Origin: Thermoproteus uzoniensis 768-20
GTDB lineage: Archaea > Thermoproteota > Thermoprotei > Thermoproteales > Thermoproteaceae
Length of the DNA stretch: 64,000 nucleotides
Assembly: GCF_000193375.1 (NCBI RefSeq)
Contig: NC_015315.1
Span: forward strand, 1,496,622-1,560,621
Direction: 5' to 3'
The notes under the pieces: model-generated
Databases searched by the model: none
What the model saw: the letters and a program-made list of their open reading frames with translations, nothing else
Told to the model about the DNA's origin: nothing
Shown: piece by piece, positions 1-64,000 of the stretch
How the letters are laid out: each line of letters opens with the position of its first letter
How positions within the stretch are numbered: position 1 is the first letter of the stretch
Translations under genes and position numbers: made by a program

Positions 1-1024
1 CCCAAGTCCCGTTGGGCTCTACGTAGAGCGGCTGGTGCATGTTCCACACTATGACGAGGCTGACCGGCGGCTTCCCCGTCGTGTTCAGAACATAGAACTG
101 CGGAAGCGTTGTGTTGAGCAACGTGGCGTTGCCGACGGCGACGGCCAACGACGGGGTGTATATCCCCTGCGGAATGTCCACTGTTAGGGTGAAGTTGACG
201 TAGTTGAGGCCGCGCTTGAGCGCCGCCCTCTCCGCCATCTTGAGAGGCCCTATGGCCAAAGTCACAGTGGCGTTGACGGGGCCGGATGGGTTCTGGAGGC
301 CTATAGATATGTGTGCGGTCTCGCCCACGACGTAGACGTACCTATCGTAGGGGTATGCGGCGCTCAGCGACAACGGGGCGCACGCCACCTGGGCCGCGAA
401 GTTGGAGCCGTTTTTCGAGATCCAGAGCCCCGTGGAGAGGTCGTGGTAGACCCACTGGACCCACTGGCCGGGCTGGAAGGGCCCCACCACGGCGGTGTAG
501 TTGCCCCACAACGGATTGTACTCCATTACCACGTCGGCCACGTTGGCCCAAGGAAGCCCCGTCTGGGGCCCCGAGGTCAAGCCGTAGTGTATCGCCATGA
601 CGTCGGGGGCCCGCCCGACGGCGGTTATGAGGAGGCTACAGTTGGGCAACACCTGCACCGAGGTCGCCCCCAAGTTCGGCGGATTCACCTCGACGTTCCA
701 GTTCCAGAAGGGCGTCCCCTCGTAGTTTATCCAGACGCCGCTGGTGGCGTCGTAGAAGACGAAGGCGACCCAAGTCCCGTTCTTGAAGGGCCCGATAGTC
801 GCGGTGTAGTTCGCGCCGTTCCACACCATCGGAGTATCGTTGACGACGGTCCAGGGGCCTTGGGGATACGGCTCTACGCCCCAGTGGAGGAGCACCTTGT
901 GGCCCTGCGGTATCCCGGCTATGTAGACCGTGATGTAGCCGCTGGGCGATACGTAAAAGGCCACCGAGTATTGGGCCCAGGCCAGGGCCGAGATCGCCAG
1001 CAGGAGGAGGAGCCACGCTTTCAT
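1..1024 (-). CDS. Secreted GH57-family glycoside hydrolase, N-terminal part
   Basis: The reading frame starts with ATG at 1024 and stays open for 341 codons to the window edge, so the protein is cut here. Residues 1-17 form a signal peptide (Leu-rich core, AWA before Gln18). Two similar modules of about 65 residues follow (about 45-110 and 143-205), sharing a GPF..G.WV pattern and a Trp/Tyr-rich core, which look like carbohydrate-binding repeats. After an Ig-like stretch with many N-x-S/T sequons, the frame reaches VIVWNMHQPLY at about 324-334, the typical opening of GH57 amylopullulanase/amylase catalytic domains. I infer an extracellular alpha-glucan hydrolase. It diverges from the sugar ABC transporter, and a TATA-like element lies at 1044-1055. 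The catalytic residues lie outside the window. Confidence 0.8.
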   Translation of the reverse strand, partial: MKAWLLLLLAISALAWAQYSVAFYVSPSGYITVYIAGIPQGHKVLLHWGVEPYPQGPWTVVNDTPMVWNGANYTATIGPFKNGTWVAFVFYDATSGVWINYEGTPFWNWNVEVNPPNLGATSVQVLPNCSLLITAVGRAPDVMAIHYGLTSGPQTGLPWANVADVVMEYNPLWGNYTAVVGPFQPGQWVQWVYHDLSTGLWISKNGSNFAAQVACAPLSLSAAYPYDRYVYVVGETAHISIGLQNPSGPVNATVTLAIGPLKMAERAALKRGLNYVNFTLTVDIPQGIYTPSLAVAVGNATLLNTTLPQFYVLNTTGKPPVSLVIVWNMHQPLYVEPNGTW

Positions 1025-1133
1025 GGACCTCAACGAACGTTCACGTAAAAAATTTTCAACTGGCTATATGCCATGCGTAGAGCGACGAGCGGTCAGGGGG
1101 AATTGTTAAATATAAGTTGTATGTAGTACTTAC

Positions 1134-2606
1134 ATGAAGGGCTTAAGTAGAACAGTCTCCATAGCTATCGCGGTTGTTGTGGTGATAATCATCGCCGCCA
1201 TCGCCCTCTATTACGCCACAAAGCCGGCGCCGCCCCAGACATCTGCGCCCACCACGTCGGTGGTGACCGTCACGACGACAAGCACGCCGCCCACCACGCC
1301 TCCGTTCAGCCTGAGCTCCCTCCTCAACCCCGACTTCGTCTGTAACCAGTTGCTCGGCGGCAAGACCGTGACCATATCTGTCTGGGACACATACGGTTCT
1401 ACCGAGGACCAAGCCTTTAACGTCACCCTCGCCTCCTTCACGCAGGCATATCCATGTATAAAGGTGCAGGTCACCCGCGGGGTCGGGATAGCCACCGCGA
1501 ACTTCGTCTCGGCCGCCAAGGCCGGCCAGGCGCCCAACGTCTATAGGGATACCAGCGACGACGCGGGCAAGCTGTTCGCCGGAGGCCTTCTGCTCAACGT
1601 GAGCCAGTACATCAACCCGGCCGACATAGAGGCGGCGTATATCCCCGTCGCCGTCGAGAACTTCATGTTGGGCAACTCCATCTACGGCCTTCCCGACAAC
1701 GTCAACTACATCGTGATGTACTACAACAAGAAGTTCCTGAACGACTCCCTGACGCAGAAGATGTTCGGAGTGAACGTAGATCAGCTCAACACCAACCAGC
1801 TACTCCAGCTGTGCCAGTACATAAACTCCACTTATAAGGTCTGGTGCATCGCCTACGGCGCCGGCCAGGAGTGGGGCTATAGGTTCGCCGCCTGGTTCAC
1901 CGGCTTCGGCGGGCAGATATTCGACGCTAAGGGCATGCCGCACCTCAACTCCACGGCCATGGTGAAGGCCGAGGAGTTCTGGTACAACATGACCTACGTC
2001 TGGAAGTACAACGCGCCCGGCGTGACGCCCAGCCTGGAGCAGCAGCTGTTCACGCAGAACATGACTGCCATAATATTCGACGGGCCTTGGGATCTCAAAA
2101 TATACCAGAAGGCGCTGGGGCCTAACCTAGGCGCGGCGCCTCTGCCCATAATATCCATGACGGGTAACAGGGCGGCCCCGTTCATAGGCTCGACGGGCTG
2201 GGTCATAGCCTCGCCGCAGGCCAGCGGCGCCACGAAAGAGCAGATATACGCGTCGCTCGCCTTCATAGCCTACGTGACGAGCAAGGAGGCTGAGATGAAC
2301 CTCTGGAATTTCGCGGGCGATCTGCCCGCCCAGAAGCAGGCGTACGACACAGTCATGGCTCTGCTCAGCTCCGGCGGCCTCCAGCCCGCCTACATGAACG
2401 ACGTCTATAAGGGCATATTGGAGCAGGCGCAGTACGGCCAGAAGTTCCCCAACATACCGCAGATGGGCTTCTACTGGCCGTGCTTCCACCAGTACTTCAC
2501 CCTCTACTTCGCCAACAAGACCATATCGGCCGCGCAGGCCGCGCAGGAGATGGAGAGCTGCATGATCTCCAACATGCAACAGGCCGGCTTGATGCCGTCC
2601 TCCTAA
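1134..2606 (+). CDS. Sugar ABC transporter, substrate-binding protein
   Basis: The 490-residue protein begins with a short basic start and one hydrophobic segment (about residues 10-27), then a Pro/Ser/Thr-rich linker (about 30-60), the usual arrangement of archaeal surface-anchored binding proteins. The rest has the family 1 extracellular solute-binding (maltose-binding-like) character, with GLPDN, a YYNKK motif and many aromatic residues. It should capture an oligosaccharide outside the cell. A TATA box (gttaaatataag, 1103-1114) sits about 25 bp upstream, so the mRNA is probably leaderless. The stop overlaps the next gene's ATG as TAATG. Maltodextrin as substrate is inferred from the divergent GH57 gene and the GH31/GH13 genes at 37-41 kb. 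Confidence 0.85.
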   Translation: MKGLSRTVSIAIAVVVVIIIAAIALYYATKPAPPQTSAPTTSVVTVTTTSTPPTTPPFSLSSLLNPDFVCNQLLGGKTVTISVWDTYGSTEDQAFNVTLASFTQAYPCIKVQVTRGVGIATANFVSAAKAGQAPNVYRDTSDDAGKLFAGGLLLNVSQYINPADIEAAYIPVAVENFMLGNSIYGLPDNVNYIVMYYNKKFLNDSLTQKMFGVNVDQLNTNQLLQLCQYINSTYKVWCIAYGAGQEWGYRFAAWFTGFGGQIFDAKGMPHLNSTAMVKAEEFWYNMTYVWKYNAPGVTPSLEQQLFTQNMTAIIFDGPWDLKIYQKALGPNLGAAPLPIISMTGNRAAPFIGSTGWVIASPQASGATKEQIYASLAFIAYVTSKEAEMNLWNFAGDLPAQKQAYDTVMALLSSGGLQPAYMNDVYKGILEQAQYGQKFPNIPQMGFYWPCFHQYFTLYFANKTISAAQAAQEMESCMISNMQQAGLMPSS

Positions 2607-3487
2607 TGGCCTACAAGAAAACAAACTTTTTCAACTATCTTTATATTCTCCCTGTAGTTATTCTTGTAGCTTTTCTTTATTTATATCCAATAGCATATAC
2701 TGTATATATATCTTTTACTAATTTTAACCTGTACCACTTCTTCGAGTACCAGTGGGTGGGGCTCTCCAACTACATAACCGTCCTCACGGGCGGGACTTTC
2801 TGGCAAGTCTTGGCGAACACTGCGATTTGGACCGTCGGGAGTCTGGCGCCTATGATAGCCGTCGGCTTCCTCCTGGCCTTGATCTTGAACCAGAAGGACT
2901 TGAAGGGGCGCACCGTCTTCTTCACGTTGCTCCTGGTGCCTTGGGCCTTCCCCGCGTTCATATCGCTCATAGTGTGGCAGGGCATGTGGAATTGGAAATA
3001 CGGCATAGTCAACAAGGTCTTGGCCATGTTCGGCATAAGGCCGATAGACTGGTTCGACATAGTGCCGATGGCTTGGGTCATGCTCATACTCACGAATCTG
3101 TGGCTGTCCTTCCCCTACTACACATCGGTCTTTCTGTCCGCGTTGCAGAGCATACCCGAGGAGCTCTACTCCATAGCAGAGATAGACGGGGCGAGCCGCC
3201 TCGCTAGGTTCAGGTACATAACGCTCCCGTTGATGAGGAGGACCATAGCCTTCGTGGCCATAGGGGGCTTCACCTTTACCTGGAACAACTTCTACCCCAT
3301 ATACATACTGACGGGCGGAGGCCCCGGCAACGCCACCAACATCTTGGTGGTCTACGCCTATCAGGCCGCGTTCAACAACAGCCTCTACAACTTCGCCGCA
3401 GTCTACTCGGTGATAGACGCCGTTATACTGATAGCCATGGCCGTCATAATGCTGAAATACTCTGGCGTGTTGGAGGCTATAACATGA
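2606..3487 (+). CDS. Sugar ABC transporter permease (MalF-type)
   Basis: This 293-residue membrane protein has about six transmembrane segments and an EAA loop (EELYSIAEIDGASR followed by I.LP.) near residue 200, which contacts the transporter ATPase. The ATG at 2606-2608 overlaps the binding-protein stop and begins MAYKK directly before the first membrane helix, so translation is probably coupled. The first 40 or so codons are strikingly AT-rich compared with the rest of the gene. No ATPase gene is present in this operon; one encoded elsewhere probably serves it, as is common for archaeal sugar transporters. Confidence 0.88.
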   Translation: MAYKKTNFFNYLYILPVVILVAFLYLYPIAYTVYISFTNFNLYHFFEYQWVGLSNYITVLTGGTFWQVLANTAIWTVGSLAPMIAVGFLLALILNQKDLKGRTVFFTLLLVPWAFPAFISLIVWQGMWNWKYGIVNKVLAMFGIRPIDWFDIVPMAWVMLILTNLWLSFPYYTSVFLSALQSIPEELYSIAEIDGASRLARFRYITLPLMRRTIAFVAIGGFTFTWNNFYPIYILTGGGPGNATNILVVYAYQAAFNNSLYNFAAVYSVIDAVILIAMAVIMLKYSGVLEAIT

Positions 3488-4329
3488 AGGTCTGGGACGT
3501 CCTCCGGCTCGGCATATCGTACGTCATACTGGCCGTATCCGCCGTCATAGCGGTCTTCCCCATCTACTACATAGTGATAACGTCCCTCAGCGATATACCG
3601 ACCATAGCCTCGATAAGCGTAAACAGCTTGATACCCCAGCCCAGAGGGCTGTCTCTGGAGGCCTATAAGGGGATACTCTTCGAGAACCCGTTCTTCCTGT
3701 GGTTGAGGAACAGCCTGATACTGGCAGGCTCCACCGTCGCCGTGACGATCCTGCTGGCGTTCTTGTCGGGGGTGGCGTTGTCGAGGCTGAACGTGCCGGG
3801 GAAGAGAGCCTTGATGGTGACGGTCTACGTGCTCACTTTCTTCCCGATGACTGTGACCGTGTTGCCGCTGTATCTCATGTTCGCAACGCTCCATCTGATA
3901 AACACGTACTACGGGCTGATACTCGCCTACTCGAGCGGGACGTCGATATACGGGGCGTACCTCGTGAAGCTGTTCGTGGACTCCATACCGAGGGAGTACG
4001 AGGAGGCCGCCATGATAGACGGCTTGTCGAGGTTCGGGGCCTTCATGAGGATCTTGCTACCGCTGAGCAAGCCGGTCCTCGCCTTTCTGGGCCTCCTGGC
4101 GTTCATGGGCGCCTACACCGACTACGCCATGGCCAATGTCTTCATAACCAGCAGCAATATGTGGACGTTGACGTTGGGCATGTGGTACCTCTCCTTCATA
4201 AACAGATCGACGCTCTACAACGTCTTCGCCGCATTCGCCGTGTTGATGGGCATACCCATAATGGCCGTGTTCTTGGCGTTCCAGAGATACCTAACGAGGA
4301 TGTACACGATGAGCGGGGTTAAGGGCTAG
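3484..4329 (+). CDS. Sugar ABC transporter permease (MalG-type)
   Basis: The 281-residue protein carries about six membrane helices and an EAA loop (EYEEAAMIDGLSRFGAF, then ILLPLSKP) near residues 168-196, the signature of the second permease of CUT1-family importers. It overlaps the MalF-type gene by ATGA, giving a three-gene operon of binding protein and two permeases. Its TAG stop overlaps the stop of the convergent dehydrogenase gene by four bases. The paired permeases should form the channel for the sugar bound by the upstream protein. Confidence 0.88.
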   Translation: MKVWDVLRLGISYVILAVSAVIAVFPIYYIVITSLSDIPTIASISVNSLIPQPRGLSLEAYKGILFENPFFLWLRNSLILAGSTVAVTILLAFLSGVALSRLNVPGKRALMVTVYVLTFFPMTVTVLPLYLMFATLHLINTYYGLILAYSSGTSIYGAYLVKLFVDSIPREYEEAAMIDGLSRFGAFMRILLPLSKPVLAFLGLLAFMGAYTDYAMANVFITSSNMWTLTLGMWYLSFINRSTLYNVFAAFAVLMGIPIMAVFLAFQRYLTRMYTMSGVKG

Positions 4330-5717
4330 CAACGCCTCCTGGACTCCTCCTGGACGGGGCTCCGCCTCTCCACGGGCCAACGCCCTCCGTCTATCGAGTA
4401 TATGGGCATGTCGGCCTCCAAAACGCCGCGGGCGTCGACTATGACGGGCCTCGCCATCAGCTTCGCCAGCTCGCTGGCCTTTACCCTATACGCGCTGTGG
4501 TCGGTCGCTATTAAGGCCAGGGACGCTCCGGCCAACGCCTCCTTCAAGTCCCCGGTCAGCCTTATCCCGAGCTTCTCGACTACCCGGTCGCGCTTGACGT
4601 AGGGGTCGTGCACCACTATGTTGGCCGGCCTTATCCCGAAGTCGAGGAGCCCCTGCAGGACGTCGTAGGTGGGGCTACGCCGCGTGTCGTCCACGTCGCC
4701 TCTGAAGGCCAGGCCTAGCACGGCTATCTTGGCCTCCGCGGGGTTTACGCCCTCTCTGATCATGGCCTTGACGGCGGCCTCGGCCACTCTGAAGGGCTGG
4801 GCCTCGTTCTCGGCTCTGCCCAACGCTGTCAGCGGCAGCTCGACGCCGAGCTTCTCGGCAACCCACATGAGGAAGTAGGGGTAGACGGGTATGCAGCTGC
4901 CGCCCACGCCGGTGCCCGGCTTGTGGACGTGGCTGTAGGGCTGGCTGTTGGCGGCCGCCCTGGCCTCCGCGAAGGAGATGCCGAGGGCGCTCGCCAGGCG
5001 GGCCATCTCGTTGGCCAGCGCTATGTTCAAGTCGCGGTAGACCCCCTCGAGCAGCTTCTCGAACTCAGCCGCCTTCACCGACGAGAGCTTAATCACGCCC
5101 TTCTTGGCTATCTTCCGGTACAGGGCCGCGGCCTCCTCGGCGCTTCTGGGCCCGATGCCGGCGACTATCTTGGGGTAGTTCTCCTCTATGTCCTTGAGGG
5201 CATGCCCCACCATGACCCTCTCGGGGCTGTAGGCCAGGTAGAAGTCGTCCTCGGCGGTTAGGCCGGACTCCTCCAGCACAGGCCTCACCACCTCCTCGGT
5301 GGTGCCCGGCGGGACGCTGGACTCCACGACGACTAAGTCCTCCCGCTTCAGCCCTTGGGCTATGGCCTTGGCGGCGGAGACTATGGCGGAGAAGTCCACC
5401 TCTATGCTGGGCCTAGTCGCCGTGAGGTACACCGGCACGGTGACTATCTTCACCTTGCTCTTTATCGAGGCTACCTCGCCGTCGGTGGTGACCTCCATCC
5501 TTCCCGACTTTATAGCGTCGGCCACGGCGCGCCTCACGTCCTCCTCGACGTACTCCACCACGCCGTTGGAGAGCGCCGCGACCCTCTCGGCGTCTACGTC
5601 GACTCCTATGACCTTGGCTCCGGCTCTAGCCCAAGCCGCGGAGAGGGCCAGGCCGACGTAGCCGAGCCCGTAGATGGCGACAGAGAGCTCCCCTCTCTCC
5701 AATAGATCCGCCAGCAT
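4326..5717 (-). CDS. UDP-glucose/UDP-GlcNAc-type nucleotide-sugar 6-dehydrogenase
   Basis: The 463-residue protein belongs to the UDP-glucose/GDP-mannose dehydrogenase family, which oxidises a nucleotide-sugar C6 alcohol (or ManNAc) to the uronate with two NAD+. The Rossmann motif GLGYVG is at 17-22 and the catalytic cysteine is in GVGGSCIP at about residue 275. Conserved ESSVPPGTT (132-140) and YSPER (163-167) are also present. All three family domains are complete. A TATA-like cttataag element lies about 26 bp before the ATG. The uronic acid is probably used for surface glycans or N-glycosylation; the exact substrate cannot be told from the sequence. Confidence 0.88.
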   Translation of the reverse strand: MLADLLERGELSVAIYGLGYVGLALSAAWARAGAKVIGVDVDAERVAALSNGVVEYVEEDVRRAVADAIKSGRMEVTTDGEVASIKSKVKIVTVPVYLTATRPSIEVDFSAIVSAAKAIAQGLKREDLVVVESSVPPGTTEEVVRPVLEESGLTAEDDFYLAYSPERVMVGHALKDIEENYPKIVAGIGPRSAEEAAALYRKIAKKGVIKLSSVKAAEFEKLLEGVYRDLNIALANEMARLASALGISFAEARAAANSQPYSHVHKPGTGVGGSCIPVYPYFLMWVAEKLGVELPLTALGRAENEAQPFRVAEAAVKAMIREGVNPAEAKIAVLGLAFRGDVDDTRRSPTYDVLQGLLDFGIRPANIVVHDPYVKRDRVVEKLGIRLTGDLKEALAGASLALIATDHSAYRVKASELAKLMARPVIVDARGVLEADMPIYSIDGGRWPVERRSPVQEESRRRC

Positions 5718-5796
5718 GGGGGCTCAACGCAACCAAGCTTATAAGCATGGAGCCCTTCCCGCCGGCGGGCCCCGACATCGCGGGGCGGCCCCGCCC

Positions 5797-6648
5797 TCAG
5801 AGGTACGGCCGGTACCAGGGATCGCCTAGGGCGGGCCTCGACACGCTGGAAGTGCCGGCGACCAGTGGGGCCCGCGAGGCCACGACGTCTCTGACCAGCG
5901 CGAGGTCTAGCGGGAGGCTTGGTCCGTAGTGCGCCAACGTGTCGTTGGGGACCGCCACCACCTCGCCCCTAGAGCAAGCCCTACACCTGGCGCGTCTAAT
6001 CCAGGCGGTTTCCTCGGGCCTCGGCTGCCTTGTCTTGCCCTCGTAGAGCACGAGGGCCGGGTCGACCCTCTCCACCAGCTCCACGGCCTTCTCCAGAGGC
6101 CCCAGGAAGTGGTAGACGCAGTGGATCCTCCTGCTGTACCTTATGCCCACGGCGTCGAGGGCCGCGGCGGTGAAGGACTCGGCGCAGGCCACGTCGTAGC
6201 CCCCCAGGTAGAAGACCGCCAAGGCGTCCTCCGCGAGCGGCGCGCCTTTGAGCAGATCCCTGTATACGCCCGACACGTGTTCCCCCGCCTCGTCGGCGTC
6301 GAGGAGCCTCGACACGAACTTGAAGTTGCCCAACACATCGTCGATGCTCGTAGGCGTCTCGACAACCGCGACGGGGGCTATTCTGTCGAGGGCCTCTACG
6401 AGATTCTTCTGAACTGGGTAGTAGGCTATCACTAGATCCGGCTTGACTCCCTCGACCGCGCCTAGGTCGGCCGAGGTGAAGGACCCCACGTGCGGTATCT
6501 TGAGGGCGTCCCGCGGCCTGTAGGAGAATACGTCCCTCCCGACTAGCCTGTCTCCGAGGCCGGCGACGAAGAGGAACTCGGTTATGGACGGGTTGAGGGA
6601 CACGACGCGGCGGGGGACGTAGTCTACAGGTCTAGTGAGCCACGGCAT
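5797..6648 (-). CDS. BtuF-like periplasmic-binding-fold protein lacking a signal peptide
   Basis: The sequence resembles the type III periplasmic-binding fold of cobalamin/siderophore-binding proteins: RRVVSLNPSITEFLFVAGLGDRLVGRD near the start, then VGSFTSADLGAVEGVKPDLVIAYYPVQ. It is 283 residues and has no signal peptide or lipobox, so it should stay in the cytoplasm. It follows the DUF711 gene with only one base between stop and ATG, so the two are co-transcribed. No permease or ATPase lies nearby. A cytosolic role in metal or corrinoid handling is possible but unproven; several Cys residues (for example CRAC) could bind metal. Confidence 0.7.
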   Translation of the reverse strand: MPWLTRPVDYVPRRVVSLNPSITEFLFVAGLGDRLVGRDVFSYRPRDALKIPHVGSFTSADLGAVEGVKPDLVIAYYPVQKNLVEALDRIAPVAVVETPTSIDDVLGNFKFVSRLLDADEAGEHVSGVYRDLLKGAPLAEDALAVFYLGGYDVACAESFTAAALDAVGIRYSRRIHCVYHFLGPLEKAVELVERVDPALVLYEGKTRQPRPEETAWIRRARCRACSRGEVVAVPNDTLAHYGPSLPLDLALVRDVVASRAPLVAGTSSVSRPALGDPWYRPYL

Positions 6649-6649
6649 G

Positions 6650-7603
6650 TCAAGGCCTCAGGACGGGCGTCTTGCCGAAGCCCGGCACGTCGAAGTACTG
6701 GCCGGAGGCCGGGAAGACCCTCACGCCGACGGCTCTCCCCTTGGACTTCGCTATGGCCTCCAGATCGAGCAACATTCTCCTCAAGGCCTTCTCGTCGGCT
6801 TCTATCGGGACCATGTCGAGGCCCGCGACACACGTCGATGTGTAGGACACGAGCTTCTGGAGGTCTAGGGCCCCTCCCTCGACCAGCCTCTTCAACTCCT
6901 CGTCCTCCGCCAGCGGCAGCATGACCTCGCTGAAGCCCACTAGGCGGACGCCGGAGGACCAGATTGCCTCATTCAAGGCTCTAATGGCGGAGTGCGTGCC
7001 CCACGCGCCGACCCTCACGCCGAATAGGCGCTCGATAGCCCTCGCCACGGACCTCTCGCCCCAGGGGGATAGGCTCCCGTCTACGCCGAGGAAGCGCTCG
7101 CCTATGGACGACGCGAAGGCCTCCCCCAACCTCTCTGCCGAGCCCAAGACGGCCGCAACGTCGTCGAGGGATTCCAGATCGTCGGGGTAGAGGAGCGACA
7201 GCGCGACGCCCTCGTTCTTCACCGCAGTAGCGGGGTAGTAGGGCGAGTCGTAGACTACGCCCCCCAGCAAGAGCGCCACGTTTCTGGCCAGATGGGGCTC
7301 GCCCTGTTTCTCCACCCTCCTCAAGAACTCGAGGTATCTGTCTACGGAGCTCACGGCGGCGAAGACGCCGTAGGTCCTCACGAGCTCCTCCAGATCGTCG
7401 CCCTCGTAGATGCCTATCGCCGCGTACTCCACGCCCAGCTCCTCCAACGCCTTCAACGTCTGCCTGACGCCCTCCCTCGGCGGGGTGGTCACGGAAACCC
7501 TCACGGTCAGCGGACGCAGCTTCTTGGCCGCCTCTAGGAACCGCGAGATCCTCTCGGGGTCGAAGCCCCACTTCACGTTCAAGGCGACTGCTCTGATCTC
7601 CAT
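6650..7603 (-). CDS. DUF711 family protein
   Basis: This 317-residue protein matches the DUF711/UPF0210 family: it has VAGLDMVPI near residue 262 and a GFGKTPV ending typical of the group, with IRAVALNVKWGF at the N terminus. The family is structurally related to ACT-linked enzymes but has no firm biochemical role that I can name. ATG at 7603 is about 22 bp from an AT-rich element (7618-7629). It forms a two-gene unit with the BtuF-like gene downstream. Confidence 0.75.
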   Translation of the reverse strand: MEIRAVALNVKWGFDPERISRFLEAAKKLRPLTVRVSVTTPPREGVRQTLKALEELGVEYAAIGIYEGDDLEELVRTYGVFAAVSSVDRYLEFLRRVEKQGEPHLARNVALLLGGVVYDSPYYPATAVKNEGVALSLLYPDDLESLDDVAAVLGSAERLGEAFASSIGERFLGVDGSLSPWGERSVARAIERLFGVRVGAWGTHSAIRALNEAIWSSGVRLVGFSEVMLPLAEDEELKRLVEGGALDLQKLVSYTSTCVAGLDMVPIEADEKALRRMLLDLEAIAKSKGRAVGVRVFPASGQYFDVPGFGKTPVLRP

Positions 7604-7620
7604 GAGGGAAATGGGGGTGT

Positions 7621-8517
7621 TTAATAATACCAGGTCAGCTGGTGGGAGTGCTCTGGCGGGTACTGGCCGAGGCCGTTGGCCTTGCAGACAGACCTAAAGG
7701 GGCACTGGCCGCACTTCGGCGCCTCTCTAGTGCATACGCGCCTCCCGAAAGACCACAAGAAGTCGTCTAGGGTGAACGGGTCGACGCCCGAGAATTTGGC
7801 CACCAGCCTCCACGCGAGCTTCACCTTCTGCCGCACCTCGGCGTCCTCCTCGCGGCTCAGCTCCAGCCCCTCGAAGAGCTGGCGGTAGTCGACGTCGGCT
7901 ATGCCCAGCCTGTAGGCTATCCTGGATAGGTGGTTGTCGACCGGCACGTCGAAGTTCTCGGGGTCCTTGAACTTGACCAAGCCGCGTCCGTCCAGGAACT
8001 TGGCCAACAACAGCGCCTTCTTACCCACGGGGTCCTCGTATGCTCTGATTCGCCTCAGCCTCTCCACCATCTCGGACACGGCGTCCGGTATCAACGCCTC
8101 GAACCCCCCTGCGCGTAGGGCCTTCTTGCCGAGATCCCGCAGTAGGAACAGCCTGACGTGGAAGTCCCAGACCTTGAGATCCCCTATCGAGAAGAGGCGT
8201 TCGGCCTCCCTAGGGGTCAGCTCGGCCAGCCTCTCGGCCTTGAATAGGCCCTCGTCGTAGGCCTTCCTGCCGAGCCGCCACAACGCGTCGGCCCCGTGGT
8301 AGAACTCGCCGTCTATATACCCCTCGAAGGGCCCCAGCGGCGTGGAGGTCCTGTGGTCGACCGCCACCATCGCGGTGAAGAACGCCAGCTGGTCCTCCCG
8401 CGGATCGGATCTAGGGGGGTATAGGCGCCCGTCGTCGTAGGTGTCCCTCCTCAAGCCGAGCCTCCCCGCTATCTCGGCCACTGCCCGCGCCTTGTCCACG
8501 TCCACGACTACGTCCAC
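7621..8517 (-). CDS. HhH-GPD-like protein with C-terminal iron-sulfur (FES) loop
   Basis: The C terminus has Cys-x6-Cys-x2-Cys-x5-Cys (CTREAPKCGQCPFRSVC), exactly the [4Fe-4S] loop spacing of endonuclease III and MutY. The central part is helical and contains VDNHLSRIAYRLG, reminiscent of HhH-GPD glycosylases, but I do not see the classic helix-hairpin-helix Lys. It is probably a DNA or nucleoside glycosylase of uncertain substrate. I chose the GTG at 8517 (298 aa) over an upstream ATG at 8643 because it lies 26 bp from the TATA box shared with the divergent queD-like gene, and the longer start would run through that promoter. Confidence 0.6.
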   Translation of the reverse strand: MDVVVDVDKARAVAEIAGRLGLRRDTYDDGRLYPPRSDPREDQLAFFTAMVAVDHRTSTPLGPFEGYIDGEFYHGADALWRLGRKAYDEGLFKAERLAELTPREAERLFSIGDLKVWDFHVRLFLLRDLGKKALRAGGFEALIPDAVSEMVERLRRIRAYEDPVGKKALLLAKFLDGRGLVKFKDPENFDVPVDNHLSRIAYRLGIADVDYRQLFEGLELSREEDAEVRQKVKLAWRLVAKFSGVDPFTLDDFLWSFGRRVCTREAPKCGQCPFRSVCKANGLGQYPPEHSHQLTWYY

Positions 8518-8534
8518 GGCCGTGCGGCGGCTGT

Positions 8535-8550
8535 CTTTAAAATATTTATA
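8535..8550. promoter_or_regulatory. TATA element shared by two divergent leaderless genes
   Basis: The nearly symmetric A/T block tttaaaatatttata lies midway between the GTG start at 8517 (minus strand) and the GTG start at 8570 (plus strand), about 26-27 bp from each. That is the expected TATA-to-start distance for leaderless archaeal mRNAs in both directions. I see no second TATA box in the 52-bp gap. Confidence 0.65.
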
Positions 8551-8569
8551 GAGGGGGCGGCGAGCCGCC

Positions 8570-8944
8570 GTGCGTCTCTGCGTCGTGGCCCGGGGATCCA
8601 TCTCGGTGGCCCACAAGCCCTCGTTCTCCGCCCTCAAGGGCACGCTCCACGGACACGACTACGTAATCAGGGCGGCCGTCTGCGGCCCCGACGACGTGGA
8701 CTACGTCGTGGACGCCGACGAGCTCCAGCGCAGGCTCTGGTCGCTACTCGCCGAGATGGACGGCAAATACCTCAAGTCCAGCCGCGAGGGGGAGGCCCCC
8801 GAGCCCTACTACGAAATACCGTGCGGGCCCGGCGGGGTTACCGGCGAGTGCCTGGCTAGATATATAGCTAGGCATCTCGGCGCCACTTGGGTCGAGGTCT
8901 GCGAGGGGGGCCTATCGACTCCCTGTTTCTACTACGGCCCTTGA
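8570..8944 (+). CDS. QueD/6-pyruvoyltetrahydropterin synthase-family protein
   Basis: The 124-residue protein has the tunnelling-fold signature with zinc ligands His15 and H27-G-H29 (LHGHDY), a DYVVDADELQ segment that replaces the usual V.DF.DL, and a C-terminal glutamate (VEVCEG). Such enzymes make 6-carboxytetrahydropterin for archaeosine/queuosine, or related pterins. The residue that aligns with the catalytic Cys of QueD (C-x3-HGH) is Lys23 here, so it may belong to one of the Cys-lacking archaeal PTPS classes. The GTG start is set by the shared TATA box. Its 3' end overlaps the convergent KARI gene by 13 bp. Confidence 0.72.
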   Translation: MRLCVVARGSISVAHKPSFSALKGTLHGHDYVIRAAVCGPDDVDYVVDADELQRRLWSLLAEMDGKYLKSSREGEAPEPYYEIPCGPGGVTGECLARYIARHLGATWVEVCEGGLSTPCFYYGP

Positions 8945-9921
8945 CGCAAGGCGGCCCTCAGCCGCGCGTCCGCCTGGGCCAGCTCGCTGGCGGTTACGGA
9001 CCTCCACAAGGCGTTGAACTTCACATAGCCGGCGGCCCTCTCCAGATAGATCTCTCTCGGGAAGTCGCCGCCGAGAATCTCCTCGAGGACTCTGGCGGCC
9101 ACCCGCGCTATTGCCTTCCTGTAGGTGCCCGCCCTCGCCAGCTGGCCGTACGCGTCCACGGGCGATTGGAGGCGCAGAGCGCCGTAGGGCCCCACGAGCG
9201 ACATGAGCCTCCCCAGCTCGCCCAGCTCGCCGGAGCCGTAGAGCTCGACCGCGGCCAGCTCCTGCGGCACGCCGGCCTTCGTCATGAGCTCGAAGGCGAC
9301 CTCTATGGCGGCCAGCAGAGACGCCTTGAGTATCTGCTCGCCTAGGAGATCCGCTAACGCCTCCTCCCTCGCCGAGGCCTCCACGGCGAAGCCGCCTTGC
9401 TTGAACGCGCCGGCGCCGTCTGCCACGGCCAGAGCCACGTCGAGCGCGCTCCCCGAGACGTCCTCAACCACGCCGACGACCGCCGCGTACCCTCTGCCTT
9501 GCAGATACCTGTCCCTAATCGCGGGGCCGGGCGCCTTGGGCACGAAAAGCGCCACGTCGACGCCGCCCGGCAGTTGCAACAGGCCGTAGGCGGCCGGAAA
9601 GCCGCTGGTCAACACGAGGGCCTTGCCAGAGTGGAGGCCGGGCAGGACCTCGGTCCTGTAGATCTCGGGGGCCGCGTCGTCGGGAAGCGCCAGCACCACC
9701 ACGTCGCCCAGCTCGGCGGCCTCGGGTATAGGCCTCGGCTCCAGCCCGTCGGCCTTGGCCCTCCTCGCGTACTCGCTACCGAGCAGATCGCCCACTAGGA
9801 CAGAGAGGCCCGAGTCTCTGAGATTCAGAGCGATGGACCTCCCCACGTTGCCGTAGCCGATCACGGCCACCGTCTTGCCCCTCAACAGCTCGGCGCGCCC
9901 TTGCTTGAACACCCTCACCAT
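8932..9921 (-). CDS. ilvC: Ketol-acid reductoisomerase
   Basis: This enzyme of valine/isoleucine synthesis isomerises and reduces acetolactate or acetohydroxybutyrate using NAD(P)H and Mg2+. The 329-residue protein has the Rossmann motif GYGNVG at about 22-27, the KAPGP segment, and the C-terminal knotted helical domain with EVAFELMTKAG and an EDV-type acidic pair (VVEDVSG). I start at ATG 9921 (MVRVFKQG), about 24 bp from a TATA-like ttaaaaa (9941-9947), instead of an in-frame ATG at 10011 that would cross the promoter of the divergent gene. It stands alone, away from other ilv genes. Confidence 0.85.
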   Translation of the reverse strand: MVRVFKQGRAELLRGKTVAVIGYGNVGRSIALNLRDSGLSVLVGDLLGSEYARRAKADGLEPRPIPEAAELGDVVVLALPDDAAPEIYRTEVLPGLHSGKALVLTSGFPAAYGLLQLPGGVDVALFVPKAPGPAIRDRYLQGRGYAAVVGVVEDVSGSALDVALAVADGAGAFKQGGFAVEASAREEALADLLGEQILKASLLAAIEVAFELMTKAGVPQELAAVELYGSGELGELGRLMSLVGPYGALRLQSPVDAYGQLARAGTYRKAIARVAARVLEEILGGDFPREIYLERAAGYVKFNALWRSVTASELAQADARLRAALRQGP

Positions 9922-9988
9922 AGGGCCGTAGGGGCGGCCCTTTTTAAGAAGCCCTCTATTGTATTTTAGGAGGCGCCTTGCAACCTCT

Positions 9989-10273
9989 ATGCGGGTCAAG
10001 GTGAGGATCATGGCGCCGCTGTACTTCGGCCTAGATTCGGTCGACCAGATCTCGCTTGATCTAAACCTAGAGGACGGCTCCGTCGTGGAGGACGTCGTGA
10101 ATATACTAAATAGAATTTATCCTGGCTTTAAGAATAAAATTATTAAAAATGGAAAAGTAATAGAGATGCACGATATATTGGTAAACGGCAGATCCATAGA
10201 TTTCCTGGACGGCTTGAGGACGCGCCTCAAGGACGGCGACTCGATCCTCATAGTGTCTCCGTTCGGGGGATAA
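9989..10273 (+). CDS. ThiS/MoaD-family ubiquitin-like sulfur carrier
   Basis: This 94-residue beta-grasp protein ends in GG (SPFGG), the C terminus that is adenylated and thiocarboxylated in MoaD/ThiS proteins or conjugated in archaeal SAMPs. ILVNGRSIDFLDGLRTRLKDGDSI matches the paralog at 12194. ATG 9989 lies about 24 bp after a TATA box (gtattttag, 9961-9969). It directly precedes the tungsten AOR gene, so a role in tungstopterin synthesis is likely. Codons in its middle (about 10098-10190) are unusually AT-rich. Confidence 0.78.
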   Translation: MRVKVRIMAPLYFGLDSVDQISLDLNLEDGSVVEDVVNILNRIYPGFKNKIIKNGKVIEMHDILVNGRSIDFLDGLRTRLKDGDSILIVSPFGG

Positions 10274-10323
10274 ATATCAATCTATAGATAAATAAGCATT
10301 TAAACATATATATTTTTCTATTC

Positions 10324-12168
10324 ATGGCGATATTCAGAATAGCTAGAATAGATCTCAAAGCCGAGAAGGTGACCGAGGAGGTGTTCAAGGACGATCTTCT
10401 GAAGAAGTTCCTGGGCGGCAGAGGCCTGGGCTCCTACCTGGCCCTCAAGGAAATACCCAGGGGAATAGATCCCCTCTCGCCCAGCAACAGGCTGTACATA
10501 TTCGCCGGGCCTCTGTCGGCGATGGCGAACCTCTCCACCAGCCGTGTCACGGTCGTCACGAAGTCGCCTCTCACGGGCTCCATAACCCACTCCAACGCGG
10601 GCGGGAACTTCGCCTACTGGCTGAGGAAGTCTGGCTACGACGGCCTCGTCATAGAGGGCGCGGCCGAGGATCCCGTCTACGTGGTGGTCAAGGACGGCGA
10701 CGTGGCTATAAAGCCGGCGAAGCACCTCTGGGGCAAATGGACCGGCGCGGCGATAAAGGCCATATTGAGGGAGAATGGGTTCCCCGAGGAGGAGAAGGCG
10801 GCCGGCGTCGCCGTGGTGGGCCCCGCCGGGGAGAACTTGTCGAGGATAGCGGGCATCAGGATGTCCGACTACGAGCGCTTCGCCGGGCGCGGCGGGGTCG
10901 GAGCAGTCATGGGCTCGAAGAAGCTCAAGGGCATACTTGTCTGGGGCACGCGCGACTTGCTTAAGGACGTCAAGGACCGCGCCAAGTTCATAGCTGAGTC
11001 CACCAAGCTCGCCCAGCGCCTCATGTCGGGCCCCACGGCGAAGGCCCTCCACATATACGGCACCAACTTACTAACGGCGGTGATAAACTCGATAGGGGCC
11101 TACCCCGTGAGGAACTTCGAGACGGGCTACGCCGAGGAGGCCGACAAGCTGACCGGCGAATACATAAAGAAGAACTACGTCGTGGAGACCCACGCCTGTA
11201 TGATGTGCCCCATCGGTTGCACGCAACACGTCATGGTCAAGTCCGGCCCCTACAAGTTCGTCGGCAAGGCCAAGTACGAGTACGAGAACACCTGGAGCCT
11301 CGGCGCCAACATAGGCCTGTTCGACCCCGAGGCCGACCTACGCCTGCAGAAGCTAGCCAACGAGCTTGGGTTCGACACAATCTCGCTGGGAAACACCTTG
11401 GCCGCCGCCGTGGAGCTGGCCAAGAAGGGGAAGCTGAAGCTCGACGTGGATTGGGGAGACGCTGGGGCGTTGGTCGACTTAGTCATAAGGACGGCCAACA
11501 GGAGCGATATAGGCGACGATCTGGCAGAGGGAGACTACAGGCTGGCGCTGAAGTACGGCGACCCCAGCGCCTTCAAGGGCTCTAGAGGTCAGGGGCTTCC
11601 GGCCTACGACCCGAGATCCCTCAAGGGCTTCTCGCTCTCGTACTTCACCGCAAATAGAGGAGGCGACCACCTGGAGGCCTACTCCCCGACTTGGGAGGTC
11701 CTCGGCGTACCCGAGAAGGTGGACCCGCTCTGCGAGACCCCCGAGTGTATAGAGAAGCAGGCCAGGATCGTTATATATGCCCAGCACTTGATGGCCCTCA
11801 CCGACTCGGTGACTTACTGCAAGTTCGCCACGCTAGACCGCGAGGGCATATTCGAGAAGGACCTTGCGCACCTCTTCAACCTGGCCTACGACTGGGACGT
11901 CACGCCGGAGGACATGCTGGCTATAGGCGAGAGGATATTCAACGTGGAGAGGCTGTTCCACGTGAAGGAGGGCAAGTGGGTCAAGGACGAGCTCAACCCG
12001 CACTTCAGGAACCCCATACCCACGGGCCCCGCCAAGGGCCACTCCTCGGCCAAGATGTTCGACGAGGGGATAAAGATATACTACAAGCTCAGGGGCTGGG
12101 TCGACGGAAAGCCCACGTACGATACCTTGAAGAGGCTGGGCCTCGAGGAGTTCCAGTACCTTCTGTAA
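10324..12168 (+). CDS. aor: Tungsten-containing aldehyde:ferredoxin oxidoreductase
   Basis: The 614-residue protein oxidises aldehydes to acids and passes electrons to ferredoxin using a bis-tungstopterin and a [4Fe-4S] cluster. Cluster ligands are C292-x2-C295-x3-C299 plus C499, spacing almost identical to Pyrococcus AOR. Typical pterin-binding stretches are visible (GGRGLGSYLA at about 31-40, AGGNFAYWLRKSGYDG at about 92-107, GRGGVGAVMGSKKLKG). Length matches the AOR family. It lies between two MoaD-like genes, forming a tungstopterin enzyme module. Which of the AOR, FOR or GOR substrate classes it belongs to is not decided by sequence alone. Confidence 0.93.
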   Translation: MAIFRIARIDLKAEKVTEEVFKDDLLKKFLGGRGLGSYLALKEIPRGIDPLSPSNRLYIFAGPLSAMANLSTSRVTVVTKSPLTGSITHSNAGGNFAYWLRKSGYDGLVIEGAAEDPVYVVVKDGDVAIKPAKHLWGKWTGAAIKAILRENGFPEEEKAAGVAVVGPAGENLSRIAGIRMSDYERFAGRGGVGAVMGSKKLKGILVWGTRDLLKDVKDRAKFIAESTKLAQRLMSGPTAKALHIYGTNLLTAVINSIGAYPVRNFETGYAEEADKLTGEYIKKNYVVETHACMMCPIGCTQHVMVKSGPYKFVGKAKYEYENTWSLGANIGLFDPEADLRLQKLANELGFDTISLGNTLAAAVELAKKGKLKLDVDWGDAGALVDLVIRTANRSDIGDDLAEGDYRLALKYGDPSAFKGSRGQGLPAYDPRSLKGFSLSYFTANRGGDHLEAYSPTWEVLGVPEKVDPLCETPECIEKQARIVIYAQHLMALTDSVTYCKFATLDREGIFEKDLAHLFNLAYDWDVTPEDMLAIGERIFNVERLFHVKEGKWVKDELNPHFRNPIPTGPAKGHSSAKMFDEGIKIYYKLRGWVDGKPTYDTLKRLGLEEFQYLL

Positions 12169-12193
12169 ATAAATCCCGGACGGTTTTTCGGAC

Positions 12194-12484
12194 ATGATCG
12201 TCAAGGTTAGGTATTTGGCCACCCTCTACGACTTGATGGGCGTCATGAAGGAGGCCGTGGAGGTCCCCCAAGGCGCCACCGTTCGCGATCTGGTGAAGAT
12301 AATCGACGAGAGGCATGGGGGTAGGCTGTCCAGGGAGATCCTGGACGGCGACAGGCTGAAGGACGAGTATAATATTCTGGTCAACGGGCGCGCGGTCGAC
12401 TACTTAGCGGGCCTCGACACGAGGCTGAAGGACGGCGACGAGGTTGTCTTCATGCCGCCGGTCGGAGGAGGTTGCGTTAATTAG
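12194..12484 (+). CDS. MoaD/ThiS-family protein with residues after the GG motif
   Basis: This 96-residue beta-grasp sulfur-carrier protein closely resembles the one at 9989 (YNILVNGRAVDYLAGLDTRLKDGDEVV). It ends PPVGGGCVN, so the diglycine is not terminal and two or three residues would have to be removed before activation by MoeB/E1-like enzymes. A TATA-like taaataaat sits 23 bp upstream of ATG, within the AOR stop region, so it can be transcribed alone or with aor. Confidence 0.75.
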   Translation: MIVKVRYLATLYDLMGVMKEAVEVPQGATVRDLVKIIDERHGGRLSREILDGDRLKDEYNILVNGRAVDYLAGLDTRLKDGDEVVFMPPVGGGCVN

Positions 12485-12531
12485 AGGGGCTTCCAACGTA
12501 AACTTTATATTTTTCTAATGCCGAAAGCTCG

Positions 12532-12726
12532 GTGGGGGAGCGGAAGCGCATGAGGCTAGTGTCCTTCAAGATCTCCGAGAGGGTGGTGAGGGGCGTCGAC
12601 ATGTTGGTCACTAAGGGCATATTCGTGACGAGGAACGAGGCCATCAGGGCTGCCCTCGACATGTACTTCGAGGGGACCGCCAAGAGGTGGCTCGAGATGT
12701 ACAATAGGCGGAAGGCTAAGTCTTGA
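12532..12726 (+). CDS. Ribbon-helix-helix (CopG/NikR-type) DNA-binding protein
   Basis: This 64-residue protein has the RHH pattern: a basic beta strand (RLVSFKIS), then helix (ERVVRGVDMLVTKG), FVTRNEAIRAALDMYF and a basic tail. It should bind DNA as a dimer. GTG at 12532 lies about 25 bp after the TATA box ctttatatttt (12503-12513); an internal ATG at 12550 is an alternative. Its end overlaps the convergent fumarase gene by 11 bp. The neighbouring AOR/MoaD genes are possible targets, but nothing proves it. Confidence 0.7.
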   Translation: MGERKRMRLVSFKISERVVRGVDMLVTKGIFVTRNEAIRAALDMYFEGTAKRWLEMYNRRKAKS

Positions 12727-13588
12727 CCTCGTACCTTCCGTCGGGCCAGACTGTGGCCGTAGCCCTGCGGGTGGCCCAACAGCTGAAGACTATCGCCAGC
12801 GCGAAGGTGGCCGGGTGCCTGTAGGCGTACTCTATATGTACGTCCAGCGCAGTTACATCGCCGCCGACGCCGTGCGCCCCTAGGCCAAGCTTGTTTATGG
12901 CCCTTAGGAGGGCCTCCTCCATCTTGGCCACCTCCGGGTTCTGGTTCCTGGAGCCCACCGGCCTTAAGGTAGCGGCCTTCTTCGCCAGCTTGGCGGCCGC
13001 GTCCAGCGTCGGGCCTATGCCTATCCCCACTATCACCGGCGGGCAGGGCATGGGCCCCGCGTCTATCACAGACTCGAGGACTATCTTGGGTAGCTCCTTG
13101 AAGGCTACGCCGGGCGGGAGGACCATGGCCTTGCCCGGCAGCTCCGAGCCGCCGCCCTTCGGCACGTAGGTGAACTGGAGGTAGTCGCCGTCGAACAGCT
13201 CTACGTCGAACACAGGGACGCCGAGCCCGGTGTTGTCGCCGGGGTTCCTCTCGGTGAAGGGATCCGCGGTGTTGGGCCTAAGCGGGAGCTCCTTGGTGAC
13301 CTGCCTCACGGCGTCCGTGAGTATGGACAATACCTTGCTCCTGATGGGGAACCCGTCCCCCAGCTTCACGAAGAAGGTGGGCACTCCCGTGTCTTGGCAG
13401 ACGGCCGACGTGGCGGACGTCGCGAGCTCTATGTTCTTCAGGATGGCCCCTATCTGGACCCTCGCCGCCTCCGACGACTCGGCGTCGTAGGCCCTCCTGA
13501 GCGAGCCCACTACGTCGAGCGCGGGGGATATGCTGGCCTTGACAATGGCCTCCTTGGCTGCCTTGAGCACGACCTCCTCAAGGTCCAT
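12716..13588 (-). CDS. fumA: Class I fumarate hydratase, alpha (N-terminal) subunit
   Basis: The 290-residue protein is the [4Fe-4S]-binding half of two-subunit class I fumarase, interconverting fumarate and malate. Cluster cysteines are C64 (in SAVCQDTGVP), C182 (PMPCPPV) and C270 (FSCWATRR). The KGGGSELPGKA segment is also typical. It is encoded head-to-head with the beta subunit at 13696, an uncommon arrangement since the two are usually in one operon. A TATA-like aatattttt lies about 28 bp upstream of ATG. Confidence 0.92.
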   Translation of the reverse strand: MDLEEVVLKAAKEAIVKASISPALDVVGSLRRAYDAESSEAARVQIGAILKNIELATSATSAVCQDTGVPTFFVKLGDGFPIRSKVLSILTDAVRQVTKELPLRPNTADPFTERNPGDNTGLGVPVFDVELFDGDYLQFTYVPKGGGSELPGKAMVLPPGVAFKELPKIVLESVIDAGPMPCPPVIVGIGIGPTLDAAAKLAKKAATLRPVGSRNQNPEVAKMEEALLRAINKLGLGAHGVGGDVTALDVHIEYAYRHPATFALAIVFSCWATRRATATVWPDGRYEVKT

Positions 13589-13695
13589 GGCCTCTACGGT
13601 GTTCGAGTAGAAAAATATTGTTGAGGCGGCCCGTCTAGGCCTTTTTAGGCTGGATGCGACAGAAAAACGTAAATTCCTCCTGCCGCCGTACGTAT

Positions 13696-14307
13696 ATGGC
13701 GACCTACAGGCTGAGGACTCCGTTGAGGGACGAGGACGTGGAGAGGCTTCGGGTCGGCGACACGCTCTACATCTCCGGCATTTTGGTGAGCGCCCGCGAC
13801 GCGGCCCACGCCAGAATGCTCGAGTACTTGAAGGAGGGGAGGCAACTCCCCGTCGATTTGAGGGGCGGTGCGATATACCACGCGGGCCCGGTTGCCAAGA
13901 AGGAGGGCGACAGCTGGAGGATAATCGCCATGGGCCCGACGACGTCGGCGAGGATGGAGGCGTTCGAGGCCGACGTGATAGAGAAGCTCGGCGTCAAGCT
14001 GATAATAGGCAAGGGCGGCATGGGGAGGAGGACCGCGGAGGCCATGAAGAGGCACAAGGCGGCCTACGCCATATTCACCGGCGGCGCCGGGGTCCTGGCG
14101 GCCCGCGCCATAAAGAGGGTCGTAGACGTCCACTGGCTTGACCTAGGCATGGCCGAGGCCATGTGGGTCCTGGAGGTCGAGGACTTCGGCCCTCTGACAG
14201 TCATGATAGACCCGACCGGTTACAACTTCTACGACGAGGCGAGGGAGAAGATGAGGGCTAAGGTGCCCGAGCTGGTCAAGGAGCTCGGGGAGGTCTTCAA
14301 GGCGTAG
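13696..14307 (+). CDS. fumB: Class I fumarate hydratase, beta (C-terminal) subunit
   Basis: The 203-residue protein matches the swivelling beta domain of class I fumarases and L-tartrate dehydratases: AIYHAGP, MGPTTSARMEAF and IIGKGGMG are family motifs that place substrate against the cluster of the alpha subunit. ATG 13696 (MATYRLRTPL) is preferred over an upstream in-frame ATG at 13654 because a TATA-like cgtaaattc lies 27 bp before it. It is divergent from the alpha subunit across about 107 bp. It overlaps the convergent GNAT gene by 11 bp. Confidence 0.9.
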   Translation: MATYRLRTPLRDEDVERLRVGDTLYISGILVSARDAAHARMLEYLKEGRQLPVDLRGGAIYHAGPVAKKEGDSWRIIAMGPTTSARMEAFEADVIEKLGVKLIIGKGGMGRRTAEAMKRHKAAYAIFTGGAGVLAARAIKRVVDVHWLDLGMAEAMWVLEVEDFGPLTVMIDPTGYNFYDEAREKMRAKVPELVKELGEVFKA

Positions 14308-14782
14308 CAACCAGCTTGAGGGCCGCCACGCCTCTGAGAGCCCTCTGTCTTAGGTTAAGCCTCACAGTGCATATAACGCCTCTGCAGACGACCGAGGCGC
14401 CCAGCCTCCTCGCTATGGACAGAGCCTTGAGGTTCTCCCTATAGATCTCGGCCTTAACCACGTCGAACCCCAGCCGGGGCAGAAGCTCGGCGAATACCTC
14501 GGCTATCTTAGTCCCGTACCCCCTCCCCTGGAGCGAGTCGACGACGACTATGCCGGCCTCTGCCTCGTCACCGCAAGGGGTCACGTCGACCAGCGCGACC
14601 GGCCTCCTGCCCTCGACGACTAGAAAGCTCCTACCCCCGCAGGACCACATGTAGCTGTATATGCTCGCCGGGTCCCTCACGGCCGCCAGGAAGCGGAGAT
14701 ATCTGCTCTCCTCGCCGACCGAGGAGTAGAACTTGGCCACTTCGTCGTATCTGCCCGTGATCTCGTAGAAATCCAGCTCCAC
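14297..14782 (-). CDS. GNAT-family N-acetyltransferase
   Basis: The 161-residue protein has the acetyl-CoA-binding motif QGRGYGTK at about residues 85-92, preceded by a beta strand (AGIVVVDS) and followed by the conserved helix and the YRENLKALSIARRLGA segment of motif B. The substrate, whether protein N terminus, amino acid or small molecule, cannot be assigned. An AT-rich stretch with ttttaacttaaaa just upstream of the start holds the promoter. Confidence 0.75.
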   Translation of the reverse strand: MELDFYEITGRYDEVAKFYSSVGEESRYLRFLAAVRDPASIYSYMWSCGGRSFLVVEGRRPVALVDVTPCGDEAEAGIVVVDSLQGRGYGTKIAEVFAELLPRLGFDVVKAEIYRENLKALSIARRLGASVVCRGVICTVRLNLRQRALRGVAALKLVATP

Positions 14783-15236
14783 GACCGTCTTTACGTTTTT
14801 AACTTAAAAATTTTATTCCACACAGAAGTGTATCAAAATATATAAAGATACTTTGGTATTTTTCTTTATGTATACTTAGATAGATAGAAAGTAAATTATA
14901 TAGACAGATAAAATATACTGTAACTCTATGAATAAAGGCGGAAGCGCGGCTACGGCCGATATAGATCTGTTAGCCGATCGCCGCGGTAGTAGAAATCCGA
15001 AGCCGCGTATCGCGGGCCGCCACGCTCAGACTATAGGCCGAGGCCGCGTCGAATACCGCCGCGGTCCGCTACCTAGATATGACGGTTTGTTTTTACGGCC
15101 GCAGGCTCCCGCATAATTTATATATATTTGAGTTCTTTCACCCATCTCTCCGTATTGTCTTGTAATTGTTATAATATTACGAGTCGACTATAACTATACC
15201 ACCAAAATTTTTATAATGGTAGAAGCCGGGGGTGCC
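14783..15236. other. Intergenic region with GC-rich island (possible ncRNA)
   Basis: The outer parts are AT-rich promoter-like DNA. In the middle a sharply bounded GC-rich block (about 14937-15084) follows a TATA-like gataaaatatac (14907-14918) by 25 bp and ends at a T-run (tttgttttt, about 15086-15095), so a 150-160 nt plus-strand RNA is conceivable. It can form a stem in which ggcg and cggct pair with agccg and cgcc around an internal loop. A 62-codon frame covers it, but its Arg/Pro-rich composition looks like chance. No known RNA family was recognised. The TATA box of the FBP aldolase/phosphatase gene lies at 15204-15215. Confidence 0.3.
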
Positions 15237-16433
15237 ATGAAGGTCACCATATCGATCATAAAAGCCGACGTGGGCGGCTGGCCGGGCCACGCCTGGGTCC
15301 ACCCCAAGATGCTCGAGCTAGCCGCCGAGAGGCTGAAGGAGGCCCAGAAACGCGGCCTTCTCATAGACTACTTCGTTTACAACGTCGGCGACGATATATC
15401 TCTTCTGATGACGCACACCAAGGGGCCCGACCACAGCGACATACACGGACTCGCCTGGGACATATTCAAGGAGGTGACCGAGAAAGTGGCGAGGAAGTAC
15501 AAGCTTTACGGAGCCGGGCAAGACCTCCTCAAGGAGGCCTTTTCGGGCAACGTGAGGGGCATGGGGCCGCAGGTTGCCGAGCTCGAAATAGAGGAGAGGC
15601 CCTCCGAGCCCGTCATAACCTTCGCCGCGGACAAGACGGAGCCGGGAGCCTTCAACTTGCCGATGTACAAGATATTCGCCGACCCCTTCAACACGGCCGG
15701 CTTAGTCATAGACCCGGCGATGCACGAGGGCTTCCTCTTCGAGGTACTGGACGTATACGAGCACAAGGTGTACCTCCTCAAGACGCCCGAGGACTCCTAC
15801 TCGCTGTTGGGGCTCATAGGAACTACGGGGCGTTACATCGTCAGGCGGGTCTACAGGAGGGCGGACGGGGCGCCGGCCGCCGCGGTGAGCGTGGAGAGGC
15901 TTAACCTGATAGCGGGCCGGTATGTGGGCAAGGACGACCCGGTCGCCATAATCCGCGCGCAACACGGCATGCCTGCGGTGGGTGAGGTTCTGGAGGCTTT
16001 CGCGTATCCCCACATGGTCCACGGCTGGATGCGCGGCAGCCACGCCGGCCCTCTAATGCCCATGCGCTTCTACCAGATAGACGCCGAGAGGAGGATAGCG
16101 GTTGGGGCCAAGATGACCAGGTTCGACGGGCCGCCGAAGGTCGGGGCCCTCGGCTGGCAACTGCACGACGGATACCTCGAGGGGCCGGTCGACCTCTTCG
16201 ACGACCCTGCCTTCGACTACACGCGCCAGCTCGCCGCCCAGATAACCGAGTACATACGCCGCATGGGGCCGTTCCAGCCCCACCGCCTTCCGCCGGAGGA
16301 GATGGAATATACAACTCTGCCCAAGATACTGGCCAAGGTCAAGGCCTACGGCGCGGACGACTACGAGAAGAACAGGGAGAGGTACATCAAGGAGGCTATC
16401 GCAGCGGCCGAGGTGGCGGCCTCGCACGACTAG
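15237..16433 (+). CDS. fbp: Bifunctional fructose-1,6-bisphosphate aldolase/phosphatase
   Basis: This is the archaeal type V FBPase, which condenses triose phosphates and dephosphorylates FBP, making gluconeogenesis one-way. The 398-residue protein begins MKVTISIIKADVGGWPGH, the highly conserved N terminus that folds into the active site, with metal-binding Asp and His residues (for example TKGPDHSDIHGLAWD). I start at ATG 15237, 28 bp after the TATA box aaaatttttata (15204-15215). The ATG at 15216 would add seven residues and lies too close to that box. Confidence 0.93.
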   Translation: MKVTISIIKADVGGWPGHAWVHPKMLELAAERLKEAQKRGLLIDYFVYNVGDDISLLMTHTKGPDHSDIHGLAWDIFKEVTEKVARKYKLYGAGQDLLKEAFSGNVRGMGPQVAELEIEERPSEPVITFAADKTEPGAFNLPMYKIFADPFNTAGLVIDPAMHEGFLFEVLDVYEHKVYLLKTPEDSYSLLGLIGTTGRYIVRRVYRRADGAPAAAVSVERLNLIAGRYVGKDDPVAIIRAQHGMPAVGEVLEAFAYPHMVHGWMRGSHAGPLMPMRFYQIDAERRIAVGAKMTRFDGPPKVGALGWQLHDGYLEGPVDLFDDPAFDYTRQLAAQITEYIRRMGPFQPHRLPPEEMEYTTLPKILAKVKAYGADDYEKNRERYIKEAIAAAEVAASHD

Positions 16434-16720
16434 GACAGGCGACCCTATCGAGGCGCCGGGATGGACGCGCGTACGACGCCGAGCGGCCGACGAGAGCCAT
16501 GTATGGACGTCCTAATATTTATAGCTGGATAACCATAATTATAGATCACTAAGAATCTATAGTAAACTTTCTGTACAACAATTGGCAACTATAAATATAA
16601 AAAATTTTATTATATAGAGAATAACCTGATAGTTAGTATGAAGTTTGCTTAATTTTCAAAATAAATAAATTGACATATTTTTGAAGGAACATTTATAAGG
16701 TTCATCAATATAGAATCTCT

Positions 16721-18715
16721 ATGTCTCTCGAAGAGAAGAACCTACCGTTCGATGAGTATATATACAACGATAAGTGGCGATCGCGAACTATAGATATCAA
16801 GACCTACTGGGAATACCACAAGAAATCGGTCGAGAACCTTGAGGAGTTCTGGGCCTCCATCGCTAGGGAGCTTGAGTGGTTTAGGCCTTGGGAGAAGGTT
16901 CTTGACGCCTCTAATCCGCCGTTTTATAAGTGGTTTGTTGGGGGTGAGCTGAACCTCTCCTATCTGGCTATTGATAGGCATGTCAAGACTTGGCGTAAGA
17001 ACAAGCTGGCGCTGATATGGGAAGGAGAGCCGGTAGACCAGACAGGATACCCCACAGACAGGAGAAAATTCACCTACTACGACCTATGGAGAGAAGTAAA
17101 CAGAGTGGCGTACATGTTGCGGAACAACTTCGGCATAAAGAAGGGCGACCGCATAACGCTGTATCTGCCGATGATACCCGAGTTGCCCATAGCCATGTAC
17201 GCGGCGTGGAGGATAGGCGCCATAACCAACGTGGTGTTCTCGGGCTTCTCGGCCGACGCGTTGGCCGACCGCATAAACGACTCGCAGAGCAGGCTCGTGA
17301 TAACGGCGGACGGCTTCTGGAGGAGGGGGAAGGTAGTGAGGCTTAAGGATATCGTGGACAAGGCTCTGGAGAAGGCGCCCTCGGTGGAGAACGTCATAGT
17401 TTACAAGAGGCTCGGCCTCAACGACGTGCCCATGACGGAGGGCAGAGACTGGTTCTGGGACAAGGCCATGGCCGGGGTGCCGCACAACGCCTACGTCGAG
17501 CCCGAGAGGATAGAGAGCACTCACCCGTCCTACATGCTGTATACCTCCGGCACCACCGGGAAGCCCAAGGGCATAGTCCACGACACGGGCGGCTGGGCCG
17601 TCCACGTCTACGCCACCATGAAGTGGGTCTTCGACTTGAGGGACGACGACATATACTGGTGCACCGCCGACATAGGCTGGGTCACCGGCCACTCGTACAT
17701 AGTGCTCGGGCCCATGCTCATGGGCGCTACGCAGGTGATGTACGAGGGCGCTCCAGACTTCCCGCAACCCGACCGCTGGTGGTCGATAATTGAGAGGTAC
17801 GGCGTCACCGTGCTGTACACCTCGCCGACCGCCATAAGGACCTTCATGAGGTTCGGCGAGGAGTGGCCCAGGAAACACGACCTGTCAACTCTCAGAATTA
17901 TCCACTCGGTGGGCGAGCCCATAAACCCCGAGGCGTGGAGGTGGGCCTACACCAACCTCGGCTACCAGAACGTGGCCTTCGGCTCCACGTGGTGGATGAC
18001 GGAGACTGGGGGCATAGTGATATCGCACGCGCCGGGCCTCTACCTGGTGCCTATGAAGGCCGGCACGAACGGCCCGCCGCTTCCCGGCTTCGAGGCGGAC
18101 GTAGTAGACGACAACGGCAAGCCCGTACCGCCGGGCGTCAAGGGCTATCTAGTGCTCAAGAGGCCGTGGCCCGGCATGCTCCAGACCATCTGGGGCGATC
18201 CAGAGCGCTATATTAAGACTTACTGGAGTAGGTTTCCGGGTATGTTCTATGCTGGGGATTACGCGATTAAGGATAAGGACGGCTATATCTGGGTGTTGGG
18301 GAGAGCCGACGAGGTGATTAAAGTCGCCGGACACCGCCTAGGCACCTACGAGCTAGAGTCAGCCCTCATATCCCACCCAGCAGTAGCGGAGGCAGCAGTA
18401 ATAGGCATACCAGACCCAATAAAGGGAGAAGTACCCATAGCGTTTGTCGTGTTGAAGCAAGGCGTGGCCGGGACCGACGAGCTGAGGAAGGAGCTCCGCC
18501 AGCACATACGCAACACCGTAGGCCCCATCGCCGAGCCGGCCCAGATATACTTCGTCACGAAGCTCCCCAAGACGCGCTCCGGCAAGATAATGAGGCGCCT
18601 CCTGAGGGCTGTGGCGACCGGGGCGCCGCTCGGCGACGTGACGACGTTGGAGGACGAGACGTCGGTGGAGGAGGCGAAGAGGGCGTACGAGGAGTTAAAG
18701 AAGGAAGTATCATAA
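16721..18715 (+). CDS. acsA: Acetyl-CoA synthetase (AMP-forming)
   Basis: The 664-residue ANL-superfamily enzyme activates acetate to acetyl-CoA through acetyl-AMP. Motif A3 (YTSGTTGKPKG) is at about 273-283, the acetate-pocket region FGSTWWMTETGG at about 424-435, the hinge region GRADEVIKVAGHRLG at about 527-541, and the catalytic, acetylatable Lys in RSGKIMRR at about 622. A TATA box (catttataagg, about 16690-16700) precedes ATG in a 287-bp AT-rich gap. An acetate transporter gene follows. Third-position usage changes abruptly twice (16861-17100 and 18200-18435), each time T-ending then A-ending codons within an otherwise G/C-ending gene. Confidence 0.93.
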   Translation: MSLEEKNLPFDEYIYNDKWRSRTIDIKTYWEYHKKSVENLEEFWASIARELEWFRPWEKVLDASNPPFYKWFVGGELNLSYLAIDRHVKTWRKNKLALIWEGEPVDQTGYPTDRRKFTYYDLWREVNRVAYMLRNNFGIKKGDRITLYLPMIPELPIAMYAAWRIGAITNVVFSGFSADALADRINDSQSRLVITADGFWRRGKVVRLKDIVDKALEKAPSVENVIVYKRLGLNDVPMTEGRDWFWDKAMAGVPHNAYVEPERIESTHPSYMLYTSGTTGKPKGIVHDTGGWAVHVYATMKWVFDLRDDDIYWCTADIGWVTGHSYIVLGPMLMGATQVMYEGAPDFPQPDRWWSIIERYGVTVLYTSPTAIRTFMRFGEEWPRKHDLSTLRIIHSVGEPINPEAWRWAYTNLGYQNVAFGSTWWMTETGGIVISHAPGLYLVPMKAGTNGPPLPGFEADVVDDNGKPVPPGVKGYLVLKRPWPGMLQTIWGDPERYIKTYWSRFPGMFYAGDYAIKDKDGYIWVLGRADEVIKVAGHRLGTYELESALISHPAVAEAAVIGIPDPIKGEVPIAFVVLKQGVAGTDELRKELRQHIRNTVGPIAEPAQIYFVTKLPKTRSGKIMRRLLRAVATGAPLGDVTTLEDETSVEEAKRAYEELKKEVS

Positions 18716-18808
18716 TAAAATAAATCTTTGTAAAGAATATCTATTTTTACTTTATTAAAGGGGATTTCTTCAGTATCAATACTTTAAAATCCGAGATATC
18801 TTAAGTAT

Positions 18809-19360
18809 ATGGCAAACGGAAGTACGGCAAATCCGGCGCCTCTAGGCCTCTCGGGCTTCGCGTTGACGACGCTTGTGTTGAGTAGCTTTAACGCAGGCCT
18901 CCTCAGCGGGCAGGGTGTGCCTGTGGTGCTCGGCTTGGCCGCGTTCTACGGAGGCTTGGCGCAACTCGTCGCGGGTATTTTGGAGTATTTCAAGGGCAAT
19001 ACATTCGGCTACGTGGCCTTCTTCACATACGGCGCCTTCTGGGAGTGGTTCTACCTCACGGTGGCCTTCTTCCCGCAGTCTCTGCCGTACGTCCCCATAG
19101 TGTTGTGGGCCTTCGGCATATTTACCTTCGTCATGTGGATAGGCACGTTTAGGGCCAACGCGGCTCTGTTCGTCGTGTTCCTCCTCTTGTGGATCACCTT
19201 CTTCCTCCTAGCCGCAGGCGCCACAGTGGCCGGGGGCTATGTGGGCATACTGACCGCGTTGGCCGCCTGGTACACCGCCTTTGCCCAAGTCCTGGCTGAG
19301 ATGTGGGGGAAGCCGGCCGGCGCGTTCCTAGGCCCGCCTCCGGTTAAGCCCAAGAAATAA
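18809..19360 (+). CDS. Acetate uptake transporter, GPR1/FUN34/SatP (AceTr) family
   Basis: The 183-residue protein has six predicted membrane helices and the family signature NPAPLGL at residues 8-14, which lines the acetate path in SatP channels. It follows acsA by 93 bp with its own TATA element (ctttaaaat, 18782-18790), so uptake and activation of acetate are encoded side by side. T-runs after the stop (ccctttttt) may act as terminator. Confidence 0.9.
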
Positions 19361-19369
19361 CCCCCTTTT

Positions 19370-19723
19370 TTACTTCATCAAGGCCCTTATAGGCCTAAGC
19401 TCTCTCCTAAAGGGGTCGAGCACCAGCCCGAAGATCTCCAGAGTCACAACGCCGAGGAGGTTCTCGTCCTCGCTCTCGCCCAAGACTACGGGGGTGTGCC
19501 TCTCGCCGTAGCCGGGTAGCTCCACTAGAGCTTCCGAGATGCCTCTCCTTATCGTCGTGCCGTCTGCCAAGACGAACTCCATCTCGCCCATCGGCTTAAG
19601 CCCTAGATACTCCCACACGTCCCTCCTCAACACGGTGTACGTGGCTCCCGAATCGACTAGGGCCCTTACGTCCCTCCTCCTGTCCCCGTGCTTCACGACT
19701 ATGTCCACGTAGACGAGGCCCAC
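19370..19723 (-). CDS. Small retropepsin-like (clan AA) aspartic protease-fold protein
   Basis: The 117-residue protein contains the hallmark DSGAT (residues 24-28, VDSGATYTVL) and a later hydrophobic-Gly strand (LLGVVTLEIFGL), matching single-domain clan AA proteins that dimerise to form an aspartic protease active site. A cytoplasmic peptidase is possible; substrates are unknown. It is convergent with the acetate transporter gene and diverges from marC. Confidence 0.72.
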   Translation of the reverse strand: MGLVYVDIVVKHGDRRRDVRALVDSGATYTVLRRDVWEYLGLKPMGEMEFVLADGTTIRRGISEALVELPGYGERHTPVVLGESEDENLLGVVTLEIFGLVLDPFRRELRPIRALMK

Positions 19724-19799
19724 GGAGCATAGCCCGCCGCGGGATATAAGCGTTCTCGGCGGCGCGTCGTTTTTACATTTTTAAACGGGATTTTTAGAC

Positions 19800-20393
19800 G
19801 TGACCCCTCTCGAGTTCGTGGAGGTGGTAGGACAGATCTACGCCATAGAGAACCCCATAGGCAAGCTGGGGATAGTCGGCGAGATGGCCATGGACCGCCC
19901 TCAGGAGTTCAGGAAGGCCGTTAGGGCTATGGCAATCGCGGTCATAGTGCTCTCGTCCATATTCTCTCTGGTAGGGGGCCCGCTCCTCTCGGCTCTAAAC
20001 ATAGACATAGTCGGGTTCAAGATAGCCGGCGGCATAATTATCCTGTCCACGTCGGTGATCACGCTGGTGCACGGGAGCACCGCCACGTTGGGCGGCAAGC
20101 TGGAAGAGGCTGCTGTGGTGCCGCTCGCCACGCCGCTTATAGTGGGGCCCGGCACAATGACCACGCTGATATTGTACTCGACGATCTACGGCCCGGCTAT
20201 CACGTTGTTGGGGTCGCTGACGGCCTCCGCGTTGTCCATCGCCACGCTCTATGCCGGTGCCAGACTCGTGAAGGCTGTCGGGCCGATACCGGCGAGGGCA
20301 TTGGGGCGGTTCATGGCGTTGATTATAGCTACCACGGGCACCGAGCTCGTGCTGTCGGGCGTGTCGCAATATGTCGCGCGGCTCCGGGCTTAG
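19800..20393 (+). CDS. MarC-family integral membrane protein
   Basis: The 197-residue protein has about six membrane helices and MarC/UPF0056 motifs (AIENPIGKLGI near the start, ATPLIVGPGTMTTLI near residue 110). No transport activity is established for the family. The start is GTG, about 22-25 bp after a tttttaaac element. The 3' end overlaps the next gene by 23 bp, implying co-transcription. Confidence 0.85.
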   Translation: MTPLEFVEVVGQIYAIENPIGKLGIVGEMAMDRPQEFRKAVRAMAIAVIVLSSIFSLVGGPLLSALNIDIVGFKIAGGIIILSTSVITLVHGSTATLGGKLEEAAVVPLATPLIVGPGTMTTLILYSTIYGPAITLLGSLTASALSIATLYAGARLVKAVGPIPARALGRFMALIIATTGTELVLSGVSQYVARLRA

Positions 20394-20793
20394 GATATAT
20401 ACAGACGCGGCCGGGCTGGACAAGGCGGTATCCCCCATCGAGAATCTGCTCTACATATACTTGGAGGCGCCGTCGCTGACGGTTAAGAGGAGCTGGGTCT
20501 TGGTAAGGCGCAGGCCGGGGCTGGACGGACTCGTCGACGCGTTGAGGTTCGGCTTGAGGTTCGCGCCGGAGCTTCTGGGCTTCCAAGCGACCGTCGTCGA
20601 GGCGCTCGACGCCGAGGAGCTCTACCTGCTCGTCGGCTTGAGCCCCAGCGACCTGGGGGATATCTACGTCTTGTTCGCAGGCGCCGAGGCGGCGCTGGGC
20701 AGGCTGGGGGCGGTCCGCGGCGAGTGTCCCGGCCGCACTTCTTGCTACATTTTAAGGCAGTACCCGAATCATCATATTGATAAAATTATTTAA
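20371..20793 (+). CDS. Hypothetical protein, 140 aa
   Basis: I do not recognise this family. The start overlaps the marC end by 23 bp in another frame. The protein is soluble, with an ENLLYIYLEAPSL strand, a helix rich in Leu/Phe and a YLLVGLSPSDLGDIYVLF segment; the last 40 codons end in an AT-rich tail. Codon use up to that tail is like its neighbours, which supports a real gene. Confidence 0.55.
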   Translation: MSRGSGLRIYTDAAGLDKAVSPIENLLYIYLEAPSLTVKRSWVLVRRRPGLDGLVDALRFGLRFAPELLGFQATVVEALDAEELYLLVGLSPSDLGDIYVLFAGAEAALGRLGAVRGECPGRTSCYILRQYPNHHIDKII

Positions 20794-20904
20794 TATAAAA
20801 ATTAATCAATTATATTTATTATAGTTTTTCGCTTTACTTATAATAAATTATTGTGGACTAAGTTTAATGAGAAAATATAAATATACAAATTTACAGAAAC
20901 ATTA

Positions 20905-22812
20905 ATGGTTGAGGTGAGTTTCTTGGTCGGCGGCCCTCAAGGCAAGGGCGTCGAGACCGCGTCGATAATGCTGATCTATGCAGTGGGCTCCGCCGGGTAT
21001 TACGTCTACGGCAGAAGGGAGTTCTGGTCCAACATAGCGGGCGGGAGGCACAGCTATTTCGTGGGCAGGATAGCCGATCGATGGCCCCCCGGCGGCATAG
21101 GCAACAAGGTGAGGCTCGCGCTTTTCATGGACGGGCATGCCGTGTTCGAACACATATTCCACGTAGAGCGAGGCGGGGTGGCCGTCTACAACACAGAGGA
21201 GGACGGGAAGACCCTCGAGTCGTTCACCATGATCTCTAGGACCGCGGTGGAGAGGCTGTCCGACTTCTTTAAGAGGCAGGGGCTCGAGCCCACCGTCAAG
21301 AACGCGGTGGAGTACATGAAATCACAGGGAGTGAAGGTGGTGGGGTTGCCCTTCAACAAGATATTGCTGGACGTGGGGCGGAAGATAGGGGTCACCTCCC
21401 CTGTCATGCTGTCCCGCTTCGTTAACACGCTCGTGGTGGCCGTGGGCGCGTCCCTCCTGGGCCTCCCCGTCGAGTATGTGGAGAGGGGCGTCGCCTTCGC
21501 GTTGGGGAGGAAGAAGGAGGTCATAGAGCAGAACAAGATGGTCGCCGCCGAGGTGAGCAAGATGGTGACGGAGCGCGTGGAGACTCTGGCGCCCAGGACG
21601 CCCGAGACTAAACGGATCTACTGGAACGGGAACGAGGCGGTGAGCGTCGGCAAGATAGTGGGCGGGGTGAGGTTCATATCCTTTTACCCGATCACCCCAT
21701 CCACCGACGACCCCATGTTCGCCGAGAGGAAACTGCCCTACCCGGTCCTGCCCGTCTCGGAGGACCTCAAGGCCATGGAGCGCGTGGGCGCCGTGGTTCT
21801 GCAGACCGAGGACGAGCTGGCCGCTATAGCGGCGGCGGCGGGGGCGGCAATGGCGGGGGCGCGGGCGGCGACAGCCACGTCGGGCCCCGGCATGAGCTTG
21901 ATGGCGGAGACCATATCCATGTTGGGCATGGCGGAGCTGGGCGTCGTGCTCACACTGTGGTCCAGGGCTGGGCCGAGCACGGGCCTCGCTACGAGGACCG
22001 GCCAGCACGACCTCTTCTATTCGTTGTTCATAGGCCATGGAGAGTTCCCCAAAATAGTCCTGGCCAGCGGGGATCTAGAGGAGGCGTTCTACGACGCTAT
22101 AAAGGTCGTGAATTGGGCCGACAAGTACCAGGTGCCGGTGATCCACTTGGTGGATAAGGACCTCTCCAACACGTTCGCGGTGATGCCAGCGCCGGATCCC
22201 TACTCGGTGAGAATAGAGCGGCCTCAGCCCGTGGTGTTCCCGGAGGAGAGGAACGCCAATAGGTACGAGATAACGAAGGACGGGTTGCCTATTAGATATC
22301 TGCCGGGTATATCCAAGGCCGTGTACCACGTGGTGAGCCTCGAGCACGACCCCGAGGGCGACCCCGACGAGGACGCGGAGATGGTCAAGAAGATGTACGA
22401 CAAGCGCATGAGGAAGATCGAGACGATTATGAGGGAGATACCGGACGAGGACAAGGTCCGCTACTACGGGCCTCCCGACGCGGGCACCGTCATAGTCTCG
22501 TGGGGCACGACGAAGTTGCAGATACTCTCAGCTCTCGAGAAGTTGCCGGGAGTGGGCTTCCTGCAGTTGAGGCTCCTCTATCCGTTCCCCGCCGACCTTG
22601 TGAGGAAGTACTTGGAGGGCAGGAAGACGTTGTTCATAGAGGGCAACTACACGGCCCAGAGCTCGTTGCTCGTGAGGATGTACACGGGGATCTCGGCCGA
22701 CGGGGTAGCCGTGAAGTACAACGGGCGGCCCATCACGACAGACGACGTGTTGGAGGCCTACGACCGCTTCGCCAAGGGCGAGAAGAGGATAGAGCTGGAG
22801 TGGGACCTATGA
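20905..22812 (+). CDS. 2-oxoacid:ferredoxin oxidoreductase, fused gamma-alpha subunit
   Basis: The 635-residue protein joins the gamma domain (about 1-200, beginning FLVGGPQGKGVETAS) to the alpha domain, with YPITPSTDD at about 261-269, the diagnostic motif of archaeal two-subunit OFORs. With the beta subunit it should cleave pyruvate or another 2-oxoacid to acyl-CoA and reduce ferredoxin, or work in reverse as a synthase in autotrophs. A TATA box (aaatataaatata) lies 27 bp before ATG. It overlaps the beta gene by ATGA. 2-oxoacid specificity is not resolved here. Confidence 0.9.
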   Translation: MVEVSFLVGGPQGKGVETASIMLIYAVGSAGYYVYGRREFWSNIAGGRHSYFVGRIADRWPPGGIGNKVRLALFMDGHAVFEHIFHVERGGVAVYNTEEDGKTLESFTMISRTAVERLSDFFKRQGLEPTVKNAVEYMKSQGVKVVGLPFNKILLDVGRKIGVTSPVMLSRFVNTLVVAVGASLLGLPVEYVERGVAFALGRKKEVIEQNKMVAAEVSKMVTERVETLAPRTPETKRIYWNGNEAVSVGKIVGGVRFISFYPITPSTDDPMFAERKLPYPVLPVSEDLKAMERVGAVVLQTEDELAAIAAAAGAAMAGARAATATSGPGMSLMAETISMLGMAELGVVLTLWSRAGPSTGLATRTGQHDLFYSLFIGHGEFPKIVLASGDLEEAFYDAIKVVNWADKYQVPVIHLVDKDLSNTFAVMPAPDPYSVRIERPQPVVFPEERNANRYEITKDGLPIRYLPGISKAVYHVVSLEHDPEGDPDEDAEMVKKMYDKRMRKIETIMREIPDEDKVRYYGPPDAGTVIVSWGTTKLQILSALEKLPGVGFLQLRLLYPFPADLVRKYLEGRKTLFIEGNYTAQSSLLVRMYTGISADGVAVKYNGRPITTDDVLEAYDRFAKGEKRIELEWDL

Positions 22813-23762
22813 CCGCCGCCACGACCATCAAGGTATCGCTGAAGAGGACGCCGCAGGACTACAAGTGGACCAAGCCGCCCGAGTGGTGCCCCGGTTGCGG
22901 CCACTTCGGCATATTGCAGGCCTTGTTGCAGGTATTCGCCGAGCTCGACATGGACCCGACGCGGACGGTGTTAGTCTCGGGCATAGGCTGTAGTAGCAGG
23001 TTGCCGCACTACGTGAGGACCGTGTCGGCCCACACAATCCACGGCAGGGCCATACCCTTCGCCATAGGCCTCAAGCTCGCCAACCCCAACCTGGAGGTGA
23101 TCGTCGTCGGCGGAGACGGCGACCTCTTCGCGATAGGCGGCAACCACATACTGGGAGCGGGCCGCAGAAACGTCGACTTCACGGTGATACTCATGGACAA
23201 CGCGGTCTACGGACTGACGCGCGGCCAGGCGGGGCCCACACTGCCGCTGGGCATGCAGCCCAAGGCCTTGTCGAAGCCCAACCCGCACGCCGACCTCAAC
23301 CCGTTGTTGGTGGCGCTTGCATCCGGCTTCACCTTCATAGCCAGGGCCTACAGCTACGACATAAAGTACACCGCGAAGATAATCAAGGAGGCCATACTGC
23401 ACAAGGGCTCGGCGATAGTCCAGATATTCAGCCCCTGCGTGACGTACAACAACATAATGACGAGGGAGTGGTACGAGAAGAGGGTCTACAAGCTCGACAA
23501 CGACCCCACTTGGGATCCGGTCGTCCACGACGAGAAGGAGGACTACGAGAAGAGGAAGCGGGCCATAGAGAAGATCCTCGAGCCGGACAGATTTGCGCTG
23601 GGGGTGCTGTACAAGAACGAGCTGGTGCCGACGTTTGAAGAGAGGTACGCGTCCATGTACGATCCCAACTACATGAAGATACCGCCGGCGATACAGCCTG
23701 TGGAGAAGGACGGGAAGTCGGTGATAGACTTCTACAAGCTAATGGCGGATAGGCTACTCTAG
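22809..23762 (+). CDS. 2-oxoacid:ferredoxin oxidoreductase, beta subunit
   Basis: The 317-residue protein binds thiamine pyrophosphate and one [4Fe-4S] cluster. Visible motifs are WCPGCGH (about 26-32), GIGCSS (about 58-63), the TPP motif GGDGDLFAIGGNH (about 101-113) and a further Cys in FSPCVTYNN. The ATG at 22809 overlaps the alpha subunit's TGA, so I reject a longer in-frame upstream extension that reads antisense-like sequence. There is no separate ferredoxin-like delta subunit, consistent with the two-subunit class. Its end overlaps the convergent DAHP synthase gene by nine bases. Confidence 0.92.
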   Translation: MTAATTIKVSLKRTPQDYKWTKPPEWCPGCGHFGILQALLQVFAELDMDPTRTVLVSGIGCSSRLPHYVRTVSAHTIHGRAIPFAIGLKLANPNLEVIVVGGDGDLFAIGGNHILGAGRRNVDFTVILMDNAVYGLTRGQAGPTLPLGMQPKALSKPNPHADLNPLLVALASGFTFIARAYSYDIKYTAKIIKEAILHKGSAIVQIFSPCVTYNNIMTREWYEKRVYKLDNDPTWDPVVHDEKEDYEKRKRAIEKILEPDRFALGVLYKNELVPTFEERYASMYDPNYMKIPPAIQPVEKDGKSVIDFYKLMADRLL

Positions 23763-24743
23763 GGTTTTCCCCAGAGCCCTCGCCAAAGCCCTCGCTTTTT
23801 CCATCAACTCCCCGAATTGGCCGAACGTCAGCTGTTGCGCCGCGTCGCTCAGCGCCTTGTCCGGATCGGGGTGCACCTCGACTATCAGCCCGTCGGCGCC
23901 GGCCGCCAGTATTGCCAGAGCGAGCGGTATGACGAAGCGGCGGTCGCCCGCAGGGTGGCTCGGATCGCCGATCACGGGCAGATGGGTCGCCTGCTTCGCG
24001 TAGGCTATGGCACCTACGTCCAGCGTGAATCTGAGAGTCCTGTCGAAGGTCCTTATGCCCCTCTCCACCAACACCACGTCGCCGTTTCCGTGAAGAGCCA
24101 CGTACTCGGCGGCTGCCAGCCACTCGTCGACGGTGTTGCCGAAGCCCCTCTTCAGCAGAACCGGCTTCCCCGCCTTCCCGAGCTTCTTCAGAAGCGTGAA
24201 GTTCTGCATGTTCCTGGCGCCTATCTGGAGCGCGTCGGCGTATTTCGCGACCAGCGGTATGTCTTGGCCGTCCATGACCTCGGTCACCACGGGCAACCCG
24301 GTGGCCGACCTGGCCTCGGCCAACAGCTTCAGCCCCTCCTCGCCCAGCCCCTGGAAGGAGTAGGGGGACGTCCTCGGCTTGAAGGCGCCTCCCCTCAACG
24401 CGTGGGCGCCCATCTCCTTGACTGCCTTCGCCGCCGAGAGTATCTGCTCTCTGCTCTCCACCGAGCACGGCCCCGCTATGACGAAGATCTTGCCCTCGGC
24501 GATCTCCCTGTCGCCTATCTTCACGGCCGTGGGCTCCTTCTTCCACGCCCGGGACACCAGCTGGTACTCCCCCTTTAGGTCCACCTCCACGTCTGCCTTG
24601 ACAGGCGGCTTGACCTTGGCGTTTGGAGGGGCCGTCACTATGTAGTAGCCCCAAGCCTCTATATACCATGATGATATGCCCTCCCGATCTAGATATTCCT
24701 TAAGGGCCTTCGCCCTCTCCGGGTCCTTGAACGCGTAAAGCAT
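23754..24743 (-). CDS. aroF: 3-deoxy-7-phosphoheptulonate synthase (type I beta)
   Basis: This enzyme condenses PEP and erythrose 4-phosphate, the first step of the shikimate pathway. The 329-residue protein has an N-terminal ferredoxin-like domain (about 1-70), often involved in feedback control, then a TIM barrel with GPCSVES (about 90-96), RGGAFKPRTSPYSFQGLG (about 117-134) and metal/substrate residues in LLKRG, GDPSH and EVHPDP. It is transcribed opposite the rest of the aromatic cluster; a TATA element (gatatataag) is 24 bp from ATG. Confidence 0.93.
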   Translation of the reverse strand: MLYAFKDPERAKALKEYLDREGISSWYIEAWGYYIVTAPPNAKVKPPVKADVEVDLKGEYQLVSRAWKKEPTAVKIGDREIAEGKIFVIAGPCSVESREQILSAAKAVKEMGAHALRGGAFKPRTSPYSFQGLGEEGLKLLAEARSATGLPVVTEVMDGQDIPLVAKYADALQIGARNMQNFTLLKKLGKAGKPVLLKRGFGNTVDEWLAAAEYVALHGNGDVVLVERGIRTFDRTLRFTLDVGAIAYAKQATHLPVIGDPSHPAGDRRFVIPLALAILAAGADGLIVEVHPDPDKALSDAAQQLTFGQFGELMEKARALARALGKTLE

Positions 24744-24809
24744 GGGGTCGGGACCGCGACGGCTTATATATCTTCGGCATTACTTCTTAATAACTCTATA
24801 CTTTGGCCC

Positions 24810-25790
24810 ATGGTCCTTGATCTGGTGACCAGAAACGCCGTGGAGGTGATAACCGAGGAGGAGGTGAGGTCGAGGATCGGCGGCAGGGCCTACGTGGGCT
24901 ACGAGCCCGTGTGGCCGGTGCACGTGGGCTGGCTGATATGGATGTTCAAGGCGCGGGACCTCGTGGAGGCCGGCTTCGAGGTGTTGCTCCTCGAAGCCAC
25001 GTGGCACGCCTGGATAAACGATAAGGGCGACTTCGCGTCTCTGGCCGAGCACGCGGCTAGAATAAGGGAGCTGGCGGCCAGAATATCCGGCAAGTTCAAG
25101 TTCAAGGACGGCAGAGAGCTGGCCGCCGATCCTAAATACTGGGAGCTCGTAGTGAAGGTCGCCAAATCGACGTCTCTCGCCAGGATTAGACGCGCCATAC
25201 CCATAATGGGCAGGCGCCAGGAGGAGGTGGAGCTCGACTTCTCCAAGTTGCTCTACCCGGCCATGCAAGTCGCCGACATGTTCTATTTGGACGTAGACGT
25301 GGCGCTGGGAGGCTTGGACCAGAGGAGGGCCCACATGCTGGCGCGCGACGTCGCCGAGAAGCTGGGCCTCAAGAAGCCCGCCTCGATACACACTCCCATA
25401 GTGACGTCCCTTAGCGGAGTCGGGAGGATGGAGGGCACTAGCAGGGAGATAGACGAGGTGCTCGCGCTGTACAAGATGTCCAAGTCGCGGCCAGGGTCTG
25501 CCATCTACGTCACGGATACCCCGGAGGAGATCGGCAAGAAGATCTGGGCGGCCTACTGTCCCCCAAGGGAGGTTGAGTTCAACCCAGTCTTCGAGCTGGC
25601 CGCCTACCTGCTGGTGCCGTACGGAGGCCCTCTGGAGATCGGCGGGAGGAGATACGAGGACGCGAAGGCGCTCGCCGAGGACTACAAAAACGGCGTCCTG
25701 CAACCGCAGGCCTTGAAGCAAGCGGTGGCCGACGGCTTGGTGGGGTTGCTCTCGCGGCTGGGGCTGTCGACGGTCGGCAGTAACGTTTAA
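24810..25790 (+). CDS. tyrS: Tyrosyl-tRNA synthetase
   Basis: The 326-residue class I synthetase has an HVGW variant of HIGH at about 38-41 (YEPVWPVHVGW) and a perfect KMSKS at about 220-224. PAMQVADMFYLDVDVALGGLDQRRAHMLAR is the conserved core of archaeal TyrRS; the short length without a bacterial S4-like tail also fits. It lies divergent from DAHP synthase at the head of the aromatic cluster, which produces the amino acid it uses. Confidence 0.92.
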   Translation: MVLDLVTRNAVEVITEEEVRSRIGGRAYVGYEPVWPVHVGWLIWMFKARDLVEAGFEVLLLEATWHAWINDKGDFASLAEHAARIRELAARISGKFKFKDGRELAADPKYWELVVKVAKSTSLARIRRAIPIMGRRQEEVELDFSKLLYPAMQVADMFYLDVDVALGGLDQRRAHMLARDVAEKLGLKKPASIHTPIVTSLSGVGRMEGTSREIDEVLALYKMSKSRPGSAIYVTDTPEEIGKKIWAAYCPPREVEFNPVFELAAYLLVPYGGPLEIGGRRYEDAKALAEDYKNGVLQPQALKQAVADGLVGLLSRLGLSTVGSNV

Positions 25791-25812
25791 AAAGGGCCTC
25801 TTGCCCCCTGAC

Positions 25813-25857
25813 ATGGAACTCGCCTCGGGGTACGCGAAATCGGGGTGGGGTCGTTGA
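25813..25857 (+). CDS. Possible 14-residue leader peptide before transketolase
   Basis: ATG at 25813 lies 24 bp after the TATA box gtttaaaaag (25785-25794), exactly where leaderless translation would begin. It encodes MELASGYAKSGWGR and stops at TGA 25855-25857. That stop overlaps an in-frame TTG (25854) of the transketolase gene as TTGA, so ribosomes could reinitiate there. The peptide has one Tyr and one Trp. This is inference from spacing alone. Confidence 0.35.
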   Translation: MELASGYAKSGWGR

Positions 25858-26642
25858 GCGAGCTGGCTTGCGAGGCGAGGCGAAGGCTCCTCATAATGGC
25901 CGCGTACGATCCCGGCATCCATATAGGCTCCTCGTTGTCGGTGCTCGACATATTGACGGCGCTGTACGGCACTGGCCGCGTGAGGTTCAACGCCCACAAC
26001 GGGCTGTCGACGAGGAACTACCTGGTCCTCTCGAAAGGACACGCAGTGCACGCCATATACGCCCTCGCCTCCGTCTTCGGATACCTTAACCTGGACGAGC
26101 TTAGGGAGACGGGCTCCCTGGGCAGCAGGCTCCAGAACCATCCCGAGGACGACACGCCGTTTGTCGACGTGTCCAACTCGGGCTCTCTAGGCCTCGGCAT
26201 AGGCATGGCGGTAGGCCTCGCCCTAGGGCTTAGGCTGAGGGGCGCCACCGGCCGCGTGTATTTGGTGACGGGCGACGGCGAGCTCGACGAGGGGGTCTCC
26301 TGGGAGTCCTTCGCCGTGGTGGCCTCCTACGGCTTGAGCAACGTGGTGACGATCGTCGACCTCAACAACGCGCAGTTGGACGGGCCGTCGGACGAAGTGC
26401 TCAAGAAGGGCGATCTGGCGGGCCGGTTCAAGGCGATGGGCTTCTTCGTCCAGACGGTGGACGGCCACGACGTGGACAAGCTCGTCGAGGCGTTGGAGGC
26501 CGCCGAGAAGGCGGGCGCGCCGAGCGTCATCATAGCGAGGACCGTCAGGGGCAAGGGGGTGCAGGGCCTCGAAGGCTCTATAAAACAGAGGATACCTAGG
26601 GACGAGGCGCTGGAGCTCGCCGGCAGGCTATCATGTCGCTAG
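25845..26642 (+). CDS. Transketolase, N-terminal (TPP-binding) subunit
   Basis: The 265-residue protein is the N half of a split transketolase: SKGHAVHAIYA (about 63-73), the TPP motif GDGELDEGVSWES (about 143-155) and NNAQLDG. It carries the diphosphate-binding part of thiamine. With the C half it should make erythrose 4-phosphate for aromatic synthesis. Start choices are GTG 25845 (used here) or TTG 25854; both fall 56-65 bp from the TATA box, unlike the normal 25 bp, because a short ORF occupies the expected start. It overlaps the C-subunit gene by 10 bp. Confidence 0.88.
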   Translation: MGSLSELACEARRRLLIMAAYDPGIHIGSSLSVLDILTALYGTGRVRFNAHNGLSTRNYLVLSKGHAVHAIYALASVFGYLNLDELRETGSLGSRLQNHPEDDTPFVDVSNSGSLGLGIGMAVGLALGLRLRGATGRVYLVTGDGELDEGVSWESFAVVASYGLSNVVTIVDLNNAQLDGPSDEVLKKGDLAGRFKAMGFFVQTVDGHDVDKLVEALEAAEKAGAPSVIIARTVRGKGVQGLEGSIKQRIPRDEALELAGRLSCR

Positions 26643-27580
26643 TCGAGGAGCTCACGCCGAGGGAGGCCGCCGGTAAGGCGCTCGCCGATCTGGGCGATTT
26701 GAGGAACGACGTAGTCGTGTTGGTGGCTGACACTGGGGAGACCACCAGGGCTAGGTTCTTCGCCGAGAGGCACCCCGACAGGTTCTTCAACGTCGGCATT
26801 GCTGAGCAGGCAATGGCCGCCATAGCGGCGGGCCTGGCCAGCGCCGGATTTATGCCCTACGCCTTGACGTTCGCGGCGTTTATGGCCAGAGCTTGGGAGA
26901 TAATAAGGAACTCCATAGCGCGCCTCAACCTTCCCGTCCGCTTGGTGGGCACCCACGCCGGCTTCTCCGACGCCTACGACGGCCCGTCGCACCAGGCGTT
27001 GGAGGACCTGGCGCTCTTCCGCGTACTGCCGAACTTCACCGTGATCGCGCCGGCCGATTCCTGCGAGACGTATAGGGCCGTCATGGCCTCCGCCGAGGTC
27101 AAGGGCCCCGTCTACATAAGGGTGGGCAGGGACTTCCACGTGCCTACCACCTGCGACATGTATAAGGTCTTCGAGGTGGGGAAGGGCTACGTCGCTCTCG
27201 ACGGCCACGACGTCGCCCTGCTGACAACCGGCCAGATGTTGAGCTTTGCCTTGGACGCGGCGCATATACTCAAGGAGAAGGGGATATCGGCCGCCGTCCT
27301 GCACTTCCCCACTGTGAAGCCGCTGGACCTCACGCTCCTGTCGCGCTACGCGAGGACGGTGAAGGCGATAGTCACCGTCGAGGAGCACGTGGTCCACGGC
27401 GGCTTCGGCTCCGCGGTCGCCGAGGCGTTGATAAACCTGGGGCCTAAGCCCATGGCCATAATGGGCGTCAAGGGCTTCGGGAGGACCGCGAAGAGCCCCG
27501 CCGACCTCTACCAGTTCTTCGGCCTAACCCCCGACAACATAGCGGCTAGGGCCGAGGAGTTGATCTCCCTATCTAGATGA
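26633..27580 (+). CDS. Transketolase, C-terminal (pyrimidine-binding) subunit
   Basis: The 315-residue protein has the PYR-domain motifs of transketolase/DXS C halves: FFNVGIAEQAM with the catalytic Glu (about 51-61), THAGFSDAYDGPSHQALEDLA (about 104-124), and a C-terminal regulatory domain (TVEEHVVHGGFGSAVAE). It overlaps the N subunit by 10 bp and AroB by ATGA, so the three are translated from one mRNA. Split transketolase in an aromatic operon supports erythrose 4-phosphate supply as its job. Confidence 0.9.
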   Translation: MSLVEELTPREAAGKALADLGDLRNDVVVLVADTGETTRARFFAERHPDRFFNVGIAEQAMAAIAAGLASAGFMPYALTFAAFMARAWEIIRNSIARLNLPVRLVGTHAGFSDAYDGPSHQALEDLALFRVLPNFTVIAPADSCETYRAVMASAEVKGPVYIRVGRDFHVPTTCDMYKVFEVGKGYVALDGHDVALLTTGQMLSFALDAAHILKEKGISAAVLHFPTVKPLDLTLLSRYARTVKAIVTVEEHVVHGGFGSAVAEALINLGPKPMAIMGVKGFGRTAKSPADLYQFFGLTPDNIAARAEELISLSR

Positions 27581-28602
27581 GGGAGTTCTCCTACCGGCAC
27601 AGCAGAGGCGCCACGAAGTTCGTGGTCGGCAGAGGCCTCGACGTACGCTCGTTCGTGGGGGGCAGGGCGGTCTACCTCGTCGACGCCAACTCGGGCGCGG
27701 CGTTCGAGGACGCCCTAGTGCTGGGAGGCGGCGAGGAGGTCAAGAGCTTGGAGGTCCTCACCAAGGTGTACGAGCATCTGATGTCCCGCGGCGCCGACAG
27801 GTCGACGTATTTGGTGGCCGTCGGGGGCGGGGCCCTGTTGGACCTAGCCACGTTCGCCGCAGGGACGTACATGAGAGGCATGCGGCTTGCCTTGGTCCCC
27901 ACGACCCTGCTCGCCATGATCGACGCGGCGATAGGAGGAAAGGGGGCCGTCGACTGGGGTCGCGTCAAGAACCTGGTAGGCGTGTTCTACCAGCCCGACG
28001 TGATAATCGCCGATCTGAGGTTCGTGGATCGGCTCCCCGACAGAGTCTACGCCTCAGCCTTCGCCGAGGCGGTGAAGTACGGAGTGACGCTGGACGGCGA
28101 CTTCTTCGCCTGGCTTAAGGCCAATGCGGCCGGGCTGAGGAGGAGGGACGGAGCGCTTCTGGAGGAGGCGGTCTACAGATGTGCCAAGATAAAGGCTTCG
28201 GTAGTCGAGGAGGACGAGTTCGAGACTAAGGGGGTGAGACAGGTGCTCAATTTCGGACACACTGTGGGCCACGCGGTGGAGAGGCTTCTGGGTCTGCTAC
28301 ACGGCGAGGCCGTCTCAGTGGGCATGGCCGTCGAGGGCGCCGCGGCTGTCGAGGCCGGCCTCTTTAAGGAGGCGCACCTAGACGAGCTCTTGGGCCTCTT
28401 GACGGCCTTCGGCCTCCCGACGAAGGTCTGCCTGGGGCCGGACGACGTGCAGGAGGCCAAACGCCTGGTGGAGCGCGACAAGAAGAGGAGGGGCGATCGC
28501 CTGCTCATGCCGGTGCCTACAGACATAGGCAGATGGGTCCTGGAGGAAGTGCCGCTCGAATCGGTCAAGAAGGTCATAGAGAGGCTGAGGTGTCCCGCGT
28601 AA
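27577..28602 (+). CDS. aroB: 3-dehydroquinate synthase
   Basis: The 341-residue NAD- and metal-dependent enzyme cyclises DAHP to 3-dehydroquinate. Clear motifs are GGGALLDLATFAAGTYMRG (about 87-105), PTTLLAMIDAAIGGKGAVD (about 109-127), the metal ligands Glu in FAEAVKYG, and His residues in NFGHTVGHAVE and LLHGEAVSVGM. It is translationally coupled to the transketolase C subunit. The presence of AroB with classical DAHP synthase shows the standard route and not the ADTH/DHQS-II route of some euryarchaea. Confidence 0.94.
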   Translation: MREFSYRHSRGATKFVVGRGLDVRSFVGGRAVYLVDANSGAAFEDALVLGGGEEVKSLEVLTKVYEHLMSRGADRSTYLVAVGGGALLDLATFAAGTYMRGMRLALVPTTLLAMIDAAIGGKGAVDWGRVKNLVGVFYQPDVIIADLRFVDRLPDRVYASAFAEAVKYGVTLDGDFFAWLKANAAGLRRRDGALLEEAVYRCAKIKASVVEEDEFETKGVRQVLNFGHTVGHAVERLLGLLHGEAVSVGMAVEGAAAVEAGLFKEAHLDELLGLLTAFGLPTKVCLGPDDVQEAKRLVERDKKRRGDRLLMPVPTDIGRWVLEEVPLESVKKVIERLRCPA

Positions 28603-28798
28603 ACGGGTGGCCCTCGCGCGGAGGGGACGTAGTAGGGAATGTCGTAAGTCGGCGGCTGTCTGTATAGGCTCCGTACATGCACCGGCCTCTAGCCCTCCAC
28701 AGCCAGCGGCTCGGGCGGCCACGCGCCGATAGATCCAGGCGAAACAAGAATGGAGACACCGCGGGCTTTTGTTTTTATTACGCGGGTTTCGTTTATTG

Positions 28799-30001
28799 AT
28801 GCTCTGCGTAAGGCCCTCCCCCATATCTGGCGACTTCGCGGCGCCGCCGTCTAAGCCCTTGAGCCAACGCTACATACTGGCCGCGGCGCTCGCCGAGGGC
28901 TCCACCGAGGTGGGGCCGCTGGAGTTGAGCGACGACGTAGTGGCCGCCTTGAGGGCCGCACAGCCTATCTCGAAAATATCGCTCGTAGGCCGGAGGGCCG
29001 TGATAGGGAGGAGAGAGCCGGAGCCCGTGCGCGCCTTCAGCGTCGGGGATTCGGGCTTCACGTTGAGGGTGGCCGCGGCCCTCTACGCCGGCATCAAGGG
29101 CGCCACGGTGATATACGCCTCGGAGCAGGTCAGCAGGAGGCCTCTGGAGGACTTGGTGGCCGTGCTGAGGAGGTACGCCGAGGTCGTCTGGATGCCGGGT
29201 GTCTTGCTCATCAAGAGCGGCGGAGTCAGACGCGTGGACGTGGCCATACGCGGCGACATCACTTCGCAGTACGTCAGCGGGCTTATGTACCTCTCGGCCG
29301 TGGCCGAGGAGGGCGGGCGCATTAGGGTGGAGGGGAGGAAGTCGTGGCAGTACGTGGAGGCAACGGCAGACGTCCTCAGAAGATTCGGCGGCAGGGTCCG
29401 GATAGAGGACGGCGAGATCGTCGTCGAGGGGCCCTTGAAGTCGCCGGGCTCCGTCGAGGTGCCGGGGGACTACGCCCTTTCGGCCTTCTTGCTAGTGGGC
29501 GCCGCGGTGACCGGAGGCCGCGTCTCGGTGGGCGGGCTGGGGGAGGGGCCCGACAAGGCGATAATAGACGTGCTCAGGGAGTCTGGGGTCTCGGTTAAAG
29601 TGTCTGGCAACGTCGTATCCGCGGAGGGGGCGCCGGCGAGGCCTATCGACGTCGATCTGTCCAACGCGCCTGACTTGGCCCCTCCGGCGGCTCTTCTGGC
29701 CGCCTTCGCGCCGGGCCGTAGCGCGTTGAGGGGCGTGGAGCACCTTGCGTATAAGGAGTCAAACAGGATAGAGACCATAAGGGACGTGTTGGGCAGGATG
29801 GGGGTCTCCGCCGAATATAGGGACGGGGCCTTGTTCGTCGAAGGGCCTCCGAGGGCTAGAGACGTCGAGTTCAAGTGCCACGGAGATCACAGGATATGCT
29901 TGATGGCACTCGTCGCGGCGAGGTCCGTAGGCGGTTGCGTCGACGACATATCGCCGATAGCCAAGACTTGGCCCTCGGCGCCGCTCTACCTCATTGCTTA
30001 A
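28799..30001 (+). CDS. aroA: EPSP synthase (3-phosphoshikimate 1-carboxyvinyltransferase)
   Basis: The 400-residue enzyme joins PEP to shikimate 3-phosphate. Conserved pieces are a PPSKPLSQRYILAAALAEG N terminus with the active-site Lys, GDSGFTLRVAAALY, DITSQYVSGLMYL, KESNRIETI and the C-terminal CHGDHRICLMALVA. ATG 28799 lies 24 bp after a TATA box (gtttttatta, 28771-28780), so the in-frame upstream codons at 28769 are excluded. It is separated from aroB by 196 bp with no other gene visible. Confidence 0.93.
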   Translation: MLCVRPSPISGDFAAPPSKPLSQRYILAAALAEGSTEVGPLELSDDVVAALRAAQPISKISLVGRRAVIGRREPEPVRAFSVGDSGFTLRVAAALYAGIKGATVIYASEQVSRRPLEDLVAVLRRYAEVVWMPGVLLIKSGGVRRVDVAIRGDITSQYVSGLMYLSAVAEEGGRIRVEGRKSWQYVEATADVLRRFGGRVRIEDGEIVVEGPLKSPGSVEVPGDYALSAFLLVGAAVTGGRVSVGGLGEGPDKAIIDVLRESGVSVKVSGNVVSAEGAPARPIDVDLSNAPDLAPPAALLAAFAPGRSALRGVEHLAYKESNRIETIRDVLGRMGVSAEYRDGALFVEGPPRARDVEFKCHGDHRICLMALVAARSVGGCVDDISPIAKTWPSAPLYLIA

Positions 30002-30024
30002 AAATAGGCCGCGTGGCGGTGGCG

Positions 30025-31029
30025 ATGGATATAGTGGAGGCGTTGGCCGAGATAAACAAGGCTAGGCCTGCCTATAGGCTCGATATAGGCGAGCCCGACG
30101 TCGAGCCTCCGAGGGAGGTGATGGAGGCTTTAAGACAGATGAGAGACGCGCCGTACGGCCCCTCCGAGGGTCTGCCCGAGCTCAGGGAGGCGATCGCCGG
30201 ACTTTTCGGCGTAGATAGGGACGAGGTCGTGGTGGTCGCCGGCGGGAGGCACGGCGTGGCGGCACTTATGTGGGCCTTCAGGAAAGCCGGGATAATAACG
30301 ACGAGGCCCTACTACCCCGGCTACCTCGAGATAGCCTCCGCGTTCGACATAAGGCTTGACTTCGTAGACGCCGAAGAGGGCCGCGGCTGGACCCCCGAGT
30401 TCTCCCGACGCGGGGTCTACCTCGTGAACTACCCCAACAACCCCACAGGCGCCGTGCTGGACAGAGGGAAGGTCAAGGAGCTTGTGGACGTCGCCGAGTT
30501 TGTGATAAGCGACGAGGTGTATAGGGATATCGCGTTTGCCGAGTTCGTGTCGCCTCTGAAGCTGTCCCCGAACGTCGCCGTGGTCTACAGCTTCAGCAAG
30601 GTCTTCTCCGTTCCCGGCTTCAGGCTGGGCGCAGTCATAGCGCCTAGAGACGTCGCGAGGCTCGTCGTCAGATTCAACAGAGCCACCGTCAACTCGGCCC
30701 CCTCTGTGTTGCAGAGGGCCGTCGCGCCTCTGGTGCCCGAGATACCGCGCATAGCCGCGAGGCTGTCGGAGATATACAGGCGGAGGGTCGAGATCGCCAA
30801 GAAGGCGTTGGGCTTAAAGTTCGTCGAGCCCAAAGGCGCCTTCTACATATTCCCGCGTCTGGGCTGCAGCGGCAGTGAGTTCTTGAAGAGGGCCCTCTCC
30901 CGCGGAGTCTCGGCGTTGCCGGGAGAGGTCTTCGGCTCGCCCAACTACGCGAGGATCGCGCTGGTGTTGCCGGAGGACAGGCTGTTGACCGCCCTGTCTT
31001 TGTTAAACGAGGCGTGTCCGGGCGCTTGA
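30025..31029 (+). CDS. PLP-dependent class I/II aminotransferase
   Basis: The 334-residue fold-type I aminotransferase has RLDIGEPDVEPP at the start, NYPNNPTGAV (about 137-146), ISDEVYRD (about 165-172), the PLP Lys in SFSKVFSVPGFRLG (about 193-206) and a C-terminal YARIAL segment. It is shorter than most (380-400), lacking some N-terminal residues. Position within the aromatic cluster suggests transamination of prephenate, phenylpyruvate or hydroxyphenylpyruvate; this is inferred. ATG 30025 is 23 bp from cttaaaaat, which overlaps the aroA stop. Confidence 0.82.
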   Translation: MDIVEALAEINKARPAYRLDIGEPDVEPPREVMEALRQMRDAPYGPSEGLPELREAIAGLFGVDRDEVVVVAGGRHGVAALMWAFRKAGIITTRPYYPGYLEIASAFDIRLDFVDAEEGRGWTPEFSRRGVYLVNYPNNPTGAVLDRGKVKELVDVAEFVISDEVYRDIAFAEFVSPLKLSPNVAVVYSFSKVFSVPGFRLGAVIAPRDVARLVVRFNRATVNSAPSVLQRAVAPLVPEIPRIAARLSEIYRRRVEIAKKALGLKFVEPKGAFYIFPRLGCSGSEFLKRALSRGVSALPGEVFGSPNYARIALVLPEDRLLTALSLLNEACPGA

Positions 31030-31120
31030 CCGCCCGACGGCCTCGGCCCAAGTGCGCCGGCGACCTGCCCGGCGCCGGGGCTTGAGGGAAATCTATTATT
31101 AGGGGCTTTCCCCGCACCTC

Positions 31121-33031
31121 ATGGAGCCAAAGGACTTGGCCAAGCTCGTCTTGATCTCCAACCCGGCCCTCGACGGCGGCAGGGGGTACTTCGTATATAC
31201 CAAGATAAATATCAAGAAGGATAGGTACGACTCGTCGATTTGGGAGGTGGATCTGTCCAGTCTGGAAAAGAGGGCGATCCTCCCCGGCCCGGCCGACATA
31301 GCGCCTTTGCCTAAGGATGGGCGCATCGCCTTTCTATCCCGGCGAGGTCTGGGCAAAAAGTCCAGAGGGATAGGGCTCTGGATATTGGAGAGGGGCGGCG
31401 TCCCTAGACGGCTGGCCTACTTCCCTCTCGGCGTCCTGGACCTCTCGTGGTCGCCCGACGGCTCGAGGCTCGCGGTGGTCGCCTACAGGGGAAGGCCGGA
31501 GAAGGACGTGAAACACGTGGAGGGGCTACCGCTCTGGATGAACGACTTCGGCTTCTCCTACAACGTCGAGTCACACCTATATCTGGTCGACGCCGCGAGC
31601 GGGGTGAAGAAGGCGGCGACCGAGGGCTGGGCTCGGGTGAGGCACGCCGCCTGGAGCCCCGACGGGCGCTACATAGCCTATACCGTGGCCAGAGACCAGC
31701 TGAGGCCCTATCTGGTCGACCTGGTCGTCTACGACGTGGCGGCCAAGACCCATAAGGTCCTCGCCAGAGGGCTCGAGTCGGCCCACCACGTGGCTTGGAG
31801 CCCCAAGTCGGATGCGGTCGCCGTGGCTGGCCACAAGATGCCGAGGGGCTTCGCCTCGCACAACAGAATCTACGTCTATTGGCTCGACGGATCCGAGCGG
31901 TGCCTTACCTGCAACTTCGACAGGAACGTGGTCAACACCCTCAACAGCGACGTGAGGGGGCCCAGCTACGCCCCCGTGGTCCAGTGGGCGGGCGACTTCG
32001 TCTACTTCGTGGCCACCGTCGGGGGCTCTGCGGAGCTCTACAGAGTCGATATGGACGGGAAGGTCGAGAGGGTGATAGGCGGCGAGGGCGTCGTCGACGA
32101 GTTCGCGGTGGACGGAAGCGGGCGGATCCTCTACACCTTCATGACGGCCGACTCGCCTAAGGAGCTCTACCTGTATGAGGGCGGGCGGATAGAGAGGCTC
32201 ACCTCCTTCAACGACTTCGCGAAGGAGTCCTTGGGCTTCTTGAAGCCGGAGCACTTCACCTTCAAGGCGAGCGACGGCGCCGATATAGAGGGCTGGGCGC
32301 TTATGCCTAAAGGCGCGGGGAAGAGGCCTTGGGTCCTCTACATACACGGCGGCCCCAAGACTGCGTACGGCTGGAGCTTCATGTTCGAGTTCCAGCTACT
32401 GGCCTCTAAGGGGTACGCCGTAGTCTACACGAACCCCAGAGGATCCGACGGCTACAGCGAGGAGTTCGCCGACATAAGGTGCAGGTACGGCGAGAGGGAC
32501 TACCAGGACTTGATGGAGGCCGTGGACTACGTCTTAGCCCGTTTCGAGCTTGACGAGAGGCGGGCGGCGGTTGCCGGGGGATCCTACGGCGGCTTCATGA
32601 CCAACTGGATAGTGACCCACACGGACCGCTTCGCCGCCGCGATAACCCAGAGATCTATCTGCGACTGGATATCCATGTTCGGCACCACCGATATAGGGTG
32701 GTACTTCGTCGAGGACCAGATCTGTTGCACGCCCTGGAGGGATAGGGACAGATGTATAGAGAAGAGCCCGTTGTTCTACGCCGGGAGGGTCAAGACGCCG
32801 ACGTTGGTGATCCACTCGATAGAGGACTACAGGACTTGGCTGGACCAAGGCGTGGCGTTCTACACAGCGCTTAAGCTGAACGGGGTCGAGACCAAGCTTG
32901 TGTTGTTTCCAGGCGAGTCCCACGAGCTGACCAGGAAGGGGAAGCCGAGGCACAGGATCGAGGACCTTAAACAGAAGCTTGAGTGGCTGGACAGACATCT
33001 CGGGAAAAACCTTAAATCGGGCCCCGGATAG
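31121..33031 (+). CDS. S9-family peptidase (acylaminoacyl-peptidase type)
   Basis: The 636-residue protein has an N-terminal beta-propeller with repeated WSPDG/WSPK strands (about residues 95-290) and a C-terminal alpha/beta hydrolase domain. The triad is Ser488 in GGSYGGFMT, Asp569 in SIEDYR and His about 601 in GESHEL. Length and order match archaeal acylaminoacyl-peptidases, which remove N-acylated residues or short peptides in the cytosol. No signal peptide. It sits between aromatic genes without an obvious functional link. A TATA element (ctattatta) lies about 24 bp upstream. Confidence 0.9.
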   Translation: MEPKDLAKLVLISNPALDGGRGYFVYTKINIKKDRYDSSIWEVDLSSLEKRAILPGPADIAPLPKDGRIAFLSRRGLGKKSRGIGLWILERGGVPRRLAYFPLGVLDLSWSPDGSRLAVVAYRGRPEKDVKHVEGLPLWMNDFGFSYNVESHLYLVDAASGVKKAATEGWARVRHAAWSPDGRYIAYTVARDQLRPYLVDLVVYDVAAKTHKVLARGLESAHHVAWSPKSDAVAVAGHKMPRGFASHNRIYVYWLDGSERCLTCNFDRNVVNTLNSDVRGPSYAPVVQWAGDFVYFVATVGGSAELYRVDMDGKVERVIGGEGVVDEFAVDGSGRILYTFMTADSPKELYLYEGGRIERLTSFNDFAKESLGFLKPEHFTFKASDGADIEGWALMPKGAGKRPWVLYIHGGPKTAYGWSFMFEFQLLASKGYAVVYTNPRGSDGYSEEFADIRCRYGERDYQDLMEAVDYVLARFELDERRAAVAGGSYGGFMTNWIVTHTDRFAAAITQRSICDWISMFGTTDIGWYFVEDQICCTPWRDRDRCIEKSPLFYAGRVKTPTLVIHSIEDYRTWLDQGVAFYTALKLNGVETKLVLFPGESHELTRKGKPRHRIEDLKQKLEWLDRHLGKNLKSGPG

Positions 33032-33066
33032 GGCAATATGGGGTACTGATATGCGCCACGGTATTA

Positions 33067-33942
33067 GTGGAGAGACCTAGAGATCTCGAGAAGGCGTTAA
33101 GGTCGCCGGCCAGATGCGTCGAGGCCCGTCTAGATCCCTATAGGGGCGAGCTCGCCCCCGTCGTCGATCTGTTGGGCGAGCTGGCGAGGTCGAAGACCTT
33201 GATAGTGACCGTCAGATCGCCCGCTGAGGGCGGCCACTTCAAGGGCTCGGAGGAGGAGAGGCTCTCCGTCTACCTTAAGGCTCTCGACGCGGCGCCGCAG
33301 TACGTCGACGTCGAGCTCGCGGCAAAGATAAGGGAGGACGTGGTGAGGGCCAAGGGGCCCGCCAAGGCTATCTTGAGCAGACACGATTTCGGGGGGACGC
33401 CGGATCTCGAGATCCTGAGGGGATGGGTCCGCGAGGCCGAGGAGGGCGGGGCGGACGTGGTGAAGATAGCCACTACGGCCAGAAGCTGGGATGACAATTT
33501 CAAGGTCTTGTCGCTGGTAGGCCGCGGCGGAAAGCCCGTGGTGGCGTTCGCCATGGGCCCCCTCGGCGTTATGTCCAGAATCTTCGCCCCCCTCATGGGG
33601 GCCCCCTTCACATACGCCGCTCTGGACGCGCCGGCGGCGCCGGGCCAGCTGAGCTATGGGGCGATGGAGGCTATATATTCCTCGCTGGGGATATATAGCA
33701 ACCTATCGTCGTTACCCGATATGAGGGCCGCGCTCGACGCAGTGGACTCGGCCTTGATCCATCTGCTAAAGCTGAGGCTCGAGATATGCAGAGACATAGG
33801 CAGGTTGAAGAAGTCGCTGGGCCTCTCGGTGTACGACGACAGCAGAGAGGCCGAGGTGCTGAAACGCGCAGGCGACTTCAAACAGCTTTTCGACTTAGTG
33901 GTCCAGATGTGTAAGGCAGTGCAGATAGTCGTGCCTACTTGA
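33067..33942 (+). CDS. aroD: 3-dehydroquinate dehydratase (type I) fused to chorismate mutase
   Basis: Residues 1 to about 215 form a type I dehydroquinase with catalytic His in SRHDFGGT (about 107) and the Schiff-base Lys in VVKIATTA (about 137), dehydrating 3-dehydroquinate. Residues about 222-291 are an AroQ-type chorismate mutase (MRAALDAVDSALIHLLKLRLEI..IGRLKK..), which converts chorismate to prephenate. The two steps are not consecutive, so the fusion joins early and branch steps. The start used is GTG 33067; no in-frame ATG exists nearby, and a three-codon ORF (33038-33049) occupies the position expected from the TATA box at about 33010. Confidence 0.88.
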   Translation: MERPRDLEKALRSPARCVEARLDPYRGELAPVVDLLGELARSKTLIVTVRSPAEGGHFKGSEEERLSVYLKALDAAPQYVDVELAAKIREDVVRAKGPAKAILSRHDFGGTPDLEILRGWVREAEEGGADVVKIATTARSWDDNFKVLSLVGRGGKPVVAFAMGPLGVMSRIFAPLMGAPFTYAALDAPAAPGQLSYGAMEAIYSSLGIYSNLSSLPDMRAALDAVDSALIHLLKLRLEICRDIGRLKKSLGLSVYDDSREAEVLKRAGDFKQLFDLVVQMCKAVQIVVPT

Positions 33943-34726
33943 CTCCGAGGAACTCCAACACGGCCCTACGCATGACCGATCTGTCCGGCTTGACGCCGAG
34001 CCATATCTCCTCGGCGGCGGCGCCCTGCTCGACCAGTATATCGACGCCGTCCACCACGGCGACGCCTAGCTCCTCGGCGAGCTCGACCATGGCGGTCTTC
34101 GGCGGGTTGTAGACGAACTCCACGTACGCCCTGGCGCCGTCCAGCGGAGCCAACACCGTGTCGTGGACCGGCGTCGCGTTGACGACGACGTCGGCCCTCC
34201 CCACATCGCCGAGCCCCACGCCGCGGATCCTCGCGCCGAACCTCTCGGAGAACTCCTTGGCCAAGGACTCAGCCCTCTCCCTGGTTCTGTTGGCCACGAC
34301 TACCTCCGCCGCACCGGCCTTGACCGCCGCGTACACCGCGGCCCTCGCGGCGCCTCCAGCGCCCAGTACCAGAACTCTGCCCCCCTCCATGTACCTCCCC
34401 GCAAGCCTGTAGACGGCGAGGTAGTCCGTGTTGTACCCCACCAAGAGATTCCTCTCGACCTTGACCGTGTTCACCGCGCCCACGGCCCTCGCCTCCATCA
34501 CTACGCCGTCCAGATACTTGGCTATCTCCTCCTTGTGCGGTATCGTCACGTTGAACCCCGCGAGGTTGAAGCGGGCAAGGTCGACGAAGCAAGACAGCCC
34601 GTGTTTCGGGACGTCCACCGCTATGAAGTAGGCGTCGACGCCCAGGCTCTTGAAAGACGCGTTGTGCATCGCGGGCGACGCCGAGTACCTCCTCACGCGG
34701 TCGCCGATCACCGCGAAGAGCCTCAC
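33935..34726 (-). CDS. aroE: Shikimate dehydrogenase
   Basis: The 263-residue NADP enzyme reduces 3-dehydroshikimate. SASPAMHNASF near the start, the catalytic Lys65 in TIPHKEE, Asp about 101 in GYNTDY, the nucleotide-binding GAGGAARAAVYA (about 122-133) and NRTRERAE with its Arg for NADP are all present. GTG start at 34726. It is opposite in strand to its neighbours and overlaps the aroD-aroQ end by eight bases. Confidence 0.93.
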   Translation of the reverse strand: MRLFAVIGDRVRRYSASPAMHNASFKSLGVDAYFIAVDVPKHGLSCFVDLARFNLAGFNVTIPHKEEIAKYLDGVVMEARAVGAVNTVKVERNLLVGYNTDYLAVYRLAGRYMEGGRVLVLGAGGAARAAVYAAVKAGAAEVVVANRTRERAESLAKEFSERFGARIRGVGLGDVGRADVVVNATPVHDTVLAPLDGARAYVEFVYNPPKTAMVELAEELGVAVVDGVDILVEQGAAAEEIWLGVKPDRSVMRRAVLEFLGVK

Positions 34727-34790
34727 ATCGCGATGGGCTTGTTAAATATTATTCTGCGAGAAGCTATTTAGCGCCCTCGCATCCCCACAT

Positions 34791-35885
34791 ATGTCGTTCT
34801 TCGGCAGAGAGCTACGGATAGCCACATTCGGCGAGAGCCACGGCAGAGCTATAGGGGTTGTCATAGACGGCGTCCCGGCGGGCTTGGAGCTGGGCGAGGA
34901 GGACATAAGGAGGGAGCTCGACAGGAGGATGTTCTGCAATATACCTGTGCTCAACCCGCGTTGCGAGCCGGAGGAGTTCGAGATACTGTCGGGCGTCAAG
35001 AACGGGAAGACCCAGGGGACCCCTATCGCCGTCGTTATATGGAACAGACGCGTCATCTCTAGCTACTACGACGAGCTGTGGAAGAGGCCGAGGCCCGGCC
35101 ACGCCGACCTCGCGTACTACCTAAAATACGGCGACAACTACGACCATAGGGGAGGCGGGAGGGCTTCGGGGAGGACGACCGCGGCGCTCGTCGTGGCGGG
35201 GGCGGTGGCGAAGAAGCTGTTGGCGATTTTGGGCGTGGAGGTCGTGGGCCATATAGTCGAGCTCGGCGGCGTCCAGATCTCCAAGGAGTACTCGGTGGAC
35301 GACATAAAGGCCGCCTGGAGCAAGCCGATGCCCGTCGTCGACGACCAGGCCCTCAAGGCGATGCTCGACGAGATAGTCAAGGCGGTGAGGGAGGGCGACT
35401 CGATCGGAGGCGCCGCCGAGGTGTGGGCCGTCAACGTGCCGCCTGGGCTCGGCGAGCCCGTATTCGACAAGATCAAGGCCGATCTTGCCAAGGCCGCGAT
35501 GTCGATACCGAGCGCCGTCGCCTTCGAGATGGGCGCCGGCGTGAGGCTGGCCAGGATGAGGGGGAGCGAGGCCAACGACCCCATAGTGTTGAAGGACGGC
35601 AGAGTGGGGCTCGCGACGAATAAGGCGGGCGGCGTGTTGGGCGGCATAACTGTGGGCGAGCCCGTGTGGTTCCGCGTCTACTTCAAGCCCACCCCCTCCG
35701 TCAGGAAGCCCCAGAGGACGGTCGACCTTTCTAGGATGGAGCCGTACACGCTGGAGTTCAAGGGCAGATACGACGTGACGACCGTTCCCAAGGCCTTGGT
35801 GGCGTTGGAGGCGATGACGGCGCTTGTGCTGGCCGACCACGCCTTGAGGGCCGGGCTCATAAGGCGCGACAGGCCTGCGGGCTGA
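34791..35885 (+). CDS. aroC: Chorismate synthase
   Basis: The 364-residue FMN-dependent enzyme eliminates phosphate from EPSP to give chorismate. Family signatures are [14 protein letters not shown] (about 15-28), [14 protein letters not shown], the [22 protein letters not shown] stretch and a C-terminal [22 protein letters not shown] lies about 23 bp after a TATA element (gctatttagc). The stop overlaps the shikimate kinase ATG as TGATG. Confidence 0.95.
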
Positions 35886-36706
35886 TGCCACGTTGTGCCC
35901 GGGCCTGCGCCTGGGGCGGAGGCAGCATAGTGAACGCGATAGCCTTGGGCATCGGCGCATCGTTTCCCCTATCGCTTAAGGTCGTGGCCGAGGTCTGCGA
36001 GGCCGACGGCGACGCCGTCTCGTCGTATGCGGACATCGACCTCTCGCCGATCTACAAAGCGCTGGAGATCTTGAGGGCGCGTTTCAAGTTCGGAGGAGTA
36101 GCCGTGAGGTTCTCCGGCGATTTGCCGACTGCCGGCGGCCTTAAGTCGAGTAGCGCGGCGTTGAACTCGTTGATACTCGCCTTGAACGAGCTGTTCGGGC
36201 TGGGGCTAAGCCGTCTAGACGCCGCGCGGCTCAACGCGGAGATAAGCAAGGCGGTGGGGATAAGCGTCACCGGCGCCTTCGACGACGCGACGGCCTCGGC
36301 GCTGGGCGAGGCCTGGCTGACAGACAACGGGGAGAACGCCTTGCTCAGGAAGCTGGACGTGTCGGGCGCCGCGCTGGTCCTAATCCCGCCGTGGGGCAAG
36401 GGCAGAGGCCGGCTGGAGGAGATGAGGGCGGTGGCGCCTGCCGTGAGGGCCGCGGTGCTCTACGCGCTTAGAGGCGACTGGAAGACGGCGATGGCGATAA
36501 ACGCCATAGCCTACGGCTTCGCCCTAGGCTACGACCCGGCGCCGACCATAGAGGCCTTGAGGATGGGCGCCGTCGGGGGCGTGTCGGGCACGGGCCCCTC
36601 GCACGTCTTCGTGGCCGACGACGTCGACAAGCTCTACTCGGCCTTGTCCCGCTACGGCCGGTTGATAAGGGCGGAAATACCCAGCGGGCCCTGCGCGGTC
36701 ACTTGA
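35885..36706 (+). CDS. aroK: Shikimate kinase, archaeal GHMP type
   Basis: The 273-residue protein belongs to the GHMP kinase superfamily, which replaces bacterial-type shikimate kinase in archaea. The ATP-binding loop is PTAGGLKSSSAALNSL (about 80-95), and later motifs SVTGAFDDATASALG and GGVSGTGPSHVF are present. It is coupled to aroC by TGATG and completes the seven-step chorismate set in this region. Its end overlaps the convergent GH31 gene by eight bases. Confidence 0.92.
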   Translation: MPRCARACAWGGGSIVNAIALGIGASFPLSLKVVAEVCEADGDAVSSYADIDLSPIYKALEILRARFKFGGVAVRFSGDLPTAGGLKSSSAALNSLILALNELFGLGLSRLDAARLNAEISKAVGISVTGAFDDATASALGEAWLTDNGENALLRKLDVSGAALVLIPPWGKGRGRLEEMRAVAPAVRAAVLYALRGDWKTAMAINAIAYGFALGYDPAPTIEALRMGAVGGVSGTGPSHVFVADDVDKLYSALSRYGRLIRAEIPSGPCAVT

Positions 36707-38819
36707 GCACTATCCTCCTCGCAGTCCCCCCAATCTCTATCCTGGTCCCCGCCGCCTCGCTTGTCCCGGGCCTCCTCGCCCCGTCGACCTCGGCCTCAGA
36801 GTGCCGGGCGCCCAACACTATCAGCTCGTCCAGCTCGACCAGATCGCCCGAAAGCTCGACCACGTTGCCGGAGGCCTTGACCTCGAGCACGCGCGGCCTC
36901 TCGCCCTCGCCGTGATATATGCGCCAGCTCCCCTCCCCGTATATCATCAGGAAGCCGTCGCCCAACACCGCCGAGCCCCTTCTCACGTATATCGGGAGGT
37001 CGGCCGACGCCTCTATCCACGACGGGCCCAGCTGGACGACGCCCGACCAGTAATCCATCCACACGCCACCGGGCAGATAAACGCTCCTCCTCTGGCCCGG
37101 CGATAGGTGAGGCGCGACGAGTATGTAGGGCCCCACCATATATTCGTCGTTGACGCCGTAGGCGTCCTCGTCCTCGGGGAACTCAAGCGGCAGAGGCCTC
37201 AATATGGGGCGCCCCGTCAAGTGGGCCTCCCACGCCAAGTGCCAGAGGTACGGCAAGAACTTGTACCTCAGCTTTATCGCCGCCGCCACGGCCTCCCTAT
37301 ATTTGGCGGGCAACGCGAAGATCTCCACGTCGTTGCCCTCCTTGCCTTTATGGGCTCTAAAGAACGGGAAGAACGCAGACGCTTGGTACCAACGCACGAC
37401 GAGCTCGGGATCGCTATAGCCGGCGAATCCGCCTACGTCGGCGCCCACCATGTGGACCCCCGACGCCGAGAGGCCAAGCACCGCCATCAACGCGGCCTTG
37501 AGCCCCTCCCAGGAGGCTATCACGTCGCCGGTCCACACCGCGGCGTAGCGCTGAATGCCGGCGTAGCCGGCGCGGGAGAGGACGAACGGCCTCTTGCCGG
37601 CCCTCAGCATCCCCTCGTAGGTCGCCATGGCCTCGAAGTAGGCGTAGGCGTTGTGGGCCTTCTCATGCTTCACGACTCTGCCGTCGTCGAGCCTATGCAC
37701 GGCGCCGGCCGCCGTCCTTCTGAGCAAGTCGCCCTTGTTCAGAGGACCCGGCTTCAAGCCCAGCGCCACCGCCTTCCTCAGCTCCGCCCAGCCTCCAGTG
37801 AAGAGAATATCGCCGTCCATATTCGTCGGCTCGTTCATGTCTATCCAGAGGCCGTCAACGTCGTACTCCCTGACGTACTCCTCCACCAGCTTCGCCCACC
37901 ACTCCCTGGCCTTCTTGTTGAGGAAGTCCGGGAGGGCCGAGGCGCCGGGCCATCCCTTGACCAAGTAGAGCTCGTTGTTTTCGGTAGTCAGGAAGTGGCG
38001 GAGCCCCTCCTCGAACACTTTATAGCCCGGCTCGGCCTTCACGTAGGGGTCCAATATGGGCACCACCTTGACCCCCCTCTCGTGGAGCTCCGAGACGAGG
38101 CCGTGGGGATCCGGGAACTTCCGCAGATCCCATGTGAAGATCCTCCGGCCGTCCATGTGGTCTAGGTCTAGGTAGACGGCGTCCAGCGGAACCTCCTTGA
38201 GCACGGCGTCCACGACCTCGAGCACGGCCTTCTGAGGCTCGTACGTGAAACGCGATATCTGGTAGCCCAAGGCCCATTTAGGCGGCAGGAACGGCTTGCC
38301 GGTTATGTCGGAGTACGTCTCCAGCACCTCCATGGGCGTCGGGCCGAATATTAGGTATATCTCCGGCCTGTCCTCGACCTCTATATTTACCGCGTTATAT
38401 TCCCTAAGCCCTATGTCGAAGACTGAGTAGGCCGGCGAGTTTACTAACAAGCCGAAGGCCTTGCCCCCCTTCACGAATATAGCAAGCGGTATGGACACGT
38501 ACAGCGGGTCCATGAAGGGCAGATGGGCGTACGCGTCGAAGTTGAACATAACGGCGACGGTCCTCCTTCTGTCTATGGGCATGGCCCTCTCGCCGAGGCC
38601 CAACACGTGTTCGCCAACGCCCAGCTCCTTCCATATCCTGGTCGCGCCGCCCTCCACCGTTATCCTCAACACGGCCTCGACGCCGCAACACGAGGCCTTG
38701 ACGATGTCGCCGGATATGTCGATCTGCGGCTCGGGCGAGCCCTTCGGAAGATCGAACTCGACCAAAGGCCTTTCGTCCAGCCTTAGCCTGACGGTCTTGC
38801 GGCCGAGCTCGTACTGCAT
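36699..38819 (-). CDS. malA: GH31 alpha-glucosidase
   Basis: The 706-residue protein resembles Sulfolobus MalA in size and order: N-terminal beta domain, then a (beta/alpha)8 barrel with the nucleophile Asp in GLWIDMNEPT (about 329) and the acid/base region VWTGDVIASWEGLK (about 437-450), then beta domains. It has no signal peptide, so it should hydrolyse maltose and maltodextrins inside the cell. ATG 38819 is 23 bp from the TATA box ctatatatag (38836-38845); a longer in-frame start at 38954 would run through the divergent promoter and is rejected. Confidence 0.92.
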   Translation of the reverse strand: MQYELGRKTVRLRLDERPLVEFDLPKGSPEPQIDISGDIVKASCCGVEAVLRITVEGGATRIWKELGVGEHVLGLGERAMPIDRRRTVAVMFNFDAYAHLPFMDPLYVSIPLAIFVKGGKAFGLLVNSPAYSVFDIGLREYNAVNIEVEDRPEIYLIFGPTPMEVLETYSDITGKPFLPPKWALGYQISRFTYEPQKAVLEVVDAVLKEVPLDAVYLDLDHMDGRRIFTWDLRKFPDPHGLVSELHERGVKVVPILDPYVKAEPGYKVFEEGLRHFLTTENNELYLVKGWPGASALPDFLNKKAREWWAKLVEEYVREYDVDGLWIDMNEPTNMDGDILFTGGWAELRKAVALGLKPGPLNKGDLLRRTAAGAVHRLDDGRVVKHEKAHNAYAYFEAMATYEGMLRAGKRPFVLSRAGYAGIQRYAAVWTGDVIASWEGLKAALMAVLGLSASGVHMVGADVGGFAGYSDPELVVRWYQASAFFPFFRAHKGKEGNDVEIFALPAKYREAVAAAIKLRYKFLPYLWHLAWEAHLTGRPILRPLPLEFPEDEDAYGVNDEYMVGPYILVAPHLSPGQRRSVYLPGGVWMDYWSGVVQLGPSWIEASADLPIYVRRGSAVLGDGFLMIYGEGSWRIYHGEGERPRVLEVKASGNVVELSGDLVELDELIVLGARHSEAEVDGARRPGTSEAAGTRIEIGGTARRIVLK

Positions 38820-38921
38820 GGCTGAATAGGGGCGGCTATATATAGAGATAGCCGCCGTCCGGCGATCCGCCCGGTGCGAGGGATCTTTAAATAAAAGCGG
38901 AGGGTTGCCGCTCGATGGCCT

Positions 38922-40751
38922 ATGCGCCTCTCGGAAAACGCGCCGTCCCCACATCGAGGCGTCCGGCGCCCCGTCGAACTCGCCGAGCTGGGGAGGTCCA
39001 TGGGCGCCTCTAAGGCTCCAGAGAGCGGCTTGCAGATCGGCGTGGAGTGTCGGGTTGCGCGTTGGCTCGACGACGACTATTTCGGCGTGGCGGCCGTGGT
39101 GGAGGTGTGCGCAGATGGAGGGGACAGGGGATATCTGGTATCTCCCCTATCCGGCGGGCTAATAGGCGCGTTTCCCCTCAAAGGACGCGGCGGGCGCGCA
39201 TGCGCCGAGCTCGTCCTCCCGCCCGGCGTCTATAGGTACAAGGTGGTAGTGGACAGCAGAGGAACGGAGGAGCGGGAATGCCAGGTGGAGCCCCCGGCCC
39301 CTCTGGTACACGTCCCCGCCCCGTATTACGTGGGGGCCTTCGGCGGCGAGGTCGAGGTCCGGGCCTACTCCGTGGAGCCTCCCCAGATATGCGGCGGGGG
39401 CCGTTGCGCGGAGGGAGAGGAGTTGCTGGCAGTGGGCAGACACAAGCTGTATAGGGCAGTAGTCGAGGGCCCTCCGTACGAGGTCAGGTGTTGCGGGACG
39501 GAGATACGGGTAGACTCTGTGAGGCCTTTCAGGAGACCTAGATGGGCCCCTCTAGTTATGTACGAGGTCTTGCCCGACAGAGTTAGGAGGAGGTTCGGAT
39601 GTAGGGATCTCAGGTGGGACCACTGCGGCGGGGATTTGAGGGATTTGGCGGATATGCTCGACTACATAGCGCAGCTGGCCGACGCCCTCTACATACACCC
39701 CATATACAGGGCGATCAGCTACCACAGATACGACGTGTTGGACCATAAATCCGTCGACGAGCTTCTAGGCGGCCTCCAAGCCTATGAGGAGCTCAAGAGG
39801 AGGGCCTCCGAAAGAGGCGTCGGCGTGGTGCTGGACGTGGTTCTACACCACGTGGGGCTGAAGTCGGCCATGTTCAGGGAGAGGCGGGACCTCTTCATAA
39901 TAAGGGACGAGAAGGCCGCCGAGTGGGCCCTCGAGATAGCCTCGATTTTCCCCAGGCCCGAGTGGCGCCGCTTCTTCAGAGGAGATCCGCCGTACGAGAC
40001 ATTCATGGCTGTGTGGGCTATGCCGAGGATAAACTACGAGAAGGCGGAGGCCCTAGCCTACGCCGAGTCGGTCCTATCCTTCTGGTCCGATAAGGCCGAG
40101 GGCTTCAGATTCGACGTGGCCCACGGCATACCGCCCGAGGTGTGGAGGAAGTTGCTGGAGAGATACGCAGAGACGCACTACTTGCTGGCGGAGCATACGG
40201 GCGACCCCTCGGCGTTTCTGGGCGCGCACCACGGTTTCACGGCGTATGAGCTGTACGGCGCCATCTTGGACTTCTTGGCGTTTGAGAAGATCGACGCAGG
40301 CGAGTTCGCCGCGCGGGTCAAGAGGTATATAGGCAGGTTAGCGCCGGGCCAGCTGAGGTATATGTATACGTTTATTGAGAACCACGACACAGACAGGTTC
40401 TGCTCCCGCGCGGACAAGAGGAGGACCTTGATGGCATACGCGCTTATCTACTCGATGCCGGGAATACCGGGCCTGTACGCCGGCGGCGAGAGTTGCGCCG
40501 AGGGCCTAGCCGCCGACCACACTAACAGGAGGCCTCTCGACGACCTCAAGCCGGATCCCGAAATGTTAGCCGCGTTGAGGACGCTGTATAGGATAAGGAG
40601 GAGGTACCCAGAAATAGCGGAGGGGCCTATCAGGGAGATACGCGGCGAGGGGGGACGGCTGGTTCTGAAGAACGCGTCGATAGTCCTCTACCTAGAGAGA
40701 GACGAAAACTTCGTCGAGATCAAGACGCCGGATGGATACTACAGCTTCTAG
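38922..40751 (+). CDS. GH13 alpha-amylase-family enzyme (neopullulanase/cyclomaltodextrinase-like)
   Basis: The 609-residue protein has an N-terminal beta domain (about 40-205) and a GH13 barrel with regions I (LDVVLHH), II (FRFDVAHG, nucleophile about 397), III (LLAEHTG, acid/base about 424) and IV (ENHDTDR, about 488). The domain layout fits cytosolic neopullulanase/cyclomaltodextrinase types. Unusually many cysteines occur (CGGGRC, RCC, CRDL..HC), perhaps forming intracellular disulfides. It is divergent from malA. The start is uncertain: ATG 38922 is 32 bp from the TATA box, while an out-of-frame ATG at 38915 sits at 25 bp; ATG 39000 is another choice. Confidence 0.85.
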   Translation: MRLSENAPSPHRGVRRPVELAELGRSMGASKAPESGLQIGVECRVARWLDDDYFGVAAVVEVCADGGDRGYLVSPLSGGLIGAFPLKGRGGRACAELVLPPGVYRYKVVVDSRGTEERECQVEPPAPLVHVPAPYYVGAFGGEVEVRAYSVEPPQICGGGRCAEGEELLAVGRHKLYRAVVEGPPYEVRCCGTEIRVDSVRPFRRPRWAPLVMYEVLPDRVRRRFGCRDLRWDHCGGDLRDLADMLDYIAQLADALYIHPIYRAISYHRYDVLDHKSVDELLGGLQAYEELKRRASERGVGVVLDVVLHHVGLKSAMFRERRDLFIIRDEKAAEWALEIASIFPRPEWRRFFRGDPPYETFMAVWAMPRINYEKAEALAYAESVLSFWSDKAEGFRFDVAHGIPPEVWRKLLERYAETHYLLAEHTGDPSAFLGAHHGFTAYELYGAILDFLAFEKIDAGEFAARVKRYIGRLAPGQLRYMYTFIENHDTDRFCSRADKRRTLMAYALIYSMPGIPGLYAGGESCAEGLAADHTNRRPLDDLKPDPEMLAALRTLYRIRRRYPEIAEGPIREIRGEGGRLVLKNASIVLYLERDENFVEIKTPDGYYSF

Positions 40752-41059
40752 GCCCCGACCCGCTCCACCAGCTTGTTGGTCAGCCTGGCCGCGAAGCCCT
40801 CTAGGCTTTTCCTGAACTCGAGGACCAGCTTCTTGACCTCCTCGTCCTCGATTATGTCCTCGACGTTCTTGACCTTCACGATGCCCTCGTTGGCGAAGGC
40901 CATAAGCTCGAAGAGCGCGGCGTCGGTGCCGTTCTTGTACAGCTTCGGCGCCATCGATCTGTGGAGACAGCTCAGATGCACGGCGCCCTTGTTCGTGAAC
41001 GTGAAGAGCTGCCCCTCAACCACGTCCTTCCCGCATACGTAGCAGGTCCACCGCTTCAT
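40748..41059 (-). CDS. DUF2175-type zinc-binding protein
   Basis: The 103-residue protein starts with a metal-binding knuckle (TCYVCGKDV, Cys6 and Cys9) and a second pair in VHLSCLH, typical of the crenarchaeal DUF2175 family. The C-terminal part is helical and charged. Function unknown. It overlaps the GH13 stop by four bases and is divergent from rpl3. Confidence 0.7.
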   Translation of the reverse strand: MKRWTCYVCGKDVVEGQLFTFTNKGAVHLSCLHRSMAPKLYKNGTDAALFELMAFANEGIVKVKNVEDIIEDEEVKKLVLEFRKSLEGFAARLTNKLVERVGA

Positions 41060-41140
41060 GAGGAGGCGCCGTTATCTAGTTTTAAATTTTGGGGACTCGG
41101 CGGCGTCCAAATTTTTAAAGACGTTGTACCGGACGCGGCT

Positions 41141-42154
41141 ATGGGCCTTAAGATCAATAGGCCGCGCCGCGGCTCGATGGGCGTATACCCGCGCAAGAGG
41201 GCGAGCGACATAGTCCCCAGAGTGAGGACTTGGCCAGACCCCAACCTGGGCAAGCCCTCGCTCCTGGGCTTCGCCGCTTATAAGGTGGGGATGCTACACG
41301 CCGTCGTTGTGGAGGATAGGCAGACGAGCCCCTTGTTCGGCAAGGAGGTCGTGAAGGCCGCGACAGTCTTGGAGGCCCCGCCTCTGCGAGTAATCGCGGC
41401 GAGGCTCTACACCCTGGACCCGACCAACGGCTATAGGAAGGCGGTGGGCGAGGTGTGGGCGCCGGAGGTGCCCAAGGACGTCTACAGAGCCGTCAAGACG
41501 TTGCCGGAGAAGTTCGACCTAGAGGCAGAGCTGAAGAGAATCGAGGCGGTCAAGGGCATGGCGGTGGACGTGAGGGCCATAGTGGCGACCCAGCCGAGGC
41601 TGGCGGGCATAGGGAAGAAGACCCCGGAGATCTTGGAGATACCTATCGGCGGCGTGCCGTCCGTCGAGGATAGGCTGAAGTTCGCGCTCGACATGCTGGG
41701 AAAGGAGGTGAGGATCTCCGACGTGTTCTCGGCCGGCCAGCTCGTCGACGTGTTGGCGATAACTAGGGGCAAGGGCTGGCAAGGCGTCATAAAGAGGTTC
41801 GGCGTGAAGATACTGCCTAGGTGGCACAAACACAGGAAGGGCCACAGAAGGACCGGCACCATAGGCCCCCAGAGCCCGGCCCTTATGTTCACCCAACCGA
41901 GGCCAGGCCAGATGGGCTTCCACCAGCGCACCGAGTACAACAAGAGAATATTGAAGATAGGCAACAACCCCGCCGAGATAAACCCCAAGGGAGGCTGGCC
42001 GCACTATGGGCTTGTCAAGAGCGATTTCCTGGTGCTCTCCGGCAGCGTGCCCGGCGTCCAGAAACGGCTGGTGGTGTTGCGGCACCCGGTAAGGCCGCCG
42101 CCCAAGGCGCCGACGTCCGCCCCGCAACTGGTCTGGCTGTCGGTCCAAATTTAG
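41141..42154 (+). CDS. rpl3: 50S ribosomal protein L3
   Basis: The 337-residue archaeal L3 (uL3) begins MGLKINRPRRGSMGVYPRKRA and contains the peptidyl-transferase loop region RWHKHRKGHRRTGTIGPQSPALMFTQPRPGQMGFHQRTEYNKRI with the conserved WHKH and His-Gln. ATG 41141 is 25 bp after the TATA box atttttaaag (41111-41120); upstream in-frame codons are non-coding. It is normally adjacent to rpl4, but here 1.5 kb containing VapBC lies between. Confidence 0.95.
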   Translation: MGLKINRPRRGSMGVYPRKRASDIVPRVRTWPDPNLGKPSLLGFAAYKVGMLHAVVVEDRQTSPLFGKEVVKAATVLEAPPLRVIAARLYTLDPTNGYRKAVGEVWAPEVPKDVYRAVKTLPEKFDLEAELKRIEAVKGMAVDVRAIVATQPRLAGIGKKTPEILEIPIGGVPSVEDRLKFALDMLGKEVRISDVFSAGQLVDVLAITRGKGWQGVIKRFGVKILPRWHKHRKGHRRTGTIGPQSPALMFTQPRPGQMGFHQRTEYNKRILKIGNNPAEINPKGGWPHYGLVKSDFLVLSGSVPGVQKRLVVLRHPVRPPPKAPTSAPQLVWLSVQI

Positions 42155-42472
42155 GCTTGAGATCCGGGCGAACGGGGATTAATTCTCGCCAGATCCCTTT
42201 CCAAACGATCCCCTCGTATTAAGAACCGGCCTCTGCACAGTCAGTCTTTCAGTTATCTCGCGGGAGGCGTGATCCCAAATAAATTTCGCGACCGGCGGCG
42301 ATCGGGACGGCGCCTCTATTAGCTCTATAAGACGGGGGCGGCAAGCGGCGGGCGAAAAAGGAGAGGAGTATCTCCCAGGACCTCTTCCGGGCCCATATCA
42401 CGACATTCGCGCACAGCAACAGGTTTAAAACCTCTGATAGTAGGAGCGCTTCTCGCACCGTTATCCGCACTA
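42155..42472. other. Intergenic region after rpl3, no gene recognised
   Basis: The 318-bp stretch between rpl3 and the convergent vapC holds no convincing reading frame. It has a few A/T runs (for example ttaattctcg and caggtttaaaacctc, the latter an imperfect palindrome at about 42420-42434) and a GC-rich middle. I see no tRNA, known RNA or mobile-element remnant. Confidence 0.5.
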
Positions 42473-43182
<710 letters not shown>

Positions 43183-43188
43183 GTAAAC

Positions 43189-43200
43189 ACGTATATACGT
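43189..43200. promoter_or_regulatory. Palindrome in the vapBC promoter, likely operator
   Basis: The perfect 12-bp palindrome acgtatatacgt lies between the vapBC TATA box (43201-43210) and the GTG start (43182). Its position over the transcription start fits binding by the RHH antitoxin or VapBC complex to repress the operon. Confidence 0.5.
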
Positions 43201-43682
43201 AATATATAAGCTTTTCGAGCGGCCGGCCGCCACCGAGTTGCCAGGATCACGACCTCATCCGGCAACAGACATACCTGATCGCCGCCGGCTCTTCAAGGCT
43301 TGAAGGCCGACATCTTTTGGATCCGCACCCCGCGACTGGCGGCGAGTCCGGCTACTTTAATCTGTCGTGGCGCCTTCCGTGATGGCGATCGGAGATCATT
43401 CAGAACAGATCGGCGCTTTCCGCGGCCCCGGCAACCGCTCTCGGCCGGCTAATTCGATTAATATATTTCTACACCCATAGGCCCGCAGTAGCCCGCCGCC
43501 GAGGGGACAACGCTACCTTCAAAACCGCTCAGTTGAGGGGCGGCACAGACCCTCCGGGCGGCCCCTCCCAGGCACGCCAAAAGGCCAAGCCCGGGCTCCA
43601 TGTCCCCCGCCCGGAGAGCTGAAAGGGGACGTTTAAACAACTATCTCACACACCCAAATTGTTTAAATACCGGTCCGAGCTG
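43201..43682. other. Region upstream of rpl4 with inverted repeats (possible structured leader or ncRNA)
   Basis: No protein gene is convincing here. A TATA-like gattaatatattt (about 43455-43467) would start a plus-strand RNA near 43486. Downstream, ctccgggcgg (43552-43561) pairs perfectly with ccgcccggag (43607-43616), enclosing further GC-rich potential stems. Two more TATA-like boxes, gtttaaac (43631-43638) and gtttaaat (43661-43668), precede rpl4. The transcript could be an RNA gene or a long leader of rpl4; I recognised no known family. Confidence 0.35.
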
Positions 43683-44543
43683 ATGGGCGTGTCCGTCGAC
43701 CAGCTACTGCTCCAGCTGAAGAGGGCGGACCTATCGCCCTACATCAAGCCGTTATTAGGAACGCCGCCGGAGAAGGTACCGGTGTACGGCTTGGACGGAT
43801 CTGCTGTGGGCGAGATCGTGTTGCCGCCCCACTTCTTCGAGCCTGTTAGGCCGGATCTCATAAGGAGGGCGTTCCTCAGCGCCCTCTCCGCCAAGTTCCA
43901 GCCGAAGGGGGTGAGCCCCGAGGCTGGCAGGAGCCACAGCTGTCAGTCCTTCGGCGTGGGGCTCGGCATAGCCAGAATACCTAGGTACAAGGGGCATCTA
44001 TGGCCTAGAGGTTGCTTCTCGCCAAATACGGTGGGCGGGAGGAGGGCGCATCCTCCGAAGGTCGAGAAGAAGTTGCGCGAGGAGATAAACAAGAGGGAGA
44101 GGAGGCTCGCCATAAGGTCGGCCATCGCCGCCACGGCGTATCTTCAGCTGGTCAAGGCGCGGGGACACGTCGTGGAGGGCTTAGAACAGCTACCTCTGGT
44201 GGTCGCCAACGATATAGAGCAGCTCGACAAGACGGAGAGGTTGAGGAGGACGCTCCAAGCTCTGCGCGTGTGGCCCGACGTGGAGAGGGCCGCCGAGAGG
44301 ATCAGGATCAGGTCGGGGGTCGGCAAGATGCGCGGCAGGAGGTACAAGGAGCCCAAGAGCCTCCTCGTCGTCGTCTCTTCGCCCGACGCGCCTCTGGTTA
44401 GGGCCGCCAGGAATCTGCCCGGCGTCGACGTCGCCTACGTCAAGTCGTTGAGCGTCTTGCACTTGGCGCCCGGCGGAGTTCCGGGCAGGCTGACGTTGTG
44501 GACGCAACAATCCATAGAAGCTCTACGGGGCTTATACCTATGA
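43683..44543 (+). CDS. rpl4: 50S ribosomal protein L4
   Basis: The protein (286 aa from ATG 43683) is archaeal L4e (uL4): VPVYGLDGSAVGEIVLPPHFF, the Arg-rich loop region GRSHSC...RIPRYKGHLWPRGCFSPNTVGGRRAHPP that contacts 23S rRNA, and a C-terminal VVVSSPDAPLVRAARNLPGVDVAYVKSLSVLHLAPGG. It has about 35 extra N-terminal residues compared with many archaeal L4 proteins. TTG 43659 and GTG 43689 are other possible starts, because two TATA-like boxes precede the gene. It is coupled to rpl23 by ATGA. Confidence 0.93.
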   Translation: MGVSVDQLLLQLKRADLSPYIKPLLGTPPEKVPVYGLDGSAVGEIVLPPHFFEPVRPDLIRRAFLSALSAKFQPKGVSPEAGRSHSCQSFGVGLGIARIPRYKGHLWPRGCFSPNTVGGRRAHPPKVEKKLREEINKRERRLAIRSAIAATAYLQLVKARGHVVEGLEQLPLVVANDIEQLDKTERLRRTLQALRVWPDVERAAERIRIRSGVGKMRGRRYKEPKSLLVVVSSPDAPLVRAARNLPGVDVAYVKSLSVLHLAPGGVPGRLTLWTQQSIEALRGLYL

Positions 44544-44794
44544 GCTCGCCGATAAGGAGATTCGTGCTGACGGAGAAGGCCCTCATGTTGGCTGAGCGGG
44601 AAAACAAGATAACTCTAATAGTGGATAGATCGGCCACCAAGAAGACCATAAAGGACGAGGTAGAGAGGCTCTACGGAGTCAAGGTGAGCTACGTGAACAC
44701 CATGATAACGCCGAGGGGGGAGAAGAAGGCCGTGGTCAAGCTGGCGCCCGAACACAACGCCTTCGATCTGCTTTCTCGGCTGGGCCTACTCTAG
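44540..44794 (+). CDS. rpl23: 50S ribosomal protein L23
   Basis: The 84-residue uL23 protein (IRRFVLTEKALMLAERENKITLIVDRSATKKTIKDEVERLYGVKV...) lies at the peptide exit site and docks SRP and the Sec translocon. ATG 44540 overlaps the rpl4 stop as ATGA; the longer in-frame form from 44498 is inside rpl4 and rejected. Unlike the usual archaeal order, rpl2 and rps19 do not follow; the next gene is csl4. Confidence 0.94.
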   Translation: MSSPIRRFVLTEKALMLAERENKITLIVDRSATKKTIKDEVERLYGVKVSYVNTMITPRGEKKAVVKLAPEHNAFDLLSRLGLL

Positions 44795-44908
44795 CGCTGA
44801 GTAGCATAAAGGAGACCCTCAGATCGTGGGTTCTCGCGCATCAGTCGCTACTAAAGACCGTCTTCACAGGGCTCGATAACAATTTTAACGAAGTGTTATA
44901 GGCTTTAC

Positions 44909-45445
44909 GTGCCAGTGGAGCGGAGGCTAGTGTTGCCGGGAGAGGAGGTGGCTACTCCGGAGGAGTTCGCGGTAGACGGACGCGCCTACCTCGACGGCGT
45001 GTTCCGCGCAGCCGCTCTGGGGGTGGCCGTCTACGATAGGAAGAGCCATACTGCAGTCGTGAAGCCGGTAAAAGTCGACGGGTATCCAAGGCAAGGCGAC
45101 ATACTGTACTGCGTTGTGACCTCGAAGGGGGTCAGAGCCCTAAGCGCCAGATGCGTGGCCAAGGAGGGCGGAGAAGGCCCCGAGGAGCTCAAGTACCCGG
45201 TCACCGCCTTCATACCGCCGCAACTGGTCGACGGGAGGATAGGGGTGGGCGACTACATAAGAGCCCGCGTGGTCTCCAGCCTAGGGCCGCCGTTTCTGCT
45301 ATCGGTAAAGGGGCCGACCTTCGGGGTGGTCAGAGCCTTATGCCCCAAATGCGGCAACGTGATGAGGAGGCGCGGCAACAAGCTGGTCTGCCCCGTCTGC
45401 GGCGCCGCCGACGTCCGCAAAATAGCCCAGGGATTTTATGTATAG
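44909..45445 (+). CDS. csl4: Exosome complex RNA-binding protein Csl4
   Basis: The 178-residue protein has the N-terminal LPGEEVATPEEF domain, a central S1-like fold (about 60-140) and a C-terminal zinc ribbon with two CPxCG motifs (LCPKCGNVMRR and VCPVCGAAD). It caps the archaeal exosome and feeds RNA into the Rrp41/42 ring. GTG start, 25 bp after a TATA element (attttaac). The next gene begins eight bases before its stop. Confidence 0.93.
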   Translation: MPVERRLVLPGEEVATPEEFAVDGRAYLDGVFRAAALGVAVYDRKSHTAVVKPVKVDGYPRQGDILYCVVTSKGVRALSARCVAKEGGEGPEELKYPVTAFIPPQLVDGRIGVGDYIRARVVSSLGPPFLLSVKGPTFGVVRALCPKCGNVMRRRGNKLVCPVCGAADVRKIAQGFYV

Positions 45446-46034
45446 GTCCGTATCGGTCAAGTTCTCTAACGGCGAGGAACTCCAACAGTTTTTGGAGATC
45501 CTTCCCAAGTACGTGGGGGTGGAGTACTACGCGATAGTGAGGGGCACCAACGTCTACATACAGCTCAACGGCTCGCCGGACGAGATCAAGAGGGCCTTGG
45601 CCTCCATAAAGACGGCCGTCGGCCTCGTGAGGGCTAGGCTCAAGCCAGTGAAGTCCTACCCGCTGGAGGTTATCTACAAGGAGTCCGAAATAGTCTCGCC
45701 GGTGCCTCCCGACGTGCTGGTAGACTATCTCGCCGTGAAGGGGTTCAAGGCCAGGCTGAGGGGGCTCGAGCTGCAGACAGACGCCTCGATGGAGCAGGTC
45801 AGGCAGGCCGTGTCGGAGCTCTCCGCCGCCTATAAATCGCTGGAGGGCCTCCCAGTGAGCCCCCACGCCAAGCGCATAGCGGCGGTGTATATAGCCGCCG
45901 TCAAGTCGAGGCCCGAGGAGGCCTTGGAGAGGCTCGCGGCCGCCGGAATTCTGAGCCGGGGCTCCGTGTTCGGCCTGGCGCTGGATCTCCAGACGGCCAA
46001 GAGAAGGGCCAGGGCCTTGATAGGAAAAAGCTAA
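45438..46034 (+). CDS. DUF2067 family protein
   Basis: The 198-residue protein resembles the archaeal DUF2067 family, often found between csl4 and rpoL. It has an N-terminal ferredoxin-like pattern (SVSVKFSNGEELQQFLEILPKY..IRG) and helical middle and C-terminal parts; nucleic-acid binding is suspected but unproven. It overlaps csl4 by eight bases, indicating one transcript. Confidence 0.72.
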   Translation: MYRSVSVKFSNGEELQQFLEILPKYVGVEYYAIVRGTNVYIQLNGSPDEIKRALASIKTAVGLVRARLKPVKSYPLEVIYKESEIVSPVPPDVLVDYLAVKGFKARLRGLELQTDASMEQVRQAVSELSAAYKSLEGLPVSPHAKRIAAVYIAAVKSRPEEALERLAAAGILSRGSVFGLALDLQTAKRRARALIGKS

Positions 46035-46060
46035 AAACCGGATCTGCGGGATCTGGCGTG

Positions 46061-46327
46061 ATGTCCATAGAGGTAGTCAAGGTCGACGAACACTACCTAG
46101 AGCTCAAGACGAAGGGCGAGACCTACACCCTCTTCTCGCCTCTGGTCGAGTACCTCTCGGAGGACCCCGACGTGGAGTACGTCACGTTCGACGTGGGGCA
46201 TCCGTTGTTAGAGGACGTGACGTTCAGGATTAAGACGAGGAGCGGGAGCCCGCTCGACGCGCTCAGGCGCGCCGTCCAGGCCATAGTCAGCGATCTCGAG
46301 GCCCTCGAGAAGTCGATTCTAGCCTGA
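46061..46327 (+). CDS. rpoL: RNA polymerase subunit L (Rpb11-like)
   Basis: The 88-residue subunit pairs with RpoD in the polymerase assembly platform. HPLLEDVTFRIKTRSGSPLDALRRAVQAI is the diagnostic Rpb11/RpoL segment. Either GTG 46058 or ATG 46061 may start; a TATA-like ctaaaaacc lies about 25 bp upstream, so it can be transcribed apart from csl4-DUF2067. It overlaps the convergent methyltransferase by 41 bp. Confidence 0.92.
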   Translation: MSIEVVKVDEHYLELKTKGETYTLFSPLVEYLSEDPDVEYVTFDVGHPLLEDVTFRIKTRSGSPLDALRRAVQAIVSDLEALEKSILA

Positions 46328-46892
46328 GCACAGCCACCTCCACTCTGTGCCTCCTCTTCCTGTGGTGCCTGTACATGGGCGGTATCCCCATCGCCGCTAT
46401 TTCGAGAAGTTGCGGCTCGAGGCCTAGAGACCTGGCGGCGCGGAATACGTACTCGACGGCGGCGGCCTTATGTATGCTGTATATAATCTCGGCGACCGAC
46501 GCGGCGCCTCGTAAAAACCTCACGTCGCCGTGAGGCATCCAGACGCCGAAGGGAGGATTCATGACCACCTTAACCGGCCTCCTCACGCACGGCATCTCGG
46601 CGTCGCACAACGCGACGTCAAGCCCCAGCCCCCTCGCGATTTGCAACGCGTCCGCGTCTATGTCTATGCAGACGGATCTGCCCCCCAGCGCGGCCACGGC
46701 GTAGGCGAGCCTCCCCGTGCCGCATCCGAGATCGGCGATCCACCCCTCGGCGAGCTCGCCGCGCATGTACATAGTCCAGGCGATTGTGGCCGCCAGCTCC
46801 CCCGGCGTTATGTACTGCTCCAGGCGGAGCTTCGGCCTCTTGAAGCCCGGCAGGGAGTCCAGAAGGCTCGCCAGCTCCCTCTTGCCGACCAC
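46287..46892 (-). CDS. METTL5-like N6-adenine RNA methyltransferase
   Basis: The 201-residue class I methyltransferase has the SAM-binding loop DLGCGTGRLAYA (about 57-68), IDIDADAL, and the catalytic NPPFG motif (about 105-109) of adenine-N6 methylases. LDSLPGFKRPKLRLEQYITPGELAA at the start is characteristic of archaeal relatives of METTL5, which modify 16S/18S rRNA. I start at GTG 46892 because the longer frame to 47114 lies antisense inside the next gene. An AT-rich box pair at 46901-46917 probably serves both directions. Confidence 0.82.
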   Translation of the reverse strand: MVGKRELASLLDSLPGFKRPKLRLEQYITPGELAATIAWTMYMRGELAEGWIADLGCGTGRLAYAVAALGGRSVCIDIDADALQIARGLGLDVALCDAEMPCVRRPVKVVMNPPFGVWMPHGDVRFLRGAASVAEIIYSIHKAAAVEYVFRAARSLGLEPQLLEIAAMGIPPMYRHHRKRRHRVEVAVLRLESTSRGPRDR

Positions 46893-46929
46893 AAGATAAT
46901 GTTTAAATGAGAATAAATCGCGCCCACTC

Positions 46930-47307
46930 ATGGCGGAGGATAGAATGGTTATGGACGAGCTGGTCAGATACTGGGATAAATTCGTCGAGACCCCCATAGC
47001 TAAACAGTTCCAGAAGGATCTCCCCGGCTTCAAGAGATGGCTCGAGGACATGGGGCCCAAGCTTTTGCTGGCCAGAGCCAGAGAGGCCGCGGCCAAGGGC
47101 AACCCGGTGGCCAAGGACTACGTGGTCGACTACGCCATGGGCATGTTGAAGAGAGGCGGCGAGAGGGTCTTGGTGAACATGTTCGCGGCGTGGCTTGTGG
47201 AGAATAGGGTGGTGAGCCAGTACTACCTCATAAAGAACAAGCTCGTGGCCGGCGGCGAGTCCATAGCCACCTGGCTCAGAGCTCTGAGAGGCCTAAATAA
47301 GGCCTAG
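46930..47307 (+). CDS. Hypothetical protein, 125 aa
   Basis: I do not recognise the family. It is a mainly helical, basic soluble protein with KDLPGFKRWLEDMGPKLLLARAREAAAKGN and a C-terminal SQYYLIKNKLVAGG segment. ATG is 25 bp after the TATA-like gtttaaatg (46901-46909). It lies between rRNA-modifying enzymes (METTL5-like and Nep1), with 15 bp of 3' overlap with the latter. Confidence 0.6.
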   Translation: MAEDRMVMDELVRYWDKFVETPIAKQFQKDLPGFKRWLEDMGPKLLLARAREAAAKGNPVAKDYVVDYAMGMLKRGGERVLVNMFAAWLVENRVVSQYYLIKNKLVAGGESIATWLRALRGLNKA

Positions 47308-47955
47308 GGCTATCTCCGCCAGCGTAACCGCCTTGGACACGACCTGCCAGGCGTCCAGAGGCCGGTCGCCTATTCTGTAGACCCCCTCGGCCTCCTCCAG
47401 GAGCCAGGCGTTTTTGAAATCGCCGTGGGGAAACCCGCCGACCACGACGACGGAGTCCGCCAGAAGCCGGCCCAGCTCCAGGGGATCGACCCGCCTGCCG
47501 CGCTCGTGGAGGACCACCCACCTGCCGCCCGCCTCTTCCAGAAGCGACCTCAGATCCTTGGCCTCGGCCGTCATAAGAGGCTCGCCCTCCGCGGGGACTC
47601 TACCCAACGACAGCAACTGCTCCATCAGCCCCACGAAGTTGTTGTAGTTCTTGGGGGGCCTGACGTCGGGCCTAGCCCTCACCACCACGTCCCTTATCGT
47701 GTGAACCGCCATGGAGCCTCTGCCGGCCAGATTGAGCGGTGAGTACTGGAACGCCAACATGCACATATGCACTATGTCGGGCCTACCCCGCCTCTCGGCG
47801 TCCTTGAGCCCCAGCATGGCGCCGTGGTGCCTGGCCCTATCCAACAGAATCTCGCCGGGCTTTTTGCCCCGCCTCTCCGCATCTCGCAATACGGCCGGAT
47901 GCCGCCATATCTCGGGCGGGACCAGCTCAAGCGACGACTCCGCCAACACCAACAT
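47293..47955 (-). CDS. nep1: Nep1/Emg1 rRNA pseudouridine N1-methyltransferase
   Basis: The 220-residue SPOUT-class protein methylates a pseudouridine in 16S rRNA helix 35. Motifs: LAESSLELVPPEI at the start, LLDRARHHGAMLGL, RRGRPDIVHMCML (about 56-68), and near the C terminus the GFPHGDF SAM-binding knot. ATG 47955 (or GTG 47958 directly before it) is about 25 bp from a TATA element (ctatatatc); the upstream in-frame extension to 48018 is rejected. Confidence 0.92.
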   Translation of the reverse strand: MLVLAESSLELVPPEIWRHPAVLRDAERRGKKPGEILLDRARHHGAMLGLKDAERRGRPDIVHMCMLAFQYSPLNLAGRGSMAVHTIRDVVVRARPDVRPPKNYNNFVGLMEQLLSLGRVPAEGEPLMTAEAKDLRSLLEEAGGRWVVLHERGRRVDPLELGRLLADSVVVVGGFPHGDFKNAWLLEEAEGVYRIGDRPLDAWQVVSKAVTLAEIALGLI

Positions 47956-48280
47956 CACGGCACGTGCGAGACCCCCGATATATAGCGATAGATCGCGAAA
48001 ACCATCCACGCGTTCCATCTACCGCTGGGTCTCTATATCCGGAGAGGATCTGGAAATACTGTGAGGAGAGTAGAGATGCGGCTGATCCCCCACGGCTTAG
48101 GCCCCATCTACTGGGGGGTTCGATATCCAACACCTTCTCGATAGTAGGACGTCTCGGACATGGTTATGCTCCAGGGGAGGGCTTGCCGTCGAGCCTGGCT
48201 AGCACAGTAGGGCAGTACATCGCCGATTGTAAGCGCCGCCTGAGGCAGATCTGGCAAAGGCCGCCCCGAGGATCTTCCCC
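47956..48280. other. Intergenic region between nep1 and the folded RNA candidate
   Basis: The first 40 bp hold the nep1 promoter. The rest is GC-rich and has no credible protein gene; a 73-codon minus-strand frame (48108-48329) is compositionally unlike the neighbours and overlaps the folded element. It may be the 3' part of the candidate RNA that starts near 48388. Confidence 0.4.
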
Positions 48281-48388
48281 TAGGCGATCCTTCAAAGGAT
48301 CCGCCTAGGAGAAGCCGCCGGGCGGGCAATGGTCGAGAGCTGGCTCACGGATTCCTGAAGATAGGGAATTGAGGTGAGCCCGCCCGGC
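48281..48388 (-). ncRNA. Candidate structured RNA with two strong hairpins
   Basis: On the minus strand a TATA box (gcttatatcc, 48417-48408) lies about 24 bp before 48388, where gccgggcgggc would begin the RNA. The first domain (48388-48317) is nested: its 5' arm pairs with gcccgcccggc-type sequence at 48327-48317, inside which gtgagcc pairs with ggctcac, and attcc with ggaat. The second hairpin (about 48313-48272) pairs cttctcctaggcggatcctt with an almost perfect complement, leaving one bulge and almost no loop. No signature of RNase P, SRP, C/D or H/ACA RNA was recognised. The 3' end is unknown. Confidence 0.45.
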
Positions 48389-48488
48389 TATCTAGAGATA
48401 CGCAGATGGATATAAGCCCTATCTCGTTTCTATAATAAGACGCCGGAGACTTAGGGGCGTATCTTTGGTGCGTTGATGAGGAGTGTGG

Positions 48489-48573
48489 TGCGGGGGGTGG
48501 GATTTGAACCCACGCAGGCCTACGCCACAGGGACCTAAACCCTGCCCCTTTGACCTGGCTCGGGCACCCCCGC
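48489..48573 (-). tRNA. tRNA-Leu (anticodon UAG)
   Basis: This 85-nt class II tRNA has acceptor GCGGGGG/CCCCCGC, discriminator A, a D arm starting GCCCGAGC, anticodon loop TTTAGGT (anticodon TAG), a long variable arm and T arm GTGGG-TTCAAAT-CCCAC. No intron. The CCA end is encoded (48488-48486). A TATA-like cttttaag lies about 24 bp upstream. The gene and about 45 bp of upstream DNA are nearly identical to tRNA-Leu(CAG) at 58616-58700. Confidence 0.95.
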
Positions 48574-48705
48574 CGAAAAACCACACCACAGCGACTTAAA
48601 AGCTTTACCTCCACGTCGCCGCAACGCCGTGAGGCGTCGCCTCAACAACGCCGAGCTGTTCGATATATCTATAAAAATTTATAAGTCATATATTTTCTGT
48701 ATGTT

Positions 48706-49452
48706 ATGAACTTCCAAGAAGCCAATAAATCTCTATACAGAGGTTATTTATACACATTGATTTTGTCGATAATAGCTGGCGTAGCCGTGCTCGTGGAGCT
48801 CTCCAGCGTAATCTTTTCGCATCTGGCGCCGTATTGGGGCTCCTACGTGGTGCCGCCAAGTTCGCCTACGCCACAAGAATCTGAGTTCATATTAACTCTT
48901 ATTTCAGCAATATTTACTACAATTATAATATCTAGTATATCATATTTAGTTATTTTCTTTCTTTTTATATTTAGGGGATATATGGCGCTCCACAGGCTGG
49001 GGATCAAGTGGGCCGAATGGCTAGCCTGGGGACCCGTGATACTTACCATAATAGGATTGGCTCTCCTGGGCGTCATATTCTGGGTGTTGCTCAATCTGCC
49101 GCATTGGTCCAGCGGCTCCGCCCCCTATCCAGGAGTGTCCATGTGGGGCGTGGTCACGGCGATATTGGCGCCTCTGATTGCCTTAGCCGCGTTCGGACTA
49201 TTTATAGATATTGTCCATATACTATTTTTGGATAATATGTATAAATATACACAAATAAGTAAATTCCATACCGCGTTCATTCTATTTATTATAGCATTGG
49301 TGCTGTCGTTTATACCCTATGTAAATATAATAGGCGGCATATTGGCATTCGTAGAGTACATAATAGAAATGCTCGCCTACAAGGAGGCCTCGGAGTGGGC
49401 GCCTCCGGGCCAGCCGCAGACTCCTCCAGGCGTATCGCCGGCCTCCCGCTAG
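48706..49452 (+). CDS. Multi-pass membrane protein, unknown function (DUF973-like)
   Basis: The 248-residue protein has five or so membrane helices and resembles small archaeal membrane proteins of the DUF973/DUF996 type, with no catalytic motif visible and a Pro-rich C-terminal tail. Two stretches (about 48860-48975 and 49195-49345) use AT-rich codons (ata, att, tat, aat), very different from flanking genes. A TATA element (aaatttataag) is about 24 bp before ATG. It overlaps the convergent gene by four bases. Confidence 0.65.
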   Translation: MNFQEANKSLYRGYLYTLILSIIAGVAVLVELSSVIFSHLAPYWGSYVVPPSSPTPQESEFILTLISAIFTTIIISSISYLVIFFLFIFRGYMALHRLGIKWAEWLAWGPVILTIIGLALLGVIFWVLLNLPHWSSGSAPYPGVSMWGVVTAILAPLIALAAFGLFIDIVHILFLDNMYKYTQISKFHTAFILFIIALVLSFIPYVNIIGGILAFVEYIIEMLAYKEASEWAPPGQPQTPPGVSPASR

Positions 49453-49898
49453 TGCCGCTCGGCGGGCTTCTCCAGCCGGAGGCCCAGCTTCCTCAGATGG
49501 GCCATGACTAGGTCTATGTAGCGGTCTACCTCCTCTCCGGGGATCCCCCTCTCCTTGAGCTGGGCCTTCACGAGCTCCATCACGGCGTCGTACTTCTTGT
49601 ACTGCTCGTTGAGCTTGCGCCAGGGTATGCCCTTGAGCGCTTGGCCCAGCCTCTCGTCGACCGGCAACACGCCTCGGGCCATTAGGAACGATATTATGGG
49701 GTACCCCACGTATCCTCTGTAGATCGTCCCGTTGTCGTCGCTGTAGGCGGCCCTCCTGCCCAAGTCGACGTAGACCTTGTAGGTCCTGGAGCCGTCCGAC
49801 GAGACCACCTCGGCCTCCTTGTCGCCCAACAGCTTTATCCGCCCGTCGGCGATCGCCGAGAGGGCCTCCAAGACCTTTATCCTCGGGGGCAACCGCAT
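49449..49898 (-). CDS. Hypothetical protein, 149 aa, coupled to secG
   Basis: I do not recognise this family. The protein is soluble and basic: LPPRIKVLEALSAIADGRIKLLG, a strand region RTYKVYVDLGRRAAYS and helical C terminus. Its ATG overlaps the SecG stop as TAATG, so the two are co-translated. KVLEALSAI...GRIKLL hints at a small winged-helix-like N terminus, which is speculative. Confidence 0.6.
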   Translation of the reverse strand: MRLPPRIKVLEALSAIADGRIKLLGDKEAEVVSSDGSRTYKVYVDLGRRAAYSDDNGTIYRGYVGYPIISFLMARGVLPVDERLGQALKGIPWRKLNEQYKKYDAVMELVKAQLKERGIPGEEVDRYIDLVMAHLRKLGLRLEKPAERH

Positions 49899-50068
49899 TA
49901 AATCCTCAAGAGGTTGAGGACTATGACTATGCCCATGATCACTATGGAGGCTATCACGACGGTTTTGGGGCTCAGCTTTATCCTCTCGATCTCGCCCTCG
50001 CGAGAGAAGTTCAGCAGACCGGCGGCGGTGAATAGGTTGAGGTCCCCGTTCCTCCGCCTCCTCGCCAT
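49898..50068 (-). CDS. secG: Preprotein translocase Sec61-beta/SecG
   Basis: This 56-residue single-span protein begins MARRRRNGDLNLFTAAGLLNFSREGE, followed by IKLSPKTVVIASIVIMGIVIVLNLL, the amphipathic segment plus one transmembrane helix of archaeal Sec61-beta. It is an accessory subunit of the SecYE channel. ATG 50068 is 22 bp from an A/T box (gatatttaagc, 50084-50094) that also serves the divergent gene. Confidence 0.88.
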   Translation of the reverse strand: MARRRRNGDLNLFTAAGLLNFSREGEIERIKLSPKTVVIASIVIMGIVIVLNLLRI

Positions 50069-50114
50069 ATGCCCAACGACGCGTTGATATTTAAGCTTGT
50101 CCCTCTCGACGCCC

Positions 50115-50972
50115 GTGAGGGTCTTCGACAACCACGCACACGCCAACGAGCTGACGGGGCTCGGCGCGGTCGAGGTGGCGAGGCGCTTCAAGAGGGCCGG
50201 AGGCGCCGGCATAATCTTCGTCTCGCTCCTGACGTGGTCCATAGGTGGGGCCCCGGGCGACAGAGGCTGGGTCGAAAAGCTCTACGAACACACGGTAAAG
50301 AACAGCGAGGCGGCGAGGGGGCAAGGCCTTATCTCCGGCGCCGTGGTGGGGGTGCATCCGGCCGAGTGCGTCAAGCTGAGGGAGTCGGGCTGGGGCGAGG
50401 AGGAGGTCGAGGCCTTCATGAGGTGGACCGTGGATCTAGCCGCCAGGTACGTGGCCGAGGGGAGGGCCGTGGGCTTCGGCGAGTACGGGAGGCCGCATTG
50501 GGACGTCGGGCCCGACGTAGTCGCGCTGTGCAATAGGGTGTTGGAGTACGTCGTCGCCAGAGCCCGCGACGTGGGGGCCGTGGTCCACCTGCACCTAGAG
50601 CGTCGAGGGGAGGAGACGGTGAGGAGCGTCGCCGAAATAGCGCGCCGCGCCAACGCGAGGCCCGGCACCGTGGTCATGCACCACGTGGAGCCGCGCGTCG
50701 CGCCTCTGGCCAAGGAGCTCGGCCTGGTCCCGTCCGTGCCTGTCGGGAGGCGGGGCGAGTTCGAGGAGGCGCTGGGGCTGGAGCCAATATACGTCGTCGA
50801 GAGCGACTACATAGACGACAACAGGAGGCCGGGCGCCGTGATACCTCCCTGGAGCCTCGCCAACAAGATAAGGAGGGCTGTGGAGAGGGGGCTCGCCTCG
50901 GAGAGCTATTTCGACCAGATCTATAGAAATACGGAGTCTCTATACGACGTGTTATTACACAGCTCCGTGTAA
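50115..50972 (+). CDS. TatD-like metal-dependent hydrolase
   Basis: The 285-residue protein has the amidohydrolase pattern of TatD relatives: FDNHAHANE (metal HxH), VVGVHPAEC, GFGEYGRPHW, VHLHLE, MHHVEP and ESDYIDD with the last Asp ligand. A phosphoesterase, nuclease or deacylase role cannot be chosen between. GTG 50115 fits 25 bp after the shared A/T box; a TTG at 50097 would add six residues but lies too close. The 3' end carries half of a perfect inverted repeat. Confidence 0.78.
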   Translation: MRVFDNHAHANELTGLGAVEVARRFKRAGGAGIIFVSLLTWSIGGAPGDRGWVEKLYEHTVKNSEAARGQGLISGAVVGVHPAECVKLRESGWGEEEVEAFMRWTVDLAARYVAEGRAVGFGEYGRPHWDVGPDVVALCNRVLEYVVARARDVGAVVHLHLERRGEETVRSVAEIARRANARPGTVVMHHVEPRVAPLAKELGLVPSVPVGRRGEFEEALGLEPIYVVESDYIDDNRRPGAVIPPWSLANKIRRAVERGLASESYFDQIYRNTESLYDVLLHSSV

Positions 50973-50978
50973 TAACAC
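50949..50978. repeat. Perfect 12-bp inverted repeat between two genes
   Basis: GTGTTATTACAC (50949-50960) and GTGTAATAACAC (50967-50978) are exact reverse complements separated by agctcc. The repeat covers the last codons and stop of the TatD-like gene and ends 27 bp before the RHH-like gene at 51006. It could be an operator for that regulator or an RNA hairpin at the end of the upstream transcript. Confidence 0.7.
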
Positions 50979-51005
50979 CTATCTCCCCATATATATCAAC
51001 AGTTT

Positions 51006-51584
51006 ATGAGCAAGAGGGACAGAGTCAACATAGCGGTCTCCGTAGACGTCGCCCAGAGGCTCGCCGCCGTCTCCGACGCCTCCGGCATGACCCAATACGC
51101 GTTGGCCAACGACCTCATATCGTTGGGGCTCGACTTGATGGAGCAGGGATACAACGTGCAACAGATGAGGGGACTCGCCAAGTTCTGGAGGATATGCCTC
51201 GACATAGAGGCGGTGCCGGTCCCCGCGCCCCTCCTCGACAAGCTGATCACGAGGCTCTACGGAGAGCACGGCGACTTCCTCAAGGAGCTGTGGTGCGAGG
51301 CGGGCAGGACCTTGGCGGCCTACCTCAAGGCGACCTCGGCGGCTGAGGCCAGAGAGATAGCGCAGCTGATGGGGCACCTCGGCAGGATGTTGCCCGCGAA
51401 GAGGTTCGAGGCGAGGCAGGAGGACGGCGCCGTGGTCTTCAGCGTCGTGGGGGTCGGCTACAGCAGAGAGACCATCGAGGTGAACGCGGCGGCCGTCCGA
51501 TGCTTCTTCGAGGCCTTGGGGTACAAAATCGCCGAGATGGGCGTGGAGCCCGGCGTCCTGTACGTGAAGGCCTCAGCGCCTTAG
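51006..51584 (+). CDS. Hypothetical protein with RHH-like N terminus
   Basis: The first 45 residues (VNIAVSVDVAQRLAAVSDASGMTQYALANDLISLGLDLM) look like a ribbon-helix-helix DNA-binding domain; the remaining 140 are a helical and beta domain I do not recognise, ending in GVGYSRETIEVNAAAVRCFFEALGYKI. This C-terminal part could sense a ligand. A perfect inverted repeat directly upstream would suit autoregulation. It overlaps the convergent aminotransferase by 12 bp. Confidence 0.6.
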   Translation: MSKRDRVNIAVSVDVAQRLAAVSDASGMTQYALANDLISLGLDLMEQGYNVQQMRGLAKFWRICLDIEAVPVPAPLLDKLITRLYGEHGDFLKELWCEAGRTLAAYLKATSAAEAREIAQLMGHLGRMLPAKRFEARQEDGAVVFSVVGVGYSRETIEVNAAAVRCFFEALGYKIAEMGVEPGVLYVKASAP

Positions 51585-52790
51585 CTCCCGCAGGACCTTC
51601 TCGAAGGCCTTGGCCGTATCCGCCGCGTCCTCGGCGGTGAGGTTGGGTAAGACCAAGAGAGACACGACCCTCTCGGCGGCCCACTCGGCGTTGGGCAACC
51701 TCTCGTAAGACACCTTGCGGCCGTAGAAGGGACAGCTCCAGGGACAGCCCCTCCCGTGCCCCTCCATCCTCTGGAAGAGGGGAGTCCTGTACAGCGGCAC
51801 GGGGTACGCCACAGACACGTTGCCTATTCCCTCGCTCCTGAGCGCGTCCACCACGAAGTCGCGCGGCTTGCTGAGGCGCTCCACGGACAGGAGCACCTGG
51901 ACGAGGTGCCAGCTGTGTTTCACGTAGGGCTTGGGCCTAGGCACCGCGAGGAGGCCCTCCCCCTCGAGGCCCGACAGCCCGTCGAGAAGCGCCTTGACGT
52001 ACTCCTCCCTAGCCCTCTGGAACTCGTCGAACCTCCTCAGCTCGTGGTACAGCAACAGCCCCTGCAACTCCGTCATTCTGTAGTTGTAGCCGAGGATCTC
52101 GTACCAATACTTCTCGGTCTCGCCGTGCGCCCTAATGAGGCGGGCCCTCTCGGCGTAGGCCGCCACGTCGGTCGCCACAGCGCCGCCCTCGCCCCCAGTT
52201 ATGTGCTTGGTCGCGTAGAAGCTGAAAGCCGACATGTGGCCCATGGAGCCGGCCCTCCGGCCTCTGTACTCGGCGCCCAGAGCTTGCGCCACGTCCTCGA
52301 CTATATATATGCCGTATCTATCGGCCAGCTTCATGAAGGCGTCCATCTCCGCCGGGTGGCCCGCAAGGTGAACCACCACGACCGCCTTCGTCTTGTCCGT
52401 AATCTTCGACTCGACAGACGCCGGGTCCAAGTTCAGAGTCTCGCGGTCTATATCGGCGAATACGGGGACCGCGTTGGCGTGCAGGACGGCAGTGGCCGAC
52501 GCGGCGAAGGTGAAAGGCGTAGTTATCACCTCGTCCCCAGGCCCGACGCCCAGAGCCTTAAGCGCCAGGTGGAGCGCCGTGGTCCCGCTGGTCGTCGCAT
52601 AGGCGTATTTAACCCCCACGAACTTAGCCAACTCCTCCTCAAACGCCTTAACCCACTTGCCGTGCGTCGACACAAGCGCCCCAGACCTCAACACCTCCTC
52701 GATATCCTTAATGATCTCGGGGCTGTAGACCAGAGGCCTAGCCGCTATAGGCCTCTCGCGGACGGGCTTGCCCCCAAATATGGCCAGCAT
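51573..52790 (-). CDS. DegT/DnrJ/EryC1-family sugar aminotransferase
   Basis: The 405-residue PLP enzyme has YATTSGTTALHLAL (about 68-81), PFTFAASATAVLHANAVPVFADI, EDVAQALGAEYRGR, and the PLP Lys in SFYATKHITGGEGG (about 190). Such enzymes aminate keto-sugars for surface glycans or antibiotics. I start at ATG 52790 (MLAIFGGKPVRERP), 25 bp from a TATA element (gttatatatc); the longer form to 52850 is rejected. It could act with the nucleotide-sugar dehydrogenase at 4326, which is inference. Confidence 0.88.
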   Translation of the reverse strand: MLAIFGGKPVRERPIAARPLVYSPEIIKDIEEVLRSGALVSTHGKWVKAFEEELAKFVGVKYAYATTSGTTALHLALKALGVGPGDEVITTPFTFAASATAVLHANAVPVFADIDRETLNLDPASVESKITDKTKAVVVVHLAGHPAEMDAFMKLADRYGIYIVEDVAQALGAEYRGRRAGSMGHMSAFSFYATKHITGGEGGAVATDVAAYAERARLIRAHGETEKYWYEILGYNYRMTELQGLLLYHELRRFDEFQRAREEYVKALLDGLSGLEGEGLLAVPRPKPYVKHSWHLVQVLLSVERLSKPRDFVVDALRSEGIGNVSVAYPVPLYRTPLFQRMEGHGRGCPWSCPFYGRKVSYERLPNAEWAAERVVSLLVLPNLTAEDAADTAKAFEKVLRELRR

Positions 52791-52937
52791 CGTGCGGCAA
52801 CGTCCACAGATATATAACAGATCCCGCCGACAGCATACCCTAGCGGGCATCCGGAAACATGCAGGGCGCCTCCAGCGACGCCCTCTGCCCGCTACGTCGT
52901 GGGAAAAGCTTTAAAAATAAACGGAATATAGCCGGAA

Positions 52938-53027
52938 GGGCCCGTAGTCTAGCGGTAGGATTGAAAGCCGTTCCCTAAAGCCCGCCTGACGCGCGGGAGA
53001 TCCCGGGTTCAAATCCCGGCGGGCCCA
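52938..53027 (+). tRNA. tRNA-Val (anticodon GAC) with non-canonical intron
   Basis: Acceptor GGGCCCG/CGGGCCC, discriminator A, T arm CCGGG-TTCAAAT-CCCGG and anticodon arm CCCGC-CTGACGC-GCGGG (anticodon GAC) are clear. About 18 extra bases (roughly 52965-52980) lie between the D stem (GTC/GAT) and the anticodon stem, so an intron interrupts position about 25/26 or 26/27, not the canonical 37/38. TATA box tttaaaaata lies about 24 bp upstream. Confidence 0.9.
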
Positions 53028-53171
53028 TTTTGGGCGACAAAACTCCCCTACTATGGACCGGGATCTTGCCGATAAGGCCGCTAGCCGGGCGCTCTACATA
53101 TGGAGATCTACATACGGAGCGGCAGACGTGCGCGTCGGGCGGGTTTACATACGGCGAGAATAGGCCGGTGG

Positions 53172-53268
53172 TGCGGCGGCCGGGATTCGAACCCGGGATC
53201 AGCGGCTTGGGAGGCCGCCATCCCTAGTCGGGGACAGAGCCCCTTAAACCAGGCTAGACTACCGCCGC
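53172..53268 (-). tRNA. tRNA-Gly (anticodon CCC) with D-arm intron
   Basis: Acceptor GCGGCGG/CCGCCGC, discriminator A followed by an encoded CCA (53171-53169), anticodon arm GCGGC-CTCCCAA-GCCGC (anticodon CCC) and T arm CCGGG-TTCGAAT-CCCGG. About 20 extra bases (roughly 53223-53243) break the 3' side of the D stem, so the intron is at a non-canonical site near position 22-25. A TATA element (aatttttaattt on the minus strand) lies about 25 bp upstream. Confidence 0.9.
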
Positions 53269-53372
53269 CGGGACTGCCAAGTCCAGAAATTAAAAATTTT
53301 GCGCCGTATGCCGCCGGCCTTAACGCCGGCACGTCGCAGAAAAGATTAAATATTTCGGCCTAGGGGGATTCG

Positions 53373-53470
53373 GCCGGGGTGGCCGAGCGGCCCAAGGCGC
53401 GGGACTCGAGACCTGGAGCAAGACATCCCGTCCCCGCGAGGGGGCGTGGGTTCAAATCCCACCCCCGGCG
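53373..53470 (+). tRNA. tRNA-Ser (anticodon CGA) with canonical intron
   Basis: This class II tRNA has acceptor GCCGGGG/CCCCGGC, discriminator G, anticodon stem CGGGA/TCCCG with loop starting CTCGAG (anticodon CGA), a long variable arm (ccccgcgagggg) and T arm GTGGG-TTCAAAT-CCCAC. About 14 bases after position 37 (roughly 53411-53424) form an intron at the canonical 37/38 site. TATA box gattaaatat lies about 24 bp upstream. Confidence 0.92.
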
Positions 53471-53581
53471 TCTTTCTACTCCCTCGGAACGCCGAAAATC
53501 GGCGATGTCCATAAGTCCTCGACGACATCTATCAAAGAAACCCACGTAGCCGTAAACCGCGTATTGCCGAGCTTGGGGGGC
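53471..53581. other. Intergenic DNA after tRNA-Ser, nothing recognised
   Basis: No reading frame or known RNA is apparent. It contains a short hairpin (cgccgaaaatcggcg, 53502-53516). The larger gap to 53786 also contains the tRNA-Leu fragment and the C/D box sRNA listed separately. Confidence 0.5.
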
Positions 53582-53608
53582 TTAGGTCCCTGTGGCGTAG
53601 GCCTGCGT
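53582..53608 (+). repeat. 27-nt exact fragment of tRNA-Leu(UAG)
   Basis: These 27 bases are identical to tRNA-Leu(UAG) from the anticodon loop (ttaggt...) through the anticodon stem and variable arm to the first bases of the T stem (...cctgcgt). The TAG anticodon shows it derives from the UAG, not the CAG, isoacceptor. Flanks do not continue the tRNA and no acceptor stem can form. It may be a remnant of an integration event or of a broken tRNA duplication. Confidence 0.75.
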
Positions 53609-53706
53609 AGTCCGAGCCGGTCCGGCGCTTCGGCCTGACTCCTCTGCCTAGGCGTCTTCGCGGCGCCGCCTCGGCGGTAAGGATAAAAACCTCCGCGCTT
53701 TGTCTT

Positions 53707-53758
53707 TCGGTGAAGAGAGGCGATGGCTGAGCGGTGGTGAGGGATTTGAACGCTGATA
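53707..53758 (+). ncRNA. C/D box sRNA predicted to guide tRNA C56 2'-O-methylation
   Basis: Four boxes in correct order: C GTGAAGA (53710-53716), D' CTGA (53727-53730), C' TGGTGA (53735-53740), D CTGA (53753-53756), with guides of 10 and 12 nt and a 4-nt D'-C' spacer. A TATA box (gataaaaac, 53682-53690) lies about 24 bp before the C box. The D guide gggatttgaac is complementary to gttcaaatccc, the T-loop of the tRNA-Leu, -Val and -Ser genes here. The fifth base before the D box pairs with C56. Pyrobaculum is known to make Cm56 with a C/D sRNA instead of the protein aTrm56. The D' guide (gaggcgatgg) target is unknown. Confidence 0.72.
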
Positions 53759-53786
53759 TCTTTTTAACGCCGGCCGACCTACCGGC

Positions 53787-54788
53787 GTGTTCGACGTCGA
53801 GATGTCGGTGGATTTGGGCAACGGCCTTGTCCTGGAGCTGAGGCGCGACGGCGCCAAGCTCGGCTCGTCCTTCGTGCCGGGGGAGGTCTCTGTGAGGAAC
53901 GGAGAGGTGCTGGTGGGCGGCAGGCCTCTGGCGTTCACCTACGCGATTAAATGCCCTGTCAAGGTCGGCGGGGTCGAGCTCTGCGGCGAGGCGCGCAGGA
54001 GGCCTAGGTTTATATACAGGGCGGCCTTCGCCCCGGGCCTATCGGACGCGTTGAGGATAGCCGAGCTCTACGCCACGAACGCGCTCAATAGAGGCGACTG
54101 CCTCGCCCGCTACCTCTACTCGCTCGTGCGGGGCTCCGCGGCTCTCTGGGATATATACTACAGGAAGGCCCCGCGGCTTGCCGGCGGCGTCTGCGGCTAC
54201 GTGGACCGCTACTTCGCCTCGCGCGGCTTGAGGGAGCTGGCGGCCCACGACCCGTCGGCCTTCTCGGACCTCGACGAGTGGACGCGGGCGGTTCTAGGCC
54301 TCTTGAGGTTCGGCGACGCCTTGAGGCTCGTCGACAGGAACTGGAGGGGGTTCGCTGTGGCTATGCGGTACGGCTTGTACTCGGCCTTGAGCTGGGATCT
54401 TCCCCTAGACGGCGACTCGTGGATGCTCCTCTTGGGCCTCTACTCGGCGTTGGACCCCTTCGCGGTCCCCGGCGGCGTTGCCCTGGACGTGGGGATTCTG
54501 CGGGCTCTGCCGTACCTCGTGGCGAGGCTGATGGGGGGCTTCGCGGTGTTGTTCTCGTCGGGGGGCCGCCCGTTCACCGCCTCTAACTTGAACGTCATGG
54601 TCTCCGGCGGGAGGATTAGAGGCGCCTACGCCTCGTGCGACGGCGATAGGTGCGTCGTGGGGGACCTCTACTTCAACATCTGCGTGGACGCGGACTGCGC
54701 GGTGGTCAGGACGTGGGATTTCGAGTTCAGGGGGAGGCCGGTGTGCTCGGACTTGTATACCTTCGTGGCGATTCGTCCTTGTAAATAG
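53787..54788 (+). CDS. Hypothetical protein, 333 aa
   Basis: I do not recognise this protein. GTG 53787 is about 24 bp after ctttttaac; ATG 53802 is a second option. It has no signal peptide or membrane helix: a beta-rich N terminus (VDLGNGLVLELRRDG), a long helical middle with many Arg/Tyr (LRIAELYATNALNRGDCLARYLYSLVRG), and a beta-rich C terminus with several Cys (SCDGDRCVVGDLYFNICVDADC). Codon use matches the neighbours. The paired Cys could form disulfides. Confidence 0.6.
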   Translation: MFDVEMSVDLGNGLVLELRRDGAKLGSSFVPGEVSVRNGEVLVGGRPLAFTYAIKCPVKVGGVELCGEARRRPRFIYRAAFAPGLSDALRIAELYATNALNRGDCLARYLYSLVRGSAALWDIYYRKAPRLAGGVCGYVDRYFASRGLRELAAHDPSAFSDLDEWTRAVLGLLRFGDALRLVDRNWRGFAVAMRYGLYSALSWDLPLDGDSWMLLLGLYSALDPFAVPGGVALDVGILRALPYLVARLMGGFAVLFSSGGRPFTASNLNVMVSGGRIRGAYASCDGDRCVVGDLYFNICVDADCAVVRTWDFEFRGRPVCSDLYTFVAIRPCK

Positions 54789-54829
54789 GGCGGGGCAATA
54801 TATAAAAGGAGTGGATGTCTTGGGGGTAA

Positions 54830-55516
54830 GTGCCGAAGGTGCCTGTCAAGGTGGTCAAGTGGGACGAGATAGTGTCGTGGGCGAGGAGGCTTGCCGAGAA
54901 TATAAGGTCCAGCGGCTGGTCGCCCGACGTGGTAGTGGCCATAGCTAGAGGCGGCTACGTCCCGGCGAGGCTCCTCTGCGACTTCCTAGGCGTCCAGGAC
55001 CTCCTCAGCGTCCAGGTCGTGCACTGGCCGGGCGCGGCGCAAGTCGCCGAGAAGGCCTACGTCAAGTACGGGCTCTCCGTCGACCTCTCAGGCAAGAACG
55101 TCCTCGTCATGGACGACATAGTGGACACGGGCGACAGCGTCGTCTTGGCGAAGGAGGTCGTGGAGAGGTGCTGTAGGCCGAAGTCCGTCAAGACCGCGGC
55201 TCTTCAAGTAATCACGAGCACCACTAAGTTCGTGCCGGACTACTACGCCGTGGAGGTGCGCGACTGGTACTGGTACCAATACCCGTGGACGGCCCTCGAG
55301 GATATGTCGAGCTTTATAGTGCGTATGTTGAGGGAGGAGAAACAGCAGCTGTGGACTTTGGACAGACTAATGGAGAAGTTCGTGGAGTGGTACGGCAACG
55401 AGCTCCTCGAGGAGAGGTTCCTGTATTTCAGAGAGGCGCTGGAGCGGCTCAAGAGAGACGGCGTCTTGAAGCCGATGGACTGCGGGGGGCAGACCTGCTA
55501 CAAGTACGGCCAGTGA
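54830..55516 (+). CDS. Purine-type phosphoribosyltransferase
   Basis: The 228-residue protein has the PRPP-binding motif VMDDIVDTGDS (about 92-102), an N-terminal VVVAIARGGYVPARLL loop and a hood region. It resembles crenarchaeal xanthine/hypoxanthine-guanine phosphoribosyltransferases, which salvage purine bases to nucleotides. A C-terminal extension of about 75 residues (LREEKQQLWTLDRLMEKF...VLKPMDCGGQ) is helical. GTG start. It abuts the convergent signal peptidase gene. Confidence 0.82.
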   Translation: MPKVPVKVVKWDEIVSWARRLAENIRSSGWSPDVVVAIARGGYVPARLLCDFLGVQDLLSVQVVHWPGAAQVAEKAYVKYGLSVDLSGKNVLVMDDIVDTGDSVVLAKEVVERCCRPKSVKTAALQVITSTTKFVPDYYAVEVRDWYWYQYPWTALEDMSSFIVRMLREEKQQLWTLDRLMEKFVEWYGNELLEERFLYFREALERLKRDGVLKPMDCGGQTCYKYGQ

Positions 55517-55518
55517 AG

Positions 55519-56037
55519 CTATAGGCGTTTGAACGCCGCGTAGTAGGCCGCTATAAGCATAAGGAATACGCCGAGCCTCATCAGCCAGAGCCCGGAGCCG
55601 GCGGCGCTCTGCGGCCTGACTATGAGGGGGAACACCCCTATGTAGGGCACCACCAACGCGGCCTTGCCCACTACGTTGTCGGGAGTCACGGGCGGCTCGC
55701 CGTATTGCTGATCTGATATGGGGTTGGTTATGGAGTTGTCGCCCTTAGTTGCCAGAGAGCAGCCGGGCCCTACGGCGATCACTCTATGTATTATCCATTC
55801 GCCGGGCGGGAAGGGGGGCGACGCGACGTAGACGACCACGTCGCCGACGTTCGGACAGCTTCCTGCCCCCTTCAAGACCACGAAATCGCCTACGCGGAGG
55901 TCGGGCATCATGGACCACGAGGAGACAACTGCGAAGGGCCAAGAGACGTGGAGCACGTATTTCGCCGCGAAGAACACGGCGAAGAGTATCGCCGCGAATA
56001 CGAAGACGTCTTGTATCCACTTCTCGGCCTCGCCCAT
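55519..56037 (-). CDS. Signal peptidase I (archaeal/ER type)
   Basis: The 172-residue membrane protein has an N-terminal helix (about 10-28), catalytic Ser42 in SSWSMMPDLRVGD, His84 in WIIHRV (where bacterial enzymes have Lys) and Asp in ATKGDNS, then a C-terminal membrane helix. It cleaves signal peptides outside the membrane, for example on the GH57 enzyme at the window start. ATG is 27 bp from an A/T element (aaattatttta). Confidence 0.9.
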   Translation of the reverse strand: MGEAEKWIQDVFVFAAILFAVFFAAKYVLHVSWPFAVVSSWSMMPDLRVGDFVVLKGAGSCPNVGDVVVYVASPPFPPGEWIIHRVIAVGPGCSLATKGDNSITNPISDQQYGEPPVTPDNVVGKAALVVPYIGVFPLIVRPQSAAGSGLWLMRLGVFLMLIAAYYAAFKRL

Positions 56038-56109
56038 TGCCGTGGCGGTGGCCCCCTCTAAAATAATTTTGCGGAGAAAAGCTTTTATAGACGCTAATTA
56101 TGTCAAGCC

Positions 56110-57756
56110 ATGGCACAAGCTCCAAGAGCTGGCGGAGTTCCGGTAATGATCCTGAAGGAGGGATCCCAGCGCACCACTGGCGAGGACGCCAGGCGTTCGA
56201 ACATACAAGCGGCCAAGGTCATCTCCGAGATCCTCGCCACGTCTCTCGGCCCCCGCGGCATGGACAAGATGTTGATCGACGCCTTCGGCGACGTGACCAT
56301 CACCGGCGACGGCGCCGCTATATTGAAAGAGATGGAGATACAGCACCCCGCGGCTAAACTGCTCATAGAGGTCGCCAAGGCCCAAGACGCCGAGGTCGGC
56401 GACGGCACCACCACCGTGGTGGTCCTTGCCGGGAGGCTTCTGACAGCCGCCGAGGAGCTTCTAGAGGAGGGCATACACCCGACTATAATAATCGACGGCT
56501 TCAAGAAGGCGTCGGACTTCGCGGCCAAGGTTGCCGAGGAGATCGCTAGGCCCATACAGCTGACCAAGGAGGAGATGGCCAGAGTCGTCATAAACGCGCT
56601 GAGCAGCAAGATAGTCTCTGAGGCCAAGGACTACCTGGCCGGCATAGCCGTAGACGCGGCGTTCCAAGCCGTGGAGCAGAGGAACGGCACGCCCTACCTC
56701 GATCTGGACTGGATCAAGATAGAGAAGAAGAAGGGCAAGTCGCTGTACGAGACGCAACTGGTGCAGGGCATCGTCCTCGACAAGGAGGTCGTCCACCCCG
56801 GCATGCCGAAGCGCATCGAGAACGCCAAGATCGCCGTGCTCGACGCCCCTCTGGAGATCGAGAAGCCCGAGTGGACGACTAAGATCAGCGTCAGCTCCCC
56901 CGACCAGATAAAGGCCTTCCTGGACCAAGAGGCCGACATACTCAAGAAATACGTCGACCATCTGGCCGAGATAGGCGCCAACGTGGTGATCACCCAGAAG
57001 GGCATAGACGAGGTGGCCCAGCACTTCTTGGCCAAACGCGGCATCATGGCCGTGAGGCGCGTGAAGCGCTCCGACATAGAGAAGCTGGCTAGGGCCACGG
57101 GCGCCCGCATAATAACCAGCATTAAGGACGCCAAGGCCGAGGATCTGGGCTCCGCCGGGCTGGTCGAGGAGAGGAAAGTCGGCGAGGAGAAGATGGTGTT
57201 CGTGGAGAAGGTGCAGAACCCGAAGGCCGTCACTATTCTGGTGAGAGGCGGTAGCGACCGCGTGCTCGACGAGGTGGAGAGGTCGATGCAGGACGCCCTG
57301 CACGTGGCTAGGGACTTGTTCAGAATGCCCAAGATAGTGCCGGGCGGCGGCGCCTTCGAGATGGAGCTGGCCAGGAGGGTTAGGGAGTTCGCCAGGAAGC
57401 TCCCCGGCAAGGAGCAGCTGGCCGCCCTCAAGTTCGCCGACGCCCTCGAGGGCATACCCACAATACTGGCGCTGACGGCTGGCCTCGACCCGGTCGACGC
57501 CATAGCCGAGCTGAGGCGCAGGCACGACAACGGCGAGGTGTCTGCCGGCGTCGACGTCTTGAACGGCAAGGTGGCCGACATGGCCGCCCTCAACGTCTGG
57601 GATCCGTTGCTGGTGAAGCAGAACGTGCTGAGGTCCGCCACGGAGGCCGCCATAATGGTGCTCCGCATAGACGACATCATAGCCGCCGGCGCCCCGAAGA
57701 AGGAGGAGAAGAAGGGCGAGAAGAAGGAGGAAGAGGGCGAGAGCAAGACCGACTAA
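56110..57756 (+). CDS. thsA: Thermosome subunit (group II chaperonin)
   Basis: The 548-residue ATP-dependent chaperonin has [14 protein letters not shown] (about 38-51), [15 protein letters not shown] (about 97-111), a VVPGGGAFE-type motif ([12 protein letters not shown]) and a charged Lys/Glu-rich tail. Eight- or nine-fold rings of this subunit refold proteins at high temperature. ATG 56110 is 24 bp after the TATA box cttttatag (56082-56090). An out-of-frame ATG at 56100 is closer and is ignored. Confidence 0.97.
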
Positions 57757-57810
57757 TCCCCTCTTTTTACGCGGCACAAAATTTTAGTACTCCTCCCGGA
57801 CCTCGTGGCG

Positions 57811-58149
57811 ATGGAGAGTAAGCTTTCTCCTCCAGAGCTTGTCGATAGAATCGAGAAGCTCATCCAAGCTCTCAGATCCGCCTTGGTGGACAGATCTCTC
57901 TACCCGCCGAGGTTGACGAGGTTCGAGGTGGCCAGAGTCGTCGCGGCCCGCGCGCTACAGCTGGCCATGGGCGCCCAGCCTCTAGTGGACATAAACTCGC
58001 TCGGCACGAAGGACCCCGTCTTGATCGCCATGGAGGAGTTCAGACAAGGCAAGCTGAACTTCTCGATAGTCAGACAGCTCCCCGACGGGAAGACCGTCAA
58101 GCTCGAGCTGAAGGACCTCCTGGAGCTTGAGAAGTTGCTTCGCGCTTGA
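57811..58149 (+). CDS. rpoK: RNA polymerase subunit K (Rpb6-like)
   Basis: The protein (112 aa from ATG 57811, or 114 from GTG 57805) contains YPPRLTRFEVARVVAARALQLAMGAQPLVD and DPVLIAMEEFRQGKL, the Rpb6/omega core that clamps the largest polymerase subunit. It has an N-terminal helical extension (about 30 residues) and a C-terminal KLELKDLLELEKLL helix. A TATA-like aaaattttag (about 57779-57788) precedes it. It overlaps the convergent small gene by 53 bp. Confidence 0.92.
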   Translation: MESKLSPPELVDRIEKLIQALRSALVDRSLYPPRLTRFEVARVVAARALQLAMGAQPLVDINSLGTKDPVLIAMEEFRQGKLNFSIVRQLPDGKTVKLELKDLLELEKLLRA

Positions 58150-58315
58150 CCAACACCACATCGCCGAAATACATAAAGATATGGCCTCCGGCCCTCACCG
58201 TTTTTTCCGGCTTAGCGTCCACTTCGCCGTCCATTATATACGCTATGGTGAGCCCGCCGGCCTTATAGGCGTAGAACTTCACGCCCTTCTTCTGCAACTC
58301 GTTGAGTATGTCCAC
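58097..58315 (-). CDS. Small hypothetical protein, 72 aa
   Basis: I do not recognise the family. It starts with GTG 58315, 25 bp from gtttttatt. The first 55 residues form an alternating pattern (LNELQKKGVKFYAYKAGGLTIAYIMDGEVDAKPEKTVRAGGHIFMYFGDVVLV) consistent with a small beta-barrel; the last 15 overlap the rpoK 3' end. It is probably a real gene, given the good promoter and fold-like sequence. Confidence 0.6.
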   Translation of the reverse strand: MDILNELQKKGVKFYAYKAGGLTIAYIMDGEVDAKPEKTVRAGGHIFMYFGDVVLVKREATSQAPGGPSARA

Positions 58316-58615
58316 AGATAATAAAATGAGTCCGAAATAAAAACAAATGAGATCGTAGCCGCCAAGTTACCCGTGGGCAACGGCCTAACGGTAGTTTCAG
58401 AGAGGCACATAGCGCGGCGTGTAGAGGAATCGAAGAGATCGAGGACCGACTGCGTTGATCTGCGCCTACATAGGCGGGGATAGAGGTGGGCGTCTCGAGG
58501 AGGCGGTCGGAGTGCTTGAGGTCAAGCCCAACGACGGGGTGAAATACCTAGAGGAGCCCTACAAGCCGCCTCAGTGAGCCCATATCGGAGAGGCTGGGAG
58601 ATATTGGCGTAAAGG
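58316..58615. other. Intergenic region, possible decayed coding remnant
   Basis: A 40-codon plus-strand frame (TTG 58455 to TGA 58577) reads ICAYIGGDRGGRLEEAVGVL...KYLEEPYKPPQ, which looks protein-like, and an upstream stretch in another frame (from about 58348) reads EIVAAKLPVGNGLTVVSERHIA. Together they suggest a frameshifted, decayed gene, but I cannot name it and chance is possible. The promoter of the minus-strand gene at 58315 is at its left edge. Confidence 0.25.
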
Positions 58616-58700
58616 TGCGGGGGGTGGGATTTGAACCCACGCAGGCCTACGCCACAGGGACCTGAACCCTGCCCCTTTGACCTGGCTCGGGCACCCCCGC
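58616..58700 (-). tRNA. tRNA-Leu (anticodon CAG)
   Basis: This 85-nt class II tRNA is identical to tRNA-Leu(UAG) at 48489-48573 except for the wobble base: the loop is TTCAGGT instead of TTTAGGT. About 45 bp of upstream sequence including the TATA-like cttttaag is also almost identical, so the pair arose by recent duplication or is kept alike by gene conversion. CCA is not encoded here. Confidence 0.95.
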
Positions 58701-58793
58701 CGAAAAACCACACCACAGCGACTTAAAAGTTTTACCTCCGCGTCGCCACGACGCAGACGTTCTACGGGCCCCTCGACGCCGGCCTCTCGAGCC

Positions 58794-59360
58794 CTACGGG
58801 CGGCCCGCCGGCTTTTTGGCCCATATCTTTCTTGGATCTACTCTATAGAAGACTCTGCCCGCTCCGTGGAGCAACAAGTTCGTCTTGTCGAGAACGGGCC
58901 CCCATTCGTCGACAAGCCCCTGCGCTACCTTGACTTTAAGCACCTCGAAGACGTAGAGCCTCACCTCGCCGATGTCTAACTTCGCAGTTACCCTGGCCTC
59001 GTATACCGCAATAGAGCCGTCGAGCCCCGGCGCCTCGACGACGTCGCTGGGCAACAGCTTGAGCCCGAACGCCGAAACTTTATCCACGTCTCTGCCGCTG
59101 ACAGATCCTAGGGCGTAGGCCAAGTCGGCCATGTCGGCGGGCACTACGTTTATCGTGGCCTCTCCTGAGTGTTCTAGACATTGGAACGTGTAGGCCGATC
59201 TGTCCACCGCCACGGCTATCGTGGGGGGCTCCTCGGAGACGGGCGTGTTCCAGCTGGCCGGCATGGCGTTTATCTTGCCGTCGGGGCATTTGGAGACCAC
59301 GACGACGGTGGGCCTCGGGTGGAGCGGTCTGTAGAACTTGCCCTTATACTCGGCGTACAT
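58794..59360 (-). CDS. Flavin reductase-like FMN-binding protein
   Basis: The 188-residue protein has the FMN-binding split-barrel pattern (RPTVVVVSKCPDGKINAMPASWNTPVSEEPPTIAVAVD, then THE-like YTFQCLEHSGEATINVV). Archaeal members transfer electrons between NAD(P)H and flavins or act on unknown substrates. ATG 59360 lies 23 bp from a TATA-like tttatttag; a TTG at 59378 is less likely. Confidence 0.82.
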   Translation of the reverse strand: MYAEYKGKFYRPLHPRPTVVVVSKCPDGKINAMPASWNTPVSEEPPTIAVAVDRSAYTFQCLEHSGEATINVVPADMADLAYALGSVSGRDVDKVSAFGLKLLPSDVVEAPGLDGSIAVYEARVTAKLDIGEVRLYVFEVLKVKVAQGLVDEWGPVLDKTNLLLHGAGRVFYRVDPRKIWAKKPAGRP

Positions 59361-59407
59361 GGGCCTCCTGGGGCTCAACTAAATAAAGATGAAACGAATA
59401 TTACGCC

Positions 59408-59812
59408 ATGGAGCAGAGCGGAAACGGGGTGGTCTTCAAGACAAATCTGCCTCCCGAGAAGGTCAAGCAACTGGTGGAGATACTGCGAAATATCTACGAC
59501 CCGGAGATACCCATAAACGTGTACGACCTCGGCCTTATTCGGGAGATTACTTTAGGCGAGGACGGGACGTTGAAGATAGTCATGACCCTAACGGCGGTCG
59601 GCTGTCCGGTGTCCTCCTCGCTCGCGAACGAGGTGGGCCTCGCGGTGCAGTCTGTCGTGCCCGAGGCGAAGGACGTCGAGGTGGATGTGGACTTCGAGAG
59701 GCCGTGGGACCCCACTCAGATGACGCCCGAGGGCAGGGAGATGTTTAAGGCCATTTACGGGTACGACATAGTGGAGCAGTACCTCAAGCAACAACAGGAG
59801 CTCGCCCAGTGA
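59408..59812 (+). CDS. MIP18/SufT-type (DUF59) iron-sulfur assembly protein
   Basis: The 134-residue protein contains IYDPEIPINVYDLGLI (about 29-44) and TLTAVGCPVSSSLANEV with the conserved Cys (about 66), diagnostic of MIP18/PaaD-like DUF59 proteins that help insert Fe-S clusters. FERPWDPTQMTPEGREMF is also typical. A C-terminal Gln-rich tail is variable. It could serve the several Fe-S enzymes in this window. Confidence 0.85.
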   Translation: MEQSGNGVVFKTNLPPEKVKQLVEILRNIYDPEIPINVYDLGLIREITLGEDGTLKIVMTLTAVGCPVSSSLANEVGLAVQSVVPEAKDVEVDVDFERPWDPTQMTPEGREMFKAIYGYDIVEQYLKQQQELAQ

Positions 59813-59831
59813 TCGGTCAGCCGGGCTGTAG

Positions 59832-59892
59832 CCCCGTGATGACGGCGTTCGGGACGGCCGAGTTTTGAGGAACACCTGGAGGGCTGAGGGCC
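59832..59892 (+). ncRNA. Candidate C/D box sRNA (weaker)
   Basis: Between two convergent genes: C box GTGATGA (59836-59842), D'-like CCGA (59858-59861), C'-like TGAGGA (59866-59871), D box CTGA (59884-59887). Flanking gcccc and ggg bases can form the terminal stem. Guides are 15 and 12 nt; the D guide acacctggaggg has no target I can name. No TATA box is near, so it would need processing from a neighbouring transcript. Confidence 0.4.
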
Positions 59893-59899
59893 CGGGCTA

Positions 59900-60592
59900 T
59901 TAGATCGTCAGCACTATATCCACCGGGAACTCGAACTTCTCGGAGAATCCCCTAAAGGCGAGGAGGGCGGCCGCCGCCGCGACCCTGCTACCGGCCGCCT
60001 CGGCCAGATCCGCCAACGCCCTTATAGTCTTGCCTGTCCTAACCACGTCGTCGATTATGAGCACCGAGTCGCCCTTGGCCAGAAGGCCCTGCGGCACGTA
60101 CAGCGACACGACTCTATTGCCCTTTATGTAGGACACCTCCAAGCTCTTGGCTCCAGGCTCCTTGTACTGCTTCGCCACTACCAGCGGCGCCTCGAACCTC
60201 TGCGCCACGGCCACCGCAAGGGGTATGCCGTCGACAGCAGCCGTGAGCACCTTGTCGATCTTCAAGCCCCCGAACTTCTTGGTTATATATATGGAGTAGA
60301 GCGTCCAGAGATCTGGGTTGTACGTCGCCGTGAGGTCGACGTAGGTCTCGTACACGCGCAACGTCTTGGAGAGTATCTTGTCCAGCGGATATTCGGCGAA
60401 GAGCCTCTCGACGATCTCGGACGCCGTCTCGACAGAGGGCAACATATCGCCTGTGTAGTAGCGCGAGAGCACGCTCTCGGGTAGGCCTAACAGAGACGAG
60501 AGCTCCTTGTACGTCAAGCCCAGCAACCTCTTGACGGATCTCAGCACGTTAACCCCGTCCAGCTGTAGTCTGACCTTCTCAAGCCGCTCCAC
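59900..60592 (-). CDS. HTH-phosphoribosyltransferase fusion (GfcR/PyrE-like regulator)
   Basis: Residues about 10-60 form a helix-turn-helix (LLGLTYKELSSLLGLPESVLSRYYTG). Residues about 85-230 are a type I phosphoribosyltransferase with PRPP motif VLIIDDVVRTGKT (about 172-184). This layout matches archaeal PyrE-like regulators such as haloarchaeal GfcR, which control sugar catabolism. The GTG start is about 21 bp from a TATA element shared with the divergent gene, so self-regulation there is plausible. Enzymatic orotate transfer is less likely but possible. Confidence 0.75.
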   Translation of the reverse strand: MERLEKVRLQLDGVNVLRSVKRLLGLTYKELSSLLGLPESVLSRYYTGDMLPSVETASEIVERLFAEYPLDKILSKTLRVYETYVDLTATYNPDLWTLYSIYITKKFGGLKIDKVLTAAVDGIPLAVAVAQRFEAPLVVAKQYKEPGAKSLEVSYIKGNRVVSLYVPQGLLAKGDSVLIIDDVVRTGKTIRALADLAEAAGSRVAAAAALLAFRGFSEKFEFPVDIVLTI

Positions 60593-60634
60593 GCGATTAA
60601 GCGGGTAGTTAAAATTTGAATTGAGTAGTTAGAC

Positions 60635-61216
60635 ATGGAGGTGCACGTGGAGCTATCCCGACTGGTTATAAGGGAGGGGCCGCGCCGGGTCTTGGGCATG
60701 CCGCTGTTCCTCAACCTCACCGGCTCGATAAAGGCTCTGCCCCTCGCCTATATCTTGGGGCGCTTCCGCAAGGTCTACTTCGAGGACGGCAGATTTAGGG
60801 AAATAGCCGAGGCGCTCTGTCCCGATTGTGTAGGAGACAGGGAAGAGGGCGCTACGGTCGTCGATAGGGCCCTCGTGGTCGAGGCGTACTACAACACAGT
60901 GGCCCACGAAGTCCTGGCGATGGCCCCCGGCGTGGACTCCCTGGCTGTGCCCTGCTACACGGGGGCCCTCGGGGAGGCCGTGGCGAGGAGGGCTAGAGAG
61001 GTCGAGCCGGGGTTGACGATAGTGGCGGCTAGGCTAGGCGACGGCGATTGTAGTTGGGCCGACGCGGCGTATGGCCCTCCGCTTCCGCCGCCTCCCTTGC
61101 CTAAAGGATTAAGGCTCGGCCCGGCCTCCCTGGCCACGTTGTCGGCCGCCTTGAGGGCCTCCGGGGAACACGGGCTCTACTCCACGCTAGCTCTGTTGAC
61201 CGACTGGGGCGTATGA
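60635..61216 (+). CDS. Hypothetical protein, 193 aa, coupled to tyrA
   Basis: I do not recognise the family. It is soluble, alpha/beta: VRKVYFEDGRF-type strand, CPDC motif (Cys69/72 region), AMAPGVDSLAVPCYTGALGEAVARR and GDGDCSWADAAYGPP. The nucleotide-binding-like strands and its ATGA overlap with tyrA suggest a metabolic enzyme or regulator in aromatic amino acid synthesis; that is inference. ATG is 22 bp from the shared A/T element at 60608-60617. Confidence 0.6.
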   Translation: MEVHVELSRLVIREGPRRVLGMPLFLNLTGSIKALPLAYILGRFRKVYFEDGRFREIAEALCPDCVGDREEGATVVDRALVVEAYYNTVAHEVLAMAPGVDSLAVPCYTGALGEAVARRAREVEPGLTIVAARLGDGDCSWADAAYGPPLPPPPLPKGLRLGPASLATLSAALRASGEHGLYSTLALLTDWGV

Positions 61217-61971
61217 CGGCCGTCGGAATAGTGGGGGGCGGCCGCATGGGTCTTTGGCTTAAGAGGGAGATCTCCAGGCTGTACCGAGCCGCGGTGTACG
61301 ACATAGATAGGGCCAAAAGCGACGTGGGGACCCTCGACGAGCTCGTCGAGTTGAGCGACGTGATTATAGTGGCCGTGGGCTTCAAGGAGGCCGGAGACGT
61401 GGTCAAGTCCCTCTCGGGGCTGGACGTCTGCGGTAGGCTGGTCCTCGACATAGCGACGTTCAAAAAATATGTATTGCCGGCGTACGCCTCGCTCCCCGAC
61501 TGCGCGTTGGCGGCCACGGCGCACCCCATGTTCGGGCCCGGCGCCGACACTATAAGAGGTAGGAAGGTCGTAGTCATGGAGGTCCCGGGCAAGAGCGGGG
61601 CCGATAGGGCGCGCGCCTTCTTCGAGAGCCTAGGCGCGTCGGTCGTGGAGGGATCTGTCGAGGAGCACGAGCGCTTTGTTAAGTACACCATAGGGCTGAG
61701 CTACGCCGTCGGCCTCGCGCTCGCGAGGATATACGCCGAGCGCTGGCCGCTCGTCGAAAAGTACGGAGGCACTTCTTTCCGCTACCTCTCCGTCTACGCC
61801 TTCTCGCTTCTGGGAGACGCCGCGGCGCCTCTATACGCGGAGGAGGCCGGCGAGGCCGTCGACGAGTTCATAAAGGCGTTGAAGGAAAAGGGGAAGCCCC
61901 CCGCGCCGCCTGTAGATCCCGACGAGGCCTACCGCCTCTTCTACGAGGCGTTGTCAAGACTTGGGTATTAG
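61213..61971 (+). CDS. tyrA: Prephenate dehydrogenase (TyrA)
   Basis: The 252-residue NAD(P) enzyme has the Rossmann motif GIVGGGRMG (about 5-13), and ATAHPMFGPGA (about 100-110), which corresponds to the THPMFGP signature of prephenate/arogenate dehydrogenases with its catalytic His. The C-terminal helical dimer domain follows. It supplies the oxidative step to tyrosine, using prephenate from the AroD-AroQ fusion. It lies 25 kb from the main aromatic cluster. It overlaps the upstream gene by ATGA and proC by 18 bp. Confidence 0.85.
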   Translation: MTAVGIVGGGRMGLWLKREISRLYRAAVYDIDRAKSDVGTLDELVELSDVIIVAVGFKEAGDVVKSLSGLDVCGRLVLDIATFKKYVLPAYASLPDCALAATAHPMFGPGADTIRGRKVVVMEVPGKSGADRARAFFESLGASVVEGSVEEHERFVKYTIGLSYAVGLALARIYAERWPLVEKYGGTSFRYLSVYAFSLLGDAAAPLYAEEAGEAVDEFIKALKEKGKPPAPPVDPDEAYRLFYEALSRLGY

Positions 61972-62664
61972 CCTGGCCACGGCCTCCTCAACCGCAGTAG
62001 CTAGAAGGCCTTCCAAGCCCGCCATTCTGGTTATCGCCCTTATCGTGGTGCCGCCCGGCGTGGCCACGGCCTCCACTACGCCGTCGTATCCGAGCCTCTC
62101 GACGAGCTGGGGGGCCGTCGAGAACAGGCCCGAAGCTATGCTTTTGGCTAGATCCCAGGGCACTCCCACGTTCACCGCGGCCTCCACATATGCGCGGAGG
62201 AGCTTCGCCACCAGCGCGGGGCCGCTACCCAACACCACCGTTAGGGGATCGAGCAGTTTCTCCTCTACCCACAGAACTACGGGGGCCAGCGATTTGAGCA
62301 AATTGTCTATCCCCTCGTCGTATTCGCCGGACACCGCAATGGCGGTGAGGCCTATATTTGTCATGGCTCTGTAGGGCCTCGTAGATAGGCCCGAGATCCT
62401 CGCCAGAGGCACCCCGGCGACGAAGGACACCACGGGCTTGTCCGTCTTTATTGCCACCTCGGCCACGTTGTAGGGCTTGACCGAGAGGAACACCACGTCG
62501 CTCTTGTCGACCACGAGGTTGTTGTCTAGGTGAACCTCGAAGCCCAGCTTGGAGGCCCTCTCGAGGGATCTATAGGTTTTGACAGACCCAATTACCCTAT
62601 ATCCCCTCTCCCTAAGCCTCAGCCCGAGCGCGGAGCCCAGCTTGCCCAGACCTATAATCCCCAC
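61954..62664 (-). CDS. proC: Pyrroline-5-carboxylate reductase
   Basis: The 236-residue protein has GIIGLGKLGSALG (about 2-14), SVKPYNV (about 56-62), GSGPALVAKLLRAYVEAA (about 146-163) and TPGGTTIRAI (about 207-216), the standard ProC signature. It makes proline from pyrroline-5-carboxylate. It is slightly shorter than most (about 260-270). GTG 62664 is the start; the best A/T element is about 35 bp upstream, further than usual. Confidence 0.88.
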   Translation of the reverse strand: MGIIGLGKLGSALGLRLRERGYRVIGSVKTYRSLERASKLGFEVHLDNNLVVDKSDVVFLSVKPYNVAEVAIKTDKPVVSFVAGVPLARISGLSTRPYRAMTNIGLTAIAVSGEYDEGIDNLLKSLAPVVLWVEEKLLDPLTVVLGSGPALVAKLLRAYVEAAVNVGVPWDLAKSIASGLFSTAPQLVERLGYDGVVEAVATPGGTTIRAITRMAGLEGLLATAVEEAVARLIPKS

Positions 62665-62732
62665 GGTTTGGGGGACTGATCTCCATGGGGCAGAGAATTA
62701 ACCTATTTAAATCCTTTGGCTTCAAAACGTCG

Positions 62733-62819
62733 GTGGGCTTGGACACGGCGATCGTGGCGTCGATATACGCGATAGTGATAGCGGTGACGGTGCTTAGGTT
62801 CAGAAAACGCGCTTGCTAG
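62733..62819 (+). CDS. Putative 28-residue single-span membrane peptide
   Basis: GTG 62733 is exactly 25 bp after the TATA box ctatttaaat (62703-62712) and the frame ends with TAG 62817-62819. The peptide is MGLDTAIVASIYAIVIAV followed by TVLRFRKRAC: one hydrophobic helix of about 17 residues and a basic tail, the charge layout of a tail-in membrane miniprotein. Its stop overlaps the stop of the convergent alcohol dehydrogenase gene. Unrecognised family. Confidence 0.5.
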   Translation: MGLDTAIVASIYAIVIAVTVLRFRKRAC

Positions 62820-63805
62820 ACCTCCACCACTTGCCTCCCTACGTGTTTCGCCTTAGGCATCTCGGCCAGCAACCGCGGCAACTCGGCGAACTTATGGAGA
62901 GTGTACACGGGCCTCACCTTGCCCTCCGACAAGAGCCTCAACGCCTCCGCTAGATCGGCTCTCGTGCCCTGTAGCACTGGCAACACGTCTATCTCCTTAA
63001 GTATGTAAAGCCCCAGCTGAATCTGTTGCGGATTGGGGTCAACGTTGCCTATTAGGGCGATCTTGCCCCCGGGCTTCAGCGCCCTTGCGGATTGGCCTAT
63101 GGTGGGGCCTCCGACCGTCTCGATGACAACGTCGGCATAGCCCATCTTCTTCACCTCGTCGGCGAAGTCTTGTCTCGCCACCACGTAGTCGGCGTATTTG
63201 GCCACGTATTCGGCCTTCTCCGGCCTAGTCACGCCGACGGTTTTTGCCCCGTAGGCCTTCGCTATCTGCAACGCGTGGATCCCCACGCCGCCCGACGCGC
63301 CCGTCACCACGACGAGGTGGCCTTGTCCTATCCCCGTCCTCCTAGCCGCCCTTACGAGAGTCGAGAGGACGCAGGCGGCGAAAGACGCGGCGGCGAAGTC
63401 GACGTTGTCGGGGATCTTGACCAAAGACTTAGCGTCGGCCACTATATATTCGGCGAAGGCGCCCCACAGATCTTCGCCGAACACCTTCTTGTTTTTACAT
63501 AGATTTTCCCGCCCGGATCTGCAATACTCGCACTCACCGCAATACTCGTACATCATGCCGGCCACACGATCGCCGGGCGACACCGACGAGATTCCGGGGC
63601 CCACCTCCTCGACCACGCCGGCATATTCGTGGCCCGGAACTGTGGGGAACTTCACCCTCTGCCACCCGGTCCAAGCCAGATAGTCCCTATAGCATATCCC
63701 CGCCGCCTTCACCCTCACGAGGGCCTTTCCCGGACCCGGCCTAGGCCTCTCGACCTCTACGAGCTCGAGCTCGGCGCCGGGGCCGCGCGCCATGTACGCC
63801 TTCAT
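62816..63805 (-). CDS. Zinc-dependent alcohol dehydrogenase (MDR family)
   Basis: The 329-residue protein has catalytic zinc ligands Cys about 38 (AGICYRD) and His about 60 (GHEYAGV), structural zinc Cys in CGECEYCRSGRENLC (about 88-102) and the NAD(P) loop TGASGGVGIHA (about 165-175). It interconverts alcohols and aldehydes or ketones; substrate unknown. ATG 63805 is 24 bp from a ttttaac element; a longer in-frame start at 63874 covers the divergent promoter and is rejected. Confidence 0.88.
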   Translation of the reverse strand: MKAYMARGPGAELELVEVERPRPGPGKALVRVKAAGICYRDYLAWTGWQRVKFPTVPGHEYAGVVEEVGPGISSVSPGDRVAGMMYEYCGECEYCRSGRENLCKNKKVFGEDLWGAFAEYIVADAKSLVKIPDNVDFAAASFAACVLSTLVRAARRTGIGQGHLVVVTGASGGVGIHALQIAKAYGAKTVGVTRPEKAEYVAKYADYVVARQDFADEVKKMGYADVVIETVGGPTIGQSARALKPGGKIALIGNVDPNPQQIQLGLYILKEIDVLPVLQGTRADLAEALRLLSEGKVRPVYTLHKFAELPRLLAEMPKAKHVGRQVVEV

Positions 63806-63863
63806 GGAAAACGACGCACAGGGAGTTAAAAGGATTAGCTGCTTTAAAATCTCGACGATCTTC

Positions 63864-64000
63864 GTGAGCCTCATAGTCGAGCTCGGCGTGTGTCCGGTCT
63901 GCGGAGGGCGCGACCTCTCGCTGAACTCCGAAGGCCTCGTCGTGTGCAGGAGCTGCGGGACCGTGCTGGGGCCGGCTGTTGCGGCGGGGCCCTCCGCCTC
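63864..64000 (+). CDS. tfb: TFIIB-type zinc-ribbon protein (probable transcription factor B), 5' end
   Basis: The frame begins at GTG 63864, about 20 bp after gctttaaaat (63841-63850), and is cut by the window edge after 45 codons. It encodes CPVCGG, an EGLVVC strand and CRSCGTVLG: a two-knuckle zinc ribbon in the order found in archaeal TFB. Only the N-terminal domain is visible, so other zinc-ribbon proteins remain possible. Confidence 0.65.
   Translation, partial: MSLIVELGVCPVCGGRDLSLNSEGLVVCRSCGTVLGPAVAAGPSA

Follow-up and report, generated by a model that had tools for sequence, protein, structure and literature searches.

In other archaea, the 2′-O-methylated C56 of tRNA (Cm56) is the product of aTrm56 (COG1303, PF01994), a SPOUT methyltransferase that acts as a protein enzyme with no guide RNA, as opposed to the RNA-guided system that we propose for Thermoproteus. 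In Pyrobaculum aerophilum, Cm56 is attributed to a C/D sRNP (Renalier 2005, as cited in PMC7912444, PMC6313347 and PMC5372735). C/D guides are limited to 10 base pairs (Yang et al. 2016, cited in PMC7089733), and in tRNA-targeting sRNAs of Pyrobaculum the second guide is usually targetless (PMC7994747). Here we analyse a C/D box sRNA gene in a stretch of 64,000 nucleotides (hereafter the window) of the Thermoproteus uzoniensis 768-20 genome. It shares with the P. aerophilum Cm56 sRNA the same predicted job and the same lack of aTrm56 in the host. It is very likely that this sRNA is a C/D guide that directs 2′-O-methylation of C56 in all tRNAs found in the genome, replacing the lost aTrm56. The corresponding RNA (locus L008) of genome G001, which we take to be that of P. 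aerophilum, shares its four boxes and its downstream genes with the Thermoproteus sRNA and agrees with it in the D guide throughout positions 1-11; in the sequences of the boxes and of the D′ guide the two have drifted apart. As it is unique and syntenic, we regard this RNA as the one tested in P. aerophilum, and on sequence comparison the Thermoproteus sRNA is the ortholog of the P. aerophilum Cm56 guide.

Anatomy of the sRNA gene

The gene lies on the forward strand at 53708..53758 (ends approximate), and the original prediction had placed a C/D box sRNA at 53707-53758. Re-reading of the boxes, guides, spacing and TATA box upholds that placement. The canonical archaeal architecture spans window positions 53710-53756 on the + strand, with the four boxes in order, and the gene is kept in 42 genomes. 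The C box GTGAAGA (53710..53716) fits RTGANGA and is conserved; it is followed by the D′ guide GAGGCGATGG (53717..53726), the D′ box CTGA (53727..53730), a D′-C′ spacer of 3 bases, GCG (53731..53733), the C′ box GTGGTGA (53734..53740), the 12-nt D guide GGGATTTGAACG (53741..53752) and the conserved D box CTGA (53753..53756). The spacer and the D box were read directly, and the D′ and C′ boxes were read directly and from the alignment of homologs. The box order, the short D′-C′ spacer and the guide lengths (about 10-13 nt) are those of archaeal C/D sRNAs. It may be noted that the C box is GTGAAGA/GTGACGA as against the commonest form RTGATGA, and this counts against our reading. A TATA-like, AT-rich octamer GATAAAAA at 53682..53689 (+), about 26 bases 5′ of the presumed 5′ end, is a putative promoter element; an AT-rich octamer at a comparable distance is also present in many of the sRNA homologs. 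Downstream, a run of five T (53761..53765, +) may be a transcription terminator, judging from the bases alone.

The four-box pattern occurs at a single site in the window and in none of 150 windows simulated with an order-1 Markov model. Single-strand folding of the sRNA was uninformative (z value -0.19), in line with what is expected for C/D RNAs. At the gathering threshold, Rfam reported tRNA families only and no C/D family in the window. Below that threshold, the alignments of archaeal C/D families, sR2 among them, run from 53706 to 53758 exactly, so that their models cover the whole Thermoproteus RNA with a box architecture that is alike; the guides differ, and the Thermoproteus sRNA aims at tRNA.

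Targets of the guides sought in tRNA and rRNA

The tRNA set consisted of the 35 loci found by Rfam in the T. uzoniensis genome. The D guide is antisense to tRNA positions 53-63 (GTTCRARTCCC) and makes an unbroken 11-base pairing in 32 of the 35 genes, all of it Watson-Crick or with one wobble. In all 32, the guide base that stands opposite C56 is the fifth counted from the D box, as the N+5 rule requires for methylation of that residue. Shuffled D guides matched at most 2 of the 35 genes (mean 0.08). In the three remaining genes (G000:C1:58113, 340534 and 1467795; L258, L260 and L259, respectively) the T-loop is broken by an apparent intron of 16-17 nt that sits between about positions 57 and 60 and splits the guide target; intron removal restores GGTTCGAATCCC. 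All 35 tRNAs therefore fit the D guide with N+5 at C56, 32 as genes and three after removal of the T-loop intron, and the 11-base pairing with positions 53-63 and the N+5 placement at C56 that were originally proposed are borne out across the set. For tRNA-Gly (TTCGAAT), the one mismatch originally noted is in fact a U-G wobble at position 57. As the Cm56 target is split by an intron in three pre-tRNAs, splicing before methylation is implied for these. Two of the three genes are apparently tRNA-Arg, and some of them carry further introns elsewhere. ARAGORN also called two tRNA-Pyl (CTA) genes, at window positions 52938-53027 and at G000:C1:1626224-1626313; both are probably misreadings of an ordinary intron-bearing tRNA.

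Guide position 1 (window position 53752) is a G that stands opposite G52 and is unable to pair, whereas a C there would lengthen the duplex.

A search of the rRNA operon and the tRNAs gave no target of the D′ guide above shuffles (72 of 200 shuffles were equally good). The D′ guide is thus probably an orphan without a target, which agrees with the targetless second guides of tRNA-targeting sRNAs in Pyrobaculum (PMC7994747). An RNA with two working guides, the D′ guide methylating an rRNA or other site besides C56, would be in keeping with the fairly conserved GAGAGGCG near the C box in Thermoproteus and Pyrobaculum and with two matches, containing wobbles, in the rRNA operon. We consider it unlikely, as the best match does not exceed the shuffles, the D′ guide sequence varies between genera among the 42 homologs, and a targetless second guide is the usual state in such Pyrobaculum RNAs.

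Conservation of the gene and its surroundings

With a model of sequence alone, made from 16 homologs, we found the sRNA in 42 of the 45 genomes of the order Thermoproteales, all of them in family f1 and its sister family f3. The three exceptions are G013 (76% complete), G040 (54% complete) and the aTrm56-bearing G019. Each of the 42 loci contains GGATTTGAACGC-N-GA with the C, D′ and C′ boxes upstream at near-fixed spacing. In G016, which may be the genome of T. tenax, the ortholog is at G016:C1:1505841-1505889 on the minus strand; for T. tenax, small-RNA sequencing is reported to have yielded 52 C/D sRNAs (PMC4644070). Positions 1-11 of the D guide are invariant, as is the frame of the D box, and position 12 varies (G in 24, A in 11 and C in 7 homologs). 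The search itself could enrich for guide invariance, yet no strong match in any genome deviated. A collection-wide scan with the pattern gave many chance matches in bacteria, and records of Thermoproteus, Pyrobaculum and Vulcanisaeta were also matched. The freezing of positions 2-11, which pair with tRNA positions 53-62, together with the drift of position 12 is consistent with the 10-base-pair limit in the literature. Pairing does not account for the G that holds position 1 in 42 of 42 homologs.

These data bear on whether the locus is a tRNA fragment, decayed or antisense, or a string that resembles a C/D RNA by chance. The D guide is indeed antisense to the T-loop over 11 nt, and the D′ region contains CTGAGCGG, which is similar to CCGAGCGG of the tRNA D-arm. 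However, the architecture was absent from every simulated window, the gene with its near-fixed box spacing is conserved in 42 genomes, the D-arm likeness is missing from the relatives, and base 1 is G throughout where antisense tRNA would give C. Such an origin of the whole locus is hardly credible. The original prediction had also suggested that the guide arose from tRNA sequence; this is not supported, as the likeness ends at 11 nt and the invariant G1 cannot pair with G52. A tRNA origin of the sRNA as such was likewise set aside as unsupported, the rest of the sRNA having no conserved likeness to tRNA.

Downstream on the same strand, an ORF of 333 aa without a Pfam match (53787..54788) adjoins the sRNA in Thermoproteus and Pyrobaculum, and a phosphoribosyltransferase gene (PF00156; 54830..55516) follows as a conserved neighbour. 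The order of sRNA, 333-aa ORF and phosphoribosyltransferase gene is found in Thermoproteus and in most Pyrobaculum genomes, so that Pyrobaculum has a homologous, syntenic sRNA gene. In G012, the alignment to the 333-aa ORF starts within the sRNA, and the two may overlap there. In the Pyrobaculum sp. genome G009 (L024/L159) the sRNA is encoded on the other strand and diverges from the ORF, unlike in other Pyrobaculum, which is possibly a local inversion. Within 0.5-3 kb around most of the f3 loci, neither neighbour was matched near the guide.

Absence of aTrm56 and reciprocal distribution

The T. uzoniensis genome is a single contig of 1,936,063 bp (99.92% complete), and the PF01994 profile of aTrm56 has no match in it. 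The surmise that this organism may lack aTrm56 thus proved right, and it extends to its relatives, as no PF01994 match turned up in the 19 genomes of family f1 or the 25 of family f3 (44 in all). Within the order, aTrm56 is confined to G019, which alone makes up family f2. As regards sensitivity, of the 397 genomes in the phylum that are at least 90% complete, the same search was positive in 369, with a typical E of about 1e-45. A fibrillarin gene is present in T. uzoniensis (E 8e-105).

On taking the 52 genomes of the class that are at least 85% complete, 28 have the guide only, 23 have aTrm56 only, none has both and one has neither (G045, 89% complete). These counts may trace to one ancestral event, so the genomes are not independent and the statistical weight is less than their number. 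The reciprocal pattern probably reflects one evolutionary switch in the common ancestor of f1 and f3. Outside these, four genomes at least 90% complete (G123, G135, G166 and G180), from families otherwise having aTrm56, appear to have no PF01994 match and no exact match to the guide. A 14-nt guide pattern gave only one-mismatch matches in these four and six further genomes, at about the level of a reversed-pattern control. The four may represent assembly gaps, or more losses or replacements of aTrm56.

Proposed function

The prediction of a Cm56 guide stands firmly at the level of sequence, supported by what is observed at the locus and in the genomes, namely the box anatomy, the complementarity to tRNA, the conservation in 42 genomes, the absence of aTrm56 and the presence of fibrillarin. 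For the transcription of the sRNA, its assembly into an RNP and the methylation of C56, we infer from the P. aerophilum case and from general knowledge of C/D RNAs. The sRNA would form an RNP with L7Ae, Nop5 and fibrillarin, in which the D guide would base-pair with positions 53-62 in the T-arm of all the tRNAs identified in the genome and would direct 2′-O-methylation of C56. The guide RNA would in this way stand in for the aTrm56 that is lost from the lineage.

It is also conceivable that a genuine C/D sRNA functions as a chaperone for tRNA or as an antisense RNA and makes no Cm56 in vivo, another enzyme methylating C56. The constraint on guide position 1, which lies outside pairing, would suit such a role. 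Yet the 12-nt spacer places N+5 exactly at C56 in the tRNAs, positions 2-11 are invariant where position 12 is free, aTrm56 is lost in the same lineage, and methylation of C56 has been reported for the P. aerophilum system, which together make this very improbable.

Returning to the Cm56 guide, we consider it moderately likely that a single switch from aTrm56 to the guide took place in the ancestor of the Thermoproteus-Pyrobaculum family and its Vulcanisaeta-containing sister family, that guide positions 2-11 have been frozen since, as one RNA must fit every tRNA at once, and that tRNAs with T-loop introns can be methylated only after splicing, so that their order of maturation is fixed.

Significance

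The replacement across two families, the evolutionary trace of the 10-bp rule and the targets split by introns go beyond the reviews, although parts may already be published (Lui et al. 2018, on Pyrobaculum sRNAs). What was a single-species case in P. aerophilum becomes the substitution of a guide RNA for an enzyme throughout a lineage, and the two were found together in no genome. One RNA that fits every tRNA is a natural test of the number of base pairs that a C/D guide uses, and whether splicing comes before methylation can be tested directly on the intron-split targets. If the proposal is true, RNA-guided methylation sets the order of tRNA maturation for the tRNAs with T-loop introns, three of them in T. 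uzoniensis.
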